Below are positions 1 through 64,000 of a stretch of 64,000 nucleotides of DNA, one piece after another. A program made the translations under genes and the position numbers. The notes under the pieces were generated by a model. It searched no databases and was not told the origin of the DNA. It saw nothing but the letters and a program-made list of their open reading frames with translations. Each line of letters opens with the position of its first letter. Within the stretch, counting starts at the first letter, position 1. The stretch is taken from positions 1-64,000 of the forward strand of contig NZ_FOTF01000012.1 in NCBI RefSeq assembly GCF_900114485.1, in the 5' to 3' direction. This stretch comes from Loktanella salsilacus (GTDB lineage: Bacteria > Pseudomonadota > Alphaproteobacteria > Rhodobacterales > Rhodobacteraceae).

Positions 1-288
1 CGCTATCCATCATTGCGACATGTATTTGCGGATGGCGGGTATGCAGGGCCCAAACTGCGGGACGCGCTAAAGGCCCTCGGCCGATGGACCGTCCAGATCG
101 TCAAACGCTCTGACACCGCGGAGGGCTTTGAAGTGCTGCCGCGACGGTGGGTCGTCGAGCGCACCTTCGCCTGGCTGAACCGATGTCGCCGCCTATCGAA
201 AGATTGGGAAAAATCCATCGCAAGCGCAGAGGCTTGGATCCTCATCGCACACATCAGACGCGTCACACGGCATCTCGCAAGGGATTGA
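1..288 (+). CDS. IS5-family transposase, C-terminal fragment (5' end outside window)
   Basis: The frame is open from the first base. It contains the DDE-type catalytic pieces expected near the C-terminus of an IS5 transposase: an FADGGYAG segment carrying the second Asp, and an RRWVVERTFAWLNRCRRL segment carrying the catalytic Glu with the R-x3-E spacing typical of the family. Only the last 95 or so residues are present. Whether the element is intact, or split into two frames as many IS5 transposases are, cannot be judged from here. Confidence 0.9.
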   Translation, partial: RYPSLRHVFADGGYAGPKLRDALKALGRWTVQIVKRSDTAEGFEVLPRRWVVERTFAWLNRCRRLSKDWEKSIASAEAWILIAHIRRVTRHLARD

Positions 289-317
289 GAAGGTGCAGTT
301 AGTTTTGAATCAGACTC
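1..317 (+). mobile_element. IS5-family insertion sequence, right end only
   Basis: The left part of the element lies outside the window. What is visible is the 3' end of its transposase and about 29 bases of terminal sequence ending in TTTTGAATCAGACTC. Read outward on the other strand this is GAGTCTGATTCAAAA, the kind of terminus seen in the IS1031/IS427 groups of IS5. The three bases that follow (318-320) are TTA, which fits the short TNA target duplication of these groups. They are also the complement of the stop codon of the neighbouring oxidoreductase gene. The exact boundary is inferred because the other inverted repeat cannot be seen. Confidence 0.75.
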
Positions 318-1412
318 TTAGATCAGCGTGACCGCTTGACCGGTCAGCGCGGATTGCTGGGCTGCCATGCCCATACGCACGGCCATCGCGCCGTCTTTGA
401 CTGTGACCTCCACGCCCGCCTCTGCCCGCACGGCAGCGGCAAACCGCTGGTGCTGATAGAAGGTCGCGCCGTTATGATCGCCTGCCTCTAGCAAAAGCGG
501 ATCAACAGGGATTTCTACCGTATACGGCCCCTTGGGATCGCGGGGGCTGACGGTCAGCGTTGGGATCGGGGCCGCGCCCAAGGCGGACGGCCAGAACCGG
601 CCGGGACCGGGCACCTGCACTTCGATCTTGCCTTGCGGGCCAAGGGCGCAGATTTCCTCTTGGAAACGGGCGCCTTCGGCGAACATGCACAGTTCCAGCA
701 TGGCGCGGGTGCCATTGGCGAAATCGACGATGACAAAGGCGTTGTCCCAGATATCAGGCGTTTGCCCGTCATAGGATTCGTCCAGATGGTTCGCCGCCTG
801 CCCGCCGCTGGCCATGATGCGCACCGGCTCTGACTGCACGATCAGCCGCATCAGGTCGAAGAAGTGGCAGCACTTTTCCACCAGCGTGCCGCCGGTGCGG
901 GCGTTAAAGCGGTTCCAGTCGCCGATCTTGGGCAGGAACGGAAAGCGGTGTTCGCGGATGGTCAGCATCTTGATGCCGCCCGTCGCAGCCTCGGCCTGCG
1001 CAACAAAGGCAGAAACGGGGGGCATGTAGCGGTATTCCATCGCGACCCAAACCGGGTGCGGGTAATCGCGGAACAACTCTTCGACCTCTGCCGCCTCGGC
1101 GGGGTCTACGAACAGCGGCTTTTCGCACAGGATCGGCAGTGGGCGCTGCGCCACGATCTGGCGCAGTTGCGGCAGGTGGCAGTCGTTGGGGCTGACGATG
1201 ACCAGCGCGTCCAAATCCGCCTGCCCCAACAGATCGTCAAGGCTGGTCGCGACGCGTGCGCCGCCCGCAAGGCGCGCCGCGGCCTGCGCCAGATCATCCA
1301 CCGGATCGTAAACGACCGCGACGGCGGCATCCGGCAGCAAGGCAATGTTGCGCACATGCTCTTGCGCCATCATCCCGCAGCCAATCAGCCCGTAGTTCAT
1401 TACTTTCGACAT
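318..1412 (-). CDS. Gfo/Idh/MocA-family NAD(P)-dependent oxidoreductase
   Basis: A 364-residue protein with an N-terminal Rossmann fold (GLIGCGMM at residues 8-15), the family EKP motif at 97-99, and a GGTLVEKCCHFFDL segment at 174-187 holding the putative catalytic Lys180 and His183. Family members oxidise or reduce sugars, inositols and related polyols, usually with NAD(P). The start was placed at the ATG preceded by GAGGA, one base after the GntR stop; a longer reading would run into the regulator gene. It forms a two-gene operon with the GntR regulator and is divergent from the monooxygenase/TRAP operon, so it probably acts on the same or a related substrate. An IS5 element ends exactly at its stop codon. 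The substrate is unknown. Confidence 0.85.
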   Translation of the reverse strand: MSKVMNYGLIGCGMMAQEHVRNIALLPDAAVAVVYDPVDDLAQAAARLAGGARVATSLDDLLGQADLDALVIVSPNDCHLPQLRQIVAQRPLPILCEKPLFVDPAEAAEVEELFRDYPHPVWVAMEYRYMPPVSAFVAQAEAATGGIKMLTIREHRFPFLPKIGDWNRFNARTGGTLVEKCCHFFDLMRLIVQSEPVRIMASGGQAANHLDESYDGQTPDIWDNAFVIVDFANGTRAMLELCMFAEGARFQEEICALGPQGKIEVQVPGPGRFWPSALGAAPIPTLTVSPRDPKGPYTVEIPVDPLLLEAGDHNGATFYQHQRFAAAVRAEAGVEVTVKDGAMAVRMGMAAQQSALTGQAVTLI

Positions 1413-1413
1413 T

Positions 1414-2121
1414 TTATCCTCGTCCCATGCGCGATACGTACCGCGCCCTTTCATGATCGAACCATGTGCGTGAAAACTCTGCCCGTGCGCCGTCCGCAGC
1501 CCGGCTGACGCGCGAGATATGGGCCGACATCGTGCCCGGTTTCACCGCAAAATCCGGCGGGGCCCAATCTGGCACAGCGCGCAAACCGATGCGGTCTTCG
1601 ACAGATGTGATCACCAGCCCCAGCCGGTCGCGATAATGGCGATACAGCGAATCCGACAGATCATCCGCCGACAGCCGCGCCGCGCGGGCGGCGTCCAGCC
1701 AGATCTCCTCGACCGCGATCGGCACGTCGTCAATCCGGCGCAAACGGCGGATACGCCAGCCTTGCGCGGCGGCACCAAAAGCGGGTGCATCCTGCGGTTT
1801 TGGGCAAAGCGTCACGTCCAGCACGGTGGCCGTTGGCAAGCCGCCGCCATTGGGGCGTTCAAGGCGAAAGAAGCTATAGACCGACTGCACATCAGGGCGC
1901 TGGCGGATGTAATTCCCCGACCCTTGGACGCGGACCAGCAATCCTTGTTCTGTCAGCAATGCCAATGCCTTGCGCAGCGTTCCTACGGATAAATCCAGAT
2001 CCTGCGCCATCGTGCGTTCATTTGGCAGCCGGGTGCCATCGGCCAAGTGGCCCGCTGCGATTTCACGGATCAGACGTTCGCTGACCTGCACGTATTTGGG
2101 CAAAGGGGGCTTGGGCGGCAC
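1414..2121 (-). CDS. GntR-family (HutC/UTRA type) transcriptional regulator
   Basis: The N-terminal winged helix-turn-helix (KYVQVSERLIREIAAG, then LPNERTMAQDLDLSVGTLRKAL) is followed by a C-terminal UTRA-like effector domain. That is the HutC subfamily layout, at about 235 residues. The frame stays open further upstream, but a GTG just before the conserved HTH start gives the usual length, with a weak GGA upstream; the start is therefore moderately certain. The gene sits head to head with the monooxygenase/TRAP operon, and an 82-base gap holds a direct repeat that may be its operator. It most likely represses both arms until a pathway substrate or product binds the UTRA domain. Confidence 0.85.
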   Translation of the reverse strand: MPPKPPLPKYVQVSERLIREIAAGHLADGTRLPNERTMAQDLDLSVGTLRKALALLTEQGLLVRVQGSGNYIRQRPDVQSVYSFFRLERPNGGGLPTATVLDVTLCPKPQDAPAFGAAAQGWRIRRLRRIDDVPIAVEEIWLDAARAARLSADDLSDSLYRHYRDRLGLVITSVEDRIGLRAVPDWAPPDFAVKPGTMSAHISRVSRAADGARAEFSRTWFDHERARYVSRMGRG

Positions 2122-2136
2122 AGTAATATTCCAAAT

Positions 2137-2156
2137 TGATACACTATTGTTACACT
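2137..2156. promoter_or_regulatory. Candidate GntR operator: TGATACACT-AT-TGTTACACT direct repeat
   Basis: Two 9-base half sites that agree at 8 positions are spaced 11 bases apart, one helical turn, in the short AT-rich gap between the divergent GntR gene and the monooxygenase operon. A second direct repeat, CCAAAT at 2131-2136 and 2157-2162, flanks them. The placement suits control of both promoters. No convincing -35/-10 pair was picked out here. Confidence 0.45.
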
Positions 2157-2203
2157 CCAAATCCCATGCTATGCAAGCCCCAACACCAGCGGGAGGAGCC
2201 GCC

Positions 2204-3364
2204 ATGACCGATACTGTTGTCCCCGTCACCAGCCGCGATTTAGACGCAGCAGAGGTGTCCTGGTTCTCTGCGCTATGCTCTGATGACTACCAATTCCTAG
2301 GCGTGCCAGACGGCGATCTGCGTTCCAGCTGGGAGCATTGCCGCGACATCGGCCTAGAGGCAGAGCGTCAGGGATTTCGCAACCTGCTGGCCCCGTCGTC
2401 CTATCAGGTCGGCCAAGACACGCTGTCCTATGTCGCCGCCATGGCGCCGCTGACGGACCGCATCAACTTTCTTGCCGCCATCAGGTGCGGGGAAATGCAG
2501 CCGATCATGCTGGCCCGCACCGTCGCCACGCTGGACCACATGCTAAAGGGTCGTTTGACCCTGAACGTGATCAGCAGCGATTTCCCCGGTGAAAAGGCTG
2601 ACAGCGCATTTCGCTATCGCCGCAGCCACGAAGTGGTCGAGATTTTGCGTCAGGCTTGGACGCGTGACAAGATTAACTTCAGCGGCGAAGTCTATGATTT
2701 CAAAGACGTTCCCACTGAACCTGCGACGCCCTATCAGACGGGTGGCCCGCTGCTGTATTTCGGCGGCTATTCCCCCGATGCGCTGGAACTGTGCGGCGCA
2801 CAATGCGACGTCTATCTGATGTGGCCGGAAACCAAGGACGTTCTGGCGCAGCGCATGAAAGACGTTCATGCCCGCGCCGAAGCCCACGGCCGCACGCTGG
2901 ATTACGGTCTGCGCGTCCATATGATCGTGCGCGACACAGAGGCCGAGGCGAAGGAATACGCCGAATATATCGCCAGCAAGCTGGACGACGAATACGGCAA
3001 ACTGATCCGCGACCGCGCCCATGACAGCATCAGCCTTGGCGTCGCCCATCAGGCACGCGCCCGCGAATTGGCCGACCAATTCGGCTATACCGAACCGGGC
3101 CTGTGGACGGGCATTGGCCGCGCGCGGTCCGGTTGCGGCGCAGCGCTTGTCGGGTCCACGGATCAGATTATGTCCAAGATCGAAGATTACCAAAAGATGG
3201 GCATCCGCGCCTTCATCTTCTCTGGTTATCCGCATATCGAAGAGGCGCAGCACTTCGGCAGCCGCGTCATGCCGCACTTGAAAACTTGTTCACTGCCCGA
3301 AGCTTATGGCCGGGTGCCAACGACCACACCGCAGACGCCGCTTGGCGCAGGACCCCGGATATGA
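2204..3364 (+). CDS. LLM-class flavin-dependent monooxygenase (alkanesulfonate/sulfoquinovose monooxygenase-like)
   Basis: A 386-residue bacterial-luciferase-like protein, close to the 381 residues of SsuD. The family pattern runs throughout: an N-terminal strand VSWFSALCSDDYQF, RLTLNVISSDFPGEK in the middle, YFGGYSPDA, and the C-terminal GIGRARSGCGAALVGS. Such enzymes use FMNH2 and O2 to cleave C-S or related bonds. The start is the ATG six bases after a GGGAGGAG ribosome site. The stop overlaps the next gene by ATGA, and a flavin reductase lies two genes on to supply FMNH2. With an aldo/keto reductase next door, the set resembles the SmoC/SmoB/SmoA desulfonation trio. The substrate is not proven, and an alkanesulfonate or sulfone is also possible. 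Confidence 0.85.
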   Translation: MTDTVVPVTSRDLDAAEVSWFSALCSDDYQFLGVPDGDLRSSWEHCRDIGLEAERQGFRNLLAPSSYQVGQDTLSYVAAMAPLTDRINFLAAIRCGEMQPIMLARTVATLDHMLKGRLTLNVISSDFPGEKADSAFRYRRSHEVVEILRQAWTRDKINFSGEVYDFKDVPTEPATPYQTGGPLLYFGGYSPDALELCGAQCDVYLMWPETKDVLAQRMKDVHARAEAHGRTLDYGLRVHMIVRDTEAEAKEYAEYIASKLDDEYGKLIRDRAHDSISLGVAHQARARELADQFGYTEPGLWTGIGRARSGCGAALVGSTDQIMSKIEDYQKMGIRAFIFSGYPHIEEAQHFGSRVMPHLKTCSLPEAYGRVPTTTPQTPLGAGPRI

Positions 3365-4257
3365 ACCGCATCAAGATCACCGATTCCGTTGAATTCAGCC
3401 GCATCGTCTATGGCATGTGGCGCCTTGGCGATGACGATGACACCAGCCCCGCGCATGTGCAGGCCAAGATCGAAGCCTGCCTTGACCAAGGCATCACCAC
3501 GATGGATCAGGCCGACATCTATGGCGGCTACATGGCCGAGGAAATCATGGGCGCGGCGCTCAAAGCGGCCCCCGCCCTGAAGGACAAGATCGAGGTCGTG
3601 ACCAAATGCGACATCGTGATCGACGCTGGCCGCCACGCTGGCGCGACGGTCAAGCATTACGACACCAGCCGCGCCTATATTAACGCGTCGGTTGATGCGT
3701 CGCTGTCGCTGATGGGCATCGATAAAATCGACATGCTGCTGATCCACCGCCCCGATCCGCTGATGGACCACCTGGAAACCGGCCGCGCGCTGGACGATCT
3801 GGTCGCATCCGGCAAGGTCCGCGCCGTCGGCGTGTCGAACTTTCGCCCGTGGGACTGGTCCTTGCTGCAATCCGGCATGGACACCCCGCTGTCGACCAAC
3901 CAGATCGAACTGTCGCTCGCCAACATCGCGCCCTTCGTGAACGGCGATGTCGCGCACCTGCAGCAGCACGCCAAGCCGATCATGGCATGGTCGCCCCTTG
4001 GCGGCGGCCGGCTGATGGACAGCGCTGGCGGGCCAAATCTGCATGCCTTGATGACCCAAATGGCAGAAGAGTCCGGCACCGACACAGCGGCCATTGCGGT
4101 GGCTTGGTTGCTGGCGCATCCTGCCAATATTCTGCCCGTCATGGGCACCAATACGCTGAGCCGTATCGCCACTCTGGCGGACGCCATGAAAGTTAAAATG
4201 AGCCGTCAGGCGTGGTATCAGCTCTATACCGCCGCCCTCGGACACGAGGTTGCATAA
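3361..4257 (+). CDS. Aldo/keto reductase (SmoB/YdhF-like)
   Basis: A 298-residue AKR-fold enzyme. Visible catalytic elements are DQADIYGG (Asp and Tyr), VVTKCD (Lys) and LLIHRPD (His), with GVSNF downstream and a C-terminal NADPH-site region around PVMGTNTLSRI. It reduces aldehydes or ketones with NAD(P)H. Its ATG overlaps the stop of the monooxygenase gene, and its own stop abuts the flavin reductase start, so the three are translated as a unit. In the sulfo-SMO route the equivalent enzyme, SmoB, reduces the 6-oxo-glucose released by desulfonation. That role is an inference here. Confidence 0.85.
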   Translation: MNRIKITDSVEFSRIVYGMWRLGDDDDTSPAHVQAKIEACLDQGITTMDQADIYGGYMAEEIMGAALKAAPALKDKIEVVTKCDIVIDAGRHAGATVKHYDTSRAYINASVDASLSLMGIDKIDMLLIHRPDPLMDHLETGRALDDLVASGKVRAVGVSNFRPWDWSLLQSGMDTPLSTNQIELSLANIAPFVNGDVAHLQQHAKPIMAWSPLGGGRLMDSAGGPNLHALMTQMAEESGTDTAAIAVAWLLAHPANILPVMGTNTLSRIATLADAMKVKMSRQAWYQLYTAALGHEVA

Positions 4258-4764
4258 ATGGACGCAGGTACAATCAGCACGTTCGATCCCGCCAGCGACG
4301 CGGACAGCTTTCGCGGCGCTTTGGGCACATTTGTCACCGGCGTGACGGTGATCACGACCGACAGCCCAGACGGTCCGGTCGCCATCGTCGCCAACAGCTT
4401 TGCCAGCGTGTCGCTTGACCCGCCCATGGTGCTGTGGTCGCCGGCAAAATCCAGCAAACGGTTCGAGCATTTCGCCGGCGCGCGCCGCTTTGCCGTGCAT
4501 GTGCTGTCCGCCGATCAGCGCGACATCTGCACCGCGATTATCGGGTCGAAGACCGCGATCTCTAAGGTGCCGATGCACCTGTCCCATTGCGGTATGCCGA
4601 TCATCGAAGGCGCTTTGGCGACCTTTGAATGCAACCTAGAAGCCACCCATGACGCAGGCGATCACGTCATCGTCGTCGGCCGCGTCACCAAGGCCCACCA
4701 CGGCGGCGGTGACCCGCTTGTCTTCCACGCGGGCAAATACGGTGCCTTCACGCAGACAGACTAA
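4258..4764 (+). CDS. NAD(P)H:flavin oxidoreductase (flavin reductase-like, DIM6/NTAB family)
   Basis: A 168-residue protein with the flavin-reductase signature FRGALGTFVTGVTVITT near the N-terminus, then NSFASVSLDPPMVLWSPAKSS and a C-terminal GDHVIVVGRV and FHAGKYGAF. It should reduce free FMN and hand it to the two-component monooxygenase encoded two genes upstream. The start ATG follows directly on the stop codon of the aldo/keto reductase gene. A GC-rich repeat and a hairpin lie just downstream, so transcription of the following TRAP genes may be reduced relative to this part. Confidence 0.88.
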   Translation: MDAGTISTFDPASDADSFRGALGTFVTGVTVITTDSPDGPVAIVANSFASVSLDPPMVLWSPAKSSKRFEHFAGARRFAVHVLSADQRDICTAIIGSKTAISKVPMHLSHCGMPIIEGALATFECNLEATHDAGDHVIVVGRVTKAHHGGGDPLVFHAGKYGAFTQTD

Positions 4765-4774
4765 CGATATCCGC

Positions 4775-4834
4775 CTTCTCCTGGTTAAAAATATCTCGGG
4801 GGGAGGCGCGCAGCGACGGGGGGCTGGCCCCCCC
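4775..4834 (+). repeat. Intergenic repeat, copy A (CTTCTCCTGGTT..AATATCTCGGGGG + G6C/GC6 hairpin)
   Basis: The most diverged of four copies in the window (others at 8199-8256, 20243-20303 reversed and 20437-20495). All have a TTCT.CTGGT...AAATA.CTCGGGGG core followed by a perfect G-run/C-run hairpin, here GGGGGGC-TG-GCCCCCC at 4818-4833. It lies between the flavin reductase and the TRAP genes. Confidence 0.7.
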
Positions 4835-4839
4835 TACCT

Positions 4840-4858
4840 GATTTTTCGCCGAAAAATC
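4840..4858. terminator. Perfect inverted repeat GATTTTTCG-C-CGAAAAATC
   Basis: A 9-base perfect inverted repeat around one central base, directly after the GC-rich repeat. Because the arms contain T and A runs it would act as a terminator-like hairpin on both strands. A close relative with the same TTTTCGnCGAAAA core stands at 16068-16088. Confidence 0.5.
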
Positions 4859-4897
4859 GGCCACGCCCGCACTGGGCACAACAGGGGAGGAGCCGGC

Positions 4898-5488
4898 ATG
4901 CCGGTCCTGTTTGGGGTCCTTTGGCCCTTGCAACGTCTGAACACCGGATTGCTGGCCGTCGGCCGGACAATCGCTGTTGCGCTGCTTGCAGCGATGGTCT
5001 GCTTCATTCTGGGGCAGGTGTTTTTCCGCTATGTCCTGAACGACGCCCCGCGCTGGACCGAAGAGGCCGCGCGCTTTGGCATGCTGTGGATGACCGGGCT
5101 GATGGCCCCCGTCGCCTACCGTCAGGGCGGCTTTGTCGCGATTGACATGGTCGAACGCGCCCTACCCCGCATTGCCGCTGGCATCCTGACCCTTGTGCTG
5201 CTGTCCCTATCGCTTTGGGTGCTGTGCGTCATGTGGGACCGCGGCCTGAATAACCACGTCTTTAGCCTGTCCGGGCGCGGCACCATGCCATCCCTGCGTG
5301 TGCCGCTGGACCTATTCGGCGGCGAAAGCATCAAGTTCAAGAACCAATGGATGTTTGCCTCGCTCTTCGTGGGCGTCACCCTGCTGATCCTTGTGAACAT
5401 CGAACTGATGCTGCGCCAGATCATTACCCTGCTGGGCGGGGCTGCGCGTTTGACACCGCTGGCCGATAAGACTGTGATGGCTGAATAA
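4898..5488 (+). CDS. dctQ: TRAP transporter small permease (DctQ)
   Basis: A 196-residue membrane protein with four predicted hydrophobic segments: GRTIAVALLAAMVCFILGQVFF, the MLWMTGLMAPVAYR region, ILTLVLLSLSLWVLCVMW and MFASLFVGVTLLILVNI. The DctQ marker RWTEEAARFGMLW lies after the first segment. A GGGGAGGAG ribosome site precedes the ATG. The gene overlaps the large permease by one base (TAATG). It is the structural partner of DctM in Na+- or proton-driven uptake of an acidic solute captured by DctP. Confidence 0.9.
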   Translation: MPVLFGVLWPLQRLNTGLLAVGRTIAVALLAAMVCFILGQVFFRYVLNDAPRWTEEAARFGMLWMTGLMAPVAYRQGGFVAIDMVERALPRIAAGILTLVLLSLSLWVLCVMWDRGLNNHVFSLSGRGTMPSLRVPLDLFGGESIKFKNQWMFASLFVGVTLLILVNIELMLRQIITLLGGAARLTPLADKTVMAE

Positions 5489-6966
5489 TGCTGCTTTTAT
5501 TCCTTCCCCTTTTCCTGATCCTGATCCTTTTCGGCCTGCCCATCGTCTTTGCACTGATGGTGTCCCCCATCGCGATGATCATGATCGAAGGCGACGCCCG
5601 CAATGTCGTCGCGGGCCTATACCGCAACCTTTACAACGGCATGGACAGCTTCCCGCTAATGGCGCTGCCCTTCTTTATGCTGGCCGGCGAAATCATGAAC
5701 CGGGGCGGCATCACGATGCGCCTGGTGGAATTTTCCCAAGCCTTCATCGGGCATCTGCGCGGCGGTCTGGCCCATGTGAATATCCTGTCCAGCTTTCTGT
5801 TCGCGGGCATGTCCGGCTCTGCCGTCGCCGACGTCTCGGCCCTCGGCTCTACCCTGATCCCCGCGATGGAACAGAACGGCTATACCCGCCGCTTTGCCGC
5901 TGCGATCACCGCGGCCAGTTCCGTCATCGGCCCGATCATCCCGCCGTCCGGCATCATGATCATCTACGCCTATGTCATGGGCGAGTCTGTCGCCGCCTTG
6001 TTCCTTGCGGGCATCGTGCCGGGCATCCTGATCGGCCTTGGCCTGATGGCAACGGTCTGGTTCATGGCCGACCGCTATGACCTTCCCAAGGCCGAACGCA
6101 TCGTCCACCCCGGCCAGACCATCAGCCGCGTCGAATACTGGGTCAGCTTTGCCCTGCTGCGCCTGAACTTTGCCTATATCATGTATGCGGTTGCCGGCCT
6201 TATCCCCGGCGCAGGTGCGGTCCCCGGCCTGCTGCTGTTCGGGGTCATGCTGGTCCCCGCCCACCTGATCCTGCTGGGCTACCGCAAACGGGTCAGCCAC
6301 GATTTCCGCCTAATCTGCAAAAAGGCCGTGGCCCCGATGCAGACCCCGATCATCATCCTTGGCGGCATCCTGATCGGCGTCTTCACCCCGACCGAAGCCT
6401 CTGCCGTCGCCGTCGCCTATGCGCTGGTGATCAGCTTTGTGGTGCTGCGGTCCATGACCCTTGCGGACCTGTGGGCCGTGCTGGGCAAATCCGCCCTTGG
6501 CACCGCCGCCGTACTGCTGCTGGTGGGCGCGGCTGTCGCGTTCAAGACCGTGGTATCGCTGTCCTACGCGCCAGAGATCCTTGCCGATTTCATGCTGTCC
6601 CTGTCCAGCAACCCGCTGATCCTGCTGTTCCTGATCAACATCCTGCTCTTCGTTGTCGGCATGTTCCTCGACGCGGGTCCCGCGATCATCATCCTCGGCC
6701 CGATCCTTGGCCCGATCTTCGTCTCGCTCGGCGTCGACCCGATCCATTTTGCGATGATCATGTCGGTCAACCTGACCGTCGGCCTTGCGACACCGCCCAT
6801 GGGGCTGGTGCTTTTCGTGACCTCGACGGTGTCGGGCGAACGGGTCGAAACCATCGCAAAAGCCATCCTGCCTTTCCTCGCGGTCGAGATCGCGGTGATC
6901 TTTCTGATCACCTATATCCCCGCGATATCTATGACGATTCCGCGCTTGACTGGCTTTGCCAACTGA
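5488..6966 (+). CDS. dctM: TRAP transporter large permease (DctM)
   Basis: A 492-residue polytopic membrane protein. Family features include MALPFFMLAGEIMNRGG, the MSGSAVADVSALGSTLIPAM segment, IGPIIPPSGIMIIYAY, and the C-terminal LATPPMGLVLFVTS that lines the transport path. It is longer than the usual 425-445 residues because of an insert of about 60 residues around residues 195-270, between the two halves; long DctM proteins of this sort occur. It is translationally coupled to dctQ and followed 38 bases later by the binding protein gene. Confidence 0.92.
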   Translation: MLLLFLPLFLILILFGLPIVFALMVSPIAMIMIEGDARNVVAGLYRNLYNGMDSFPLMALPFFMLAGEIMNRGGITMRLVEFSQAFIGHLRGGLAHVNILSSFLFAGMSGSAVADVSALGSTLIPAMEQNGYTRRFAAAITAASSVIGPIIPPSGIMIIYAYVMGESVAALFLAGIVPGILIGLGLMATVWFMADRYDLPKAERIVHPGQTISRVEYWVSFALLRLNFAYIMYAVAGLIPGAGAVPGLLLFGVMLVPAHLILLGYRKRVSHDFRLICKKAVAPMQTPIIILGGILIGVFTPTEASAVAVAYALVISFVVLRSMTLADLWAVLGKSALGTAAVLLLVGAAVAFKTVVSLSYAPEILADFMLSLSSNPLILLFLINILLFVVGMFLDAGPAIIILGPILGPIFVSLGVDPIHFAMIMSVNLTVGLATPPMGLVLFVTSTVSGERVETIAKAILPFLAVEIAVIFLITYIPAISMTIPRLTGFAN

Positions 6967-7004
6967 CGCGACACTGCACGAAAACCACCAAGGGAGAGAG
7001 ACCA

Positions 7005-8072
7005 ATGAAACACCTGATCACCGGCGCACTGACCGCCGCCCTACTGGCCAGCACAGCCGCAACAGCCTGGGCGCAAGACGCGACCTATACCCTGCGCGCC
7101 ACCGCCAACAGCAACGAAAATGACGAAGACTACGACGGTCTGGTCGTGTTCAAGAACTACGTCGAAGCCGCGTCAAACGGCGCGATCGAAGTCGAAATGT
7201 TCATCGGCACCCAGCTCTGCGCCACCGGCGAGGAATGCCTTGAAGGCGTCGCCGAAGGCTCCATCGACATCTACATCGCGACATCCGGCGGCACGGCCTC
7301 GCTGTTCCCCTTCGTGCAGGTCCTCGATCTGCCCTACCTGATGGCTGACGACCGCGTGGCCGAATCCGTGCTCGACAACGGCTCGCCCTTCATCGCCACG
7401 ATGCGCGAAATGGTCCGCGAAAGCTCTGGCGACGCGATCCGCCTGATGACCATCGGCAACACCGGCGGCTGGCGCAACGTGGCCAACGTCAACAAAACCA
7501 TTCACACGCCAGAAGACCTGGCTGGCCTGAAAATCCGCACCGTCCCGGCTGAACTGCCGCAGGTTCTGGCGACCGCATGGGGCGCTGCACCAACCGCTAT
7601 TCCATGGCCCGAACTGTTCACCTCGCTGCAAACCGGCGTCGTCGAAGGCACCGCAAACGGCATCACCGACATCATGTCGATGAAATTCCCAGACGCAGGC
7701 CTGAAGTATCTGACACTGGACCAGCACGCCTACATGGGCGCACTGTGGTTCATGAACAACGCCAAGTTCATGGATATGCCAGAAGACATGCGCAAGATCG
7801 TCGCCGATGGCTTCTATCAGCTACAGCAGGCGACCTTCGCCTCGCCCAAGCGTAAATCCATCGACGCCTATGCCGCCTTCACGGCTGCTGGCGGTGAAGT
7901 CTACGTCCCCACGCCCGAGGAAAAGCAAGCGTTCCAAGACGCCGCCGCCCCGGTGCAGGACTGGTTCCGCGAAAACGTTGATGGCGGCCCCGAAGCCCTC
8001 GACGCGCTGCTGGCTTCCGTTGACGCCGTCAACGCCCGCCTTGCCAGCGAATACGAAACCGAACTGAACTAA
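7005..8072 (+). CDS. dctP: TRAP transporter substrate-binding protein (DctP)
   Basis: A 355-residue periplasmic protein with a signal peptide likely cleaved after AWA (residue 23). The DctP fold is recognisable from GVAEGSIDIYIATSG, the EDLAGLKIRT segment with the family Arg that binds a carboxylate or other anion, and PWPELFTSLQTGVVEGTANGI. The start was chosen at the ATG after AGGGAGAG. As the last gene of the monooxygenase-reductase-TRAP operon it defines what is imported, probably the anionic substrate of the monooxygenase. A strong hairpin follows the gene. Confidence 0.92.
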   Translation: MKHLITGALTAALLASTAATAWAQDATYTLRATANSNENDEDYDGLVVFKNYVEAASNGAIEVEMFIGTQLCATGEECLEGVAEGSIDIYIATSGGTASLFPFVQVLDLPYLMADDRVAESVLDNGSPFIATMREMVRESSGDAIRLMTIGNTGGWRNVANVNKTIHTPEDLAGLKIRTVPAELPQVLATAWGAAPTAIPWPELFTSLQTGVVEGTANGITDIMSMKFPDAGLKYLTLDQHAYMGALWFMNNAKFMDMPEDMRKIVADGFYQLQQATFASPKRKSIDAYAAFTAAGGEVYVPTPEEKQAFQDAAAPVQDWFRENVDGGPEALDALLASVDAVNARLASEYETELN

Positions 8073-8078
8073 ACCCAA

Positions 8079-8108
8079 AGGGCCGCCCGCCAAACCGCGG
8101 GCGGCCCT
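8079..8108 (+). terminator. Terminator hairpin after dctP
   Basis: A perfect 12-bp stem (AGGGCCGCCCGC paired with GCGGGCGGCCCT) and a CAAACC loop, 6 bases after the dctP stop. There is no T tract behind it, so it may also serve to protect the mRNA end. Confidence 0.7.
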
Positions 8109-8198
8109 CACCTCTTACGGCGCAGCCCACCGGGCCGCCGCGCCACCCCTCCAAAAATCCGCACGAAAAAAGACCGCACACTCCCATGGCCGGTCCGT

Positions 8199-8256
8199 CT
8201 TTCTTCTGGTCAAAAATACCTCGGGGGAGGCCGCAGGCCGGGGGCAGCGCCCCCCA
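8199..8256 (+). repeat. Intergenic repeat, copy B
   Basis: Carries TCTTCTTCTGGTC, AAAAATACCTCGGGGG and the hairpin GGGGGC-AGC-GCCCCC at 8240-8254. The 15-base hairpin is identical to that of copy D near dnaE2. It fills the gap between the convergent dctP and xylB genes, apart from featureless sequence at 8109-8198. Confidence 0.8.
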
Positions 8257-8275
8257 ACCCGCTTTCCGCTAAACG

Positions 8276-9712
8276 CTAGGCCAACCCGCGCAGCGCCGCA
8301 TAGCCCGCGCGATACCGGGCATGGGCCGCATCAAAGTCATCCCGCAGTGCCGCGATAGGCTCCACCGTGCGTGCGATGGGCGGCGTGCCGCAGGCCTCGA
8401 CGCCTGCACCAGTTGCCGCCATCAGCCCCAAACGCGCCGCGCCAAAGGCACCGCCGAAATCGCCCGCGACGGGCAAATCGACCGGCAGTCCCAGCGATGT
8501 GGCGATGGCTTGCACCCAGTAATCCGACTTGGTGCCGCCGCCGACGCCAATCAGGCGGTCGATGCGGGTGCCGGTGCCGGTCAGCGCGTCAAAGCTATCG
8601 CGGAAGGCATGCGTGACGCCTTCCAATACCGCGCGGGTCATGGCGGTGCGGTCTGTCGCGTGGTCCAGATGCAGGAATTGCCCGCGGATTTTGGCATCAT
8701 TATGCGGCGTGCGTTCACCGCCTAGGTACGGCAGGAACAGGGTGCGCGACGGGGCTTGCAGCGCGCCCAAGGATCCGGTCAACGTCGCCGCGTCTTCGCC
8801 CGCGACACCGGCCCACCAGTTCAGCGCATCAGCAGCGGCAAGGATGACGCCCATCTGGTGCCATGTGTCTGGCAGCGCGTGACAAAAGGTATGCACCGCG
8901 CTAGCCGCATCGGGTTGATAGTTGGACGACGCCGCAAACAGCACGCCAGAGGTGCCGAGCGAGACAAACGCCTGCCCCGGCTTCACGATCCCGACGCCCA
9001 CGGCGCTGGCCGCATTGTCACCGCCGCCGCCTGCAACAACGACATCGCCAAGGCCCCAACGGCCCCCCAATGCAGCGCGGACTTTGCCCGACACGGCAGA
9101 GCCTTCGACAAGGCGCGGCATGTGATCGCGGGTCAGGCCCGTGGCCGACAGCAGCTCGTCCGACCAATCCCGTGTGCCGACGTCCAGCCAGCTGGTGCCT
9201 GCGGCGTCGGACATCTCTGCCACATGTTCACCCGTCAACCACAGACGCAGGTAATCCTTTGGCAACAGGACCTTGGCGACCTTTTTGAATGTATCAGGTT
9301 CGTTGTATCGGACCCATGCCAGTTTTGGCGCGGTAAAGCCCGGAAACACGATATTGCCGGTGAGGCGGCGGAAATAGGGGTTCGCGTCCAGCTCTGCTGC
9401 CTCGGCCGCGGACCGTGTGTCGTTCCACAAGATGCATGGCCGCAGCACCGCATCGTCCGCGCCCAGCAGGGTCGCGCCGTGCATATGGCCCGACAGGCCG
9501 ATGCCGCGCACGGCAGACATGTCGACTTGGGTCGCAAGGCTATCCAAGACCGCCTCTGCCGCTGTAATCCAATCGGCGGGCCGCTGCTCTGACCAGCCGT
9601 CATGGGGGCGTTGCACGGTCAGGGGCGCAGTGGCTTCCGCCAAAACGACTTGGGCATCGTCAATGACGATGCCCTTGAGCCCGGATGTCCCGAGATCTAG
9701 TCCGATATACAT
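8276..9712 (-). CDS. xylB: Xylulokinase
   Basis: A 478-residue FGGY-family kinase. Visible are the N-terminal phosphate-binding motif GLDLGTSGLKG, GLSGHMHGATLL with the xylulokinase-type HMH, LWNDTRS, SLGTSGVLFAAS, and GVGGGTKSDYWVQ near the C-terminus. It phosphorylates D-xylulose to xylulose 5-phosphate. It is the last gene of the xylF-xylH-xylG-xylB operon; its ATG follows directly on the xylG stop. No xylose isomerase gene accompanies it in the window, so xylA must lie elsewhere or another route supplies xylulose. Confidence 0.93.
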   Translation of the reverse strand: MYIGLDLGTSGLKGIVIDDAQVVLAEATAPLTVQRPHDGWSEQRPADWITAAEAVLDSLATQVDMSAVRGIGLSGHMHGATLLGADDAVLRPCILWNDTRSAAEAAELDANPYFRRLTGNIVFPGFTAPKLAWVRYNEPDTFKKVAKVLLPKDYLRLWLTGEHVAEMSDAAGTSWLDVGTRDWSDELLSATGLTRDHMPRLVEGSAVSGKVRAALGGRWGLGDVVVAGGGGDNAASAVGVGIVKPGQAFVSLGTSGVLFAASSNYQPDAASAVHTFCHALPDTWHQMGVILAAADALNWWAGVAGEDAATLTGSLGALQAPSRTLFLPYLGGERTPHNDAKIRGQFLHLDHATDRTAMTRAVLEGVTHAFRDSFDALTGTGTRIDRLIGVGGGTKSDYWVQAIATSLGLPVDLPVAGDFGGAFGAARLGLMAATGAGVEACGTPPIARTVEPIAALRDDFDAAHARYRAGYAALRGLA

Positions 9713-10492
9713 TTAAGCTGCCTTTGCGCCGGGTTTCTTGCCAAGGATGATCATGCCAAGGATGTCGTCGTCTGTCACGTCCTCGACCTTTTCAGTCCCG
9801 ACCAACTGGCCGTTTTTCATGACGGACACGCGGTCGCACAGCTCCATCACGTCGGCGATATCGTGGGAAATCAAGAAGATGCCCAGACCTTGACGCTTGA
9901 GCTCCTGCACCAGTTCCGCGACCATCTGGGTTTCCTGCGGACCAAGGGCCGCTGTGGGTTCGTCCATGATCAGGATCTTGGCGTCGAAATACACCGCGCG
10001 GGCGATGGCGACGGACTGGCGCTGACCGCCGGATAAGGCGCTGACCGGCTCGCTGAACTTGCGGAAGTTCGGGTTCAGGCGATGCATGATCTTACGGCAT
10101 TCCGCTTCCATCTGCGCGTCGTCGACCATGCCGAATTTGGTCGTCAGCTCGCGGCCCAGAAACAGGTTGGACGCCGCATCAAGGTTATCGGCCAGCGCAA
10201 GGGTCTGGTAGATCGTCTCGATGTTGTAGGTCCGCGCGTCGCGGGGGTTGTCGATGGTGGCTTTCTCGCCGTTAACATAGATCTCTCCGCTGTCGGCGGC
10301 ATAGGCGCCGGACAGGATCTTGATCAGCGTCGACTTGCCAGCGCCGTTGTGGCCCAAAAGGCCAACAACTTCACCGGGGTACAGATCGATGCTGACGTCA
10401 TCCACGGCCTGAATGCCGCCGAAGGAAATCGACATATTGCGCATTTCGACAAGCGGGGTGCCGGTGCGGTCGATAGGGGTATTTGCACTCAT
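9713..10492 (-). CDS. xylG: Sugar ABC transporter ATP-binding protein, single ATPase domain
   Basis: 259 residues with Walker [10 protein letters not shown], signature LSGGQRQ, Walker B ILIMDEP and switch His in [10 protein letters not shown]. coli XylG has two fused ATPase domains (about 500 residues). This one has a single domain, like FrcA-type proteins of alphaproteobacterial pentose/fructose transporters, and would work as a homodimer. Twelve bases separate it from the permease gene, with AAGG as ribosome site. The assignment to xylose rests on the XylF-like binding protein and xylB in the same operon. Confidence 0.88.
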
Positions 10493-10504
10493 GTTATCAG
10501 GCCC

Positions 10505-11845
10505 TTACTTGGATTTGCGACGATAAAGGATGTCAAGGAACACGGCCAGCACCAGCACGGAACCCACGACGACCTGCTGCATGCCAGCGTCAAAGCCGAT
10601 CAGCACCATCCCGGACTGCAGCGACTGCATGACCAGCGCGCCAAGGATCGCGCCAAAGATCGTGCCAACACCGCCCGCAAGCGAGGTGCCGCCAATGACG
10701 GCTGCCGCGATGACGTAAAGCTCGTCCAGTGTCCCAAGCGCGTTGGTGGCAGAGTTCAGACGGGCCGAGGCGACGACAGCCGACAGGCCAGCCAGACCGC
10801 CCATGATCGCGAAGATCTTGACCGTCATCCACTTGGTGTCGATGCCTGCCAGCGCGGCAGCTTCTGGGTTACCGCCGATGGCGAACACGTAGCGGCCAAA
10901 GCGGGTGTTGTTCATCACAAAGTTCATCGTGACAGCAACGACGACCAGCACCAGCACGGGGATTGCGAAACCATGGCTGATGAACAGCGTCTCTGCTTCG
11001 ACGTTCAGGTCGTTCGCCGCGATGTACTGCTTCACGATGCCCTTGGGCCAGTAGTAGGAATTAACCAGCAGCACGGCACCAACGGTGGCAGCGCAGCCAA
11101 GGACCGCAAGGAAGGTATCGGCCCAGTAAGGGCGCTTGGCGAATTCAAACTTGGTGCGCTGACGGCGCCCGTTCACGATCATGAACACGATGCCAGCGCA
11201 GATGATCAGGCCAACGATCCACGATCCTGTTGCGCCAACCGACCCGTAAGGTCCGCCGCCCAGCAAGGAAAAGGTCGCGTCCACTGGGGAAATCGTCTCG
11301 CCCCGTGCCACAAGAAAGGCGCAGCCGCGCCAGACCAGCAGGCCGCCAAGGGTGACGATGAACGCCGGGATGCCGCCGTAAGCGACCAGCGCGCCCTGAA
11401 AGCCGCCGATCATCATGCCGCAGATGATGCCGAAGACGACCGTGATGATCCAGATCGCCGGATGACCAAGGCCCAGATACTGCGGCAGGATGTTAACCTG
11501 CATCATGCCCATCAGAATGGCGGTAAAGCCAAGGATGGATCCGACGGACAGGTCAATGTGGCGGGTGATGATGACCAGCACCATGCCGGTGGCCATGATG
11601 CCGATGCTTGCTGTCTGAACGCTCAGGTTCCACAGGTTGCGGGGCGTCAGGAAAAAGCCCTGCCCGTTGACCAGAACGCCATACATATGAAAGCCGCCCC
11701 AGATCAGGATCAGGGCCGCGACCATGCCGATCAGGCGTGTGTCCAGCTCTGTCGCTGTCAAAAAGCGCGACCAGGCGCCTTTGCGGGCCGCCTGACTTGG
11801 CGGCGGGTTCGAGGGCGCCGCGGGGGCGTTCGTGGTATCGGTCAT
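10505..11845 (-). CDS. xylH: Xylose-type ABC transporter permease
   Basis: A 446-residue BPD_transp_2-family permease with about ten hydrophobic segments and the family stretches IDLSVGSILGFTAILMG and VIGGTSLAGGVGTI. The internal region around residues 195-280 is longer and more polar than in E. coli XylH (393 residues). The start is the ATG preceded by CAGGAATTGCC; an upstream in-frame codon has no ribosome site. It forms the membrane channel for the XylF/XylG pair. A strong hairpin stands between xylF and this gene. Confidence 0.9.
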   Translation of the reverse strand: MTDTTNAPAAPSNPPPSQAARKGAWSRFLTATELDTRLIGMVAALILIWGGFHMYGVLVNGQGFFLTPRNLWNLSVQTASIGIMATGMVLVIITRHIDLSVGSILGFTAILMGMMQVNILPQYLGLGHPAIWIITVVFGIICGMMIGGFQGALVAYGGIPAFIVTLGGLLVWRGCAFLVARGETISPVDATFSLLGGGPYGSVGATGSWIVGLIICAGIVFMIVNGRRQRTKFEFAKRPYWADTFLAVLGCAATVGAVLLVNSYYWPKGIVKQYIAANDLNVEAETLFISHGFAIPVLVLVVVAVTMNFVMNNTRFGRYVFAIGGNPEAAALAGIDTKWMTVKIFAIMGGLAGLSAVVASARLNSATNALGTLDELYVIAAAVIGGTSLAGGVGTIFGAILGALVMQSLQSGMVLIGFDAGMQQVVVGSVLVLAVFLDILYRRKSK

Positions 11846-11959
11846 GGCAATTCCTGCGCGGGGTTTGTCAAAGTCGGCGTGATGGTCACGCAGCGGGGCA
11901 TTCCCGGCGACCATTCACGTGAAGAAAGTGACGCAAGGCTGCGTCAAACCTAAATAAAA

Positions 11960-11987
11960 CCGGCGCGGGAGTATTCCCCCGCGCCGG
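11960..11987 (-). terminator. Intercistronic terminator-like hairpin between xylF and xylH
   Basis: A 10-bp GC-rich stem (CCGGCGCGGG and CCCGCGCCGG) with an 8-base loop. On the minus strand it is followed by TTTTATTT. It begins 13 bases after the xylF stop. The form is that of an intrinsic terminator, but the permease and ATPase genes follow in the same direction, so partial read-through is expected, giving more binding protein than membrane components. Confidence 0.75.
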
Positions 11988-11999
11988 CAGGATCAAGGG

Positions 12000-13031
12000 T
12001 TACTGGCAGGCAGCAACTGTATCCATTGCACCTTCACAAGCCTGCTCTTTCGAGATCTGGCCCGCGTCGATCGCAAGGTTCAGGTTGTCAGCAGTGATCG
12101 GGGTTGGCGCAAGGAAGATTGCGTTCATCTCAACGCCCTTTTCGCCGCCAGCCCACTTTTGTGCTTCAGGCACGGCGTCCATTGCAGTGCCAGTGGCCAA
12201 AGCAACTGCGATTTCAGCAGCGCGCTTGCCCAGATCGTTGGAGTTTTTCCAAACGGACACAGTCTGCGTGCCACGTGCAACACGGTTCAGCGCGGCAAGG
12301 TCGCCGTCCTGACCGCCAACTGGCACGTCCATGCCCTGTGCGGTCAGCGCTGCGATTGCGCCGCCAGCCATGCCGTCGTTTTCGGCCAGAACAGCGTCGA
12401 TCTCGTTGTTGGTCGAGGTCAGGATCTGCTCCATGTTCTTCTGAGCGTTCTCTGGCTTCCAGCCGTCAGTGAAAGCTTCACCAGCGATGGTCACGGTGCC
12501 AGCGTCGATCATGGGCTGCAGGACTTCCATCATGCCTTCCAGCAGGAACAGCGCGTTGGGATCACCGGGATCGCCCTTGATGATCGCGACATTGCCTTCG
12601 GGCTGTGCGGCCATGACGGTCTGCGCGATGATCGTGCCGACGCCTTTGTTGTCAAAGGTCAGATAGAACGCGCGGTCGTCTTCGATCAGGCGGTCATAAC
12701 CAACAACAGGAATGCCTTCGGCAGCGGCTTGGTCCAGCGCGGGGACGATCGCGTCCTTGTCCATCGCCAGAATGATCAGCGCGTCTGCGCCCTGTGCGAT
12801 CAGCGCTTCAACGTCAGTCAGCTGCTTGGCAGCGGATGCCTGCGCGTCAGCGGAAATGTAGGATGCGCCAGCAGCTTCCAAAGCGGCCTTGATCGCAGCT
12901 TCGTCAGTCTTCCAGCGCTCTTCTTGAAAGTTGGACCAGCTGACGCCGACGGTCATGCCGTGGCTTTCGGCCAGTGCCGCAGAGCTGAAACCACACGTCG
13001 CAATGACGGCGGCGAGGATGTGCTTGTTCAT
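12000..13031 (-). CDS. xylF: D-xylose-binding periplasmic protein
   Basis: 343 residues with a signal peptide (MNKHILAAVIATCGFSSAALA). The mature protein shows a XylF-like pattern: GVSWSNFQEERWKTDEAAIK at the start, and VGYDRLIEDDRAFYLTFDNKGVG matching the YDR...FDN..VG block of E. coli XylF. GQDGD near residue 265 belongs to the sugar site. The ATG is preceded by GGGAGGAC. It heads the operon, divergent from a ROK regulator, and should capture D-xylose in the periplasm. Confidence 0.93.
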   Translation of the reverse strand: MNKHILAAVIATCGFSSAALAESHGMTVGVSWSNFQEERWKTDEAAIKAALEAAGASYISADAQASAAKQLTDVEALIAQGADALIILAMDKDAIVPALDQAAAEGIPVVGYDRLIEDDRAFYLTFDNKGVGTIIAQTVMAAQPEGNVAIIKGDPGDPNALFLLEGMMEVLQPMIDAGTVTIAGEAFTDGWKPENAQKNMEQILTSTNNEIDAVLAENDGMAGGAIAALTAQGMDVPVGGQDGDLAALNRVARGTQTVSVWKNSNDLGKRAAEIAVALATGTAMDAVPEAQKWAGGEKGVEMNAIFLAPTPITADNLNLAIDAGQISKEQACEGAMDTVAACQ

Positions 13032-13269
13032 GGTGTCCTCCCAGACAGAATGTCCCGCGTTGTGGCGGGGATTCGGGGCCTTGCGACCCGCTGCTGTATA
13101 AAATGCCGAAATTAATTCAGTTGTCAAAATAATTTATCGGCTGGAACAGAATAATCTTGCATATACCGCGCCAGATTGACGTAATACGCAACAACGAAGC
13201 TGCCCGAGGGGGTGCATCGCCGCTTTGCGGCATGTGCAGGTGCAGCATTAAGTTCGAGGAATGAAGTTT
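13032..13269. promoter_or_regulatory. Divergent xylF / ROK-regulator control region
   Basis: The only AT-rich patch of the region lies at 13095-13140. It holds the interrupted inverted repeat AAATTA (13109-13114) and TAATTT (13130-13135), a possible ROK repressor site. On the minus strand it also holds TTGACA (13127-13122) and TATACA (13100-13095), 21 bases apart, which is somewhat long for a standard promoter. A CCGC-TTTG-CGG hairpin and TGCAGGTGCA stand nearer the regulator gene. These are suggestive only. Confidence 0.4.
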
Positions 13270-14520
13270 ATGTATAATGCTGGTGCGCGGGCCGTTTCTG
13301 GGCCTGATCTGCCGGGGTGCGGGCCGCTACAATCGGGCGAGCCGGGCCGTGCAAGCGGGCTGCGCCAGCAGGTGTTTGTCCATGTGCGCGCCCGCGGACA
13401 GGCCAGCCGGGCCGATATCGCACGCGGTTTGGGCATCAGTGCCGGCAGCGTCACGGCGCTGACCTCTGACCTGATCCAAGCGGGTTTTCTTGAGGAAATC
13501 GACGATCAACCGCGTGAAACAGGTCGCGGCCGCCCCCCCGTCGCCCTGCGCGTTGTCGGCGGATCGCGCTGCGTCATCGGGATCAAGGTCGCCGACACCC
13601 GCCATTCCGCCGTTCTGACGGATTTCGCGGGCCAGATGATTGCCGATGTGACCTTGCCCACCCCGCAGGCGCGCAAACCTGCCGCAGCGCTGGTGGCAGA
13701 GCTGGCGGTGCTGGTGGACCGGCTGCTGGCGGATGCGGGCTATGACCTCGATAGTGTCGCGGGCGTGGGCCTTGGGATTTCGGGCATCGTGGAACATGAC
13801 GCGGGCCAGGTGCCATGGTCGCCGCTGATCACGGGCCGGGACACGCCGCTCGCTGCGCTGCTTGCGGACCGGCTGGGTGTGCCCGTGCGGATTGATAACG
13901 ACGCCAATGTGCTCACGCTGGCAGAGCTTTGGTTCGGCACCGGCCGCGACCGGCCCGATTTCGCCGTGGTCACGGTAGAGCACGGCGTCGGCATGGGTCT
14001 TGTGCTGAACAACCGTTTGTTTCGCGGTAGCCGCGGCATGGGACTAGAGCTGGGCCACACCAAGGTCGCGCTGGATGGCGCGCTGTGCCGCTGCGGCCAG
14101 CGCGGCTGCCTAGAGGCTTATCTGGCCGACTACGCCCTTGCCCGCGAAGCCGCCACGGCCCTTGACCGCCCCGCCGAGGGGACAGAAAACACCGCCCTGA
14201 TAGACCTGCTCTTCGCCGAGGCAAAGGCCGGCAATACGGCGGCGGCCACGATCTTTCGCCGCGCCGGGCGCTATCTGGCGGTGGGACTGTCGAACGTGGT
14301 GCAACTGTTCGATCCGGCACTGATTATTCTGGCGGGGGAACGCATGCGCTACGACTACCTTTATTCCGACGCCGTGCTGCGCGACATGCAGGCGCTGACC
14401 TTAACCGAAGGCCGCACATCGTGCGAAATCGCAACCCACGTCTGGGGCGATCTGGTCTGGGCGCAGGGTGCCACGGTGCTGGCCCTTGCCGACGCCACCG
14501 ATGCGGCGCTGGGGGCATGA
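13270..14520 (+). CDS. ROK-family transcriptional regulator (XylR-like)
   Basis: About 416 residues: an N-terminal winged helix (SRADIARGLGISAGSVTALTSDLIQAGFLEE) fused to a sugar-kinase-like ROK domain with GVGLGISGIVEHD, GLELGHTKVAL and the zinc motif CRCGQRGCLEAYL. Two in-frame ATGs lie nine bases apart. GAGGA touches the first (13261) and is eight bases from the second, so the second was chosen. Divergent from the xylose operon, it probably represses xylF-H-G-B in the absence of xylose. Its stop overlaps the next gene (ATGA), an unexpected partner for a sugar regulator. Confidence 0.88.
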   Translation: MYNAGARAVSGPDLPGCGPLQSGEPGRASGLRQQVFVHVRARGQASRADIARGLGISAGSVTALTSDLIQAGFLEEIDDQPRETGRGRPPVALRVVGGSRCVIGIKVADTRHSAVLTDFAGQMIADVTLPTPQARKPAAALVAELAVLVDRLLADAGYDLDSVAGVGLGISGIVEHDAGQVPWSPLITGRDTPLAALLADRLGVPVRIDNDANVLTLAELWFGTGRDRPDFAVVTVEHGVGMGLVLNNRLFRGSRGMGLELGHTKVALDGALCRCGQRGCLEAYLADYALAREAATALDRPAEGTENTALIDLLFAEAKAGNTAAATIFRRAGRYLAVGLSNVVQLFDPALIILAGERMRYDYLYSDAVLRDMQALTLTEGRTSCEIATHVWGDLVWAQGATVLALADATDAALGA

Positions 14521-15998
14521 TGCGGCTTGGTTTTGCACTGGCCCTGCTGGCCAGCCCCGCAAGCGCCCAAGTCACATTTATCGATATGTCTCAGGCGCTT
14601 GGACCCCACTCTTATGATGGCGGGTGGGAGCATTTCGTCGGCGGCGGCGTGGTGGTGATGGATTGCAACGGCGACGCCCGCCCGGACATCTTTGCCGCTG
14701 GCGGCGCGAACCCTGCCGCGCTGTGGATCAACCGCGGCGACTTCCAATTTGCCCGCGTGCCCTTGCCCGCGCTGACGGACACGGTCGGGGCCTACCCGCT
14801 GGACATAGACGGCGACGGCATCCTCGACCTTTACGTCATGCGCGTTGGTCCTGACGTGGCGCTCAAGGGGACCGGAGATTGCAGCTTTACCGACGCGACC
14901 GCCGATTGGGGTATCGCGCAGACGGACCAATGGACCACCGCCTTCACCGCATGGTGGGAAGACGGCAGCCGCCCCGTGATGGCCCTTGGCCATTATGTCG
15001 ACCGTAGCAACCCGGACGGCCCGTTCTTTGCCTGCGACAGCAACACAGTCCTGCGCCCCGGCGTGAACGGCTATACCGCAGAATTGCTCGCGCCCGGCTT
15101 CTGCCCCCTCTCCATGCTCGCTGCCACGGACGCGCGCGGCCGCATGACCCTGCGCCTGTCGAACGACCGGCAATACTATGTGCGCGGCGGGTACGAGCAG
15201 ATGTGGGACATCCAAGACCGCCGCTTTCTGGGGGATGATGACGGCTGGGCGCAGGTCTCGCTTTGGGGCATGGGCATCGCCAGCGCTGATCTGACAGGCG
15301 ACGGGCTGGACGAGGTGATGCTGACCTCCATGGGCGATCAACTGCTGCAAATCGCGCAAAGTGACGGCACCTACGCCCCCGCGCCCTACGGCATCGGCAC
15401 CTATGCGCAGCGCCCCTACCTTGGCGACGATGGCCGCCCGTCAACGGGCTGGCATGCGGAATTCGCTGATGTGGATAACGACGGCCGCCAGGACCTGTTC
15501 ATCGCCAAAGGCAACGTCGACCAGATGCCATCAAACGCCATGGCCGACCCCAATAACCTGCTGATGCAACAGCCAGACGGCACCTTTTCCGAGGCCGCCG
15601 CCACCGCAGGCCTCGCCGACACGCGCCGCGCACGCGGGGCCGCCTTGGCCGACTTCGACGGCGATGGCCGCCTTGATCTGGTTGTGCTGAACCGCCGCGC
15701 CGACATCGCGCTGTATCGCAACGACACGCCAAAGACGGGCCACTGGCTCGCCCTTGATCTGTCGCAACCAGACGGCAACACCCGCGCCATCGGTGCCCGC
15801 GTGACCCTTACGACCGCGCAAGGCACCCAGACCAAAGAGCTAAGGATCGGCGGCGGCCACGCGGGCGGGCAGGCCCTGCCCCTGCACTTCGGCCTTGGCC
15901 AAGCGACACAGGCCGATGTCGCGATCACCTGGCCAGACGGCACAACCACAACGCAAACCCTGCCCGCAGGTGCAACGACAAAGATCACAAGGCCCTAA
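14517..15998 (+). CDS. CRTAC1-type FG-GAP/VCBS repeat protein with ASPIC/UnbV C-terminal domain, secreted
   Basis: 493 residues with a signal peptide (MMRLGFALALLASPASAQ). Repeated calcium-type loops DCNGDARPD, DIDGDGILD, DLTGDGLDE, DVDNDGRQD and DFDGDGRLD mark a beta-propeller of FG-GAP repeats. The last 80 residues (HWLALDLSQPDG...IGARVTL...GLGQAT..DVAITWPDGTT) are the ASPIC/UnbV domain. No enzymatic function is established for the family. The protein should be periplasmic or extracellular. Translation is coupled to the ROK regulator gene, and the gene is convergent with a di-heme cytochrome c peroxidase, another periplasmic protein. Confidence 0.85.
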   Translation: MMRLGFALALLASPASAQVTFIDMSQALGPHSYDGGWEHFVGGGVVVMDCNGDARPDIFAAGGANPAALWINRGDFQFARVPLPALTDTVGAYPLDIDGDGILDLYVMRVGPDVALKGTGDCSFTDATADWGIAQTDQWTTAFTAWWEDGSRPVMALGHYVDRSNPDGPFFACDSNTVLRPGVNGYTAELLAPGFCPLSMLAATDARGRMTLRLSNDRQYYVRGGYEQMWDIQDRRFLGDDDGWAQVSLWGMGIASADLTGDGLDEVMLTSMGDQLLQIAQSDGTYAPAPYGIGTYAQRPYLGDDGRPSTGWHAEFADVDNDGRQDLFIAKGNVDQMPSNAMADPNNLLMQQPDGTFSEAAATAGLADTRRARGAALADFDGDGRLDLVVLNRRADIALYRNDTPKTGHWLALDLSQPDGNTRAIGARVTLTTAQGTQTKELRIGGGHAGGQALPLHFGLGQATQADVAITWPDGTTTTQTLPAGATTKITRP

Positions 15999-16067
15999 CC
16001 CCGCACCACCCGCGTCCAGAGCCGCCGCCCCCATTCACCTTGCCAAATACACTCCCGCCGGAGGCAC

Positions 16068-16088
16068 CGAATTTTCGGCGAAAATTCG
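16068..16088. terminator. Bidirectional terminator CGAATTTTCG-G-CGAAAATTCG
   Basis: A perfect 10-base inverted repeat around one base between two convergent genes. T-rich arms on both strands make it plausible for both. It shares its core with the hairpin at 4840-4858. Upstream of it lies CCAAATACACTCCCGCCGGAGGC, another short stretch of the type repeated between genes in this order. Confidence 0.65.
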
Positions 16089-16100
16089 GACGACCCAGCC

Positions 16101-17426
16101 CTAGGGGACCACCAACCCGCTGGGCACCGCGTCTGGCACCCCAAGGCGGCCTTTGACCGCTGCAGGATCAGTCAGACTGTCAAGGAAGGCCACCAGGGCA
16201 GTCACATCATTCGGCGACAGCACCACAGGCGGTGTGGTCACGGCGGCGGCGATGGCGGCGACCTCTGCGGGGTCTGACATGATGCTATCGTCTTCCACAT
16301 CCAGCGCAGGCAGCACGGCTTGGCCCGCGTCATAGCGCGCCAGCGCCGCGACCGGATCGGCGTGATCGGCCACGAAAGCGGCCAGATCGGCATGACTGCC
16401 TGCATGCCCATAAGGCGCGGTCAGCGCGACGTTGCGCAGGGACGGCGTGCGAAAGGCGAACATATCCTCGGGCAGGCCTGTCACCTCGGCGCGGCCTTCG
16501 TCGCGCGCAAGGGTTTCAAAGCGCGCCTTCTTGCCCGGCCCGATCTGCGGCGCGCCCATGGCGTGATAATCCTGATCCGTCAGCAGCGGGCCGCTGTGAC
16601 AATCGCTGCATCCGCCGCGGCCATAGAACAGGTCCATCCCCGAAGCGGCCAGCGGCGGCAAGTCAGCCTGCCCGCGCAGCACGGCGTCAAAGGGCGCGTT
16701 ATCGGACCGCCACTCGTCCTCCATGAACACGGCAATCGCGTTGGAAATATCGGTAAAGGCGATGTCATCCGGCCCCTGCACATGCGGGTAAACGTCTCGG
16801 AACATCTGCGCATAGGCCGGAATATCCGCCACCCGCCGCGCGATAATGTCCCACGCGCCGCCCTGCCCGGTCAGCACCCCTTGGCGCACAGCGCGAGCGA
16901 CGTCGCTTTCGGTGTAATGACCGGCCATCTCGTCGGGGCTGAGGACGGGAAACATGGTTTGCGCGGACAACAAGGACGCAAAGCCCGCCGTCATGTCTTC
17001 GTCCAGCGGAGTGCGTATCCCGCCGGGGCGCGTGTCATCCACAGCGATGCGGCCATCGTGGAACAATACGCGTAGATCCTTGATGCCAAGGTTGAACAGC
17101 GCGGGCGCGTTTCGGGGGATCCGCTCCTCTGGCAGGTTGTCTTTATCCGCCACCCGGTCTGTCCCAAGGCCAATGCCGCCATCCCCTAGCCCCAGCGACA
17201 GCCCGTCAGCAGTGCCAAAGCGCGGGTGGTGGCAGGTCGCGCAGGCCACATCGCGCGCGCCCGACAAAATAGGGTCATAGAACAGCAATTGGCCCAAGGC
17301 GGCCTCGGCCGGGTCAATGGGGCGAAAATCATCATCCGTCAGGGGTGCAGGCAGACTGCTGGGCGCGGCCATTGCCGTGCTGCCCATCAGGGCGAAAACC
17401 GCCAGAATCACTTGTTTTATTGCCAT
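16101..17426 (-). CDS. Di-heme cytochrome c peroxidase / MauG-family protein
   Basis: 441 residues with a signal peptide ending AMA (residue 20). Two heme-binding motifs, CATCH at residues 62-66 and CSDCH at 273-277, define the bacterial di-heme peroxidase family, whose members reduce H2O2 in the periplasm or oxidise protein substrates as MauG does. The second half contains FAFRTPSLRNVALTAPYGHAG, the usual heme-proximal region. The ATG was chosen because GGGGGAC precedes it at proper distance; a GTG five codons upstream lacks one. An inverted repeat CGTTGC-N8-GCAACG lies about 40 bases upstream. Confidence 0.9.
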   Translation of the reverse strand: MAIKQVILAVFALMGSTAMAAPSSLPAPLTDDDFRPIDPAEAALGQLLFYDPILSGARDVACATCHHPRFGTADGLSLGLGDGGIGLGTDRVADKDNLPEERIPRNAPALFNLGIKDLRVLFHDGRIAVDDTRPGGIRTPLDEDMTAGFASLLSAQTMFPVLSPDEMAGHYTESDVARAVRQGVLTGQGGAWDIIARRVADIPAYAQMFRDVYPHVQGPDDIAFTDISNAIAVFMEDEWRSDNAPFDAVLRGQADLPPLAASGMDLFYGRGGCSDCHSGPLLTDQDYHAMGAPQIGPGKKARFETLARDEGRAEVTGLPEDMFAFRTPSLRNVALTAPYGHAGSHADLAAFVADHADPVAALARYDAGQAVLPALDVEDDSIMSDPAEVAAIAAAVTTPPVVLSPNDVTALVAFLDSLTDPAAVKGRLGVPDAVPSGLVVP

Positions 17427-17464
17427 TTCGACGTCCCCCACTTGCGTTGCCGCACCATGCCCGA

Positions 17465-17484
17465 CGTTGCTACATATCGCAACG
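17465..17484. promoter_or_regulatory. Inverted repeat CGTTGC-N8-GCAACG upstream of the peroxidase gene
   Basis: Perfect 6-base arms separated by TACATATC, about 40-60 bases before the peroxidase start codon. It could be a regulator site for that gene. I do not recognise the regulator. Confidence 0.35.
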
Positions 17485-17500
17485 GGGTGATGTTCTGGGT

Positions 17501-17540
17501 TTGACGAAACGGGCGGAACGATCTAGAACAAAGCAGGAAC
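17501..17540 (+). promoter_or_regulatory. SOS promoter of the imu cassette with LexA box GAAC-N7-GAAC
   Basis: TTGACG (17501-17506), a 17-base spacer and TAGAAC (17524-17529) form a plausible sigma-70 promoter. The alphaproteobacterial LexA box, GAAC (17526-17529), seven bases, GAAC (17537-17540), overlaps the -10 and the expected start site near 17536, so bound LexA would block initiation. A third GAAC stands at 17516-17519. Confidence 0.85.
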
Positions 17541-17561
17541 AAATGGAATCGGAGAGTCGCC

Positions 17562-18266
17562 GTGAACAGCCACCCTATCCCCGCGTCAGACGCCTTTGCC
17601 GGTCCCGCCCCGGACCAGCCGTCTTTGTCTTTGGCTGCGCCTTCGCTGGCGGAATATTTTGCCGATAACGCAGGTGACGGCGCGGTGACGGCGTTCATTT
17701 TCCAGCAGCTGCACGCAGTGATCGCCTCTGGCAAGCCGGTGCTGTGGGTACAGGACCGGATGAGCCAGCGCGAGGCGGGAAAACCCTATCCGCCGGGTCT
17801 GCCAGAGGATCTAAAGATGATCCTTGTGACCGTGAACCGCCCCGTCGACGCCCTGTGGGCGATGGAGGAAGGCCTGCACAGCGACGCCATCGGCGCGGTC
17901 TTAGGAGAGGTCTGGGGCGATCCTGCCGCGCTGGATTTCACCGCCACGAAACGGCTGGCAATGCGGTCAGAGGCGCGGGGCATTCCCGCCCTGCTGATCC
18001 GCCGCGCGGCCCATCCGAACCTCAGCGCGGCGCGCCAGCGGTGGAACATCAGCTCTTTGCCCTCGCGGCCAGACCCCGACGACGACCGCGCCCCGGGGGA
18101 ACCTCTGTGGCAAGCCGATCTGTTCCGCGCGCGCGGCCGTGCGCCCGGGCAATGGGTCGCAGGCCCCGGCGCGCAGGGGGCTACGCTAGAACATCACGTC
18201 CGCATGGACCTTGGGCCAGATGCGCCGGGACAAGACGCAGACGACGCCAGCCGCGCCGCCGGATAA
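17562..18266 (+). CDS. imuA: ImuA, RecA/SulA-like component of the SOS mutasome
   Basis: 234 residues. The sequence shows the degenerate RecA-like pattern of ImuA: a GAVTAFIFQQLHAVIASGKPVLWVQD segment in place of a Walker region, LKMILVTVNRPVDALWAMEEGL, and ALDFTATKRLAMRSEARGIPALLIR. The start is a GTG following GGAGAG. ImuA works with ImuB and DnaE2 in DNA-damage-induced mutagenesis. It is the first gene after the LexA box and is followed 21 bases later by imuB. Confidence 0.88.
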   Translation: MNSHPIPASDAFAGPAPDQPSLSLAAPSLAEYFADNAGDGAVTAFIFQQLHAVIASGKPVLWVQDRMSQREAGKPYPPGLPEDLKMILVTVNRPVDALWAMEEGLHSDAIGAVLGEVWGDPAALDFTATKRLAMRSEARGIPALLIRRAAHPNLSAARQRWNISSLPSRPDPDDDRAPGEPLWQADLFRARGRAPGQWVAGPGAQGATLEHHVRMDLGPDAPGQDADDASRAAG

Positions 18267-18287
18267 TATTTTGACAGGTTTTTGACG

Positions 18288-20201
18288 ATGAAACACGATT
18301 TTACGGATCAAGGCAGAGGGGCTGTTATCCTGCCCTTCACCGCCGGCCCTGCGAAAGCGGCGCAGTTTTCTACGCCAAACTTTCGCATGGGCGCGGGCCT
18401 GCGCCCTGCCGCGGGCGCAGGACTGGCGCAGGCCCAGCAGATGCTGGATTGCGCGGGGATGATGTTTGGCAATGATACGAAAACATCGCAAGCCGTCATC
18501 ACCTCTGCCGCCTGCCCAAACCCCGCCCCAAACCCTGCCATGACCGCCCCGATCATTGCCCCACCGACCAGCGCGAGCCGCCCCGGCGGCCCTGCGCAGC
18601 GCATCACTCAGCGCGGCACAGCAGGCCCGCTGGACGCAGGGAATGGTCCCGCAACAGACCGCGATGCACTGTCGCGGCGCATCGTCAGTATTCACCTGAC
18701 TGATTTCGCCATTGCACGCTGGCTGCGCTGGGCCGCCGCGCGCCATGATGCGCTCCCCGATGACCTGCCCGTCGTGCTCGCCGCCGAAGGCGCGCATGGC
18801 CCCGTCGTGACCGCCACCAACCGCGCCGCCACGCTGGCCGGGCTGCATATTGGCGCAAGGGTCGTCGATATGCGCGCCCTGTGCCCGCAGGTGCGCGTGG
18901 TGCGCGCCGACCCGGACGGCGACCGCGCGGCGCTGGACAAGCTGATGCTTTGGGCGCGGCGCTGGTGCCCGTGGACGGCGGTGGACGGCGCAGACGGGAT
19001 CGTCATGGACACCACCGGCTCGGACCACCTCTGGGGTGGAGAGGCCGCCATGCTGCGCGAGATTGAGGGCACGCTTGGGGTGCTTGGCTTTAGCACGCGG
19101 CTGGCGATGGCGCCGACCCACGGCGCAGCTTGGGCGCTAGCGCGCTACGGCGCGGTGCGGGCGATTGCGACGCCGCAGACTTTGGACAGCCAGACCGCCC
19201 CGCTGCCCGCCCGCGCCCTGCGGCTGGACGGCGATACGGTGCTGCTACTGCAACGCTTAGGCCTGAAATCCATCGGCGATCTGGCCGCCGTCCCCCGCGC
19301 TAGCCTTGCCCGGCGCTTTGCCACGGCGGCGCTGACGCAGAACCCCTTGCTGCGGCTGGACCAGTTGCAGGGCCGCCAGCCCGAACCCGTGAACGCCCGG
19401 ACCGAACCGCCCCGCTTTGCAGTGCAGGCACGCCTGCCCGAACCGGTGCAGGACCCCACGCCATATCTGGCAGAGCTTTGCGACGCTTTGTGCGAAACGC
19501 TGGCCAAAGCGGGACACGGCGCGCGCAAAGTCACCGTCACCGTCTATCGCACCGACGGCGAAGTCAGCCACGTCACCGCCGCCACCGCCCGCGCCAGCCG
19601 CGATCCGAACCACCTACGACGGCTGTTCGACGACCGCTTGGACCGGATCGACCCCGGCTTCGGGTTCGAACTGATCACGCTAGAGGCGGATACCACAGAC
19701 CCGTTGCAAGCCGTACAAAGCGGCTTGGATGGCCGCACAGAGGATGGCGCGGCGCTGGCGCAACTGGTTGACCGGCTGTCCGCCAGACTTGGTCCCGGAA
19801 TGGTCCGCACCCCCAGCGCGCGCGCAAGCCACATTCCCGAACGCAGCCTGACATGGATGCTGGCGCTCGCGCAGGCCCCCGGCGCGCGCCGCAAACTCGG
19901 CCATATAAGCCGCCCCTTACGGCTGCTGGATACACCAGAGGAAATCCATGTCCTCTACGCCATTCCCGAAGGCCCGCCGGTGCAGTTTCGCTGGCGGCGG
20001 GTGTCGCACCGGATTGCGCATTTCCACGGGCCAGAGCGGATCGCGCCTGAATGGTGGACCGACCGCGCCAGCGCGCGGCTCCGCGACTACTACCGTATTG
20101 AAGATGATACCCGCCGCAGGCTTTGGATTTACCGCGACGGCATCTACGGCGAGATTTACCATCTGCCGCCCCAGTGGTTCATGCACGGTGTTTTTGGGTA
20201 A
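18288..20201 (+). CDS. imuB: ImuB, inactive Y-family polymerase-like protein
   Basis: The Y-family homology begins near residue 126 (VSIHLTDFAIARWLRW) and runs to the C-terminus, with CPQVRVVRADP, DTTGSDHLWGG and GFSTRLAMAPTHGAAWALAR; the acidic residues of active polymerases are not in the usual pattern, as expected for ImuB. That part alone is about 510 residues, the normal ImuB length. The preceding 125 residues are an Ala/Pro/Gly-rich stretch of unknown meaning. The ATG chosen is the nearest to imuA (six bases inside a TTG-start reading), but no ATG, GTG or TTG occurs just before the homology, so the true start is uncertain. ImuB links ImuA, DnaE2 and the beta clamp. Confidence 0.85.
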   Translation: MKHDFTDQGRGAVILPFTAGPAKAAQFSTPNFRMGAGLRPAAGAGLAQAQQMLDCAGMMFGNDTKTSQAVITSAACPNPAPNPAMTAPIIAPPTSASRPGGPAQRITQRGTAGPLDAGNGPATDRDALSRRIVSIHLTDFAIARWLRWAAARHDALPDDLPVVLAAEGAHGPVVTATNRAATLAGLHIGARVVDMRALCPQVRVVRADPDGDRAALDKLMLWARRWCPWTAVDGADGIVMDTTGSDHLWGGEAAMLREIEGTLGVLGFSTRLAMAPTHGAAWALARYGAVRAIATPQTLDSQTAPLPARALRLDGDTVLLLQRLGLKSIGDLAAVPRASLARRFATAALTQNPLLRLDQLQGRQPEPVNARTEPPRFAVQARLPEPVQDPTPYLAELCDALCETLAKAGHGARKVTVTVYRTDGEVSHVTAATARASRDPNHLRRLFDDRLDRIDPGFGFELITLEADTTDPLQAVQSGLDGRTEDGAALAQLVDRLSARLGPGMVRTPSARASHIPERSLTWMLALAQAPGARRKLGHISRPLRLLDTPEEIHVLYAIPEGPPVQFRWRRVSHRIAHFHGPERIAPEWWTDRASARLRDYYRIEDDTRRRLWIYRDGIYGEIYHLPPQWFMHGVFG

Positions 20202-20242
20202 TCCACCCGGGGCATTTGCAGCAAGGGGGGCCTCTGTTGCAA

Positions 20243-20303
20243 GGGGGGCCAGCCCCCCAGGGCCAAAGGCCCTTCCCCCCGAGGTATTTTCGACCAGAAG
20301 AAG
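20243..20303 (-). repeat. Intergenic repeat, copy C (reverse orientation)
   Basis: Read on the minus strand it is CTTCTTCTGGTC, GAAAATACCTCGGGGGG and, after a short GGGCC-TTT-GGCCC stem, the hairpin GGGGGGC-CA-GCCCCCC (20243-20258). It faces copy D across 130 bases. The direct repeat GCAAGGGGGGCC also occurs twice at 20221-20250. Confidence 0.8.
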
Positions 20304-20380
20304 CAAGGGTTTCTTAACTAACTTGTTGCACTCTAATTCTGCGGTACAGGCGGAGGCGCCGATGATCGCACCAGGAGAAG

Positions 20381-20412
20381 GCGTTCCGTGGACTCGCAAA
20401 GTCGCGGAACGC
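20381..20412. terminator. Long imperfect hairpin between imuB and dnaE2
   Basis: Arms GCGTTCCG (20381-20388) and CGGAACGC (20405-20412) enclose a second pairing GACT/AGTC with a CGCAA loop. A 12-bp interrupted stem of this kind could stop or slow transcription entering dnaE2. No T tract follows. Confidence 0.5.
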
Positions 20413-20436
20413 TGGACCCCTTTCAGGCGCTTGGGG

Positions 20437-20495
20437 CTTCTTCTGGTTCCAAATACCTCGGGGGGGCCGCCTTTGGCGGCGGGGGCAGCGCCCCC
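20437..20495 (+). repeat. Intergenic repeat, copy D
   Basis: CTTCTTCTGGTTCCAAATACCTCGGGGGGG, then GCCGCC-TTT-GGCGGC and the hairpin GGGGGC-AGC-GCCCCC (20481-20495), identical to that of copy B. It ends 20 bases before the dnaE2 start codon. The rest of the 314-base imuB-dnaE2 gap (20202-20515) holds copy C and the hairpin at 20381-20412. I found no GAAC-N7-GAAC or GTTC-N7-GTTC box in the gap. Confidence 0.8.
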
Positions 20496-20515
20496 TTGCG
20501 ACCCCGCAGAGGGGG

Positions 20516-23500
20516 ATGCCCCCGATGCCTGAGAATGACAATCACCACCCCCAGCATACTGTGCCAGAGGACGGTGTTTATACAAGAAACCCCAAGAGCC
20601 CTTATGTGGAACTTGGACTGTTTACCTGTTTCTCTTTCCTGCGCGGGGCCTCTGACGCCGCGGATCTGGCGCTGGAGGCATGGTCACTGGGCTATCATGC
20701 GCTTGGCGTTGCGGATCTGAACTCTCTTGCCGGTGTCGTGCGCATCCATGCGGAGGCTAAAAAAACCGGCTTGCGCCCTGTGATCGGCGCGCGCATCGCG
20801 TTGATCAGCGGCGAGGTGTTTTTGGCCTACCCGCGCAACCGCACGGCTTATGGGCGGCTGAGCCAGCTGATCTCAAAGGGGCGGATGCAGGATCCGGATG
20901 GGGTATGGCAGGCCAAGGGCGTGTGCGATCTGACGCTGCGCGATCTGGCGGAACATGCGGATGGTATCCAGTTGATTGCTGTGCCGCCGCGCGATCTGCG
21001 GGGATATGCTCAGTGGCTGGCCCGGTTGGCTAAAGCCTTGCCGACGCTCAAATATCTTGCCGCAAGCTTTTTGTATCACGGCAATGACCGGGCACGGATC
21101 ACCCAATTGGACCGGATGGCGGGGCAAAACGGGCTGCGTCTGCTGGCGACGAATGATGTGCTGTATCACACCCCTGCGCGGCGCCCGTTGCAGGATGTGA
21201 TGACCTGTATCCGCCACAAAACCACTCTCGCGCAGGCGGGCCACTTGCTAGAGGCAAACGGCGAGCGGCATCTGAAATCCCCGGCAGAAATGCAGCGTCT
21301 GTTTGCCGAATGGCCCCATGCCATCGCCGCGACCCGCGCCGTGGCGGATGCCTGTTTGTTTAACCTAGAGGAACTGGCTTACGAATACCCCTCGGAGGTC
21401 ATTCCGCAGGATACCACCCCGCAGGCGCATCTGGAAAAGCTGACTTGGGAGGGGGCTGCGGTGAGGTATCCGCAGGGCGTATCGGATGTCACGCAGGCGA
21501 CGCTGAACAAGGAGTTGGCGATGATCCAGAAGCTGGATATCGCCCAATATTTCTTGACGATTCACGACATCGTAATCTTTGCGCGCTCTAAGGGTATCCT
21601 GTGCCAAGGGCGCGGGTCGGCGGCGAATTCGGCCGTTTGCTATGTGCTGGGGATTACGGCCGTGGACCCGGCGCAGCATGCGCTGCTTTTTGAACGATTT
21701 ATTAGCGAGGAACGTAAAGAGCCGCCCGATATCGACGTTGATTTCGAGCATGAGCGGCGCGAGGAGGTGATCCAACATATCTATGAAAAGTACGGCCGCC
21801 ACCGCGCAGGCCTATGTGCGACGGTGATCCATTACCGCCCCCGCTCTGCCATCAGAGAGGTGGGCAAGGTTATGGGGCTGTCAGAGGACGTGACCTCTGC
21901 CCTGGCCAAAACGGTCTGGGGCAGTTGGGGTACGGATATTGGGGAAAGTCATGCCAGCGAGGCGGGCGTCGATCTGTCCGATCCCTTGCTGCGGCGCACA
22001 TTGATTGTAGCACGGCAGATGATCGGGATGCCGCGGCATCTGGGGCAGCATGTGGGCGGCTTTATCCTGACGCAGCGGGCGCTGACGGACACGGTGCCGA
22101 TTGGCAATGGCGCGATGCCGGATCGCACGTTTATTGAATGGGACAAGGACGATATCGACACCTTGGGCATCCTCAAGGTCGACATTCTAGCGCTGGGGAT
22201 GCTGACCTGCATCCGCAAATGCTTTGACCTGATCCGGGCGCATTACGGCCATGACTGGACGCTGGCGAGCGTGCCGCAAGAGGACCCGCGTGTTTACCAT
22301 ATGCTGTGCAAGGGCGACAGCATCGGGGTGTTTCAGGTGGAATCGCGCGCGCAGATCAACATGCTGCCCCGCCTGCGGCCGCGCACCTTTTACGATCTGG
22401 TCATTCAGGTTGCCATCGTGCGGCCCGGCCCGATTCAGGGTGACATGGTCCACCCCTATCTGCGGCGCAGGTCGGGAGCAGAGCCTGTCAGCTATCCCAG
22501 TCCCGGCGCGCCGCATGATCCGGCAGAGCTGAAGAATATCCTTGGGCGCACGTTGGGGGTGCCGATTTTTCAGGAACAGGCGATGAAGGTCGCCATCGAC
22601 GCAGCAGAGTTTTCGCCCGCCGAGGCGAACGAGTTACGCAAGGCGATGGCGACGTTTCGGTCCCGCGGCATGATCGAGACGTTGCAGGACAAGATGGTCG
22701 GGCGCATGACCCGGCGCGGTTATGATGCGGAATTCGCGGCGCGGTGCTTCAATCAGATCAAGGGCTTTGGCGAATACGGCTTTCCTGAAAGCCACGCCGC
22801 CAGCTTTGCGCAATTGGTTTACGTGTCCAGCTGGCTCAAATGCCATTACCCGGCGGCGTTTTGTGCGGCGCTGCTCAATTCACAGCCGATGGGGTTTTAT
22901 GCCCCTGCACAAATCGTGCGGGATGCGCAGAACCATGATGTGACGGTGCAACCGGTGGATGTGAATTTTTCCGATTGGGACAACACGTTAGAGCCCTATC
23001 GCGGACGGTTTGCGGTGCGTTTGGGGATGCGCCAGATTGGCGGGCTGCGGGCGGATGCGGCGGCGCGGATCATGGCGGCGCGCGATGCGCCTTATGAGGA
23101 CGTTCAATCGCTAAAAACCCGCGCCCGCCTGACCGCGCCCATCGTGCGCAGGTTGGCAGAGGCGGACGCGGTGCGGTCCATGTGGATCGACCGCCGCCAA
23201 GCCCTGTGGGAGGCGAAGGGCCTGCGCGATGCCCCCGATCTGCCGCTGTTCAAGGACCAGTCGGACGAAGGGCGCGAGGTCACCGTGCCCCTGCCCGTCA
23301 TGCCCGTGTGCGAACAGGTTGTGGCGGATTATCAGACGCTGCGCCTGTCGCTCAAGGCGCATCCCATGTCATTCCTGCGCAAGTCCCTGACGCGGCAAGG
23401 CTATTCCAGCACCAAGGATTTGCAGGGCTTCAACAAAGGGCGAAAGTTAAAGCTGGCGGGACTTGTCCTGATCCGGCAGCGCCCCGGTAGTGCCAAGGGC

Positions 23501-23821
23501 GTGTGCTTTATTACGGTCGAGGATGAATTTGGCGTCGCGAACCTTGTCGTCTGGCCAAAGGTGATGGAACAGTTTCGCAAGGCCGTGATGCAGTCGCGGT
23601 TGCTGGTGGTCGAAGGTTACGTGCAGCGCGATATCGAAATTATTCACGTTGTTGCCCAAAGCCTGACCGACCGGTCCGATGCGTTGCTGCGCCTGTCGCC
23701 CGATGCAATGCAGGCGCAAACCGCCCGCGCCGATCACGTCAAAAGCCCGCTGCCGTCGTCCGGCAGCCGGGGGCATCCCCGCGATGCGCGGATCATTCCC
23801 AAAAGCCGCGACTTTCATTAG
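20516..23821 (+). CDS. dnaE2: Error-prone DNA polymerase DnaE2 (ImuC)
   Basis: 1101 residues, normal for DnaE2. The N-terminal PHP domain begins with YVELGLFTCFSFLRGASDAADL. The polymerase active site PDIDVDFE carries Asp405, Asp407 and Asp409. An OB-fold region (LKLAGLVLIRQRPGSAKGVCFITVEDEFG) is near the C-terminus. It performs mutagenic translesion synthesis with ImuA and ImuB. Two ATGs lie three codons apart (20516 and 20525) and either could be used. Unlike compact cassettes, the gene is separated from imuB by two inverted repeat elements and a hairpin, so SOS control would depend on read-through. Confidence 0.93.
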   Translation: MPPMPENDNHHPQHTVPEDGVYTRNPKSPYVELGLFTCFSFLRGASDAADLALEAWSLGYHALGVADLNSLAGVVRIHAEAKKTGLRPVIGARIALISGEVFLAYPRNRTAYGRLSQLISKGRMQDPDGVWQAKGVCDLTLRDLAEHADGIQLIAVPPRDLRGYAQWLARLAKALPTLKYLAASFLYHGNDRARITQLDRMAGQNGLRLLATNDVLYHTPARRPLQDVMTCIRHKTTLAQAGHLLEANGERHLKSPAEMQRLFAEWPHAIAATRAVADACLFNLEELAYEYPSEVIPQDTTPQAHLEKLTWEGAAVRYPQGVSDVTQATLNKELAMIQKLDIAQYFLTIHDIVIFARSKGILCQGRGSAANSAVCYVLGITAVDPAQHALLFERFISEERKEPPDIDVDFEHERREEVIQHIYEKYGRHRAGLCATVIHYRPRSAIREVGKVMGLSEDVTSALAKTVWGSWGTDIGESHASEAGVDLSDPLLRRTLIVARQMIGMPRHLGQHVGGFILTQRALTDTVPIGNGAMPDRTFIEWDKDDIDTLGILKVDILALGMLTCIRKCFDLIRAHYGHDWTLASVPQEDPRVYHMLCKGDSIGVFQVESRAQINMLPRLRPRTFYDLVIQVAIVRPGPIQGDMVHPYLRRRSGAEPVSYPSPGAPHDPAELKNILGRTLGVPIFQEQAMKVAIDAAEFSPAEANELRKAMATFRSRGMIETLQDKMVGRMTRRGYDAEFAARCFNQIKGFGEYGFPESHAASFAQLVYVSSWLKCHYPAAFCAALLNSQPMGFYAPAQIVRDAQNHDVTVQPVDVNFSDWDNTLEPYRGRFAVRLGMRQIGGLRADAAARIMAARDAPYEDVQSLKTRARLTAPIVRRLAEADAVRSMWIDRRQALWEAKGLRDAPDLPLFKDQSDEGREVTVPLPVMPVCEQVVADYQTLRLSLKAHPMSFLRKSLTRQGYSSTKDLQGFNKGRKLKLAGLVLIRQRPGSAKGVCFITVEDEFGVANLVVWPKVMEQFRKAVMQSRLLVVEGYVQRDIEIIHVVAQSLTDRSDALLRLSPDAMQAQTARADHVKSPLPSSGSRGHPRDARIIPKSRDFH

Positions 23822-23854
23822 GCCTTAGTCATGCGTGAAAAACATACCAGCCAT

Positions 23855-23872
23855 GCAACCCTTGCGGGTTGC
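23855..23872 (+). terminator. Hairpin after dnaE2
   Basis: A perfect 7-bp stem GCAACCC/GGGTTGC with a TTGC loop, 33 bases after the dnaE2 stop. No T run follows, so this is a moderate candidate. Confidence 0.5.
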
Positions 23873-23928
23873 CCGATACCCCCGCGAGGACAGATACCAA
23901 GGGCGACCTTGAAAATCGGACCCATCCC

Positions 23929-25191
23929 ATGAGCTTTATCCTCAGCGCCGAGGCGCGCCGTGATCCGGCGGCGCTGCCGTATTATGAATTCGTCGCGATG
24001 ATTGCGCTGCTGATGGCCCTAAATGCCGCCGCGATCGACGTTTATATTCCGGCCTTGCAGGACATCGGCTCTGCCCTTGGGGTCGTGGATGAAAACAAAC
24101 GGCAGTTTGTGATCACGGCCTATATCATCGGGTTTGGCGGTGCGCAGATCATCTATGGCCCGCTGTCGGACCGTTTTGGTCGTCGGTCCGTGCTGTTTGC
24201 CGGGCTTAGCATCTATTTGCTGGGCGCTATCGCCGCAATCTTTGTCCCCACGTTCGAGGCATTGTTGTTCACCCGCTTGGTGCAGGGCATCGGGGCCGCC
24301 GCGACCCGCGTCATCGCCACATCCGTGGTGCGTGACCGCTATCACGGCCCGCAGATGGCTAGCGTTATGTCATTGGTGATGATGGTCTTTATGGTCATGC
24401 CAGTGTTCGCGCCCAACATCGGATCGGCTGTGCTGGTCTTTGGCACGTGGCGTGAATTGTCGGCCTTTATGTTCCTGTTCGGATTGGCTGCGCTGATCTG
24501 GGCTTGGGCGCGTCTGCCTGAAACGCTGGACCCGGCCAACCGCCGCCCCCTGCGGATCAAGCCCGTGGCCGAGGCGTTTCGCATCGTCCTGACCAACCGC
24601 ATCGCCTTCTGCTACACTCTTGCGATGGCGTCATTTTTCGGCGCTTTGTTTGCCTTTATCAGCCAAGCAGAGCAGGTCTATACCGGCATTTATAACATCG
24701 GCCCGCACTTCACGATCTACTTTTCGATGGTCGCGGTGTTCATGGCGGCGTCGTCCTTTGCAAACTCGCGGCTGGTGTCACGCTTTGGCATCAAAAAGCT
24801 GTCCCACGGCGCGCTGCTGGGCTTTATTGCCGTGGCCGGGCTGCATCTGGGGCTGGCGATGGCCTATGGCGGCGCGACCCCTTTCCCGCTGTTCCTGACG
24901 CTGTTCGTCATCATGATGTGCTTTTTCGGCTTCGTGCCGACGAACTTTAACGCCATGGCGATGGAGCCGCTGGGCCGGGTCGCGGGCGTCGCGTCATCGG
25001 TGCTGGGTTCGGCGCAGACCTTGGGCGGCGGCTTGCTGGGCGGGTTCATCGGCTATTTGTACAACGGCACGTTAATCCCGCTGCTGTCGGGCTTTTTGGG
25101 GCTGGCCTGCCTGTCGCTGATCTGCGTGCTGGTGGCCGAAAAAGGTCGCCTGTTCGGTGCCGCGCCGCGCGCCGTGATTACAAAACCCTAA
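23929..25191 (+). CDS. MFS multidrug exporter, Bcr/CflA family
   Basis: 420 residues with twelve predicted membrane segments. Motif A appears as GPLSDRFGRRSVLF after the second segment, and NAAAIDVYIPALQDI in the first is typical of the Bcr/CflA drug:proton antiporters (bicyclomycin, chloramphenicol). The start at the ATG of MSFILSAEARRD is favoured, with CGGA eight bases upstream; the frame extends further only through a TTG. It stands alone, convergent with a TetR regulator gene across a terminator. That TetR is more likely tied to the operon on its other side. Confidence 0.85.
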   Translation: MSFILSAEARRDPAALPYYEFVAMIALLMALNAAAIDVYIPALQDIGSALGVVDENKRQFVITAYIIGFGGAQIIYGPLSDRFGRRSVLFAGLSIYLLGAIAAIFVPTFEALLFTRLVQGIGAAATRVIATSVVRDRYHGPQMASVMSLVMMVFMVMPVFAPNIGSAVLVFGTWRELSAFMFLFGLAALIWAWARLPETLDPANRRPLRIKPVAEAFRIVLTNRIAFCYTLAMASFFGALFAFISQAEQVYTGIYNIGPHFTIYFSMVAVFMAASSFANSRLVSRFGIKKLSHGALLGFIAVAGLHLGLAMAYGGATPFPLFLTLFVIMMCFFGFVPTNFNAMAMEPLGRVAGVASSVLGSAQTLGGGLLGGFIGYLYNGTLIPLLSGFLGLACLSLICVLVAEKGRLFGAAPRAVITKP

Positions 25192-25202
25192 TCACCCGCA
25201 AT

Positions 25203-25226
25203 GCGCAGGCCAGCATCGGCCTGCGC
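25203..25226. terminator. Bidirectional terminator between convergent genes
   Basis: A 9-bp perfect stem GCGCAGGCC/GGCCTGCGC with loop AGCATC, between the exporter gene and the tetR gene, which converge here. Confidence 0.65.
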
Positions 25227-25232
25227 GGACCG

Positions 25233-25847
25233 TTACACTGCAATCAGGCGAAACACCGGCGCGCTTTGCGCGTGCACCGCGTCGCGCACCTGCGCCGCCG
25301 TCAGCGTATCGCTGCGGATATAGGCCAAGAAGTTCATGTTCACATTGTTGAACAGCAAGGCCCCAATCGGGCCTGCGTCAACCTCTGGCCGGATATGCCC
25401 TGCGGCCTGCATCTGTCTGATAAAGCTGCAAACCTGATCCGACAGGCGGTCATCTAGGGCCACATACTTACGGCAAAACTCTGACTGCGGGTCCAGCATG
25501 GTTTGCGACACGGCGATGCGCCACATCTGCCGCGACGTGCTGGTAAAGGAATAGGTCCAATACACTTGGCTCAGCGCGTCAAAACCGCTGGCGGCATCCG
25601 CATGCGGCTGCGCGATGCAGCGGTCGGCCTGCGCGATGACCTTTTCCGTTTCCTCGGTCACGCTGGACAACAGAATGTCAGCCTTGGACCGGAAATAGTT
25701 GTAGAATGTCGCGACCGACAGCTCTGCTGCGGCGGCGACGTCTTCGATCCGCGTCTCTTCATAGCCGGTTTGTTGAAACATCCGGCAGGCCTCGGTGATG
25801 ATCCGCTGGCTGGTTGCTTCTTTTTTACGCGCCCGAAGTCCGCTCAT
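25233..25847 (-). CDS. TetR-family transcriptional regulator
   Basis: 204 residues. The N-terminal TetR helix-turn-helix is clear (RIEDVAAAAELSVATFYNYFRSKADILLS). The C-terminal ligand-binding part is not assigned to a subfamily. The start is the ATG of MSGLRARKKEATSQ; its ribosome site is weak, and an upstream in-frame codon would overlap the promoter. It is divergent from the ABC transporter/hydrolase operon, and the gap contains a perfect 13-base palindrome, the likely operator for both sides. The ligand may be the imported guanidino or polyamine compound. Confidence 0.88.
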   Translation of the reverse strand: MSGLRARKKEATSQRIITEACRMFQQTGYEETRIEDVAAAAELSVATFYNYFRSKADILLSSVTEETEKVIAQADRCIAQPHADAASGFDALSQVYWTYSFTSTSRQMWRIAVSQTMLDPQSEFCRKYVALDDRLSDQVCSFIRQMQAAGHIRPEVDAGPIGALLFNNVNMNFLAYIRSDTLTAAQVRDAVHAQSAPVFRLIAV

Positions 25848-25867
25848 AACGTGCCGTTCTATTTTTC

Positions 25868-25880
25868 TGTAGTGACTACA
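25868..25880. promoter_or_regulatory. TetR operator candidate TGTAGT-G-ACTACA
   Basis: A perfect 6-1-6 palindrome midway in the 108-base gap between the divergent tetR gene and the ABC operon. TTGATTGACTTCAAG follows it on the plus strand, TTGACT being a possible -35. Confidence 0.7.
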
Positions 25881-25955
25881 ATTATTGATTGACTTCAAGT
25901 TAAGGCCAACACAACCATGATTGCAACAACAAGCGACACCCATGGGAGAGTGAAG

Positions 25956-27011
25956 ATGAAAAAGACTGCCACAACCGCAATGGCCGCTTCTGGTGCGATG
26001 CTACTTTTAGCCAGCGCCGCGCAGGCCGAGGGCGAAATCAACGCGCTGGTCTGGTGCGATCACACCGACCCTGCCCTGCTGGAACCGTTCGAGCAGGCCC
26101 ACGACGTGAAGGTCAACGTCAAGGAATATGAGGGCACGGCCGCGGGACTTGCGATCCTTGACCAGTCCCGCCCCGGCGATTGGGACGTCATGGTCATCGA
26201 CACCGTCGATGTGGGCCGCGCCGTGGATCAGGGCCTGCTGGCCGCCCTGCCGGACGACATGGGCACGGGCGATTTCTTTCCAGAGCTGGTGATGGCCGAC
26301 AGCAATGGCCGCGATGGCACCACCTATGCGGTGACGGAAAAGTTCGGTTACAACACCATCGCCTATGACAAAACCAAGGTCGATCCCGCCGATATGGACG
26401 ACCTGAGCATCCTGTGGTCGGACAAATATGCAGGCCGCATCGCGGTTTATGACTACTACCTGCCCGTGCTGGGCCTGATCGGTCTGGAACAGGGCACCGC
26501 CACCGCCGACCTGACCGCAGACAGTGTCGAGGCGCTGCGCGACCGCGCCTATGCGCTAAAGGCCAACGCGCGCCAAGTCAGCGACGTGGTCGCCAGCCAG
26601 ACCGCCCTTGCCACCGGCGAAGTCGACATCCTGATCGGCGGCGGCGAATGGGTAACAGCGGTGCTGAGCGCCGAAAACCCCGCGCTGGACTGGACCGTGC
26701 CAAGCCAAGGCGCGCTGCGCTGGTCCCAGTCGATCGCGGTGCTAGAGGATTCCGAAAACAAGGACATGGCGACCGAATTCGTCAAATATATCGTCAGCCC
26801 CGAAGGTCAGGCGCGCTTGGCGACGTCCTCGTGCTATTGGGGGATGCCTGCGAACCGCGCGGCTGGCGACGTGCTGACGGATGATCAAAAGGCCGCTTTG
26901 CGCTGGGACGATCAGGACGCCTATCTGGCGAATTCGCAGCTGTATCCGGTGCCGGATGCGGACCTGGATCTGGCGATGCAGGACCTGTGGACGGACATGT
27001 TGCAGCAGTAA
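25956..27011 (+). CDS. ABC transporter periplasmic binding protein, spermidine/putrescine (PotD) type
   Basis: 351 residues with a signal peptide ending AQA (residue 24). The fold is that of PotD/PotF-type proteins: INALVWCDHTDPALLEPFEQAHDVKVNVKEYEG at the start, TYAVTEKFGYNTIAYDKTKV, and FVKYIVSPEGQARLAT near the end. The ATG follows GGGAGAG. Ligands of the family are small cationic compounds. Because the operon ends with a ureohydrolase, a guanidino compound such as 4-guanidinobutyrate or agmatine is a reasonable guess. A 14-base tandem repeat and a hairpin separate it from the permease genes. Confidence 0.85.
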   Translation: MKKTATTAMAASGAMLLLASAAQAEGEINALVWCDHTDPALLEPFEQAHDVKVNVKEYEGTAAGLAILDQSRPGDWDVMVIDTVDVGRAVDQGLLAALPDDMGTGDFFPELVMADSNGRDGTTYAVTEKFGYNTIAYDKTKVDPADMDDLSILWSDKYAGRIAVYDYYLPVLGLIGLEQGTATADLTADSVEALRDRAYALKANARQVSDVVASQTALATGEVDILIGGGEWVTAVLSAENPALDWTVPSQGALRWSQSIAVLEDSENKDMATEFVKYIVSPEGQARLATSSCYWGMPANRAAGDVLTDDQKAALRWDDQDAYLANSQLYPVPDADLDLAMQDLWTDMLQQ

Positions 27012-27014
27012 CCG

Positions 27015-27056
27015 CCCCAGCCCATTGACCCCAGCCCATCGACCCCGGCCCATTGG
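27015..27056 (+). repeat. Three tandem 14-base repeats, CCCC(A/G)GCCCATTG(A/G)
   Basis: Copies at 27015-27028, 27029-27042 and 27043-27056 differ from one another at one to three positions. They start 3 bases after the binding-protein stop codon and run straight into the hairpin that follows. They look like recent slippage products; a function is not apparent. Confidence 0.85.
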
Positions 27057-27077
27057 CCCCGGCGCACTTCGCCGGGG
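27057..27077 (+). terminator. Intercistronic hairpin CCCCGGCG-CACTT-CGCCGGGG
   Basis: A perfect 8-bp all-GC stem between the binding-protein and first permease genes. Its first four bases continue the tandem repeat series. It probably stabilises the upstream message or attenuates the downstream one, a common layout where the binding protein is needed in excess. Confidence 0.7.
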
Positions 27078-27100
27078 TCACCCCTGACAGGACCAATTCC

Positions 27101-27958
27101 ATGAGCCGTATTGAGCGCGCCGAGCAGCGCACTGCCCTGACATTTGTCGCCCCGGCCTTGCTGTGGACGCTGGCGTTTTTCCTTGTGCCCTTTGCCGCGA
27201 TGGTCCTGCTCAGCCTCGCGCATCTGGAAGGCCGAGAGGTCGTGCAGGCCTATGACCTTGGCAACTACGTCAAGATTTTCACCGACCCGTCGCTGCTCAA
27301 GGGGATCTTCGTCTCGCTTGAAATCACCATGACCGTCACAGTGATTTCCGTGCTGCTGGCTTGGCCGCTGGCATGGATCATCGCAACGCAAGTGCCGCCC
27401 AAGTATCAGCGGTTGGCGATCATGCTGGCGGTGCTGCCGTTCTGGACGTCCTACGTTGTGCGGTCTTACGCTTGGGCGCTGGTGCTGGGGCAGAATGGTG
27501 TGCTGATGCAGGGGATGATCGGGATCGGGCTGCTGGATGCGCCCATTCAGATCATGGCGACACGCACCGCGACAATCATCGGTTTCGTGCATTTCTTTGT
27601 CATGCTGCTGACGCTGACGATCTACGCCAACCTGATCCAGCTGTCGCCAAACTATGCCCGCGCCGCCGCCGATCTGGGGGCCAGCGGTTGGCAGACCCTG
27701 CGGCTGGTGATCCTGCCGCTGACCCTGCCCGGCATCATGACCGGCGCGTTCCTGACCTTTGTTTTGTGCATCGGCGATTACATCACGCCGCAGATTTTGG
27801 GCGGCAATAACGAGCTTTCCATGCCCCAACTGATCATGCTGCAACTTGGGCGCAGGGGGGATTTCCCCATGGCCTCTGCCCTGTCCGTCGTGTTGATGGC
27901 GCTGGTCACGCTGGCCTATGCCGCCACCGCCCGCTGGCTGAAAATGGACCGGGTCTGA
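27101..27958 (+). CDS. ABC transporter permease, PotB type
   Basis: 285 residues with six predicted membrane segments and the inner-membrane permease loop YARAAADLGASGWQTLRLVILPLTLPGI (EAA motif), which contacts the ATPase. The start ATG is preceded by CAGGACCAATTCC. It overlaps the second permease by TGATG. It belongs to the polyamine-type importer of this operon. Confidence 0.88.
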   Translation: MSRIERAEQRTALTFVAPALLWTLAFFLVPFAAMVLLSLAHLEGREVVQAYDLGNYVKIFTDPSLLKGIFVSLEITMTVTVISVLLAWPLAWIIATQVPPKYQRLAIMLAVLPFWTSYVVRSYAWALVLGQNGVLMQGMIGIGLLDAPIQIMATRTATIIGFVHFFVMLLTLTIYANLIQLSPNYARAAADLGASGWQTLRLVILPLTLPGIMTGAFLTFVLCIGDYITPQILGGNNELSMPQLIMLQLGRRGDFPMASALSVVLMALVTLAYAATARWLKMDRV

Positions 27959-28728
27959 TGCGCGCGCTGTCATACGCTTATCTTGTGGCGATCTTTGCCT
28001 TTATCTTTTTGCCCGTCGTCGTGCTGGTGCTGTTTTCCTTCCAAGCGGGCCGCCTGCCCGTGCCGCCCTTTGATGGCCCATCGCTCAAATGGTATGCAGA
28101 GGTGCTGGCCGACCGCGGCTTGATGGAGGCGCTGCGCAATTCGCTGTTTGTGGCGCTGATCTCCTCGACCATCGCGTTGACGCTGGGGTTCCTTGCCGCG
28201 CAGGGCCTCGCCCGCGTGCACCTGCCCGGATCAGTCATCATGCGCGGCCTGCTGATCGCGCCGATGACCGTCAGCTATCTGATCATCGCACTGGGATTGC
28301 TCAGCATGTTCAACGTGATCGGCGTGCGCCCGTCGCTTTGGGCCACGGGGGTCGGCCATGTCGTCATCAACCTGCCCCTGTGCTTTGCGATCCTGTTCGC
28401 GGCGATGGGCGATCATCAGAAAAACGCCGAACGCGCCGCCCGCGATCTGGGGGCGAGCGAATTGCAGGTCGTCGCCCTTGTCACCGCGCCGATGCTGAAA
28501 CCCGCCTTGCTGGCCGCATTTTTCCTATCCGTCACCTTTAGCTGGGACGAGTTCATCATCGCGTTCCTGCTGACGCGCTTTGACGTGACCCTGCCGGTCG
28601 AGATTTGGTCGATGCTGCGATCCGGCCTGTCACCAGCGACGAATGCCATTGGGTCACTGGTGTTCCTTGTGTCCATCGCGATCCTGATCATCCTTGAATT
28701 GACCGTTTTCAGAAAGCCAAAGTCATGA
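27958..28728 (+). CDS. ABC transporter permease, PotC type
   Basis: 256 residues and six predicted membrane segments. The EAA loop is NAERAARDLGASELQVVALVTAPMLKPAL, followed by LSVTFSWDEFIIAFLLT, which is typical of PotC-like permeases. It is translationally coupled to the genes on both sides (TGATG upstream, ATGA downstream) and pairs with the preceding permease to form the channel. Confidence 0.88.
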   Translation: MRALSYAYLVAIFAFIFLPVVVLVLFSFQAGRLPVPPFDGPSLKWYAEVLADRGLMEALRNSLFVALISSTIALTLGFLAAQGLARVHLPGSVIMRGLLIAPMTVSYLIIALGLLSMFNVIGVRPSLWATGVGHVVINLPLCFAILFAAMGDHQKNAERAARDLGASELQVVALVTAPMLKPALLAAFFLSVTFSWDEFIIAFLLTRFDVTLPVEIWSMLRSGLSPATNAIGSLVFLVSIAILIILELTVFRKPKS

Positions 28729-29711
28729 CCGCAGACGTCGCATTGCAGTCCATCAGCCAGTCGTTTGGCACCTTTCAGGCGCTGGACAATATCGATCTGT
28801 CCTTTGGCGCGGGCGAATTTGTTGTGCTGCTGGGGCCGTCCGGTTGCGGCAAGTCCACGCTGCTGTTCATCCTTGGCGGCTTTTTGTCGCCCACCAGCGG
28901 CACGGTGAAAATCGGCGGCCGCGATATGGATGGCGTGGCCCCGAAAAACCGCCCCACAACGACGATGTTTCAGGACTACGCCCTGTTTCCGCACATGTCC
29001 TTGCGCGACAACGTCGGCTTTGGCCTGCGGATGAAGGGGATGGGCCGCGCCGCCCGCAATGCCAAGGCAGAGGACATGCTGGACCTTGTGGGCCTGCGCG
29101 ACAAGGCAGGCCGCAAACCGCACGAGCTGTCAGGCGGCCAGCGCCAGCGCGTCGCCCTTGCCCGCGCCTTGGCCGTCGATCCCGATGTGCTGCTGCTGGA
29201 CGAACCCCTTGGCGCGCTAGACCTGAAGCTGCGCCGCCAGATGCAAGACGAGCTCAAAGCGATCCAGCGCAAGGTCGGCACCACCTTTGTCCACGTCACC
29301 CACGACCAAGAAGAGGCGATGGCCATCGCCGACCGCATCGTCGTGATGAACCAAGGCCGAGTTGAAGACTTCGGCGCGCCAGAGGAAATTTACCTGCGGC
29401 CGAAGACGTTGTTCACGGCTAACTTTATGGGGGATATCAATCTGTTGCCGGGCGATCTTCATCCCGCCAAGCCGGGCATAGCGCATGGTGTGCGGCCAGA
29501 GAATGTCGGCCTGAAAGGCGACGTCGCCCTTGGCCCCGCGACATTGGACAGCACGGCGTTTTTCGGCACCTACCACCGCTGTCATTTCCGCAGCACGGAC
29601 GCCGCCGCCACGCCTTATGTGGCCCACCTGCCGCTGGGCGATCTGCCCGCGCCGGGGGCCACGGTGCCGCTGTTCGCGTCCCATGTCGTCGCGTTGCAGG
29701 CCGCACCATGA
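28725..29711 (+). CDS. ABC transporter ATP-binding protein, PotA type
   Basis: 328 residues. Walker A is GPSGCGKST, signature LSGGQRQR, Walker B VLLLDEPLGALD and the switch His lies in VTHDQEEAMAI. The C-terminal 90 residues form a TOBE-like regulatory domain (MGDINLLPGD...HGVRPENVGL), shorter than in PotA. It energises the PotD/B/C-like importer. Its stop overlaps the hydrolase gene by ATGA. Confidence 0.9.
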   Translation: MTADVALQSISQSFGTFQALDNIDLSFGAGEFVVLLGPSGCGKSTLLFILGGFLSPTSGTVKIGGRDMDGVAPKNRPTTTMFQDYALFPHMSLRDNVGFGLRMKGMGRAARNAKAEDMLDLVGLRDKAGRKPHELSGGQRQRVALARALAVDPDVLLLDEPLGALDLKLRRQMQDELKAIQRKVGTTFVHVTHDQEEAMAIADRIVVMNQGRVEDFGAPEEIYLRPKTLFTANFMGDINLLPGDLHPAKPGIAHGVRPENVGLKGDVALGPATLDSTAFFGTYHRCHFRSTDAAATPYVAHLPLGDLPAPGATVPLFASHVVALQAAP

Positions 29712-30448
29712 CTGCGGCCATTAAGCGGGCTAAACCACAGGACTGGTACCGCACGCGCACCTTATCCGACGGTGTGACCCATATCGACGAGCCGCATATC
29801 AAAGAGTTTTATCGCTGCAACGTCTGGCATGTACGTGGCCGCGACCGAGACATGCTGGTCGATAGCGGCATGGGCGTGCTGAGCCTGCGCGACTGGGTGC
29901 CGCTGGTCACCGAGCGCCCGCTAGATGCCGTCGCCAGTCACACCCATTTCGACCATATCGGTACGCACCACGAATTTCCCTGCCGTCTGTGCCATGCGGC
30001 AGAGGCGGATATTCTGGCCAATCCCACGCGCGAAAACACCTTTGCCGCCGACTACGTGACCGACGACATCTTTACCGCGCTGCCGCCGCAGCCCTATCAA
30101 TCCGCGACCTATACCGTGAAATCCGCCCCCGCGACGCGGATCTTGCAAGATCGCGACATCATCGACCTTGGGGATCGCCATTTCGAGGTGATCCACACCC
30201 CCGGCCACAGCCCCGGCGGGATTGCCTTGTTCGAGGCCGCGACAGGCATGCTGATCTCGGGCGATATCGTCTATGACGGGCCGCTGATCGAAAGCGATGA
30301 TCCTGCCGAGATGCAGCAATATGTCACCAGCATGAAGCGTCTGCTGGACCTGCCCGTGCAAACCGTCCACGGCGGCCATTTTCCGTCCTATGACGGCGCA
30401 CGCCACCGCGACATCATCACGAACTGGCTGCGCGCCAAAGGCGCCTGA
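29708..30448 (+). CDS. Metallo-beta-lactamase-fold hydrolase
   Basis: 246 residues with a complete di-metal site: SHTHFDHIG (His78, His80, Asp82, His83), HTPGHSPGG (His167), SGDIVYDG (Asp186) and GGHFPSYD (His224). The nearest families are glyoxalase II-like and related thioester/lactone hydrolases; the substrate is unknown. Its coupling to the ABC operon upstream, and the ureohydrolase 24 bases downstream, suggest a step in breakdown of the imported compound, for example hydrolysis of a cyclic or conjugated intermediate. That is inference. Confidence 0.85.
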   Translation: MTAAIKRAKPQDWYRTRTLSDGVTHIDEPHIKEFYRCNVWHVRGRDRDMLVDSGMGVLSLRDWVPLVTERPLDAVASHTHFDHIGTHHEFPCRLCHAAEADILANPTRENTFAADYVTDDIFTALPPQPYQSATYTVKSAPATRILQDRDIIDLGDRHFEVIHTPGHSPGGIALFEAATGMLISGDIVYDGPLIESDDPAEMQQYVTSMKRLLDLPVQTVHGGHFPSYDGARHRDIITNWLRAKGA

Positions 30449-30472
30449 CCCCACCTAAAACCGGAGCATACC

Positions 30473-31450
30473 ATGACCCAGAACAACCAGCCGCTTGGCG
30501 GCAACACCATGCCCCGCTTTGGCGGGCCTGCCACGATGATGCGCCTGCCAAGCCAAGACACCGCCGCAGGGCTGGACGTCTGCTTTGTCGGGGTGCCGAT
30601 GGATATTGGCACGTCGAACCGCCCCGGCACACGGCTTGGGCCGCGGCAAATCCGCGATGAAAGCCGGATGCTGCGCCCCTATAACATGGCGACGGGGGCC
30701 GCGCCGTTTGACAGCTTGCGGGTGGCCGATCTTGGCGATGTGCCGATCAATACCTTTGATCTGAAAAAATCCGTGCAGATCATCGAGGATCATTACCACG
30801 CGATCCTGAAACACGACGTCATCCCCCTGACCCTTGGCGGCGATCACACGCTGTCTTGGCCGATCCTAAAGGCGATCAAGGCGAAACACGGCCCCGTCGC
30901 GCTGATCCATATCGACGCCCACGCCGACACAAACGAGAATATGTTCGGAGAAGAGGTCGCCCACGGCTGCCCCTTTCGCCGCGCCCATGAAGACGGCTGC
31001 CTGATCAACGACAAGGTATTCCAGATCGGTTTGCGCGGCACCGGCTATGCCCCCGCTGATTTCGACTGGGGACGAGAGCGCGGCTGGAAGGTTATCCCAG
31101 CAGAGGCGTGCTGGCACAAATCCCTCTCGCCTTTGATGGACAAGATCCGTGCGATGATTGGCGACACGCCGGTCTATCTGACCTTTGATATCGACAGCCT
31201 TGATCCTGCCTATGCCCCCGGCACCGGCACGGCGGAAATCGGCGGGCTGACGATGGCGCAGGGCATGGAAATCGTGCGCGGCTGCGCGGGCCTGAACATC
31301 GTGGGTGCCGATCTGGTCGAGGTGTCGCCCCCCTACGATATGCCCGGGAACACCGCCGTTGCGGGCGCGGGGCTGCTGTTTGAAATGCTGTGCGCCCTGC
31401 CCGGCGTGCCGCGCGGCGGCGCTGCGCCAAGGTCCGATATTGCGTTTTAA
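30473..31450 (+). CDS. speB: Agmatinase-family ureohydrolase (agmatinase or guanidinobutyrase-like)
   Basis: 325 residues with the complete arginase-fold dinuclear metal site: GGDHT (His125), DAHAD (Asp148, His150, Asp152) and DIDSLDP (Asp239, Asp241). The enzyme releases urea from a guanidino compound. The N-terminus (QPLGGNTMPRFGG, TMMRLP) and the RLGPRQIRDESRMLRPYNMATGAAPFDSL block resemble my recollection of guanidinobutyrase/guanidinopropionase proteins more than classical agmatinase, so 4-guanidinobutyrate is as likely a substrate as agmatine; the symbol is given at family level. It is last in the operon that imports a cationic compound. Confidence 0.85.
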   Translation: MTQNNQPLGGNTMPRFGGPATMMRLPSQDTAAGLDVCFVGVPMDIGTSNRPGTRLGPRQIRDESRMLRPYNMATGAAPFDSLRVADLGDVPINTFDLKKSVQIIEDHYHAILKHDVIPLTLGGDHTLSWPILKAIKAKHGPVALIHIDAHADTNENMFGEEVAHGCPFRRAHEDGCLINDKVFQIGLRGTGYAPADFDWGRERGWKVIPAEACWHKSLSPLMDKIRAMIGDTPVYLTFDIDSLDPAYAPGTGTAEIGGLTMAQGMEIVRGCAGLNIVGADLVEVSPPYDMPGNTAVAGAGLLFEMLCALPGVPRGGAAPRSDIAF

Positions 31451-31488
31451 GCGCGGTAGGGGCTGCTTTGCGGTTTCACTAAACCTAT

Positions 31489-31502
31489 CTGATTAAGATC
31501 AA
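31489..31502 (+). promoter_or_regulatory. FNR/FnrL-type box CTGAT-TAAG-ATCAA upstream of the cbpA-like gene
   Basis: Matches TTGAT-N4-ATCAA at 9 of 10 conserved positions. TAAGCT at 31525-31530 sits where a -10 would place the start near 31537, putting the box centre at about -41.5, the class II activator position; this -10 is weak (3 of 6). The leader between here and the TTG start also has CCTGCC..GGCAGG arms (31561-31588). Confidence 0.6.
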
Positions 31503-31612
31503 TGTAAGCGCGGCACAGGCGTGCTAAGCTACAAGCATAAATTGCAAGATCACAGTCGCCTGCCCCGCGCTGAACAGTCCGTGGCAGGCGACATCAGAAA
31601 AGGAACAGCCCC

Positions 31613-32545
31613 TTGGCCAAGCTGGACGACCCTTATGCCACGCTCGGCGTGCCGCGCACCGCGACCCAGGACGAGATTCGCAAAGCCTACCGCAAGCTGG
31701 CGCGGCAACATCACCCTGACCTGAACCCCGGCGACGCGGTGTCAGAGGCTGCGTTCAAAAAAGCCTCGGCCGCGAATGAATTGCTGTCCGACGCCGAAAA
31801 GCGCGGCAAGTTTGATCGTGGAGAGATCGACGCCAGCGGGCAGGAAAAGGCCACCGGCCCGTCCTATCGTGACTATGCGCAGCAAGGCGCTGGCCAGCGC
31901 TATAGCCGCGCGGGCGCGCAAAGCGGTGGCTGGAACCCCGAGGATTTGAACGATGTGTTCGGGTCTATGTTTGGCCAAGGCCAGCGGCGGCGCAACATGC
32001 CCCAGCGCGGCAGCGACGAAAATTACACCCTGACCTGCGACTTTCTGGACGCCATCAACGGTGCCACGCCCCGCCTGACCCTGCCCGATGGACGCTCGCT
32101 AAGCGTGAAAATCCCGGCGGGCACCAAGGATGGCCAAATCCTGCGCCTGCGCGGTCAGGGGGCAGAGGGGCTTGGCGGCGGCGCGGCGGGGGATGCGCTG
32201 ATCACCGTGACGATCAAGCCGCACGCCTATTTTGAACGGCGCGGCAACGACATCCACGTGACCCTGCCCGTGACGATCACAGAGGCAGCGCTGGGCGGGC
32301 CGGTGCAGGTGCCGACGCCGCAAGGCCCGGTCAAGATGAAGATCCCCGCAGGCTCTGACAGCGGCACGGAGCTGCGCCTGCGCGGGCGCGGCGTGCCAGC
32401 GCATGGCAAACAAGACGCGGGCAATCTTTATGCGAAACTAAGCGTCGTGATCGGTGCGCCCGATGACGCGCTTAAGGCGTTTTTAGCGGAGTGGACGCCG
32501 AAAGACCCCGTCAATCCCCGCGCCGCTATGGAGGATAAAGCATGA
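31613..32545 (+). CDS. cbpA: DnaJ-class co-chaperone of the CbpA type
   Basis: 310 residues: N-terminal J domain with HPD at residues 34-36, a Gly/Gln/Arg linker (residues 80-125), then two beta-barrel client-binding domains (LPDGRSLSVKIPAGTKDGQILRLRGQG and PQGPVKMKIPAGSDSGTELRLRGRG). The cysteine-rich zinc domain of DnaJ is absent, as in CbpA. Translation starts at a TTG after AAAGGAACAGCCCC. The gene overlaps the small CbpM-like gene by ATGA. It stimulates DnaK and may also bind curved DNA. An FNR-type box upstream suggests induction when oxygen is low. Confidence 0.9.
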   Translation: MAKLDDPYATLGVPRTATQDEIRKAYRKLARQHHPDLNPGDAVSEAAFKKASAANELLSDAEKRGKFDRGEIDASGQEKATGPSYRDYAQQGAGQRYSRAGAQSGGWNPEDLNDVFGSMFGQGQRRRNMPQRGSDENYTLTCDFLDAINGATPRLTLPDGRSLSVKIPAGTKDGQILRLRGQGAEGLGGGAAGDALITVTIKPHAYFERRGNDIHVTLPVTITEAALGGPVQVPTPQGPVKMKIPAGSDSGTELRLRGRGVPAHGKQDAGNLYAKLSVVIGAPDDALKAFLAEWTPKDPVNPRAAMEDKA

Positions 32546-32883
32546 TTAGCATTGATGTTCTTGTCGCCGAAGTGTCCGGTCTGAACCGGCAGGATCTGGA
32601 CCTGTGGATCGCGCAAAGCTGGGTGCGCCCCGATGATGACGCGGGCGATCTGGTGTTTCAGGACATCGACGTCGCGCGGATCAAGCTGATCCTAGAACTG
32701 CGCGGCACGATGGAGATCGACGATCATGCCATGCCGGTCGTGCTGTCCCTGCTGGACCAGCTTTACGACATGCGCCGGCAGGTGCAGGCCCTTGGCACCG
32801 CGATCACTGAAACCGCGCCAGATGATGTGCAGCGCGCGCTCGCACAGCGTTTGACGCAGCAGATGCGCGGCGTTTTACACTAG
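32542..32883 (+). CDS. cbpM: CbpM-like chaperone modulator
   Basis: 113 residues with a MerR-like N-terminal portion (ISIDVLVAEVSGLNRQDLDLWIAQSWVRP) and a helical C-terminus (VVLSLLDQLYDMRRQVQAL). CbpM binds the J domain of CbpA and inhibits both its DnaK stimulation and its DNA binding. Size, order and overlap with the CbpA gene match the E. coli cbpA-cbpM pair. The UspA promoter begins directly after its stop. Confidence 0.85.
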   Translation: MISIDVLVAEVSGLNRQDLDLWIAQSWVRPDDDAGDLVFQDIDVARIKLILELRGTMEIDDHAMPVVLSLLDQLYDMRRQVQALGTAITETAPDDVQRALAQRLTQQMRGVLH

Positions 32884-32896
32884 CGGCAAGGTTTGG

Positions 32897-32938
32897 TTGA
32901 TCCAAGTCAACACGCCGCGCCGCAAACCGGATTATACT
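32897..32938 (+). promoter_or_regulatory. FNR-dependent class II promoter of uspA: TTGAT-CCAA-GTCAA and TATACT
   Basis: The box at 32897-32910 matches the FNR consensus at 9 of 10 positions. TATACT at 32933-32938 is a good -10 and predicts a start at about 32945, exactly 41.5 bases from the box centre. The spacing is that of class II FNR activation. There is no good -35, as expected for such promoters. Confidence 0.75.
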
Positions 32939-32966
32939 GGGGCATAACCTTGGAAAGGGGATCGTC

Positions 32967-33401
32967 ATGTTCAACAAGATTTTGGTCGGTTTCGATGGCT
33001 CTGACCACGCCGAACGGGCGCTGCGGATCGCGGCTGACATCGCGGGCAAATACGGGTCCGAATTGCAAATCGTCCATGTGCCAGAGCTGCGCAATGACGC
33101 CGTCGCTGTCGGATCAGAGGTGATCTTTATTCCTATTGATGACAGCGAAATCAAGGCTTTGGCCGAACAGATGCTGGCAAAGGCCGTCGTGATCGCAGCA
33201 GACGCCGGACATGCGGACGTCAGCACCAAGGTGCTGCGCGGCGCTGCGGCAGAGGCGATTTTGCTGCATGCCAAGGACACGGGCACCGATCTGATCGTCG
33301 CTGGCCGCCGCGGCTTTGGCACCCTGCGCGGGCTGCTGGTGGGCAGCGTGTCGCAAAAGCTGACGACTCATGCTGAATGCCCTGTTTTGACGGTGCAATG
33401 A
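32967..33401 (+). CDS. uspA: Universal stress protein, UspA family
   Basis: 144 residues, a single Usp domain. It starts KILVGFDGSDHAERAL and contains the ATP-binding motif GRRGFGTLRGLLVGS (G-2x-G-9x-G-S), so it belongs to the nucleotide-binding class. AAAGGGG precedes the ATG. The promoter carries an FNR-type box at -41.5, pointing to anaerobic or microaerobic induction. It follows the CbpA/CbpM pair but has its own promoter. Confidence 0.92.
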   Translation: MFNKILVGFDGSDHAERALRIAADIAGKYGSELQIVHVPELRNDAVAVGSEVIFIPIDDSEIKALAEQMLAKAVVIAADAGHADVSTKVLRGAAAEAILLHAKDTGTDLIVAGRRGFGTLRGLLVGSVSQKLTTHAECPVLTVQ

Positions 33402-33461
33402 CGCCTTGATACGCCTGACCCCTCGACCAGCTTGCCGGATTGCGGCGGGCACCGCAGCGTC

Positions 33462-34547
33462 ATGACAACCGCCGCGCGCCTGACCGCGACGGACGATGGC
33501 CTGCGCGTTGCGGGGGCGCTGACGATTGACGCCGTGGCGGCGCTTGCCCCCGCTGCGGTGGCGGGCGCTGTGATCGACGTGACCGATATGACGCATATGG
33601 ATACGGCGGGCGCGTGGTTTTTGATCGACTTGCAGGATCGCGCGGGCGGCGCGCAGATCGTTGGCGCAACGCCCGTGCAGACGCAGCTGATCGAAACCGT
33701 CCGCGCCAATCTGGCCCCGGCGGATGCCGCGCCGCCTGCCCCGGATGATCTGACCGCGCGGGTCAGCGATTTTGGCAAACGCGTCGCGACGGCGGGCCAG
33801 ACCGCTAAGGAACTGCTGTCGTTTCTGGGCCAAGTTGTCGCCGCCATCGCGGGATTGCTATGGCGGCCGCGGCGGCTGCGCCTGACCTCGCTCGTGCATC
33901 AATGCCAGCAAGTCGGGCTGAACGCCGTGCCGATTGTCGCACTTATGGCGTTCCTGATCGGCGTGGTGCTGGCGTTCCAAGGCTCTGCCCAGTTGCGCCA
34001 GTTCGGGGCAGAGGTGTTCGTGGTCGATCTGATCTCGATCTCTGTCCTGCGCGAGCTGGGGATTTTGCTGACCGCGATCATCGTCGCGGGGCGGTCCGGA
34101 TCCGCCTTTACCGCCGCCATCGGCTCGATGAAAATGCGAGAGGAAATCGACGCCCTGCGCACGCTTGGCCTCGATCCCATTGACGTTTTGGTCGTGCCCC
34201 GCGTGCTGGCGCTGATGCTGATGCTGCCCGCGCTGGGGTTCGTCGCTGACCTATCGGGCCTGATCGGCGGCGCGATGATGTCGTGGATCGATCTGGGTGT
34301 ATCGCCTGCGGTATTTCAGGCGCGGCTGCTGTCGAACACGGACGTCTGGCACTTTGGCGTTGGCATGATCAAAGCGCCGTTCTTTGCGCTGATCATCGGC
34401 ATCATCGGCTGCTACGAGGGGATGAGCGTTGGCGGCGATGCAGAATCGCTGGGGCGGCTGACTTCGACCTCTGTCGTGTTGTCGATCTTTATGGTGATCG
34501 TGATGGACGCGCTGTTTTCGATCTTTTTCGCGACGGTGGGGATCTGA
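33462..34547 (+). CDS. mlaE: Lipid-transport ABC permease with N-terminal STAS domain (MlaE, MlaB fused)
   Basis: 361 residues. Residues 1-95 form a STAS-like domain (VIDVTDMTHMDTAGAWFLIDL), equivalent to the separate MlaB of enterics. The rest is a MlaE permease with LAFQGSAQLRQFGAEVFVVDL, GSAFTAAIGSMKMREEIDALRTLGLDPIDVLVVPR and GCYEGMSVGGDAESLG. The ATG was chosen as the start of the STAS domain; no clear ribosome site is visible. It is the first gene of mlaE-mlaF-mlaD-auxiliary lipoprotein, which moves phospholipids between inner and outer membranes. TGATG couples it to mlaF. Confidence 0.9.
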   Translation: MTTAARLTATDDGLRVAGALTIDAVAALAPAAVAGAVIDVTDMTHMDTAGAWFLIDLQDRAGGAQIVGATPVQTQLIETVRANLAPADAAPPAPDDLTARVSDFGKRVATAGQTAKELLSFLGQVVAAIAGLLWRPRRLRLTSLVHQCQQVGLNAVPIVALMAFLIGVVLAFQGSAQLRQFGAEVFVVDLISISVLRELGILLTAIIVAGRSGSAFTAAIGSMKMREEIDALRTLGLDPIDVLVVPRVLALMLMLPALGFVADLSGLIGGAMMSWIDLGVSPAVFQARLLSNTDVWHFGVGMIKAPFFALIIGIIGCYEGMSVGGDAESLGRLTSTSVVLSIFMVIVMDALFSIFFATVGI

Positions 34548-35335
34548 TGGTGACCGATTCCGATGACCACATCATCCGCGTGCGGGGCCTTGTGACGCGG
34601 TTCGGCGCGCATACCGTGCATGACGGCCTCGACCTTGATGTGCGCCGCGGCGAAATCATCGGCATCGTCGGCGGGTCGGGCACAGGCAAATCCGTGCTGC
34701 TGCGCGCGATTGTCGGGTTGTTGCAGCCGCAGGCAGGCAAGATCGAGGTGTTCGGCGAAAGCGTGCGCGATACCGGCGTCGACGCCTACCGCGACCTGCG
34801 CCGCCGCTGGGGTGTGATGTTTCAGGACGGCGCGCTGTTTTCGTCCCTGACCGTGCGGCAGAACGTCGAAGCGCCGATGCGCGAACAGCTTGATCTGCCC
34901 GATGCCCTGCGCGAAACCTTGGCGGGGATCAAAGTCCGCATGGTTGGTCTGCCAGAGGACGCGATGGACAAGTTCCCGTCAGAGCTGTCGGGCGGCATGC
35001 GTAAACGCGCCGGATTTGCACGCGCCATTGCGCTGGACCCGGCGATTGTGTTCTTGGACGAACCGACGGCAGGGCTGGACCCGGTCGGGGCTGCGGCCTT
35101 TGATACGCTGATTAAACAATTACAGGCGGCCCTTGGGCTGACGGTGTTCTTTGTGACCCATGACCTTGATAGTCTGAACGCGATCTGCGACCGGATCGCC
35201 GTGCTGGCGGACCGCAAGGTGCTGGCAGTGGGGACGATGGACGACATGATGAAAGTCGATCACCCTTGGGTGCGTGAATATTTCCACGGCCCCCGCGCCC
35301 GCGCCGCGCTCGCCTCTGCGGGAAAGACAAGCTGA
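34547..35335 (+). CDS. mlaF: Lipid-transport ABC ATPase (MlaF)
   Basis: 262 residues with Walker A GGSGTGKS, Q-loop MFQDGALFSSLTV, signature LSGGMRKR, Walker B IVFLDEPTAGLDP and switch His in VTHDLDSL. The MlaF-specific GALFSSLTVRQNV stretch separates it from general importers. It overlaps mlaE by one base and mlaD by one base (TGATG on both sides). Confidence 0.92.
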   Translation: MVTDSDDHIIRVRGLVTRFGAHTVHDGLDLDVRRGEIIGIVGGSGTGKSVLLRAIVGLLQPQAGKIEVFGESVRDTGVDAYRDLRRRWGVMFQDGALFSSLTVRQNVEAPMREQLDLPDALRETLAGIKVRMVGLPEDAMDKFPSELSGGMRKRAGFARAIALDPAIVFLDEPTAGLDPVGAAAFDTLIKQLQAALGLTVFFVTHDLDSLNAICDRIAVLADRKVLAVGTMDDMMKVDHPWVREYFHGPRARAALASAGKTS

Positions 35336-37050
35336 TGGAAACCCGTGCAAATTACCTGCTGATCGGCGCGTTTACGCTGCTGGCGATTGTCGGCTCGCTT
35401 GGGTTTTTGATCTGGCTGGCCGGGATGCAGCTGGACCGGCAATATGCGACCTATGGCATCTATTTCGACGATGTCTCGGGGCTTGGGGCCTCTGGCGATG
35501 TGCGGTTCAACGGGATCGCCGTGGGCTCTGTCATTGCGCTGGCCATTGATCCGACCGATCCGTCCCGTGTGCTGACAACGGTGGAAATCGACGCCGCCAC
35601 CCCGATCCGCGCCAACACCGTGGCGCAGCTGCAATCGCAGGGCGTGACGGGCGTCAGTTATATTTCGCTCTCCGGCGGCACGCCTGATGCGGCAGCGCCC
35701 GATGTGGACGCCAGCGGTTTGCGGATTATCGCCTCGCGCCGGTCCACAATGCAGGCTTTGGTCGAAGACGCGCCCGATCTGGTGGCAGAGGCGACGCGCC
35801 TGCTGGAACAGTTCCGACAGATCACCGGGCCTGAAAATCAGGCGCATGTGGCGGCGATCCTTGGCAACCTCGACACCTCTTCTGCGCGGCTGGACGAGGC
35901 GCTGAACGACTTTTCCGACATCACCGGGACGGTCAGCGAAGGGGTTTCGCAAATCTCGGTCTTTACCAATCGGCTGGACGGGTTGGCGGCAGCGGTGACA
36001 CATACTTTGGCGCAGGCGGACGAGACGCTTGCCAGCGTCACGCGCACCTTTGACAGCGCCGATACGGTGCTGACGGACGCAGGCCCCGCCGTCACATCAG
36101 CCACCGCCGCAATTGCCAGTGTCGAGGCGATGTTAGGCAATGACGTGCCCGCCATCCTAGCCGATATCGCAGGCACCGCCGCGCAGGCCCGCGCTGCGAT
36201 TGCGGATTTGCAAGAACGGTCCGGCACGGCGCTGGACGGGCTGTCGGCCACGCCGGATCTGCTGAACGCCCGGCTGGCAGAGCTGGAACAATCGCTGCAA
36301 GCCGCCAATACCGCCTTTGCCGCTGTCACGACGGCGTCCGACAGCTTTAACACCCTTGTCGATGGCGATGGCGCCTTGATGGTGGCAGAGGCGCGGGACG
36401 TGCTGGCCGCGGCCCAGCGGTCCATGGCCACGATCGAGGTCATCGCCCAGAACGACGTCCCCGTCGTCGTCGCCGATATCCGCGCCGCCACCGCGACCGC
36501 CGCTGCCGCCGTGGACCGCATCGCCGCCGATCTGACAACGGCGACAGGCCGGATCGACCCGATCACGGCAGACGCGCAGGCGGCACTGGTCGCGGCGCGG
36601 GAATTGCTGACCCGCGCGAACGCCAGTCTGGACGGGCTGGATACCACGCTGCGCGGGGCGGATGGGGCCCTCGCCTCTGCGCAATCGGCGTTCACATCTG
36701 CCGATGGGCTGATGCAGACCGATCTAGAGCCCGCCTTGAACGATATCCGCACCGCCGCAGGCCAAATCAGCACGGCGGTGGATCAAGTCGCCAGCGACGC
36801 CCCCGCCATCACCGCTGATTTGCGCGCGCTGATCGCCCGCGCGGATACCGTCGTGGGCCAGGTGCAAAGCGCTGTGGCGGCCAGCGCGCCCGGCATCGGC
36901 AGCTTTGCCACCAATGGCCTGCCGGAACTGTCGCGTCTTGCCTCTGACGCGCGGGGGTTGGTGAATGCGCTTGATACCATGGTGCGCCGGGTGACCAATG
37001 ACCCGGCCCGCTTTATCCTTGATGACCGCGTCCCCGAATACAGGAGGTGA
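35335..37050 (+). CDS. mlaD: MCE-domain protein (MlaD) with long helical C-terminal extension
   Basis: 571 residues, far longer than E. coli MlaD (183). Residues 7-30 form a membrane anchor and about 37-115 the MCE domain (YATYGIYFDDVSGLGASGDVRFNGIAVGSV). The rest is a long Ala/Asp-rich, probably coiled-coil region. Within it a segment recurs three times: NDVPAILADIAG at 269, NDVPVVVADIRA at 373 and TDLEPALNDIRT at 462. This resembles needle-like MCE proteins of other alphaproteobacteria, where the extension may bridge the periplasm. It is coupled to mlaF, and the lipoprotein gene follows at 2 bases. Confidence 0.9.
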   Translation: METRANYLLIGAFTLLAIVGSLGFLIWLAGMQLDRQYATYGIYFDDVSGLGASGDVRFNGIAVGSVIALAIDPTDPSRVLTTVEIDAATPIRANTVAQLQSQGVTGVSYISLSGGTPDAAAPDVDASGLRIIASRRSTMQALVEDAPDLVAEATRLLEQFRQITGPENQAHVAAILGNLDTSSARLDEALNDFSDITGTVSEGVSQISVFTNRLDGLAAAVTHTLAQADETLASVTRTFDSADTVLTDAGPAVTSATAAIASVEAMLGNDVPAILADIAGTAAQARAAIADLQERSGTALDGLSATPDLLNARLAELEQSLQAANTAFAAVTTASDSFNTLVDGDGALMVAEARDVLAAAQRSMATIEVIAQNDVPVVVADIRAATATAAAAVDRIAADLTTATGRIDPITADAQAALVAARELLTRANASLDGLDTTLRGADGALASAQSAFTSADGLMQTDLEPALNDIRTAAGQISTAVDQVASDAPAITADLRALIARADTVVGQVQSAVAASAPGIGSFATNGLPELSRLASDARGLVNALDTMVRRVTNDPARFILDDRVPEYRR

Positions 37051-37052
37051 CA

Positions 37053-37664
37053 ATGACCCATCTATCCCGCCGCATGGCCCTGCTGGGCGGAGCCGCTTTG
37101 CTGGGCGGATGCAGCGCCATTTCAGCGCTTGATGCGGCAGCCACCCCGCTGGACACCTATGACCTGCGCCCCGCGTCCGGCGCAGCGTCTGGCCGCAGCA
37201 GCGCAGCCACGCTGCTAGTCGCCCTGCCAGAGGCAGCAGCCCCCATCGGCACCGACCGGCTGATGATCCGCCCTGCCCCTGCATCGGTGACCTATCTGCC
37301 GGACGCACGGTGGAGCGATGATTTGCCCGTCGTGATGCAATCCGTTCTGGTGCGCAGCATTTCCGGCACGGGCCGCGTCGCCTATGCCGGGCGCACCGAT
37401 GGCGGGCCTGTGGCAGATACGGTGCTGCTGGTGCGGATCGATATGTTCGAGGTCGAAGTCACAGCCCCGGACACATTCGTCGCGCATATCGATATCACAC
37501 TCACCGCGATTGATGACCGCACGCAGGCTGTCAAAGCCTCGCGCAGGTTCGCCCAATCCGCAGCCGTGCCAAACAGCACCCCAACAGCCATTGTGTCAGG
37601 CTTTCAGCGGATCATCGACGTGATCGCGCCGCAGATGGCGGATTGGGCCGCCGGGCAGGCCTAA
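37053..37664 (+). CDS. ABC-type transport auxiliary lipoprotein (PqiC/YmbA-like)
   Basis: 203 residues with a lipobox LGGC at residues 17-20 after a twin-Arg-containing signal (SRRMALLGGAALLGGC). Ser21 favours sorting to the outer membrane. The body (TYDLRPASG, LPDARWSDDLPVVMQSVLVRSI) matches the auxiliary component domain found with MCE transporters. The start is the ATG five bases after a perfect AGGAGG; a GTG two codons upstream lies inside that site. It probably forms the outer-membrane end of the MlaD-type conduit. The gene is convergent with trxC, with only 4 bases between stops. Confidence 0.85.
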   Translation: MTHLSRRMALLGGAALLGGCSAISALDAAATPLDTYDLRPASGAASGRSSAATLLVALPEAAAPIGTDRLMIRPAPASVTYLPDARWSDDLPVVMQSVLVRSISGTGRVAYAGRTDGGPVADTVLLVRIDMFEVEVTAPDTFVAHIDITLTAIDDRTQAVKASRRFAQSAAVPNSTPTAIVSGFQRIIDVIAPQMADWAAGQA

Positions 37665-37668
37665 GGGG

Positions 37669-38091
37669 TTATTCGGGCACCCAAGCCATGATCTGCGCCA
37701 TCTGCTGCGCGCCCGCCTGCCGTTTGACTTCTTTGCCGCCCTTAAAGGCGATCAGGGTCGGGATGCCGCGAATGCCATAGGTCGTGTTGGCCTTAGGCTG
37801 CATTTCGGTGTTCAGCTTGACCAGCCGCGCCTGATACGCCAGCGCGCCTGCCGCCTGCGCGAATTGCGGGGCCATCATCTTGCACGGCCCGCACCACGGG
37901 GCCCAAAAGTCTGCGACCAGCGGCAAATCATCGTTGCGCGCGGCCTTTTGCAAGGTGGCCAGATCGACCTCTGTCACTTTGCCATCCGCCAGCTTTGCGC
38001 CGCAGGTCGCGCATTTGGCCGCCGCCAAGCGGTCCGCAGGCACGCGGTTCACCTGTGCGCAGCTCAGGCATGTCAGTTTCAATCCGGCCAT
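37669..38091 (-). CDS. trxC: Thioredoxin 2
   Basis: 140 residues. An N-terminal zinc-ribbon with Cys8, Cys11, Cys27 and Cys30 precedes a thioredoxin fold with active site WCGPC (Cys67, Cys70) and cis-Pro in IRGIPTLIAFKGG. The extra zinc domain identifies TrxC, a cytoplasmic disulfide reductase often induced by oxidative stress. The start follows TAGGAG. A perfect 16-base palindrome overlaps that ribosome site, suggesting control at this point. Confidence 0.92.
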   Translation of the reverse strand: MAGLKLTCLSCAQVNRVPADRLAAAKCATCGAKLADGKVTEVDLATLQKAARNDDLPLVADFWAPWCGPCKMMAPQFAQAAGALAYQARLVKLNTEMQPKANTTYGIRGIPTLIAFKGGKEVKRQAGAQQMAQIMAWVPE

Positions 38092-38102
38092 GATCGGGCT
38101 CC

Positions 38103-38118
38103 TATAAGTTAACTTATA
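38103..38118. promoter_or_regulatory. Perfect 16-base palindrome TATAAGTTAACTTATA upstream of trxC
   Basis: Lies between trxC (minus) and the divergent metallophosphoesterase gene, and overlaps the first bases of the trxC TAGGAG site. It is very AT-rich in a GC-rich region. It contains TATAAG on both strands, so it might carry a -10 element, an operator, or both. In RNA it could fold as UAUAAG-UUAA-CUUAUA. Confidence 0.5.
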
Positions 38119-38238
38119 TTTAGGGTGCAATCTGCGCGGCGCAAGCTGTTGCCGCCTTTGGCTGGCGCAGCGCCGCGACACATCCTATCGTTGCCGCAGC
38201 GGCGCGGCCCCCCTTTTGTTTGCGCCTTGGAGCACCCT

Positions 38239-39369
38239 ATGGCCTTTCGTTTTATCCACGCCTCTGACCTGCATCTTGGGATCAAGTTCGCCAATATCCC
38301 AGAGCCGTCCGACGGCACCATTCGCGGCCGCCTGCGCGAGGCGCGGCACGCGGTGATTGGCCGGATTGCGCAGGCCGCGCGGGATCACGGGGCCAGCGAT
38401 ATCGTGTTGGCGGGCGACACGTTCCACACGCCAACGCCGTCGCATGGGCTGGTGCGCCAAGCGCTTGCCGCGATGGGCGAGGATACGTCGGTACGCTGGT
38501 GGCTGCTGCCCGGCAATCACGACAACCTGCGCGAGGCAGAGCCGCTGTGGGACATGATCGCCGCCAGCGCCCCCGCCAATGTGCAAGGGGTCCGCACGGC
38601 AGACCCCATCGTGCTGGCACCGGATGCGGTGCTGCTGCCCTGCCCCGTTGTTTGGCGGTCTGCCGGCACGGACCCAACGGATGGCCTTGTGCAGATCGAC
38701 ACCGCCCCTGGCGTGCTGCGGATCGGGCTGGCGCATGGCGGTGTCACCGATTTCACCGACAGCGGTGCCAGCATCCCCCCGAACCGCGACGCCTCTGCGC
38801 GGCTGGATTATCTGGCGCTGGGCGACTGGCATGGCCGCGTGCAGGTCGGCCCCCGCGTGCATTATCCCGGCAGCCCCGAACAGGACCGCTTTAAACACGG
38901 CCAGCGCGGCCTTTGCCTTGCGGTCACGCTGGATGGCCTCGGCGCTGTGCCGCACGTCGCAGAGGTCCCGGTGGGTCAATTCCTGTGGCAAGAGCTGGCG
39001 CTGGAACTGACGCCGCGCAGCGATGCGGCAGCGGCGCTGGCGGCGTTGCTGCCCACGTCCGGGCGGCGCGATCTGATGATCCGCGTGCAGGCTAGTGGTT
39101 GGGCGGGTCTGCCCGATCAGGTCGCCTTGCGCCGCGCTGCTGACCAACTGGGGCCAGAGTTTGCGCATTTCGAACTGCAAACAGGCGGCCTTGGCACGCA
39201 ATACGATGTGGCCGATCTGGACGAGATTGATCGCGGCGGGGCCCTGCGCCTTGCCGCCGATACGCTGCTGGCCGCAGCAGAGGACGCGAGCGCTGCCGGG
39301 TCCGATCGGGAGGTCGCGGCAGATGCCCTTGCCCGGCTTTATGCCATCGTGAAAGAGGAGCAGTCATGA
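38239..39369 (+). CDS. SbcD/YhaO-like metallophosphoesterase (DNA repair exonuclease)
   Basis: 376 residues with the calcineurin-like phosphodiesterase motifs DLHLG (Asp10, His12), LAGDTFH, LPGNHDN and LALGDWHG. Together these form the Mn2+ site of SbcD/Mre11-type nucleases. GGAG precedes the ATG. Its stop overlaps an SMC-like ATPase gene, so the two should make an SbcD-SbcC-like complex that acts on DNA ends or hairpins. Size and partner point to the YhaO/YhaN branch rather than classical SbcCD. Confidence 0.87.
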   Translation: MAFRFIHASDLHLGIKFANIPEPSDGTIRGRLREARHAVIGRIAQAARDHGASDIVLAGDTFHTPTPSHGLVRQALAAMGEDTSVRWWLLPGNHDNLREAEPLWDMIAASAPANVQGVRTADPIVLAPDAVLLPCPVVWRSAGTDPTDGLVQIDTAPGVLRIGLAHGGVTDFTDSGASIPPNRDASARLDYLALGDWHGRVQVGPRVHYPGSPEQDRFKHGQRGLCLAVTLDGLGAVPHVAEVPVGQFLWQELALELTPRSDAAAALAALLPTSGRRDLMIRVQASGWAGLPDQVALRRAADQLGPEFAHFELQTGGLGTQYDVADLDEIDRGGALRLAADTLLAAAEDASAAGSDREVAADALARLYAIVKEEQS

Positions 39370-41966
39370 AGCTGCGCGCCATTACCCTGAACAACGTGCG
39401 CCGCTTTACCGCGCCTGTGACCCTCGCGAATATCGGCGACGGGTTGAATGTATTAAGCGAGCCGAACGAGCACGGCAAATCCACGCTGTTCGACGCGATC
39501 CACGCGCTGTTCTTTAAGGCTTACGGGGCCAATGACAAAGAGATCAAAGCGCTCAAACCCCACGCGGGCGGCGCGCCAGAGGTCACGGTCGAGGTGGAAA
39601 CACCCGATGGCCGCTTTGTCATCTTCAAGCGCTGGACGTCCAAGGCGCAGGCGACAGTGCACAAGGGCGGCACGCTGATCGCGCAGGCGGATGCGGCAGA
39701 GGACTGGATCGCCAAGCTGACCGGCACCAGCGCGGGCGGCCCGTCCGGGCTGGTCTGGGTGCGGCAGGGTTTGACCGGGCTGACGGATGGATCAAAGGGC
39801 GAACAGGCCGCCGCGCTAGAGGCACGCCGCGATCTGATGTCATCGGTGTCGGACGAGGTCGAAGCGATGACCGGCGGGCGGCGCATGGATGCGGCGCTGG
39901 CGCGGTGCAAGGCAGAGCTGGCGCAGCTGGCTACGGCGACGGGGCAGAAAAAAGCTGGCGGTGCATGGCGCACGGCGGCGGACCGCGTGGATGAATTGCG
40001 CAGCCAGCAGGCGGATTTGGCGGCCACCGCGCAGGCCCTGCACACGGCCCTGAATGATCGCCAACAAAAGCGCCGCGCCTTGGCAGAGGTTGCTGACCCC
40101 GCCGCCATGGCCGCGCGCAAGGACCGATTGGACGCGGCCACCGCCGCGCACCGCGTGGCAGAACGGCATGCCGAACAAGTCGAAGGTGCAGCGCGCAAAG
40201 TCACAGCGGCAAGGCTGGCCGTGACGGCGGCCCGCACCCGGCTGGATGCCCTGCGCAGCGCGCAGACCGAACGCGATGTGGCGGCGGACTGGGCGACGCA
40301 AACCAGCGCAGCCAAGGCAGAGGTCAGCGCGCAATTTGCGACCGCGCAAGCGGCGTCCGTCGCAGCGCAGGCCACGTTGGAGGCGGCAGAGGAAGCGCTT
40401 AAGACCGCGCAGGCGGATCAAGCGCGCCTTGATCGCCAGACGGCGGCGCGCGAAGGGGCCTTGCGCCGCACAGAGCTAACGACGCGTATTGCTGAGGCAG
40501 AGGCCGCGCGCGCGGTTATCGAAACCCATGCGGCAGCGGCGAAAACCGGTCCGGATATGGCGGCGGTGCAGCGGCTTGAACAGCTGTCGACTGCGCTGGC
40601 CACAGCGCTCGCGACGCGCGATGCGCTGGCGACGCAGGTCATCGTGACCTATGCAGCTGGCCGCAAGGACGGCGTGCAGCTGGATGGCGCGGCGCTGGAT
40701 GACGGCGCGGCCTACCCCATTCCGCGCGGCGGGGTCCTGAACATCGCCGGACTGGGACAGGTCGAAATCCGTCCCGGCGCTGGCGCGCAGGACACGGACG
40801 CCGTGCAGCAGGCGCAGCGGGCGCTGACACAGGCGCTTGCGGCGCTTGATCTGCCAGATGTCGCCGCCGCCCGCGCCGCTGCTGACATCCGGGCGCAGGC
40901 TGTCACCGCGCAGGGCGAAGCGCGCGCGCGGCTAGAGGCGCTGGCCCCCGGCGGCATCGACAAACTGCGCGAGGCGCTGGCGCAAATTCCGGCGGCGGCA
41001 GCGGATGATGCTCCGCTTGATCCAGCGGCGACAGCGGCGCAGCTGGCAGCGGCTGAGAGTGGCGCAGCGGCGGCGCAATCCGCCAGCCGCACGGCGGCAG
41101 AGGCTTTTGCCAGCTTGCGGGCACATCTTGCGGGGGCAGAGGTCGCAGCGCAAGCGGCGCGGGATCGGCTGAACCGGGCGCAGGCCAGCATGGCCGCCTC
41201 TGGCGAGGATACCGCAGACACGCTGGCGCAGATCATGGCGGCGGCGATGGCAGAGCTAACCGCTGCAGAGGCTGTTCACGCGGCACAAAGCACCGATGCC
41301 CCCGATCTGGCGGGCGCCGAAGCCGCCCTTGCCCGCGCCACGTCAATCGAGGCCGCGGCCAGCGCAGAAATCGCCCTGCTGCGTCCGCAAATCGCAACGC
41401 TGGACGAACGCATCGCCATCGGCGCAGGCGACGCGGTCGAAGAGCGATTGGCGGAGTGCGAGCAGCAGCTGACCGCCGCAGAGCAGACCCTTGCCCGCTA
41501 TGACCACGAGGTTGCCGTGCTGCAACGCCTTGCCGCGGCCCTGACCGAGGCCCGCGTCGCGGCGCGCGAGCGTTATTTCGCCCCCGTCGCGGCAGAGCTG
41601 AAGCCGCTGCTGCATCTGCTATGGCCGCAGGCGGAACTGACGTGGACGCAAGATACGTTGCTGCCAGAATCGCTGATCCGCGATGGACAGACAGAGCCGC
41701 TGGATATTCTGTCAGGCGGCACGCAGGAACAGATCGCCCTGCTGGTGCGACTGGCCTTTGCGCGGATGCTGGAACGCGGCGGGCAACATGCGCCGGTGCT
41801 GCTGGACGACGCGCTGGTGTACACCGACGACGACCGGATCGAGCGGATGTTCGATGCGCTGCACCGTCAGGCGGGGGATTTGCAGATTATCGTCTTTAGC
41901 TGCCGCCAGCGGGCGTTCCGCGATCTGGGCGGCCACCGGTTGCAGCTGCTGCCGGGTGCCGCCTGA
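39366..41966 (+). CDS. SbcC/YhaN-like SMC-type ATPase
   Basis: 866 residues. The N-terminal Walker A region is EPNEHGKST (32-40), with Glu where the first Gly of the P-loop is usual. A long Ala/Arg/Glu-rich coiled coil fills the middle. The C-terminal half-site has signature ILSGGTQEQIALLVRLAFA and Walker B PVLLDDALVYTDDDR. It partners the nuclease encoded just upstream (ATGA overlap). Family members process DNA double-strand ends. It is shorter than E. coli SbcC (1048). No zinc-hook CxxC is evident. Confidence 0.87.
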   Translation: MKLRAITLNNVRRFTAPVTLANIGDGLNVLSEPNEHGKSTLFDAIHALFFKAYGANDKEIKALKPHAGGAPEVTVEVETPDGRFVIFKRWTSKAQATVHKGGTLIAQADAAEDWIAKLTGTSAGGPSGLVWVRQGLTGLTDGSKGEQAAALEARRDLMSSVSDEVEAMTGGRRMDAALARCKAELAQLATATGQKKAGGAWRTAADRVDELRSQQADLAATAQALHTALNDRQQKRRALAEVADPAAMAARKDRLDAATAAHRVAERHAEQVEGAARKVTAARLAVTAARTRLDALRSAQTERDVAADWATQTSAAKAEVSAQFATAQAASVAAQATLEAAEEALKTAQADQARLDRQTAAREGALRRTELTTRIAEAEAARAVIETHAAAAKTGPDMAAVQRLEQLSTALATALATRDALATQVIVTYAAGRKDGVQLDGAALDDGAAYPIPRGGVLNIAGLGQVEIRPGAGAQDTDAVQQAQRALTQALAALDLPDVAAARAAADIRAQAVTAQGEARARLEALAPGGIDKLREALAQIPAAAADDAPLDPAATAAQLAAAESGAAAAQSASRTAAEAFASLRAHLAGAEVAAQAARDRLNRAQASMAASGEDTADTLAQIMAAAMAELTAAEAVHAAQSTDAPDLAGAEAALARATSIEAAASAEIALLRPQIATLDERIAIGAGDAVEERLAECEQQLTAAEQTLARYDHEVAVLQRLAAALTEARVAARERYFAPVAAELKPLLHLLWPQAELTWTQDTLLPESLIRDGQTEPLDILSGGTQEQIALLVRLAFARMLERGGQHAPVLLDDALVYTDDDRIERMFDALHRQAGDLQIIVFSCRQRAFRDLGGHRLQLLPGAA

Positions 41967-41995
41967 CGGATCAGGCGGCACGCCATCGCATTGGT

Positions 41996-43207
41996 TTAAA
42001 AGAACGCCTGCAGGCCCGTGATCGCACGGCCAAGGATCAGCGCGTGCACGTCGTGGGTGCCTTCATAGGTGTTCACGGTTTCCAAGTTGATCATGTGGCG
42101 CATGATCTGGAATTCGTCGGAAATGCCGTTGCCGCCGTGCATGTCGCGGCTGTGACGAGCGATATCCAGTGCCTTGCCGCAGTTGTTCCGCTTGATCAGG
42201 CTGATCATTTCGGGCGCGGCATGACCGGTGTCCATCAGGCGGCCCACCTGCAAGGCCGCTTGCAAGCCGAGGGTGATTTCGGTCTGCATATCCGCCAGTT
42301 TTTTCTGGTAAAGCTGCGTTTGCGCCAGCGGCTTGCCGAACTGCTTACGGTCCATCCCGTATTGGCGGGCGGCGTGAAAGCAGAACTCTGCCGCGCCCAT
42401 GGTGCCCCAAGCGATGCCGTAGCGCGCGCGGTTCAAACAGCCGAACGGGCCTTTCAGGCCTTGCACACCGGGCAGCAGCGCGTCTTCGCCCACGGCCACG
42501 TCCTTCATCACGATCTCGCCTGTGGTCGAAGCGCGCAAGGACAGTTTGCCGCCGATTTTCGGCGCAGACAGCCCTTCCATGCCCTTTTCCAGCACGAAGC
42601 CGCGGATCTTGCCGTCATGCGCTTCGGACTTGGCCCACACGACGAAGACGTCAGCGAAAGGCGCGTTGGAAATCCACATCTTGGAGCCGTTCAGCACGTA
42701 GCCGTCAGCGGTTTTCTTGGCTGTGGTTTTCATGCCGCCCGGATCGGAACCCGCATCGGGTTCGGTCAGGCCGAAGCAGCCGATCAGATCGCCGCTGACG
42801 AGGCCCGGCAGGTATTTCTGCTTTTGCTCTTCGGACCCGTAGGCGTGGATCGGATACATCACCAAGGACGATTGCACCGACATCATCGACCGATAGCCCG
42901 AATCCACACGCTCGACTTCGCGCGCGATCAGCCCGTAGGTGACGTAGGACGCGCCAAGGCCGCCGTATTCTTCGGGGATGGTGCAGCCCAAAAGGCCCGC
43001 CTCGCCCATCAGCGGGAACAGGTCAGGCGCTGCGGCCTCTTCCCGGTAGGCCTGCGTCACGCGCGGCTGCAGAACGGTCTGGGCAAAGTCGCGGGCCGCG
43101 TCGCGCAGCATGCGTTCGTCTTCGGTCAGCTGGTTTTCCAGCAGCAGGGCGTCGTCCCATTTGAATGGCCCAAGGTCGGGGCCCATGCCGGGCATGTCGT
43201 GTGCCAT
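41996..43207 (-). CDS. gcdH: Glutaryl-CoA dehydrogenase
   Basis: A 403-residue acyl-CoA dehydrogenase with GCDH features: [22 protein letters not shown] at the N-terminus, [14 protein letters not shown], the FAD-contacting KMWISNAP, and the catalytic Glu in [15 protein letters not shown]. It oxidises and decarboxylates glutaryl-CoA to crotonyl-CoA. It is the last gene of a dicarboxylate beta-oxidation operon, where odd-chain dicarboxylates end as glutaryl-CoA. AAGGAC in the ligase gene end serves as ribosome site. Confidence 0.93.
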
Positions 43208-43211
43208 AAGT

Positions 43212-44705
43212 TCAGTCCTTTTGGTTCAGCCGGTCCGCGAAGGCATCCAGCAGTTTGTGTTTGAGTATTTTCCCTGTGGGCGCGGCTGGCAAGGCATCAA
43301 CCGCGAAAATCCGTGTGGGGCGCTTATACCCACTAAGACGTGCGGCGGCAAAATGCGACAGTGCCGCAGTATCGAACGCCAGCGGATCGCGGCATTGCAC
43401 AAAGGCCAGAATGTCTTCGTCACCGACTGCGTTTTTCGCGCCGATGACAGCGCATTGGATCACGTCGGGGTGGTCGTTCAAGGCGGCCTCTACCTCTGGC
43501 GGGTAGACGTTGAAACCGCCGCGGATGATCAATTCCTTGGCGCGTCCAACGATGTGCAGGTTACCGGCGGCGTCCAGCTTGCCCAGATCGCCTGTGCGCA
43601 GCCAGCCATCCTGCACGGTTTGCGCGGTCAGGTCAGGGGCGCGGAAATAGCCCTTCATCACATGGGCGCCGCGGGTCAGCACCTCGCCCGCGTCAGCGCC
43701 TGGGGCGGCGTCGATGCGCACCTCGATCCCAGGCAAAGGCGGGCCAGCGCTGGTGTCGGGGCTGCCGATGGTATTGCGGGTGCCGCTGACGCCAGCGGTG
43801 CTTTCGGTCATGCCATAGCCATTTTGCAGCGGCAGGCCGTAAAAGCCTTCGGCCTTGGCCTTCCACGCGGGGTCAAGCGGGGCAGCGCCGGAAGAGACAT
43901 AGCGCAGCTTTGCCCCCTCTAGCCGGGTCAGGCCCTGATCGGCGGCGTATTGCATCAGCAGCGCGTGCATCTGCGGGACAGCGGGAAAGACGGTGGCCCC
44001 GCCCAGCAGGGCCGCATGCAGTTTGGCGGGGGTAAAGCGGGTTTCCAGCTGCAACGTCGCCCCGCTGATCGCGCAGGCCAGCAGGACAGAGGCAAGGCCG
44101 AAGATATGCGTCAGCGGCAGCACGCCGTAGACATGATCGCCCGCCGTCATGCCGCGCAGGTTCATCGACAGATTGCCCGCGAACAGCAGATTGGCATGGG
44201 TCAGCATCACGCCCTTGGGCGCGCCTGTGGTGCCGGTGGTGTAAAGGATCACCGCGACATCGGCGGTATCCGCATCTAGCGGCGCGGGGTCCAGCTGGGT
44301 CATGTGGAACGGGCCAAAACCGATGTCTTGCGCGCTGGCATCCGCCGCATGGATCGCCGCCTCGGCCGAGCAGGCAGAGGTGTAGACGATGCAGCGCGGC
44401 TGCGCGTGATCCACAACGCGGGCGATTTCCGGCGCGGTCATGCGGGCGTTGACGGGTACAGCAATCGCGCCCGCGCGGCTGGCGGCAAAGATGAACACGG
44501 CGGTCGCAAGGCAGTTTTCCGCCACGATCAGCACGCGGTCACCGGGCTGTGCCCCTGCGGTTTTCAGCAGGCCCGCAGCAGCCGTGATATGCGCGTCATA
44601 TTGCGCGAACGTTGTGCTGCCCGCGCTGTCGATGATCGCGGTGGCGGCGGGGCTCCTACCCGCTTGGCCCGCGATCACCGCGTCGATATGGGATTGATCT
44701 TGCAT
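43212..44705 (-). CDS. Acyl-CoA synthetase (dicarboxylate/pimeloyl-CoA ligase-like)
   Basis: A 497-residue ANL-superfamily ligase with the AMP/ATP motif [27 protein letters not shown] and the C-terminal catalytic Lys in [10 protein letters not shown]. It would activate the imported acid with ATP and CoA. By position it corresponds to pimA of the pimFABCDE operon of Rhodopseudomonas palustris. The ATG follows GAGGAGG; an upstream in-frame reading has no support. Substrate chain length is inferred from the neighbours. Confidence 0.88.
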
Positions 44706-44742
44706 GCAAACACCGCCTCCTCGCGGTGGCCTGATGGGGCGG

Positions 44743-45855
44743 CTAGGCGACAGCGAGGGCGATAAATTTGTCCATGTGATACAGCGTATCGCCAAAGCGG
44801 TGATCGACCATCAGCAGGCGTTTCGCCAGATGACCCAGCGCATATTCCTGCGTCATGCCGATGCCGCCGTGCATCTGGATGGATTCCTCTGCCACCAGAC
44901 GGGCGACCTGGCCGATCAAGGTTTTCGTCGCCGCGACATGGGTGTCGCGGGTCTGGGTGTCCGCGTCCAGATGGCCCGCAAGGTTGATCACGGCAGAGCG
45001 CGCCTGCTCGATCTCGATCAGCACGTCGGCCATGCGATGTTGCAAGGCTTGGAATTTGCCGATGGGCTGGCCGAACTGCTTGCGGGTTTTCAGATAGTCG
45101 GTGGTCAAGGTGCGGACCGCGTCCATCAGGCCGACCGCCTCTGCGCTGATCGCAAGGGTGGCGCGGGCGTGGGCGGCGGCGAGCGCGGCGTAGCCTTGGC
45201 CTGCGGTGCCCAGCAGCGTGCCGGGGGTGTTATCCAGCGTGATTTCAGCGGCATGACCGCCCCCCGTCAGCGGATAGCTGCGGCGCATCAGGCCGGGGGC
45301 GTCCGCTGCGACGATAAACAGGCTAATGCCGTCCGTATCCGCCACATCGCCTGACGTGCGGGCGCTGACGATCAAGGTATCCGCCGCGCCGCCGTTGACG
45401 ACGACGGCCTTGCGGCCCGTCAATTTGCCATCCGCCCAGGTGGTTTCAACGCGCGACAGGTCATAGCGACTGCTGGGTTCGCCATGCGCCAGCGCCAGTT
45501 GGCGGGTGCCTGCGATGATGTCGTCCAGCATGGCCTGCTGGCCCTCGTCCCCAAGCGCAGCAATCAAGCCGCCGCCCAGAATGCCGGTGTCGATCAGCGG
45601 ATCGGTCGCGCCGACGCGGCCCATTTCCTCGGCCACCAGCGCAATGTCAAAGCCCGCGCCGCCAAAGCCGCCTTGGTCTTCGGTGAACAGCGCGCCGATG
45701 ACGCCCATGTTGGCAAGGCCAGCCCAAACTTCGGGCGATGTGCCCGTGTCGCTGGTTTCAATCTGCGCCAGCAGATCGGGGGTGTATTGGTCGCGCAGGA
45801 AACGGCGCAGGCCGTCTTGCAGCATCTGGCGCTCTTCGGTCAGATCAAAGTTCAT
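44743..45855 (-). CDS. Acyl-CoA dehydrogenase, PimD-like small subunit
   Basis: A 370-residue FAD-dependent acyl-CoA dehydrogenase beginning MNFDLTEERQMLQDGLRRFLRDQ. It shares RKQFGQPIGKFQALQHRMADVLIEIEQA with the family, and the usual catalytic-Glu region is replaced by ESIQMHGGIGMTQEYALGHLAKRL. Paired with the next dehydrogenase, 7 bases upstream, it resembles the PimC/PimD heteromeric pimeloyl-CoA dehydrogenase. It would introduce the alpha-beta double bond into a dicarboxylyl-CoA. GAGGAC precedes the ATG. Confidence 0.85.
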   Translation of the reverse strand: MNFDLTEERQMLQDGLRRFLRDQYTPDLLAQIETSDTGTSPEVWAGLANMGVIGALFTEDQGGFGGAGFDIALVAEEMGRVGATDPLIDTGILGGGLIAALGDEGQQAMLDDIIAGTRQLALAHGEPSSRYDLSRVETTWADGKLTGRKAVVVNGGAADTLIVSARTSGDVADTDGISLFIVAADAPGLMRRSYPLTGGGHAAEITLDNTPGTLLGTAGQGYAALAAAHARATLAISAEAVGLMDAVRTLTTDYLKTRKQFGQPIGKFQALQHRMADVLIEIEQARSAVINLAGHLDADTQTRDTHVAATKTLIGQVARLVAEESIQMHGGIGMTQEYALGHLAKRLLMVDHRFGDTLYHMDKFIALAVA

Positions 45856-45862
45856 GATGTCC

Positions 45863-47053
45863 TCACAGTTCCAGAATAGCTTTGGCGATAATCGACCGCT
45901 GCACTTCGTTCGATCCGCCATAGATCGAAAGCTTGCGGTTGTTCAGGTATTGCCCGGTGGGGGCCTGCGCATAGGCGGGGCCAACGGGATCGTTGTCGCC
46001 GTCCAGCGCCTCTGACACGAAGGGCATGGCGTAGGGGCCGATGGCCTGCATGGTCAGCGCGTTGATTTCCTGACGCACCTGCGTACCTTTGACCTTGAGC
46101 ATAGAGCTTTCGGCACCGGGGGCTTGCCCTGCTGCGGCAGCGCTGATGACGCGCAGGTTGGTGGTGGCCATGGCCATCAGGTCAATCTGCACCTGCGCGA
46201 TGCGGGCCGCAAACAACGGGTGCTGGATCAGCGGCTTGCCGCCCGACAGTTCCGCCCGCGCGATGCGCTTCAGCTGCTCTAGTCCCGCGCTGGCAAAGCC
46301 GACGCCCGCGATATTGGTCCGCTCGTGGGTCAGCAGGTATTTGGCATAGGTCCAGCCTTTGTTTTCCTCGCCCACCAGATTGGCGACAGGCACGCGGACG
46401 TTGTCAAAGAAGACCTCGTTCACCTCTGCGCCGCCGTCGATCAGCACGATGGGGCGGACGGTGATGCCGGGGGAGTTCATATCGATCAGCAGGAACGAAA
46501 TCCCTTCCTGCCGCTTGCCCTCTTTGCTGGTGCGGACAAGGCAGAAGATCATGTTCGCGTATTGACCCAGCGTGGTCCACGTCTTTTGCCCGTTGACGAT
46601 GTAGTCGTCGCCGTCCCGCTCTGCCATGGTCCGGACAGAGGCAAGGTCCGACCCCGCGCCCGGTTCGGAATAGCCCTGACACCACCAGTCGTCGCCGTTC
46701 AGGATGCGCGGCAGCCAGTAGGATTTCTGTTCGTCAGAGCCGAAGGCCATCAGCACCGGCCCCAGCATCGCAAGACCAAAGGGCACGATGCGCGGCGCGT
46801 TCGCCTTCGTCATCTCGTCCTCGAAGATATGGCGCTGCACGGAATCCCAACCGGTGCCGCCATGATCCACCGGCCAATTGCCCGCCAGCCACCCTTGGGC
46901 GTTCAGGATGGCGTGCCATTCCTCGTGGTCTGCCTTGGTCAGCGCCACGCCATCGCGCACCTTGTCGGACAGGTGCGCTGGCAGGTTGTCGCTTAGAAAA
47001 TCGCGCACGTCGCTACGAAAGGCGATCTGCGCATCGGTGTAATTCAGGTCCAT
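45863..47053 (-). CDS. Acyl-CoA dehydrogenase, PimC-like large subunit
   Basis: 396 residues. It starts MDLNYTDAQIAFRSDVRDFLSDNLP and contains WCQGYSEPGAGSDLASVRT and the KTWTTLGQYANMIFCLVRT flavin-side strand, both typical of the large PimC-type group, with LSIYGGSNEVQRSIIAKAIL at the end. It probably forms a complex with the following small dehydrogenase. AAGGGGG is the ribosome site. The thiolase stop is 12 bases upstream. Confidence 0.85.
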   Translation of the reverse strand: MDLNYTDAQIAFRSDVRDFLSDNLPAHLSDKVRDGVALTKADHEEWHAILNAQGWLAGNWPVDHGGTGWDSVQRHIFEDEMTKANAPRIVPFGLAMLGPVLMAFGSDEQKSYWLPRILNGDDWWCQGYSEPGAGSDLASVRTMAERDGDDYIVNGQKTWTTLGQYANMIFCLVRTSKEGKRQEGISFLLIDMNSPGITVRPIVLIDGGAEVNEVFFDNVRVPVANLVGEENKGWTYAKYLLTHERTNIAGVGFASAGLEQLKRIARAELSGGKPLIQHPLFAARIAQVQIDLMAMATTNLRVISAAAAGQAPGAESSMLKVKGTQVRQEINALTMQAIGPYAMPFVSEALDGDNDPVGPAYAQAPTGQYLNNRKLSIYGGSNEVQRSIIAKAILEL

Positions 47054-47065
47054 AACCCGGCCCCC

Positions 47066-48241
47066 TTAATAGATTTCAAATAGGCCAGCGGCACCCTGCC
47101 CGCCGCCGATGCACATCGTCACGACGCCCAGCTTTGCACCCCGGCGGCGGCCTTCGATCAGCAGGTGGCCGGTCATCCGGGCCCCCGTCATGCCAAAGGG
47201 ATGGCCAATGGAGATCGAGCCGCCGTTCACGTTCAGCTTGTCATTGTCGATGCCCAGAAAGTCGCGGCAATACAGCGCTTGGCTGGCGAAAGCCTCGTTG
47301 ATTTCCCACAGGTCGATGTCGTCCACGCGCAGCCCTGCGCGTTCCAGCAGACGCGGCACCGCATAGATCGGGCCGATGCCCATCTCGTCCGGCTCGCAGC
47401 CTGCGACGGCGAAACCGCGAAAGGCGCCAAGCGGCGTCAGGCCGGCGCGCTCTGCCTCTTTCGCGTCCATCATGACCAGCGATGCGGCCCCGTCGGACAG
47501 CTGAGAGGCGTTGCCAGCGGTGATGAACTGGTCATCGCCGCGCACGGGGGACAGTTTTTGCAAACCTTCCAGCGTAGTCGACGGGCGGTTGCATTCGTCC
47601 GCTGCGACGGTGATTTCGCGCTCCGACACCTCTTTCGTCTCTTTATCCGTCACCTGCATGGTCACGGTGATCGGCGCGATTTCATCGTCAAACTTGCCCG
47701 CGTCTTGCCCCGCAGCGGTGCGCTGCTGGCTTTGAAAGGCCAGTTCGTCCTGCACCGCGCGGGACACGCCGTAGCGGGCAGCGACGATATCAGCGGTTTC
47801 GATCATTGGCATGTAAAGCTCTGGCTTGTTGGCCAAAATCCAGTCTTCGCGCGAATTGCGCACGGGGGGCTGCACCATGGAAATGCTTTCGACACCGCCG
47901 ACAAGCACAGCCTTCGCGCCCTCTTGGGCGATCATGTGGCCGCCCATGGCGATGGCCTGCAAGCCGCTGGCGCAAAAGCGGTTTACCGTGGTGCCCGCGA
48001 TGCTGACAGGCAGACCGGCGCGAATGGTGGCTTGGCGGGCGATGTTGCCGCCGGTGACGTATTCGGGATAGCCGCAGCCCCAAATGCTGTCTTCGATCAG
48101 CGCGGGGTCGATGCCTGCGCGGTCAACCGCGTGGCGGGCGGCGTGACCGGCCATGACGGCGCCATGGGTCATGTTGAATGCGCCGCGCCCGGCCTTGCCG
48201 ATGGGGGTGCGTGCGACGGAAACGATAACGGGATGTGACAT
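47066..48241 (-). CDS. Acetyl-CoA acyltransferase (beta-ketothiolase, PimB-like)
   Basis: A 391-residue thiolase. The acyl-accepting Cys90 is in NRFCASG, the catalytic His in GHPFGMTG and the second Cys in [10 protein letters not shown]. It cleaves 3-ketoacyl-CoA to acetyl-CoA and a shortened acyl-CoA. Position corresponds to pimB. AAAGGAC precedes the ATG, and the gap to the upstream gene is 10 bases. Confidence 0.92.
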
Positions 48242-48251
48242 GATGCGTCCT

Positions 48252-50339
48252 TTAACGGTTCAGGCTGGCAAAGGTTTTCCCGGCAGCGGCAAGCTGTTCC
48301 AGCAGCGGCGCAGGGGACCAGAAATGGGGATCGGTTTGCGCAAAGGCGCGGATGTCGGCCAGGATCACATCCAGCCCGGTGGTGTCGGCATAATGCAGCG
48401 GGCCGCCGCGATAGCGCGGAAAGCCGTAGCCCGACAAAAACACCACATCCACGTCAGAGGGACGCTGCGCGATCCCCTCTTCCACCACACGGGCCGCCTC
48501 GTTCACCATGGCGGCCATGGTGCGGCGGGTAATCTCGTCTGCGGTGAAATCCCGCGGCGTCAGGCCAAGGCCCTCGCGGGACTGGGCGATGATCGCGGTG
48601 ACAGCGGCGTCTGTCCGCCCCTTAGGGCTGGCATCGTCATAGATGTAATAGCCGTGCTTGGTTTTCTGGCCAAGCCAGCCTTGATGATACAGCGCATCGG
48701 CAAAGACGGGCGCGCGGTCCAGCGGATGGGCATCCGGCGCTTTGCGCTGGCGGGTCATGTAACCGATATCAAGGCCCGCAAGGTCGCTGACCTGATAGGG
48801 TCCCATGGCAAAGCCAAAATCCACAAGGGCGCGGTCCACGGCGTAGGGGCTGGCCCCGTCCAGCACCATGTGATCGACGGCGGTGCGGTAGTGGGACAGG
48901 ATGCGGTTGCCGATAAAGCCATCGCAGACCCCTGCCCGCACGCCGATCTTGCCCAGCTTTTTCGCCAGCGCAAAGGCGGTCGCGGTCACGTCGGTCGCGG
49001 TGGCGTCAGCCACGACGATTTCCAGCAGTTTCATCACATGGGCGGGGGAAAAGAAGTGCAAACCGATGACGTCGCCGGGGCGGCTGGTGGCCTGCGCGAT
49101 CTGGTTTACGTCAAGGTAGGACGTGTTGGTCGCCATCACCGCGCCGGGTTTGCAGACGCGGTCAAGCTCTTGGAACACCTGCGTTTTGACGTCCATGTTT
49201 TCGAAGACCGCTTCGACCACCAGATCGGCATCCGACAGCGCATCATAGCCGACGACAGTGGCCAGTGCATCGGACAGGATCGCGTCGCGCGCGGCCTCGG
49301 CTAGCTTGCCGCGTTTGACGGCGCTGGCAAGGTTGCGGGCGATGGTGTCGCGGGCACGGGCGGCGCTGTCTTCGTCGCGTTCAACCAGCGTGACATGCAG
49401 GCCGGACAGCACCATCGCAGTGGCAATCCCCGCCCCCATGGTGCCGCCGCCGATGACGCCAGCACGGGCGATGTCGCGGGGGGCGATACCTTTGATCTCT
49501 GGCACTTTGGCCACGGCGCGTTCGGCAAAGAAGGCGTGCATCATGCCGGACCGCTGCGGTGTATCCAGCATCGACAGGAACAGGCGACGTTCTGTGGCAG
49601 AGGCGTCTTGGTAGGACAGTTCAGTGCCTGCAATGACGGCGTCCAAGACGGCCAGCGGGGCGACTTGGCCTTTGGCGGTTTTGGTCAGGCGGGCGCGCCA
49701 ATCCGCCAGTAACGCAGCGTCTGCGGCCGGGAATGGCAGGTCGGTCACGGCGCGGGGGCCCGCGCCATCTGCGATTAACTGCGCCGCATAGGCCAGCGCG
49801 TCGGCGCGCAAATCGTCCTCCGCCAGCGCATCGACAAAGCCCATATCAAGCGCTTGCGCGCCGCTGACAGGGCGACCGCTGGTCATCAGGGTGATGGCGG
49901 CGTCCAGACCCACAAGGCGCGGCATCCGCTGCGTGCCGCCAGCGCCCGGGATCACGCCAAGGGTGACTTCGGGCAGGCCCAGTTTCGCAGATTTGGTCGC
50001 GATGCGGTAATGCGCGCCCAGTGCAACCTCTAGCCCGCCACCCAAAGCCGTACCGTGGATTGCGGCGACCACAGGCTTGGGGCTGGCCGCGATGCGGTTG
50101 ATCAGGTCGGGCAGGAACGGCTTAACCGGAGGCTTGCCAAATTCAGTGATATCAGCGCCGCCGATGAACAGCCGCCCTGCCCCGATGATGATTGCGGCCT
50201 GCGCGTCGTCGTCGCCTTCAAAGCAGGTGATCGCGTCCCACAGCCCTTGGCGCACGGCTTGCCCCAGCGCGTTCACAGGCGGATTGTCCACCGTGATCAC
50301 AGCGACATTGCCAGCTTTTTCGTAACTCACTTGGGTCAT
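48252..50339 (-). CDS. Bifunctional enoyl-CoA hydratase / 3-hydroxyacyl-CoA dehydrogenase (FadB/PimF-like)
   Basis: 695 residues. Residues 1-190 are a crotonase domain with the oxyanion segment [20 protein letters not shown] and [18 protein letters not shown]. From about residue 298 a 3-hydroxyacyl-CoA dehydrogenase follows, with NAD site [13 protein letters not shown] and [14 protein letters not shown] containing the catalytic His. The C-terminal domain ([14 protein letters not shown]) completes the fold. It performs steps two and three of beta-oxidation and heads the operon. GGGAGAG is the ribosome site, and an IclR-type palindrome lies about 77 bases upstream. Confidence 0.92.
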
Positions 50340-50400
50340 GCGCGTCTCTCCCTCGGCATTGGGTTGACGATATCAACCTGACGAGAGATTTCAACATGTA

Positions 50401-50431
50401 AAATCCTATTCCATTATGCGGAACAGGATTT
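50401..50431. promoter_or_regulatory. IclR operator in front of the pimF-like operon (TTCC-N7-GGAA core)
   Basis: A 31-base interrupted palindrome: AAATCCT-A-TTCC, centre ATTATGC, GGAA-C-AGGATTT. Its core TTCCATTATGCGGAA (50409-50423) agrees at 13 of 15 bases with TTCCACTATACGGAA upstream of dctP. It overlaps the iclR stop codon. Confidence 0.8.
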
Positions 50432-51239
50432 AAAGGTCATGCGCGCTCATCCCGCTTGATTGGCCCATCATCCGTTCCAGATCACGCACGGTCTGCAGCA
50501 GCTTTGGCCCCACCTCTTCGCGCATACGCGCGACAGAGAGGGCTTCGGGCATCGCGCCGCAGGTAAAGACAACTGGATCGCCCAGCTCGCGCGATTGAAA
50601 GGGTACGGCGACGGCGTGGATATTGGCGGCGAAATAGCTGTCCGGGTCGGTGATCACATAGCCGCGGGTCTGGATCTGACTCTGCGCCAGATCGCGGTTC
50701 ACATGCGCCTGATCGGGCGTCAGGCCGCGGTCGCCAGCCGCATCACGCACCGCTTGGGCAAAACCGTCGACGGGCAGCGCCCCCAGCATCGCATGACCGG
50801 ACGAAGTGCCGTTAAACGGCAGCCTGTGCCCAACCTCTAGCCACAAAGACGCCACGCCGCGCGGGCGCCATGTTTTAACGATCAGCATCTTGCCCGCGTC
50901 CCGCACCAGCAGCAGGGACAGGGTGCCGGTTTCATCCGCCAGCCGCTGCATCAGCGGGCCGGACAGATCGACAAAGGACAGTGACGCGCTGGCCATATTT
51001 CCCAGCGCCAGCAGCGCAGGACCGGGGCGATAGCGGTCGTGCCGCCGCGTGTGGGTCAGATACCCCAGCGACTGCAGCGTAAAGGTTAAGCGAGAGACGG
51101 TTGATTTGGGCAGACCCGTGCGATCCGAAATCTCGGCGTTGCCAAGCCCGTCGTCAGAGGGGCGAAAGGCGCGCAGGACGCTGAGCCCCCGCGCCAATGT
51201 CGTTGCAAAGCGTCGGTCTTTTTCCAAATCACCGTCCAT
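50430..51239 (-). CDS. IclR-family transcriptional regulator
   Basis: About 269 residues. The N-terminal winged helix is NAEISDRTGLPKSTVSRLTFTLQSLGYL; the C-terminal GAF-like effector domain includes RLPFNGTSSGHAMLGAL and the QTRGYVITDPDSY region. AAGGA touches an ATG three codons upstream and is eight bases from the ATG used here, so the latter is preferred. The gene follows dctM in the TRAP operon and precedes the beta-oxidation operon. Twin TTCC-N7-GGAA sites at both promoters suggest it controls both in response to a dicarboxylate or its CoA ester. Confidence 0.9.
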   Translation of the reverse strand: MDGDLEKDRRFATTLARGLSVLRAFRPSDDGLGNAEISDRTGLPKSTVSRLTFTLQSLGYLTHTRRHDRYRPGPALLALGNMASASLSFVDLSGPLMQRLADETGTLSLLLVRDAGKMLIVKTWRPRGVASLWLEVGHRLPFNGTSSGHAMLGALPVDGFAQAVRDAAGDRGLTPDQAHVNRDLAQSQIQTRGYVITDPDSYFAANIHAVAVPFQSRELGDPVVFTCGAMPEALSVARMREEVGPKLLQTVRDLERMMGQSSGMSAHDL

Positions 51240-51271
51240 AGAGGGCATCCTTTATCTTATGTCACCGCCAG

Positions 51272-52609
51272 CTATAGCGAATTGGGGATCAGAAGCGAGA
51301 TAATCGGAAAGCTCATCAACAAGATTAACACGACGACGTCGATCGCAAGAAAACGCCAGATGCCGGCAAAAATCTTATCGATGGGCACGGCTTTGCCCAC
51401 AACGTTGCTGATAACAAAGACATTCAGACCCACAGGCGGCGTAATCAGGCCGATTTCCAGCAGCTTGACCACGACCACACCGAACCAGATCAGGTTAAAG
51501 CCATAGCTTTCGACCAGTGGCACCATCAGCGGCAGGGTCAGCACCATGATCCCGATGGGGTCAAGGAACATGCCAAGGATCAGATAGATCACCGCGATGG
51601 CAGCCAGCAGCAGGACCGGCGACAGCTGCGCGTCGCTGACAGAGGCCACGATATCCGACGCCACGCCGGTCAGGGCGATGAAGGCGACAAAAATCTTGGC
51701 GGCGGCGGCGATCAGGAAAATGCTCGACGTCTGGATGCAGGTCTCGCGCAGGCTTTCCCACAGATCGCGCCATGTCAGCTTGCGCTGGGCAAAACCGATG
51801 ACACAGGCGGCGGCGACGCAGATCGCAGCAGCCTCTGTCGCGGTGAAAAAGCCGCCGTAGATGCCGCCGACGATCAGACCGAACAGCGCGACAGCGGGCC
51901 ATGCGCCGATGGCGGCGTTCAGCTTGTCCTGCATCGTAATCTCGCCTTGATAGGCGGGCGCGGCAGAGGGCTTGGATTTGACCCAGATGTAGATCGCCAG
52001 CAAAAAGCCCGCGAGCGACAACAAGCCCGGCAGTACGCCAGCAAGAAACAGGGACGAGATCGAGGTTTCGGTAAAGATGCCATAGATGATGAACAGCACC
52101 GACGGCGGGATCAGCGACCCCAGCGTGCCGCCCGCGGCAACCGATGCGGTGGCAAGGCCCTTGTCGTAGCCCATGCGCAACATCTCTGGCGCGCAGATGC
52201 GGCCCATGGTCGATGCGCAGGCGATGGACGATCCGGTGATCGCAGAAAATCCGCCGCAGCCCACAACAGACGCCATAGCGACACCGCCGGGCACCTTGGC
52301 CAGCCAAACGCGGGCGGCGTCATAAATGCGCGTCGTGATATCCGCGCGGTAGGCGATATGGCCCAGCGCGATGAACAGCGGGATCATCGACAGATCGTAG
52401 GAATGGATCAGGTCGAAGGAATTCGAAAACACCAGCGACGTGGTCGGACGCACCGCGCGGTCTGGGGTGAACGCGCCGGTGCGGGTCGCGAAAATCACAA
52501 AGGTGCCGATGGTGCCGATGCCTGCCAGCGCAAAGGCAATGGGCACGCGAAGGGCCAGAAGGCCAATCACAGCGGCAAAGGCGCATAGGCCAATCAGGGT
52601 GCCGTCCAT
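51272..52609 (-). CDS. dctM: TRAP transporter large permease (DctM), second system
   Basis: 445 residues, the standard length, with many hydrophobic segments. Markers include IPLFIALGHIAYRADITTRIYDAARVWLAKVPGG, GFSAITGSSIACASTMG, LGSLIPPSVLFIIYGI and LITPPVGLNVFVISNV. One base overlaps dctQ (TAATG). With its DctP and DctQ it should import the dicarboxylate used by the adjacent beta-oxidation operon. Confidence 0.92.
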   Translation of the reverse strand: MDGTLIGLCAFAAVIGLLALRVPIAFALAGIGTIGTFVIFATRTGAFTPDRAVRPTTSLVFSNSFDLIHSYDLSMIPLFIALGHIAYRADITTRIYDAARVWLAKVPGGVAMASVVGCGGFSAITGSSIACASTMGRICAPEMLRMGYDKGLATASVAAGGTLGSLIPPSVLFIIYGIFTETSISSLFLAGVLPGLLSLAGFLLAIYIWVKSKPSAAPAYQGEITMQDKLNAAIGAWPAVALFGLIVGGIYGGFFTATEAAAICVAAACVIGFAQRKLTWRDLWESLRETCIQTSSIFLIAAAAKIFVAFIALTGVASDIVASVSDAQLSPVLLLAAIAVIYLILGMFLDPIGIMVLTLPLMVPLVESYGFNLIWFGVVVVKLLEIGLITPPVGLNVFVISNVVGKAVPIDKIFAGIWRFLAIDVVVLILLMSFPIISLLIPNSL

Positions 52610-53145
52610 TATGCGCGGTCCTTTTCGTCTTCAACAAAGGTAGAGCTGGTGGTTTCCGACAAGGCGGGGATACCGCCTGCGCGCAGGGTGCGGATGTCGC
52701 CGATGACCAGAAGCAGCAGGCGCAGCCAGCAGAACGACATGCCGATCAGAAACAGCACCCGGCCCGGCCACTTTGGCAGGTTCAACTGGCCGAAATAATA
52801 TGACCCGCTTGTGATCATATGCACCGTCTCGTTCCAACCAGCATAAAGCAGCGGGGACAGCGCCAGCAGGCCAAACATGCCGCCAAAGATGACCAACATG
52901 CCCTGCGCCCGCATGGGCAGGCGATTGGACACGAACTCTACCACGATATGCGCACGCGCCGTGGTTGCGGCGGCCAGTGGCAGCACGATGGCGACCACCA
53001 TCAATTCGCGCACCATGACGATGGTGTCGGGAATGCCCGAATTCAGCGTGACCCGCAGCAGAACGCTGGCGGTAATCAATGCGCCCAGCGCGATGACAGC
53101 GCAGCAGGCAAGGTCAAGCAACAGCCGTTCGATGCGATACAGCAT
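52609..53145 (-). CDS. dctQ: TRAP transporter small permease (DctQ), second system
   Basis: 178 residues, four predicted membrane segments, with VMVRELMVVAIVLPLAAATTARAHIVVEFVSNRLP typical of DctQ. GGGGGTGG precedes the ATG. A hairpin stands between it and dctP upstream. Confidence 0.88.
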   Translation of the reverse strand: MLYRIERLLLDLACCAVIALGALITASVLLRVTLNSGIPDTIVMVRELMVVAIVLPLAAATTARAHIVVEFVSNRLPMRAQGMLVIFGGMFGLLALSPLLYAGWNETVHMITSGSYYFGQLNLPKWPGRVLFLIGMSFCWLRLLLLVIGDIRTLRAGGIPALSETTSSTFVEDEKDRA

Positions 53146-53179
53146 CGGCCACCCCCAAGTTTATGTTTGGAATAGGTCA

Positions 53180-53204
53180 GGCTGCGGCGAGGATCGCCGC
53201 AGCC
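53180..53204 (-). terminator. Intercistronic hairpin between dctP and dctQ
   Basis: A perfect 11-bp stem GGCTGCGGCGA/TCGCCGCAGCC with a 3-base loop, 12 bases after the dctP stop in the direction of transcription. It would lower transcript levels for the membrane genes relative to the binding protein. Confidence 0.7.
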
Positions 53205-53216
53205 CTAAGGTCCGGA

Positions 53217-54260
53217 CTAGCGAGTCCAGGGATAGCCCTGCGCGTCCCGCTCTTCGGTGTATTTCGCCAGCAGTGCGCGGTAGCTGTCCAGCATGCCTGC
53301 ACCGTCAAGGCCGGCAGCAGTTGCCTGCTCGACCCATGCGTCGATGTAAGGCGCGCCGCGCTCGACCAGTTTGTCACGCTCTGCCGCGTCCAGTTCGATC
53401 ACTTCGACGCCCGCATCCTTCATCGTCTGCACGGCGGCATCGTTGTCCGCGGTAATCAGCTCGCCCAGCGTGTCGGCCATGCCGACGCCCGCGTCGTTCA
53501 TCGCGGTCTGCTGTTCAGGGGTCAGGGCGTCGTAAGCATACTTGTTCATAAAGATGCCCAGCGCGCCAACTTGGCCCCAGTTCATCAGTGTGTAGCTGGT
53601 CATGACCTCTTGCTGCTTGAGCGCGGCCACAGCGTAGGAATACCCCTGCGAGCAGTCCAGCAACCCGGTATCCATACCCTGATAGGCGTCATAGATCGAC
53701 ATCGCGACCATGTTCGCGCCCAGATCGCGGAAGACGTCGCCATAAGCGCCCACGCCGCGCACTTTAAGGCCTGACACGTCCTCTGCGGTGCGGATCGCCG
53801 CGCCTTTGCAGCCGATGTTCACGGCAGAGGTGGTGAAGGTGCCAAGATAGACCAGATCCTGATCGGCCAAGTTGGCGGCGATGATCGGGTCGGTGCGCAT
53901 CAGCTCGTCTGTGGCGCGCATACCGACCCAAGCGTCCGCGTTCAGCAGCGGCAGATCGGCGATGCCATAGGCGATCATTTCCTGCGGGAAATAGACGCCA
54001 ATGATGGTGCCAAGGTCGGCCACGCCGTCGCTGACGCCTTGCAGGGCAGCATCAGCCTTGAACAGCGCCCCGCCCCACTGGATGTCGATCACCAGATCGC
54101 CATTCGTGCGCGCGGTCACGTCATCGGCAAAGGCCTGAGTCGCCACAGCGCGTGCACCGCGATTGGGGCCAGCCTCGCCCAGAATAAGTGTGGTTTGCGC
54201 GCTTAGCGCGGTCGTTGCCATGCATAGCGCTAGCGTGGCTGAAGCCAGAGTCTTCTTCAT
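53217..54260 (-). CDS. dctP: TRAP transporter substrate-binding protein (DctP), second system
   Basis: 347 residues with signal peptide MKKTLASATLALCMATTALSA. DctP features: FADDVTARTNGDLVIDIQWGGALFKADAALQGVSDGVADLG and SGLKVRGVGAYGDVFRDLGANMV, with the anion-binding Arg in LKVRG. GGGAGGAG precedes the ATG; an in-frame codon further upstream overlaps that site. It is the first gene of dctP-Q-M-iclR, with an IclR-type site about 46 bases upstream. Dicarboxylate specificity is inferred from context. Confidence 0.92.
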   Translation of the reverse strand: MKKTLASATLALCMATTALSAQTTLILGEAGPNRGARAVATQAFADDVTARTNGDLVIDIQWGGALFKADAALQGVSDGVADLGTIIGVYFPQEMIAYGIADLPLLNADAWVGMRATDELMRTDPIIAANLADQDLVYLGTFTTSAVNIGCKGAAIRTAEDVSGLKVRGVGAYGDVFRDLGANMVAMSIYDAYQGMDTGLLDCSQGYSYAVAALKQQEVMTSYTLMNWGQVGALGIFMNKYAYDALTPEQQTAMNDAGVGMADTLGELITADNDAAVQTMKDAGVEVIELDAAERDKLVERGAPYIDAWVEQATAAGLDGAGMLDSYRALLAKYTEERDAQGYPWTR

Positions 54261-54298
54261 CGTCGCTCCTCCCAGAACTTCCAATAAGTAGAATACAC

Positions 54299-54313
54299 TT
54301 CCACTATACGGAA
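54299..54313. promoter_or_regulatory. IclR operator in front of dctP: TTCCACTATACGGAA
   Basis: TTCC-N7-GGAA palindrome matching the pimF-side site at 13 of 15 bases, located 39-53 bases before the dctP start codon. The rest of the 202-base gap up to 54462 contains only a terminator-like hairpin. Confidence 0.8.
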
Positions 54314-54403
54314 TTGAGTTTATGAAGCAAGAGAGGATATCCGAAGTTTGCTACCCTAAATTGTGGCCCACCCTGGGGGTCGTCGCACCGCATCGTAAAC
54401 GCC

Positions 54404-54427
54404 CCGGCCACCCCGTAGGGCGGCCGG
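54404..54427 (-). terminator. Terminator-like hairpin after the amide ABC operon
   Basis: CCGGCC-A-CCC and GGG-C-GGCCGG arms with a short loop, about 35 bases past the ATPase stop on the minus strand, followed by GGGGCGTTTA. The T tract is weak. Confidence 0.5.
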
Positions 54428-54462
54428 TTTGGTCACGTTAAAACCGAGGTGTGAACGCTGCC

Positions 54463-56244
54463 TTAACCGGGAACAGCAACCATGTGGCCGCTGGTGACCT
54501 CTTGCATCAGATGGCGCGCCACGATGGCCCCGGCCGGGTGGACGGGGTTGGGGATATCGCCCGACATGCGCGGCGTGTCAGGGCGCTGGGCGCGTGGGTC
54601 GGCAATTGGCACCGCCGCCATCAACCGCTTGGTATAGGCGTGTTGCGGGTTGCCGAAAATCTGCGCCCGACTGCCGACCTCTACGATTTGGCCAAGGTGC
54701 ATCACCGCAACCCGGTCCGAGATATTCTCGACCACGGCCATGTCGTGACTGATGAACAGCATGGCGATGCCAAACTCGTCCTTGAGGCTACGCAGCAAAT
54801 CCAGCACCCGCGCCTGCACAGACACATCCAGCGCCGACACGCTTTCGTCCGCGATGATCAGCTTGGGCGTCAGGGCCAGCGCGCGGGCGATGCAAATCCG
54901 CTGGCGCTGGCCGCCGGAAAATTCATGCGGGTAGTTATCCAGCTGCGCTGTCGTCAGACCGACCTTTTCCATCAAGGCGGCGGCGCGGGCGCGGCGGCTG
55001 GTGGCATCGCCCGTCCCGTGGATCAGCAGCGGTTCAGCAATCTGGTCCCCCACGGTCATGCGCGGATCAAGGGCGGCCATCGGATCCTGAAAGATGATCT
55101 GCGTCGCCGCGCTCAGCCGCTTGCGGGCCTGCGCGGTCATGGTGCCAACGGTCTGATCGCCCACGCGGATCAGCCCGGTATGCGGCACAAGGCCGACAAT
55201 GGCGCGGGCAATGGTGGACTTGCCGCAGCCGGATTCGCCGACAAGGGAAAAGGTTTCCCCGGCGCGGATATCAAGGCTGACACCTTCCACCGCGTGGACC
55301 CGGTGGGTCACGCGGTTCAGCACACCGCCGCGCAGATCGAACCGGACCTGCACATCGCGCAATTCAGCCACCACAGGTGCATCGGGGCGCGGCACGGCGC
55401 GGCCGCCCTGCCCCATGCGCGGCACAGCTGCCAGCAACGCCTGCGTATAAGGCTGCTGCGGCGCGGCAAAGATATCGTCTACGCGGCCCGTTTCCTCGAT
55501 CACGCCTTTGCGCATGATCACGACGCGGTCAGCCATTTCGGCGACGACGCCCATGTCGTGGGTAATCAGCAGGATCGCGGTGCCGTGGGACGCTTGCAGA
55601 TCGCGCAGCAGGTCCAACACTTCGCGCTGCACGGTGACATCAAGCGCGGTCGTGGGCTCATCGGCGATCAGCACGTCAGGCTTGAGCGCCAAGGCCATCG
55701 CGATCATCACGCGCTGGCGCATCCCCCCCGACAGCTCGTGCGGGAACTGGCCCATGCGGCGGGTGGGTTCGGACAAGCGCACAGCGCTCAGCGCCTCTAG
55801 CGCTTGGCGGCGGGCGGCCGCGCGAGAGATCGGCTCGTGCGCGCGGATCGCCTCTATCAATTGGGTGCCGATGGTCATCACCGGGTTCAGACTGGTCATC
55901 GGCTCTTGAAAGATCATTGCAACACGGTTGCCGCGCACGGCGCGTAATTCCGGCTCTGGCATGCCGGTCAGGGTCCGGTCGCCCAGCTTAATGCATCCCC
56001 CGGTGACGCGCACCGCAGGGGGCGGCAGCAGGCCCATGATCGCCAGCGAGGTGATGGATTTGCCAGACCCGCTTTCGCCTGCAATCGCCAAGGTCTCTCC
56101 CCGCGCCAGATCAAAGCTGATGTTGCGGATCAGGGGCAGCAGCCCCCCTTGCGTGCGGACGGCAACGGTCAGGTCTTGCACCGACAAAACGGGGGTGTCC
56201 GGGGCCATGTTGGCCCCGGTCAATGGTTTCAAATCCGCGCTCAT
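54463..56244 (-). CDS. ABC transporter ATP-binding protein, two fused ATPase domains (DppD-DppF type)
   Basis: 593 residues with two complete ATPase halves. First: [38 protein letters not shown]. Second: [38 protein letters not shown]. In the second Walker B a Ser follows the catalytic Glu instead of Pro. Each half ends with the oligopeptide-type zinc/OppF-like tail ([15 protein letters not shown]). It energises the DppB/DppC permeases encoded upstream. The start is the ATG overlapping the formamidase stop (ATGA); a longer reading would begin at TTG. It is the last gene of the amide operon. Confidence 0.92.
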
Positions 56245-57200
56245 TCGAACACGCAACGCGGGAAGTAAAAGCTGACGATCCAGTTCGGCATATCCACGAT
56301 TTCTGATATCCGCAGATCGCCGCAGGTGCTGACCAGCATATAGGCGTCAACCGCCGCCATGCCGCGCGTGGCGCACAGATGATCGACCATGCCTGCCACC
56401 GCATCGCGGGACGCAGTCATCAGGTCGGGGCCGATGCCGGTTGTGACCTCGTACCCTTTATGGTCCAGATGCCGCGTGACGGGCCCCGGCGTGGTGAAAC
56501 GCGGAGTTTTCAGGTTCGCACCTTTCACCAGATCAAGGGTCAGGACCACGTCCATCGGGCTTTCAATCGCGGTGCCGCAAACTTCGCCGTCGCCTTGGGC
56601 GGCGTGGGTGTCACCGACGCTGAACAAAGCGCCCGCGACTTCCACGGGCAGATAAAGCGTCGTGCCAGCGGATAGATCACGGATGTCCAGATTGCCGCCT
56701 ACCCGCCGGGGCGGAACGACGGAATGCAGGCCGGGTTCGGCCAGCGCGTTGCCGATGGTGCCGGCAAAGGGCTTTAACGGCACGCGGCCTTCTTTGCCAA
56801 ACAGCGACGGCGCCATGGTTTCTGGATCATAGGTCCAGATGTGCAGCGCGGGGTCGGTGAACTGATCCGCCAGCAGGCCAAAGCCCGGAATGTTCGCAGT
56901 CCAGCCCCAGCCTTTGCCGTCCTGCGCACGGGGCGCAAAACTGTCGAGGGTCACCTTTATCGCGTCCCCCGGCTGAGCCCCTTCAACCCAGATCGGGCCG
57001 GACACCGGATTGATCTTGCCGAAATCCAGCGTTTCCACATCGGCCACGGTGGACGACGGGCCAAGCTGGCCCGCCGAACTGTCGTGGCAGTGAAACAGGA
57101 TCGTCTGGCCCGGTTCCACCCTTTGCGCCGGGGCAAGTGAATTGTCCCAGCCAAAGTGGTGCTGCGCGCCGTGGATCGTGTAATCGCAAGCCTTGCACAT
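56241..57200 (-). CDS. fmdA: Acetamidase/formamidase family amidase
   Basis: A 319-residue FmdA/AmdA-type amidase. Recognisable segments: VEPGQTILFHCHDSSAGQLG, NPVSGPIWVEGAQPGDAIKVTL, the Asp/His-rich FSVGDTHAAQGDGEVCGTAIE of the metal/active site, and AYMLVSTCGDLRISEIVD. It hydrolyses short amides such as formamide or acetamide to the acid and ammonium. It sits inside the transporter operon (4 bases after the binding-protein gene, ATGA with the ATPase), so the imported compound is probably an amide, with AmiC as sensor. Confidence 0.92.
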   Translation of the reverse strand: MCKACDYTIHGAQHHFGWDNSLAPAQRVEPGQTILFHCHDSSAGQLGPSSTVADVETLDFGKINPVSGPIWVEGAQPGDAIKVTLDSFAPRAQDGKGWGWTANIPGFGLLADQFTDPALHIWTYDPETMAPSLFGKEGRVPLKPFAGTIGNALAEPGLHSVVPPRRVGGNLDIRDLSAGTTLYLPVEVAGALFSVGDTHAAQGDGEVCGTAIESPMDVVLTLDLVKGANLKTPRFTTPGPVTRHLDHKGYEVTTGIGPDLMTASRDAVAGMVDHLCATRGMAAVDAYMLVSTCGDLRISEIVDMPNWIVSFYFPRCVFE

Positions 57201-57204
57201 GGTG

Positions 57205-58821
57205 TTATTCCGTCACGTAGACGTAGTCATAGTTCACCGGGATCGACACCGGATCAACGTAAAGCGCATCAGCGCCGCCCATACGTTCGGACTTCATAGT
57301 GTAGCGCTGTTCGTTGAAGACCGGCACCCATGGAGCCTCTTCCATGACCTTCATGTAGACGTCGGACCACATCTGCATGCGGGCCGGATCGGCGGGGTCG
57401 ATCATGCTGTCGGCAGCGGTTGCTTCGGCGTCGATCTCTGCGTTGCAGAACTTGGACCAGTTCCAGCCGCCTTCCTCTGCGCCAGCGCAGCCCAAGATCG
57501 GGCCAAAGAAGTTGCTGGGGTCAGGGAAGTCGGCAATCCACGCCATGCCGCCGGACCAGATCATCGGGGCGGTGCCTGCGCCGCCTGCCTCGATCACGTT
57601 GGCCTGCGCAAGGGACTGGATCGACGCATTCACGCCAATCGCCGCCAGATCCTGCTGGATCGCCTGCGCAATGCGTGGGTTGGGGTCGGTGTTCATCACG
57701 AAAAGCTCTGTGTCGAACCCGTCTGCCAAGCCAGCTTCTGCAAGCAGCGCCTTGGCCGCTTCGACGTCATAGGCGTAACCGGCGTAACCTTCGGTGTAAC
57801 CGGGCATCGAGGGTGGCAGCGGCTGGGTCGCGGGCACGGCGCGGTTGTTGATCAACTGCGTGATGCGCTCCTTGTTGATCGCCATGTTGATGGCTTTGCG
57901 CACATTCACGTCGTCCAGCGGCGGGGTCGTGACGTTCAGGGTGATATAGCCGGTCTGCAACTGGCCGCCTTCGATCACGCGGGCAGCTTGAGCAGGATCG
58001 CCCATCACCTCTTGGAATTTGGCGGGCGGGATACCGTCACCGGGCACGTCGACTTCGCCATTTTGCAACCGCAGCAGGGCGACGATAGGCTCTTGGCCGA
58101 CCTCGAACGTCACGGTGTCCAGATAAGGCAGACCGGCACGCCAGTAGTCGGCGTTCTTTTCAAACACCAGTTTTTGGCCGATGGTCCAGTCGCCCAGCTT
58201 GAAGGCACCCGTGCCCACGGGCATTTTGCCGAAATCGCCGTTGGCGGCGTCAACAGCTTCGCTTGGCACGACAGAGGCAAAGTTCAGCGCCATAACGTGC
58301 AAGAAGGTCGCATCAGGGCGGGACAGTTTGATTTCCACCGTGGCGGGGTCAACGACGGTGACGCCTGTAAGTGTATCAGCCTCGCCGCTGGTGATCGCAT
58401 CATAGCCAGCGATGGCACCAAAGAAGCCCGCGCCGGGGGATTGCGTGGCCGGGTTCGTGACACGGTCGAGGGAGTATTTCACATCCTCGGCCACCATGTC
58501 GCGGCCGTTGTGGAATTTGACGCCGGGGCGCAGGTGGAAGGTGAAGGTCAGGCCGTCTTCGGAAATCTCATAGCTTTCGGCCAGACCGGGGCGCAGCGTT
58601 GTGGTGCCGGGCTCGTAATCCATCAGGCCGTCGAACAGCGATTTAATCATCGACCAGTTCTGCCAGTCATAGCCAATCGCCGGGTCCAGCGTGGCGACGT
58701 CGTCCTTATAGGTGACGGTGATATTGCCGCCGGACACAGCGTTCGGGTCCAGTGTTTCCTGTGCAAACGCTGGCAGCGCGATGGCTGCAATCAATGCGGT
58801 AGAGGCAAGTAGTTTTTTCAT
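57205..58821 (-). CDS. ABC transporter substrate-binding protein, oligopeptide (DppA/SBP_bac_5) family
   Basis: 538 residues with signal peptide MKKLLASTALIAAIALPAFA. Family features include LAESYEISEDGLTFTFHLRPGVKFHNGRDMVAEDVKYSLDR and the C-terminal MKVMEEAPWVPVFNEQRYTMKS. AGGAGAG precedes the ATG. Proteins of this cluster bind peptides, nickel or other small solutes. Next to AmiC/AmiR and an amidase, an amide or short amidated compound is the likely ligand, which would be unusual for the family. Confidence 0.9.
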   Translation of the reverse strand: MKKLLASTALIAAIALPAFAQETLDPNAVSGGNITVTYKDDVATLDPAIGYDWQNWSMIKSLFDGLMDYEPGTTTLRPGLAESYEISEDGLTFTFHLRPGVKFHNGRDMVAEDVKYSLDRVTNPATQSPGAGFFGAIAGYDAITSGEADTLTGVTVVDPATVEIKLSRPDATFLHVMALNFASVVPSEAVDAANGDFGKMPVGTGAFKLGDWTIGQKLVFEKNADYWRAGLPYLDTVTFEVGQEPIVALLRLQNGEVDVPGDGIPPAKFQEVMGDPAQAARVIEGGQLQTGYITLNVTTPPLDDVNVRKAINMAINKERITQLINNRAVPATQPLPPSMPGYTEGYAGYAYDVEAAKALLAEAGLADGFDTELFVMNTDPNPRIAQAIQQDLAAIGVNASIQSLAQANVIEAGGAGTAPMIWSGGMAWIADFPDPSNFFGPILGCAGAEEGGWNWSKFCNAEIDAEATAADSMIDPADPARMQMWSDVYMKVMEEAPWVPVFNEQRYTMKSERMGGADALYVDPVSIPVNYDYVYVTE

Positions 58822-58840
58822 TTTAGTCTCTCCTGTTGGG

Positions 58841-59761
58841 TTAGCGGATACGGATACGAGGGTCGATCAGGGGGGCCACAAGGTCGGCCAAAAGGTTGCC
58901 CAGCACGATGGCAAAGGCAGACACGAGCGTGACGCCCATGATGATTGGGATGTCGACGCGCTGGATCGCCTGCCACGCCAGTTGGCCAATGCCGGGCCAG
59001 CCAAAGACGCCTTCGACGACGACGATGCCGCCCATAAAGATGCCGATATCAATGCCAATCATCGCGATAATGGGCAGGATTGCATTGGGCAGCGCGTGGC
59101 GCAGGATCACGCGGGACCGGGTCAGCCCCTTGGCGCGGGCGGTGCGGACAAAATCGGCGCGCAGCACTTCGACCATGCTGGACCGCATCATGCGGGCGTA
59201 CCAGCCAGAGCCAAGGATCCCGAGCGTCATAGCCGGCAGCACCAGATGCGCTGGCGTGCCGTAGCCGCCGATAGGGAACCAGCCCAGCTGCACCGCAAAG
59301 ACGTAAAGCAGCAGCAAGGCCACCACGAACTGCGGCGCGGACACGGTGACGAAGCTGGTCATCATCAGCGTATTGTCCAGCACGCGGCCCCGGAACAGCG
59401 CGGCGACAACGCCCATAGTCAGGCCGACTACCAGCTCTGCCCCGATGCCAGCGACCATCAGCAAAAGCGATGCGGGCAGGCGCGACATGATCAGTGTGGC
59501 CACGTCGGTTTTCTGCAAATAGCTGCGGCCCATGTCGCCATGAAACAGCCCCGCCAGATAGCGGCCGTATTGCACGATAAACGGCTGATCTAGGCCAAGC
59601 TGCGCGCGGATGTTCGCCACGGTTTCCGGCGTGGCTGACCGCCCCGCAATCTGGCGCACCGGATCGGCGGGCAGCACATACAGCAGAAAGAAGGTGATAA
59701 AGGACACGCCCAGCAGGATCAGGGCAGACTGGATCAGGCGGCGGATCAGATAGGCGGCCAT
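58841..59761 (-). CDS. ABC transporter permease, DppB type
   Basis: 306 residues with the DppB/OppB N-terminus (LIRRLIQSALILLGVSFITFFLLYVLPADPVRQI), LGLDQPFIVQYGRYL and the EAA loop FVRTARAKGLTRSRVILRHALPNAILPI. It overlaps dppC by ATGA. It forms the channel together with the DppC-like protein. Confidence 0.92.
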   Translation of the reverse strand: MAAYLIRRLIQSALILLGVSFITFFLLYVLPADPVRQIAGRSATPETVANIRAQLGLDQPFIVQYGRYLAGLFHGDMGRSYLQKTDVATLIMSRLPASLLLMVAGIGAELVVGLTMGVVAALFRGRVLDNTLMMTSFVTVSAPQFVVALLLLYVFAVQLGWFPIGGYGTPAHLVLPAMTLGILGSGWYARMMRSSMVEVLRADFVRTARAKGLTRSRVILRHALPNAILPIIAMIGIDIGIFMGGIVVVEGVFGWPGIGQLAWQAIQRVDIPIIMGVTLVSAFAIVLGNLLADLVAPLIDPRIRIR

Positions 59762-60645
59762 CAGTCGGACCCTCGCAATGTTGGGTCAAGCACATCGCGC
59801 AGCGCGTCGCCAACCAGATTGAACGCCAGCGCCAGCACAACGATTGCAGCACCGGGAAAGAACACCAGCCAAGGGGCGGATTGGAAATAGGTCTGGTTTT
59901 CGAAGATGATGTTGCCCCAGCTTGGCGTGGGGGGCTGCACGCCAACCCCAAGATAGGACAAGGTCGCTTCTAGCAGGACGGTCGTCGAAATCCCCAGCGT
60001 GCCCCAGACGATAATCATCGGCACCAGATGCGGCAGGATATGCTTGAACAGGATGCGCGGGGTGCTGGCACCGAGCGTGCGTTCGGCTGCGATAAAGTCG
60101 CGGGCGGCCAAGGCGCTGGTTTCGGTATAGATGACCCGCGCCGTCTGCACCCAGTTCACCATGGCGATGACAAAGGCCACGATCCACAGGCTGGGTTGGA
60201 AAATCGCGGCAAGGCAGATCGCCAGCAAAAGCGCCGGAAAGGCCATCATCAGGTCGGTAAAGCGCATCAGGATTGCGCCGATCCAGCCTTGAAAGAAACC
60301 CGCCGTCAGCCCGATGACCGTGCCGATCACCAGCGCGATGCCATTGGCGACGACGCCGATGATGAGCGATGTGCGGGCCCCGTAAAGCAGACGGCTTAGC
60401 AGATCGCGGCCCAGCAAGTCGGTGCCAAGGACATAGGCACCGCCGGGCGGCAGCGGTTCGCCGAACATCGTCAGACCGTCGAATTTCTGCTCGAACGGAT
60501 CATAGGGCGCGATCCACGGGGCAAGGATGGCGGCCCCGACAATCAAGATCACCAGCGCAAGCCCGAACATCGCCATCTTGCGGCGGCGCAGACGGGTCCA
60601 AGCGGACTCTGGCACGGCGCGCGTATTCGTGGTGGCGGCGGTCAT
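59761..60645 (-). CDS. ABC transporter permease, DppC type
   Basis: 294 residues: a DppC/OppC N-terminal segment (WTRLRRRKMAMFGLALVILIVGAAILAPWIAPYDP), VLGTDLLGRDLLSRLLYGARTSL, and the EAA loop DFIAAERTLGASTPRILFKHILPHLVPMI. The start overlaps the amiR stop by ATGA, with AAGG nine bases before it; a longer frame upstream lies within amiR. Confidence 0.92.
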   Translation of the reverse strand: MTAATTNTRAVPESAWTRLRRRKMAMFGLALVILIVGAAILAPWIAPYDPFEQKFDGLTMFGEPLPPGGAYVLGTDLLGRDLLSRLLYGARTSLIIGVVANGIALVIGTVIGLTAGFFQGWIGAILMRFTDLMMAFPALLLAICLAAIFQPSLWIVAFVIAMVNWVQTARVIYTETSALAARDFIAAERTLGASTPRILFKHILPHLVPMIIVWGTLGISTTVLLEATLSYLGVGVQPPTPSWGNIIFENQTYFQSAPWLVFFPGAAIVVLALAFNLVGDALRDVLDPTLRGSD

Positions 60646-61241
60646 CGGGGGGTGCCTTTCGTAACGGGGCGGATCGGTTGCGACAGAATGCGCGCGGCGG
60701 CCTCTTCTAGCCCGACACGTCCGTCCATCGCGGCAGCACGCAGGGCGGCATAGGCGGCATCCTCTGACCCGGTCGTCTGCATCAGCTGCACCACAGCGCG
60801 CACAACGGTCTGGCGTTCGCCCAAGCGGCGGCGCAGATCGGCAGCCTCTGCGGCCAAGGTGCGCCGTGCCTCGAACCCGTGGCGGGCGATCAGCAGGGCG
60901 CTGTAAACGCCGCTGTCGCCAACGGGTTTCAGGACCTGCGCATTGGCCCCCGTGGCCAGCGCCCATTCGACACGGCCGGGTGCTTCGGACCCGATCAGGG
61001 CGATCATCGGCATCGGGGCTGCCCCCTTGTCCCAAGGGAATTGATCGTCAAAGCCCATGTCGGCGTCAAAAAAGACAAAGTCGGCGGCCAGCGCCTCTGC
61101 CGGCAACTCTGGCCAGCAAGTCGTGACCTGCAGACCGACAGCTTGCAGCTGTCGCGTCAGGGCGGTGACGACGGCGTGGGGACGGTGCAGGATGATCGCC
61201 CGCGCGCCGCCAAGGTCTGCAATGCGCACCGGCCCGGTCAC
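60642..61241 (-). CDS. amiR: AmiR-like ANTAR-domain transcription antiterminator
   Basis: 199 residues. Residues 1-125 are a receiver-like domain without the usual phospho-Asp pattern. A coiled coil (RTLAAEAADLRRRLGERQ) leads to the ANTAR RNA-binding domain (VVQLMQTTGSEDAAYAALRAAAMDGRVGLEEAAARIL). In Pseudomonas, AmiR binds the amidase leader RNA and prevents termination; AmiC holds it inactive until an amide binds. It starts with GTG overlapping the amiC stop (GTGA). A terminator-like structure just before amiC is its likely target. Confidence 0.88.
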   Translation of the reverse strand: MTGPVRIADLGGARAIILHRPHAVVTALTRQLQAVGLQVTTCWPELPAEALAADFVFFDADMGFDDQFPWDKGAAPMPMIALIGSEAPGRVEWALATGANAQVLKPVGDSGVYSALLIARHGFEARRTLAAEAADLRRRLGERQTVVRAVVQLMQTTGSEDAAYAALRAAAMDGRVGLEEAAARILSQPIRPVTKGTPR

Positions 61242-62311
61242 GAGATTACCCGCAGGCGCGTGACGCTGGCGCTGGGCGCGGGGCCCGTCAAATAAGGGTC
61301 CCCTGCCCGCACACCGCCATTATGCACGACCTGAAACGCGCCGCCCCGCACCTGCGCGATCAAGGCAGGCTGCGCCGTGTGATGCGTCTTGGCGTCAATG
61401 CCGCTGCGCTGCCCGGCGGGCGTGTCCAGCAAAGCCGACAGCGGCAGGCTGGCGGTGTCTGGCGATTGTTCCAGCATATCGGCCAGCGCGATGACGGCGC
61501 GGTAAGCGGCGGCCTCGTGGCTGCTGCCAAAGCCTGCGCCATCGCGGAAATACGGCCCCGCCGCGATCAGCCCTTCTGCGGCGGCCCCGACGTCGGCCAG
61601 TTCGCATTCCGTCATGTTGCACGACAGCACGGGGCAGCGATCCGGCGCAAAGCGCGGATCGCGCGCGGCCAATTCGGCCAGCGCCCGCAGGAAGGCATAG
61701 GACGACGGGCCGATCAGCGAATTGAGGATGAAGTCCGGCGCAGTGGCGCGGATTTCTTCGATCATGCGGGCGACATCAACGGAGCCGAGCGGCAAGTAAC
61801 GCTCGCCCAAGACCTCTCCGCCTTTGGCGTGGATCGTGTCGCGGGCAAGGCGGTTCATCTCCCAGCCCCAGATGTAGTTGGATCCGGTCAGAAAGCCGCG
61901 TTTGCCATAGGTCGGCAGCGCCCAGTCCAGCAGCGGCAGCAGATGCTGGTTCGGACAGGCGTGCAGGTAAACGACGTGATCGGACGCCTCGAACCCCTCG
62001 TAAGGGACCGCATACCACAGCGTGCCGCCATGCTTTTCCAGCGTCGGGATGACTTCCTTGCGGCTCCATGATGTGACGCAGCCGATGATGTGCCGCGCGG
62101 TGGTATGCCGCAGAATATCGTCGCACAGCGGCGCATATAGGTCGATATTGCCGCCCGGATCGCGGTCCAGCGGATCAAACGCCACCTGCCGCGCCGTATC
62201 TGCGTTAATCGCCGCGATCGCGTTCAGCGCACCCGTGCGGCAGGCCTGACCGATACGGGCATAGCTGCCGGTCACAGAATACAGCAGGCCTAGCGGAATG
62301 GTGCGTTTCAA
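61238..62311 (-). CDS. amiC: AmiC-like amide sensor (periplasmic-binding-protein fold, cytoplasmic)
   Basis: 357 residues of the type I periplasmic-binding-protein fold without a signal peptide, as in AmiC. Shared AmiC features are PLGLLYSVTGSYARIGQACRTGAL, DRDPGGNIDLYAPLCDDI, the TPYEGFE-like VPYEGFEASDHVVYLHACPNQH, and GSNYIWGWEMNRLARD. It should bind small amides and release AmiR. The first codon is TTG, with TAGGGGC upstream. It is the first gene of a seven-gene operon with amiR, an ABC transporter and an amidase. Confidence 0.88.
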   Translation of the reverse strand: MKRTIPLGLLYSVTGSYARIGQACRTGALNAIAAINADTARQVAFDPLDRDPGGNIDLYAPLCDDILRHTTARHIIGCVTSWSRKEVIPTLEKHGGTLWYAVPYEGFEASDHVVYLHACPNQHLLPLLDWALPTYGKRGFLTGSNYIWGWEMNRLARDTIHAKGGEVLGERYLPLGSVDVARMIEEIRATAPDFILNSLIGPSSYAFLRALAELAARDPRFAPDRCPVLSCNMTECELADVGAAAEGLIAAGPYFRDGAGFGSSHEAAAYRAVIALADMLEQSPDTASLPLSALLDTPAGQRSGIDAKTHHTAQPALIAQVRGGAFQVVHNGGVRAGDPYLTGPAPSASVTRLRVIS

Positions 62312-62326
62312 AGGGTGCCCCTAACG

Positions 62327-62376
62327 AAAAAAGCCCCGCCCCAAGACATCAGTAAACCTGATGGTCGGGTCGAGGC
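62327..62376 (-). terminator. Leader terminator of the amiC operon (putative AmiR antitermination target)
   Basis: On the minus strand the order is: arm GCCTCGACCC (62376-62367); a small hairpin CATCAG-GTTTA-CTGATG (62363-62347); arm GGGGCGGGGC (62342-62333); and TTTTTT (62332-62327). The arms pair over 10 positions with one mismatch and one G-U. The T run ends 15 bases before the TTG start of amiC, with no gene between. This is the shape of an intrinsic terminator in a leader. I did not find the paired hexaloop hairpins of known ANTAR targets with certainty. Confidence 0.65.
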
Positions 62377-62881
62377 GCGTTTGCCGATCGGCGTTCAGCC
62401 GGATTTGCAAGAAAGGTGTCGCGTGGCGGCGATGCGGTCAAGTGGGGTTCAAAAACCGGGCGACCAGTTACACGCTTAACGTGCGTATTGACGTCAATCA
62501 GCATGGGTAAAAGTTGATCGTGCGGTTGATTTTCGCCCCGCGACCCAAGAAAATGCTCAGGTTTTGGGATAGATGCGCAAATTATGGGCAGAGCAGGCTT
62601 TCCAAAGAAAAATGCGCCAGCGCGCCTGCAAAAGACCGCAGCTTGCGCCGTCACGGACCCAAATCGACTGAATCTGATTCTAAACTGTCCCTTTTTGCTG
62701 CCCCCTTCGCCCGGACAACGTCCGCGAAACCATCACGGCGATGGGTTCTGACGAAGGCATCTTGCCGTAATGTGCAGCACGCGGCCTTATTCAGGCCCCA
62801 GCCGCCCCCCTTCGCCCGCAAGCCGCTTGCGCCACCCGCCCTGTTTATCGCATGACAGAGGCGGGCAATTTGGGGACGGCC
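62377..62881. other. Long intergenic region upstream of amiC and the channel gene
   Basis: About 500 bases without a gene. It should hold the amiC promoter and leader on the minus strand and the channel promoter on the plus strand. Visible items are the 12-base palindrome ATTGACGTCAAT (62487-62498), which offers TTGACG as a -35 on either strand, and nearby CACG-CTTAA-CGTG arms (62471-62483). From about 62515 to 62850 I see nothing recognisable; short open frames there lack ribosome sites. Confidence 0.5.
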
Positions 62882-64000
62882 ATGGACAGCACTTATGTCG
62901 ACACAGCGCGCGATTACGCCGCTCAAGGGGTCGCTTTTGCACAGGACTGGCTGCTGCGCCCCGCGTCTTGGTCACAGTTCGCCCTGCTCATCGCTGCCTA
63001 TCTGCTGGCCTTGGTCCTCGCCCGCATGATCGCGCCCCGCCTGCGGGCGCTGCTGACGCCAGAGGACGCGAATACCTCTATCTTTGCGACGGCCCGCCGT
63101 TTTGCCCGCATGTTCTTGCCGCTGCTGCTGCCGCTGCTGGCCTATGTCCTGACCGCCGCAGGCGAGCAGGTCACCCGGTCGCTGTTCGGGTCCGGCGCGA
63201 TCATCGCCTTTGGTAAGCGCGTGTTTTTGTTCCTTGCTGCGCGCGCCTTGGCGCGGCGTATCCTGACCGAGCCGTTCCTGCGTTTTCTGGCAACCTATGT
63301 GCTGGTCCCCGTCGCCGCGCTGTACGCGCTGGGCATCTTGCCCGCCGTGATGACCCTGCTGGAAGGCACCGTGGTCGGCATCGGCAGCATCCAGTTTTCC
63401 GCCCTCGCGCTGATCCGCGGGCTTATTGCCGGCGCATTGCTGTTCTGGTTCGGCCATTGGTCCAACAGCCAGACCGCAGGCTACATCGGCCGCCAGCCCA
63501 TGCGCCCCGCCGTGCGGCAACTGATTGTAAAGGCTGCAGAGTTCGCAATCTTTGGCTTCGCGTTCTTGCTGCTGATGAACATCATGGGCATCAGCCTGAC
63601 CAGCCTTGCCGTCATCGGCGGCGCGGTCGGCGTTGGCCTTGGCTTTGGCCTGCAAAAGATCGCGTCGAACTTTATCTCTGGCGTGATTTTGCTGCTCGAA
63701 GGACAGGCGACCGTCGGCGACTACGTCGAACTTGATGGCGGCGAAGCGGGACGCATCCACAAAATGATGGCCCGCGCAACAATCCTAGAGACATATGACG
63801 GCCGCTGGATCGTGGTCCCGAACGAGGATTTTATCGTCACGCGGGTCACGAACTATTCCGATGCCGGGTCCAACAACCGGCTAGAGGCGCTGTTTTCCGT
63901 CAGCTATGACACAGACATTAACCGCGTGCCGGACATCATCTGCGCCGCCGTGGCGCAGGTGCCCGGCGTGCTGAACACGCCAGAGCCGCCCGACTGCGAG
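62882..64000 (+). CDS. Mechanosensitive ion channel, MscS family (3' end outside window)
   Basis: At least 373 residues, open to the window edge. Several membrane segments precede the MscS pore helix and beta domain: SLAVIGGAVGVGLGFGLQKIASNFISG (241-267), then ILLLEGQATVGDYVEL and the family pattern VVPNEDFIVTRVTNYS (311-326). It is larger than E. coli MscS, with extra N-terminal membrane segments as in MscK/YnaI-like members. It should release solutes on hypo-osmotic shock. The ATG chosen has GGGGAC upstream; another in-frame ATG ten codons earlier (62852) has none. Confidence 0.88.
   Translation, partial: MDSTYVDTARDYAAQGVAFAQDWLLRPASWSQFALLIAAYLLALVLARMIAPRLRALLTPEDANTSIFATARRFARMFLPLLLPLLAYVLTAAGEQVTRSLFGSGAIIAFGKRVFLFLAARALARRILTEPFLRFLATYVLVPVAALYALGILPAVMTLLEGTVVGIGSIQFSALALIRGLIAGALLFWFGHWSNSQTAGYIGRQPMRPAVRQLIVKAAEFAIFGFAFLLLMNIMGISLTSLAVIGGAVGVGLGFGLQKIASNFISGVILLLEGQATVGDYVELDGGEAGRIHKMMARATILETYDGRWIVVPNEDFIVTRVTNYSDAGSNNRLEALFSVSYDTDINRVPDIICAAVAQVPGVLNTPEPPDCE

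Follow-up and report, generated by a model that had tools for sequence, protein, structure and literature searches.

Sulfoquinovose (SQ) is the sugar of plant and algal sulfolipid, with annual production estimated to be of the order of 10 billion tons. Roseobacter-clade bacteria have been argued to contribute to its marine turnover (PMC10755693), and the route by which they take it up is not stated in the available text of the literature surveyed. A gene cluster at positions 318–8072 of the window, the whole 64 000-nucleotide stretch of Loktanella salsilacus contig NZ_FOTF01000012.1 that was analysed, raises the question of whether SQ is imported by a TRAP transporter and degraded by the enzymes encoded beside it. 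A known SQ receptor would provide a marker gene for SQ uptake in metagenomes.

The cluster consists of sqgA (GH188) and gntR, divergent from smoC–smoB–smoA–dctQ–dctM–dctP (Table 1), and all eight ORFs were recovered at the positions given in a preliminary description of this DNA. Its statement that genes are translated as a block holds, since smoC and smoB overlap by ATGA, the smoB and smoA ORFs abut, dctQ and dctM share 1 nt and the stop of gntR directly adjoins the start of sqgA. The grouping is not due to chance, because the combination of GH188, gntR, smoCBA and an adjacent TRAP system is seen again in 52 of the 80 top-ranked SmoC loci. Ruegeria sp. TM1040 has this cluster too. Overall, the observations in that description were partly confirmed and its interpretation was supported. 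We consider it highly probable that the cluster is a complete oxidative SQ utilisation module, with TRAP import, GH188, SmoCBA and control by GntR.

Table 1. Features of the SQ cluster and its left flank
Feature	Position	Strand	Basis
Probable transposase, C-terminal fragment (outside the system)	1–285	+	Open frame at contig start
sqgA, predicted GH188 NAD+-dependent sulfoquinovosidase (Gfo/Idh/MocA fold), 364 aa	318–1412	-	phmmer, active site
gntR, GntR/UTRA regulator, 235 aa, GTG start	1414–2121	-	Pfam GntR and UTRA; start from relatives, sequence
Operator-like motif AATTGATACACTATTGTTACAC	2134–2155	+	Between divergent gntR and smoC
Possible sigma-70-like promoter of smoC, TTGTTA-17-TATGCA	2147–2175	+	Sequence inspection; -35 inside motif
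smoC, predicted FMNH2-dependent SQ monooxygenase, 386 aa	2204–3364	+	81.4 % to 7olf, key residues
smoB, predicted aldo/keto reductase for 6-dehydroglucose, 298 aa	3361–4257	+	66.0 % to 7bbz
smoA, flavin reductase, 168 aa	4258–4764	+	Pfam Flavin_Reduct
dctQ, TRAP small permease	4898–5488	+	Pfam DctQ; start set from relatives
dctM, TRAP large permease	5488–6966	+	TIGR00786, 402 bits, above cut-off
dctP, TRAP solute-binding protein, 355 aa, proposed SQ/SQGro receptor	7005–8072	+	Pfam DctP; NF037995 above cut-off

SmoC was 81.4 % identical to PDB entry 7olf and 35.2 % identical to SsuD, and plain alkanesulfonate use of the SsuD kind was rejected. The scores of 7olf (725 bits) and 7oh2 (710 bits) were far ahead of those of 7jv3 and two SsuD chains (196–201 bits), which bears out the earlier sulfo-SMO reading, and ahead of dimethylsulfone monooxygenase (101 bits), NTA- and dimethyl-sulfide-type enzymes (24–40 bits) and RutA (about 30 bits); the enzyme thus did not side with the non-sulfonate LLM enzymes, the grouping that the preliminary description had named as counting against its reading. 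SmoC also keeps equivalents of the SsuD residues R226, H228, R297 and Y331. SmoB scored 427–429 bits against 7bby and 7bbz, with the next match at 219. We take 7olf and 7oh2 to be SmoC and 7bby and 7bbz to be SmoB; the PDB names for these entries are methanesulfonate sulfonatase, alkanesulfonate monooxygenase and aryl-alcohol dehydrogenase. The best NCBIfam match of SmoA was FerA (191 bits, below the cut-off of 260), no entry named SmoA was found among its PDB matches, and it was 49 % identical to the product of the same-position gene in A. tumefaciens MEJ076 (locus L064). A SmoC-type monooxygenase, a SmoB-type aldo/keto reductase and a SmoA-type flavin reductase are present in the operon, together with a sulfoquinovosidase, and on sequence grounds these enzymes are predicted to release sulfite and form glucose from SQ. 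Pfam detected no ABC importer of the A. tumefaciens style among the cluster genes; as described earlier, TRAP genes (Pfam DctQ and DctP, TIGR00786) stand in its place.

The Gfo/Idh/MocA gene had been labelled a dehydrogenase, and the window had been said to hold no sulfoquinovosidase; the latter statement was wrong. By sequence and active site, the product of this gene is itself such an enzyme: it resembles ArSqgA (8QC3, 52.9 % identity) and keeps all eight catalytic and sulfonate-binding residues checked (K107, Y136, R166, L170, K172, E189, H193 and H321), which, like structures 8QC2–8QC8, are described in the available text of PMC10755693. The canonical Leu170 is among the residues shared with ArSqgA, and GH188 variants with Tyr at this position are on record (PMC11465081, in part). 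The two enzymes differ in context, which is sulfo-EMP for ArSqgA in Arthrobacter and sulfo-SMO here. In the phmmer search, 8zn9, 8qc2 and 8qc3 scored 517, 390 and 383 bits, 8zn9 being 62.3 % identical to SqgA and labelled only ‘oxidoreductase, putative’. SqgA would therefore be expected to hydrolyse SQ glycosides in an NAD+-dependent manner. That it is instead an SQ or glucose dehydrogenase with no glycosidase activity is very improbable: the fold family includes many dehydrogenases and an inositol dehydrogenase model does match SqgA, weakly (116 bits, cut-off 355), whereas by far its best matches are 8zn9 and two characterized GH188 proteins, the next PDB match reaching 75 bits, and the GH188 residues are intact. 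A role as an inositol or other sugar dehydrogenase was rejected. A Pfam search of the genome revealed no GH31.

Sulfo-SMO (sulfo-ASMO) has been described in Agrobacterium tumefaciens and Novosphingobium aromaticivorans (PMC12890257, PMC9594981). As far as the available text of these sources goes, those systems resemble the present one in their two-component SQ monooxygenase, their NAD(P)H reductase of 6-dehydroglucose and their products, glucose and sulfite, but A. tumefaciens imports SQGro through an ABC system and has a sulfoquinovosidase of family GH31, where TRAP and GH188 are found here. A working definition (PMC13372026, in part) comprises SmoB and SmoC, with hits within 10 ORFs, and does not require the ABC importer. 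Kaur et al. 2023 (PMC10755693) reported Roseobacter-clade sulfo-SMO clusters with GH188 in Rhodobacterales lacking GH31; these are of the same kind, and the L. salsilacus window provides a further example. The main text of that paper, in the part available, identifies neither the class of the importer nor a regulator or operator. The enzyme kinds and the link between Roseobacter and GH188 are thus already published. The literature matches listed included no paper on TRAP import of SQ, although such an importer may already be described by Liu et al. 2023 (ISME J) or Ma et al. 2025 (Nat Commun).

In the pathway proposed here, SQ or sulfoquinovosyl glycerol (SQGro) would be bound in the periplasm by the Arg-Arg-Asn anion site of DctP and imported by DctQM in an ion-driven manner. 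Inside the cell, SqgA would cleave the glycoside with catalytic NAD+, the chemistry described for its family, and SmoA would supply SmoC with FMNH2. Judging by its 81 % identity, SmoC would cleave the C–S bond to give sulfite and 6-dehydroglucose, and SmoB (66 % identity) would reduce the latter to glucose, both as in the known pathway; the glucose could then pass to glucokinase, for which a gene is present in the genome. GntR, encoded divergently, may act as a repressor at the gntR–smoC motif, with release when its UTRA domain binds a compound of the pathway. The preliminary description had left the substrate as a sulfosugar or another aldehyde-yielding sulfonate; the range is narrower than this because the cluster includes GH188 and because a second SQ-type pathway relies on the same family of TRAP importers.

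The association of TRAP and smo genes was compared across family genomes, with up to five candidates scored per genome. smoC was present in 109 of 143 dctP-positive genomes compared with 55 of the 251 that lack dctP (Fisher p 3e-26). Whether the two genes are neighbours could be assessed in 103 of these 109 genomes (smoC has no listed place in 14 of the 164 smoC genomes, six of them with dctP), and in all 96 with both genes on one contig dctP lay 4.0–5.1 kb downstream of smoC on the same strand. Among seven pairs on different contigs, two had smoB/smoA beside the TRAP genes, three had TRAP elsewhere and two were on contigs that were too short. Ten of 11 smoC plasmid records also carried dctP. 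Among the smoC loci that could be assessed, 52 of 75 had TRAP genes alongside, and TRAP is the commonest importer next to smoC, the classes scored being TRAP and SmoE-type ABC; ‘none’ denotes loci with neither, other classes in the flanks falling outside the count. Fifteen of the 19 GH188-type loci without an adjacent importer of either class came from genomes in which dctP had no relative at E ≤ 1e-80; the TRAP family is therefore dispensable and other importers must exist. Four ABC-type smo loci lacked GH188 and had a GH31 match, and the one tested (L066) matched NF007746, presumably the YihQ model, with 935 bits (cut-off 553). The A. tumefaciens importer and GH31 genes are, we assume, those named SmoE–SmoI.

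The TRAP family is common to the smo pathway and a sulfo-EMP2-like one. In 23 of the 34 dctP-only genomes (those lacking smoC at E ≤ 1e-150, although two, L120 and L127, hold smoC pieces), dctP lies in an SQ isomerase-type cluster, a second, chemically different SQ-type pathway (isomerase, PfkB kinase, aldolase and aldehyde dehydrogenase), and GH188 accompanies it in 23/23. This sulfo-EMP2-type pathway differs from the present one in being sulfoglycolytic, with a C3 sulfonate kept; a DeoR gene was found in 19 of the 23 loci and the smo motif in none. The isomerase of locus L119 had NF048012 as its only NCBIfam match (252 bits, below the curated cut-off of 700), and the SQ isomerase query also had a match in one of the 80 smoC loci (L058), with just 25 % identity. 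The trees were quick ones without bootstrap.

With up to five mismatches in 22, the operator-like motif was found upstream of smoC in 77 of 81 cases and in 0 of 81 after one shuffle of each, with three other matches in 1.54 Mb; the L. salsilacus genome has one site. It preceded dctQ in five of seven genomes with TRAP genes away from smo, the relocated loci without it being L238, where only 677 nt upstream were covered, and L241. In four genomes the core motif lay directly before a soeA-like molybdoenzyme gene, which fits the release of sulfite. Sulfite oxidation is not shown to belong to the L. salsilacus regulon, since 19 kb of locus L224 had no motif before its soeA-like gene. Of 30 extra sites picked by eye among the matches listed, only nine had a connectable neighbour: two before a soeA-like gene, three beside GH188, two inside smo/TRAP/ABC clusters and two before an EamA-type permease (assigned by eye); the remaining 21 probably arose by chance or have a role that went unrecognised. 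The motif offers a search handle for further regulon members.

Taken together, a dedicated TRAP family is probably the main high-affinity SQ/SQGro importer in Rhodobacterales and their neighbours, swapped repeatedly between smo and EMP2-like clusters and belonging to a GntR regulon that is marked by a 22-bp operator and extends in some genomes to a sulfite dehydrogenase and a relocated GH188. If so, DctP would be the first of the TRAP receptors with a sulfonated sugar as its ligand, two pathways would be tied to one importer, and a testable hypothesis would be that C6 sugar sulfonates are among the ligands of TRAP receptors.

DctP, DctQ and DctM were all present, with the conserved Arg equivalent to SiaP R147, and R157, R178, N218 and W201 of DctP did not vary among the 87 sequences of the alignment. 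Matched by their spacing (21 and 40), R157/R178/N218 correspond to the R156/R177/N217 anion triad of IseP, whose ligand isethionate is a C2 sulfonate, whereas a C6 sugar sulfonate is proposed for DctP. Close kinship with IseP was rejected, as it scored 97 bits, below 4p47 (119 bits), and was 22 % identical as the first Foldseek match to the DctP model, which is weak at residues 202–227 beside the pocket. The fold comparison does not discriminate between ligands because sialic-acid and other TRAP receptors scored nearly the same as IseP. The ligand is most likely SQ or its glyceryl glycoside, given the adjacency of dctP to smo, its sharing with the second SQ-type pathway and the motif before relocated dctQ.

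It is unlikely that SmoABC and GH188 form an SQ pathway while the TRAP genes import another anion that shares the operon, such as a sugar acid, isethionate or another C2–C3 sulfonate. TRAP receptors mostly bind carboxylates (PMC4646407, in part), the DctP triad could accommodate either a carboxylate or a sulfonate, and 15 smo-bearing genomes lack the present family; set against this are its presence in a second pathway whose evident common features with the first are the SQ substrate and GH188, the motif at relocated TRAP copies, and the frequency of TRAP beside smoC within the two classes counted. Action on another C6 sulfosugar, such as sulfofucose, or on general alkanesulfonates, with the aldo/keto reductase acting on the resulting aldehyde, is highly improbable. 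SmoC does fall in the SsuD superfamily (TIGR03565, 241 bits, below the cut-off of 518), and a Paracoccus uses sulfofucose, via other genes (PMC12421959, in part), but the identity to 7olf, the intact GH188 residues, the importer common to SQ isomerase-type clusters and the replacement of GH188 by a GH31 match in the ABC-type loci all argue for SQ.

A separate contig of the L. salsilacus genome also encodes a sugar ABC system, whose receptor is 56 % identical to that of locus L014 and whose ATPase is 49 % identical to a SmoE; the smo motif was absent from the 19 kb searched there. The ABC receptor beside L014 was rejected as SmoF, its PDB matches being AcbH. The left border of the cluster on the contig is formed by the frame at 1–285, presumably a transposase remnant, identified by eye from its motifs.

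The cluster is arranged as two divergent transcription units near the contig end. Only 33 bp separate the transposase-like fragment from the end of sqgA, and the assembly breaks there, the window starting at the end of the contig. On the other side, dctP is followed by a xylose operon on the opposite strand.

Coordinates of the probable sulfoquinovose cluster and the adjoining fragment (window positions)
Feature	Position	Direction	Remark
Probable transposase C-terminal fragment	1-285		Contig start; identified by eye
Gfo/Idh/MocA gene (sqgA)	1412-318	leftward	Directly 3' of gntR
gntR	2121-1414	leftward	Divergent unit, first gene
LLM monooxygenase, aldo/keto reductase, flavin reductase, DctQ, DctM, DctP, in that order	2204-8072	rightward	

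The window monooxygenase was compared with PDB sequences and scored 725 bits to 7olf and 710 bits to 7oh2, both of which we take to be SmoC, and 196-201 bits to two SsuD chains and 7jv3; its identity was 81.4 % to 7olf (311/382 aligned) and 35.2 % to SsuD (123/349). The preliminary description had suggested a desulfonation route of the sulfo-SMO kind (oxidative desulfonation of sulfoquinovose, SQ), and the active site agrees with this, the equivalents of SsuD R226, H228, R297 and Y331 being kept. The aldo/keto reductase was 66.0 % identical (196/297) to 7bbz, which we take to be SmoB. Among the matches listed from named organisms, those nearest to the monooxygenase were from Loktanella (94, 93, 90 and 90 %).

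The same description had found no sulfoquinovosidase in the window, which proved incorrect, as the gene that it called a dehydrogenase belongs to GH188 by its PDB scores and kept residues. The Gfo/Idh/MocA protein scored 517 bits to 8zn9 and 390 and 383 bits to 8qc2 and 8qc3, with all subsequent PDB matches at 75 bits or less. Entries 8QC2-8QC8 are NAD+-dependent sulfoquinovosidases whose key residues are named in passages of PMC10755693, and alignment (with the PDB entry numbering offset by 13) revealed that SqgA retains all of K107, Y136, R166, L170, K172, E189, H193 and H321; the gene is therefore the 'missing' sulfoquinovosidase. A domain search of the own genome gave no GH31 match, and the genome encodes one glucokinase. 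Since passages of the same paper report GH188 as near-universal in Roseobacter sulfo-SMO clusters (PMC10755693), the GH188 part of the window cluster was already known.

Relatives of SmoC were found in at least 584 stretches of the genome collection, of which the best 80 loci were kept; importer state was assessable for all but five of these. GH188 was present in 75 of the 80 and an adjacent TRAP transporter in 52. A SmoE-type ABC transporter occurred in four, all with a GH31 match (confirmed for locus L066) and without GH188, and 19 loci, all with GH188, had neither importer. Besides Rhodobacterales, the TRAP-type loci within this set included some from Rhizobiaceae and Stappiaceae, and a quick SmoC tree required at least eight changes of TRAP state across starred branches. 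Among 394 family genomes, smoC (E ≤ 1e-150) was found in 164, dctP (E ≤ 1e-100) in 143, both in 109 and neither in 196 (Fisher p 3e-26 for co-occurrence). In all 96 pairs placed on one contig, dctP lay 4013-5094 bases downstream of smoC on the same strand; among the seven pairs on different contigs, smoB/smoA stood beside TRAP genes in two, the TRAP genes lacked smo genes in three and the contigs were too short in two. On plasmids, 10 of 11 smoC records carried dctP. The same eight genes were found in Ruegeria sp. TM1040 and Paracoccus seriniphilus; Marinovum algicola pMaD9 differs in having sugar-type ABC genes downstream, where the window cluster has the TRAP.

In Loktanella atrilutea (L010, SmoC 93 %), smoA adjoins a xylulokinase-like gene (L010:12562-12661), whereas in the window the same gene comes after dctP, with dctQMP where L010 has none; the importer is thus present or absent at one site between close relatives. 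Of the 19 loci that carry GH188 but neither importer, 15 lie in genomes that have no dctP relative at E ≤ 1e-80 (L010, L024, L026, L046, L051, L053, L059, L062, L063, L065, L071, L072, L074, L079 and L088, all with smoCBA), and other importers must therefore serve the same enzymes there. A further sugar ABC system in the own genome (contig C32, 20000-39000; ATPase 49 % identical to a SmoE) is also a point against the TRAP assignment.

The analysis also covered every one of the 34 genomes that carry this dctP and lack smoC at E ≤ 1e-150, their loci being read in stretches that ended at 18 kb or at contig ends. In 23, the TRAP genes were clustered with a relative of SQ isomerase; GH188 was present in all of these sulfo-EMP2-type clusters, PfkB kinase and LacD-type aldolase genes in most, a DeoR gene in 19 and an epimerase or aldehyde dehydrogenase in some. 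For one isomerase (L119), NF048012 was the sole NCBIfam match, at 252 bits, below the cut-off of 700. Seven of the other genomes had incomplete smo clusters, and four were assigned to neither type. As a control, the SQ isomerase query matched one of the 80 smoC loci, at 25 %. The TRAP family and GH188 accompany both smo and isomerase clusters, and two chemistries thus appear to share substrate, glycosidase family and importer. By eye, a cytochrome c peroxidase-like frame lay between dctP and pfkB in both sulfo-EMP2-type clusters inspected, L119 (10075-11883) and L107.

In a quick DctP tree, which included one very distant row (L118), smo and isomerase contexts interleaved, with 10 parsimony changes among labelled rows and at least three forced by starred branches. 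The isethionate receptor IseP holds the sulfonate by R156, R177 and N217, as stated in a passage of PMC11668362, and DctP resembles it in keeping this Arg-Arg-Asn triad in 87 of 87 aligned sequences; in all 87 the closing position was also aromatic. The predicted DctP structure was weakest at 202-227 (mean pLDDT 79.6), and Foldseek gave similar ranks to receptors for isethionate, for sialic acid and for other ligands.

What was observed directly here is the gene content, the conservation of the active sites, the synteny, the context shared between pathways and the distribution of the motif. In the proposed scheme, DctPQM would import SQ or sulfoquinovosyl glycerol (SQGro), SqgA would hydrolyse the SQ glycoside, SmoC and SmoA would carry out desulfonation and SmoB the reduction step; glucose would pass to central metabolism, and a pathway compound would relieve GntR repression. 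The enzymes and their GH188 context are already published, and a literature search with incomplete coverage of the central papers found no description of a TRAP importer for SQ; any novelty would therefore lie in the importer and the operator. The term TRAP does not occur in two SQ reviews (PMC12890257, PMC9594981), whose passages on transport name an ABC importer for SQGro as well as exporters.

The probable binding site of the GntR protein is a 22-bp motif, AATTGATACACTATTGTTACAC, between gntR and smoC. With up to five mismatches it was found upstream of smoC in 77 of 81 loci; after one shuffle of each sequence, none of the 81 had a match. The 80 SmoC loci (1,535,553 bases) held three other matches at this threshold, each preceding the leftward ABC operon in a GH31-type cluster, and 20 others at up to seven mismatches. 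The own genome had one site, and the core pattern occurred in 152 of the 394 family genomes, the reversed control giving one match among the matches listed. Four of 24 genomes without an adjacent TRAP had dctP elsewhere, each with the motif 143-320 nt upstream of the dctQ match. Another relocated TRAP (L242) had it 328 nt before dctQ (three mismatches), and none was found before those of L238 (677 nt upstream covered) and L241, giving five of seven cases overall. The motif was absent from all 23 sulfo-EMP2-type loci.

In four genomes (G008, G015, G281 and G396) the core motif directly preceded a molybdoenzyme gene, whose product (Pfam Molybdopterin in L167) is probably the sulfite dehydrogenase SoeA. 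The four loci concerned are L167, L168, L212 and L213; acetate kinase-like genes were seen by eye beside the soeA-like gene in L167 and L168, with a TauE-like gene in L168. In the own genome, a soeA-like gene (79 % to L167) lies within the same 19 kb of C32 as the sugar ABC system, a stretch in which no smo motif was found. Locus L112 (G167:C14, 4832-10056), whose genome has no smoC at E ≤ 1e-150, had sqgA, gntR, the motif and dctQMP with no smoCBA between, and L234 (G295:C24) had sqgA, gntR and the motif without smoC alongside. In L215 and L216 (G357 and G273) the core motif stood, by eye, before an EamA/DMT-type permease-like gene, a possible further member of the regulon.
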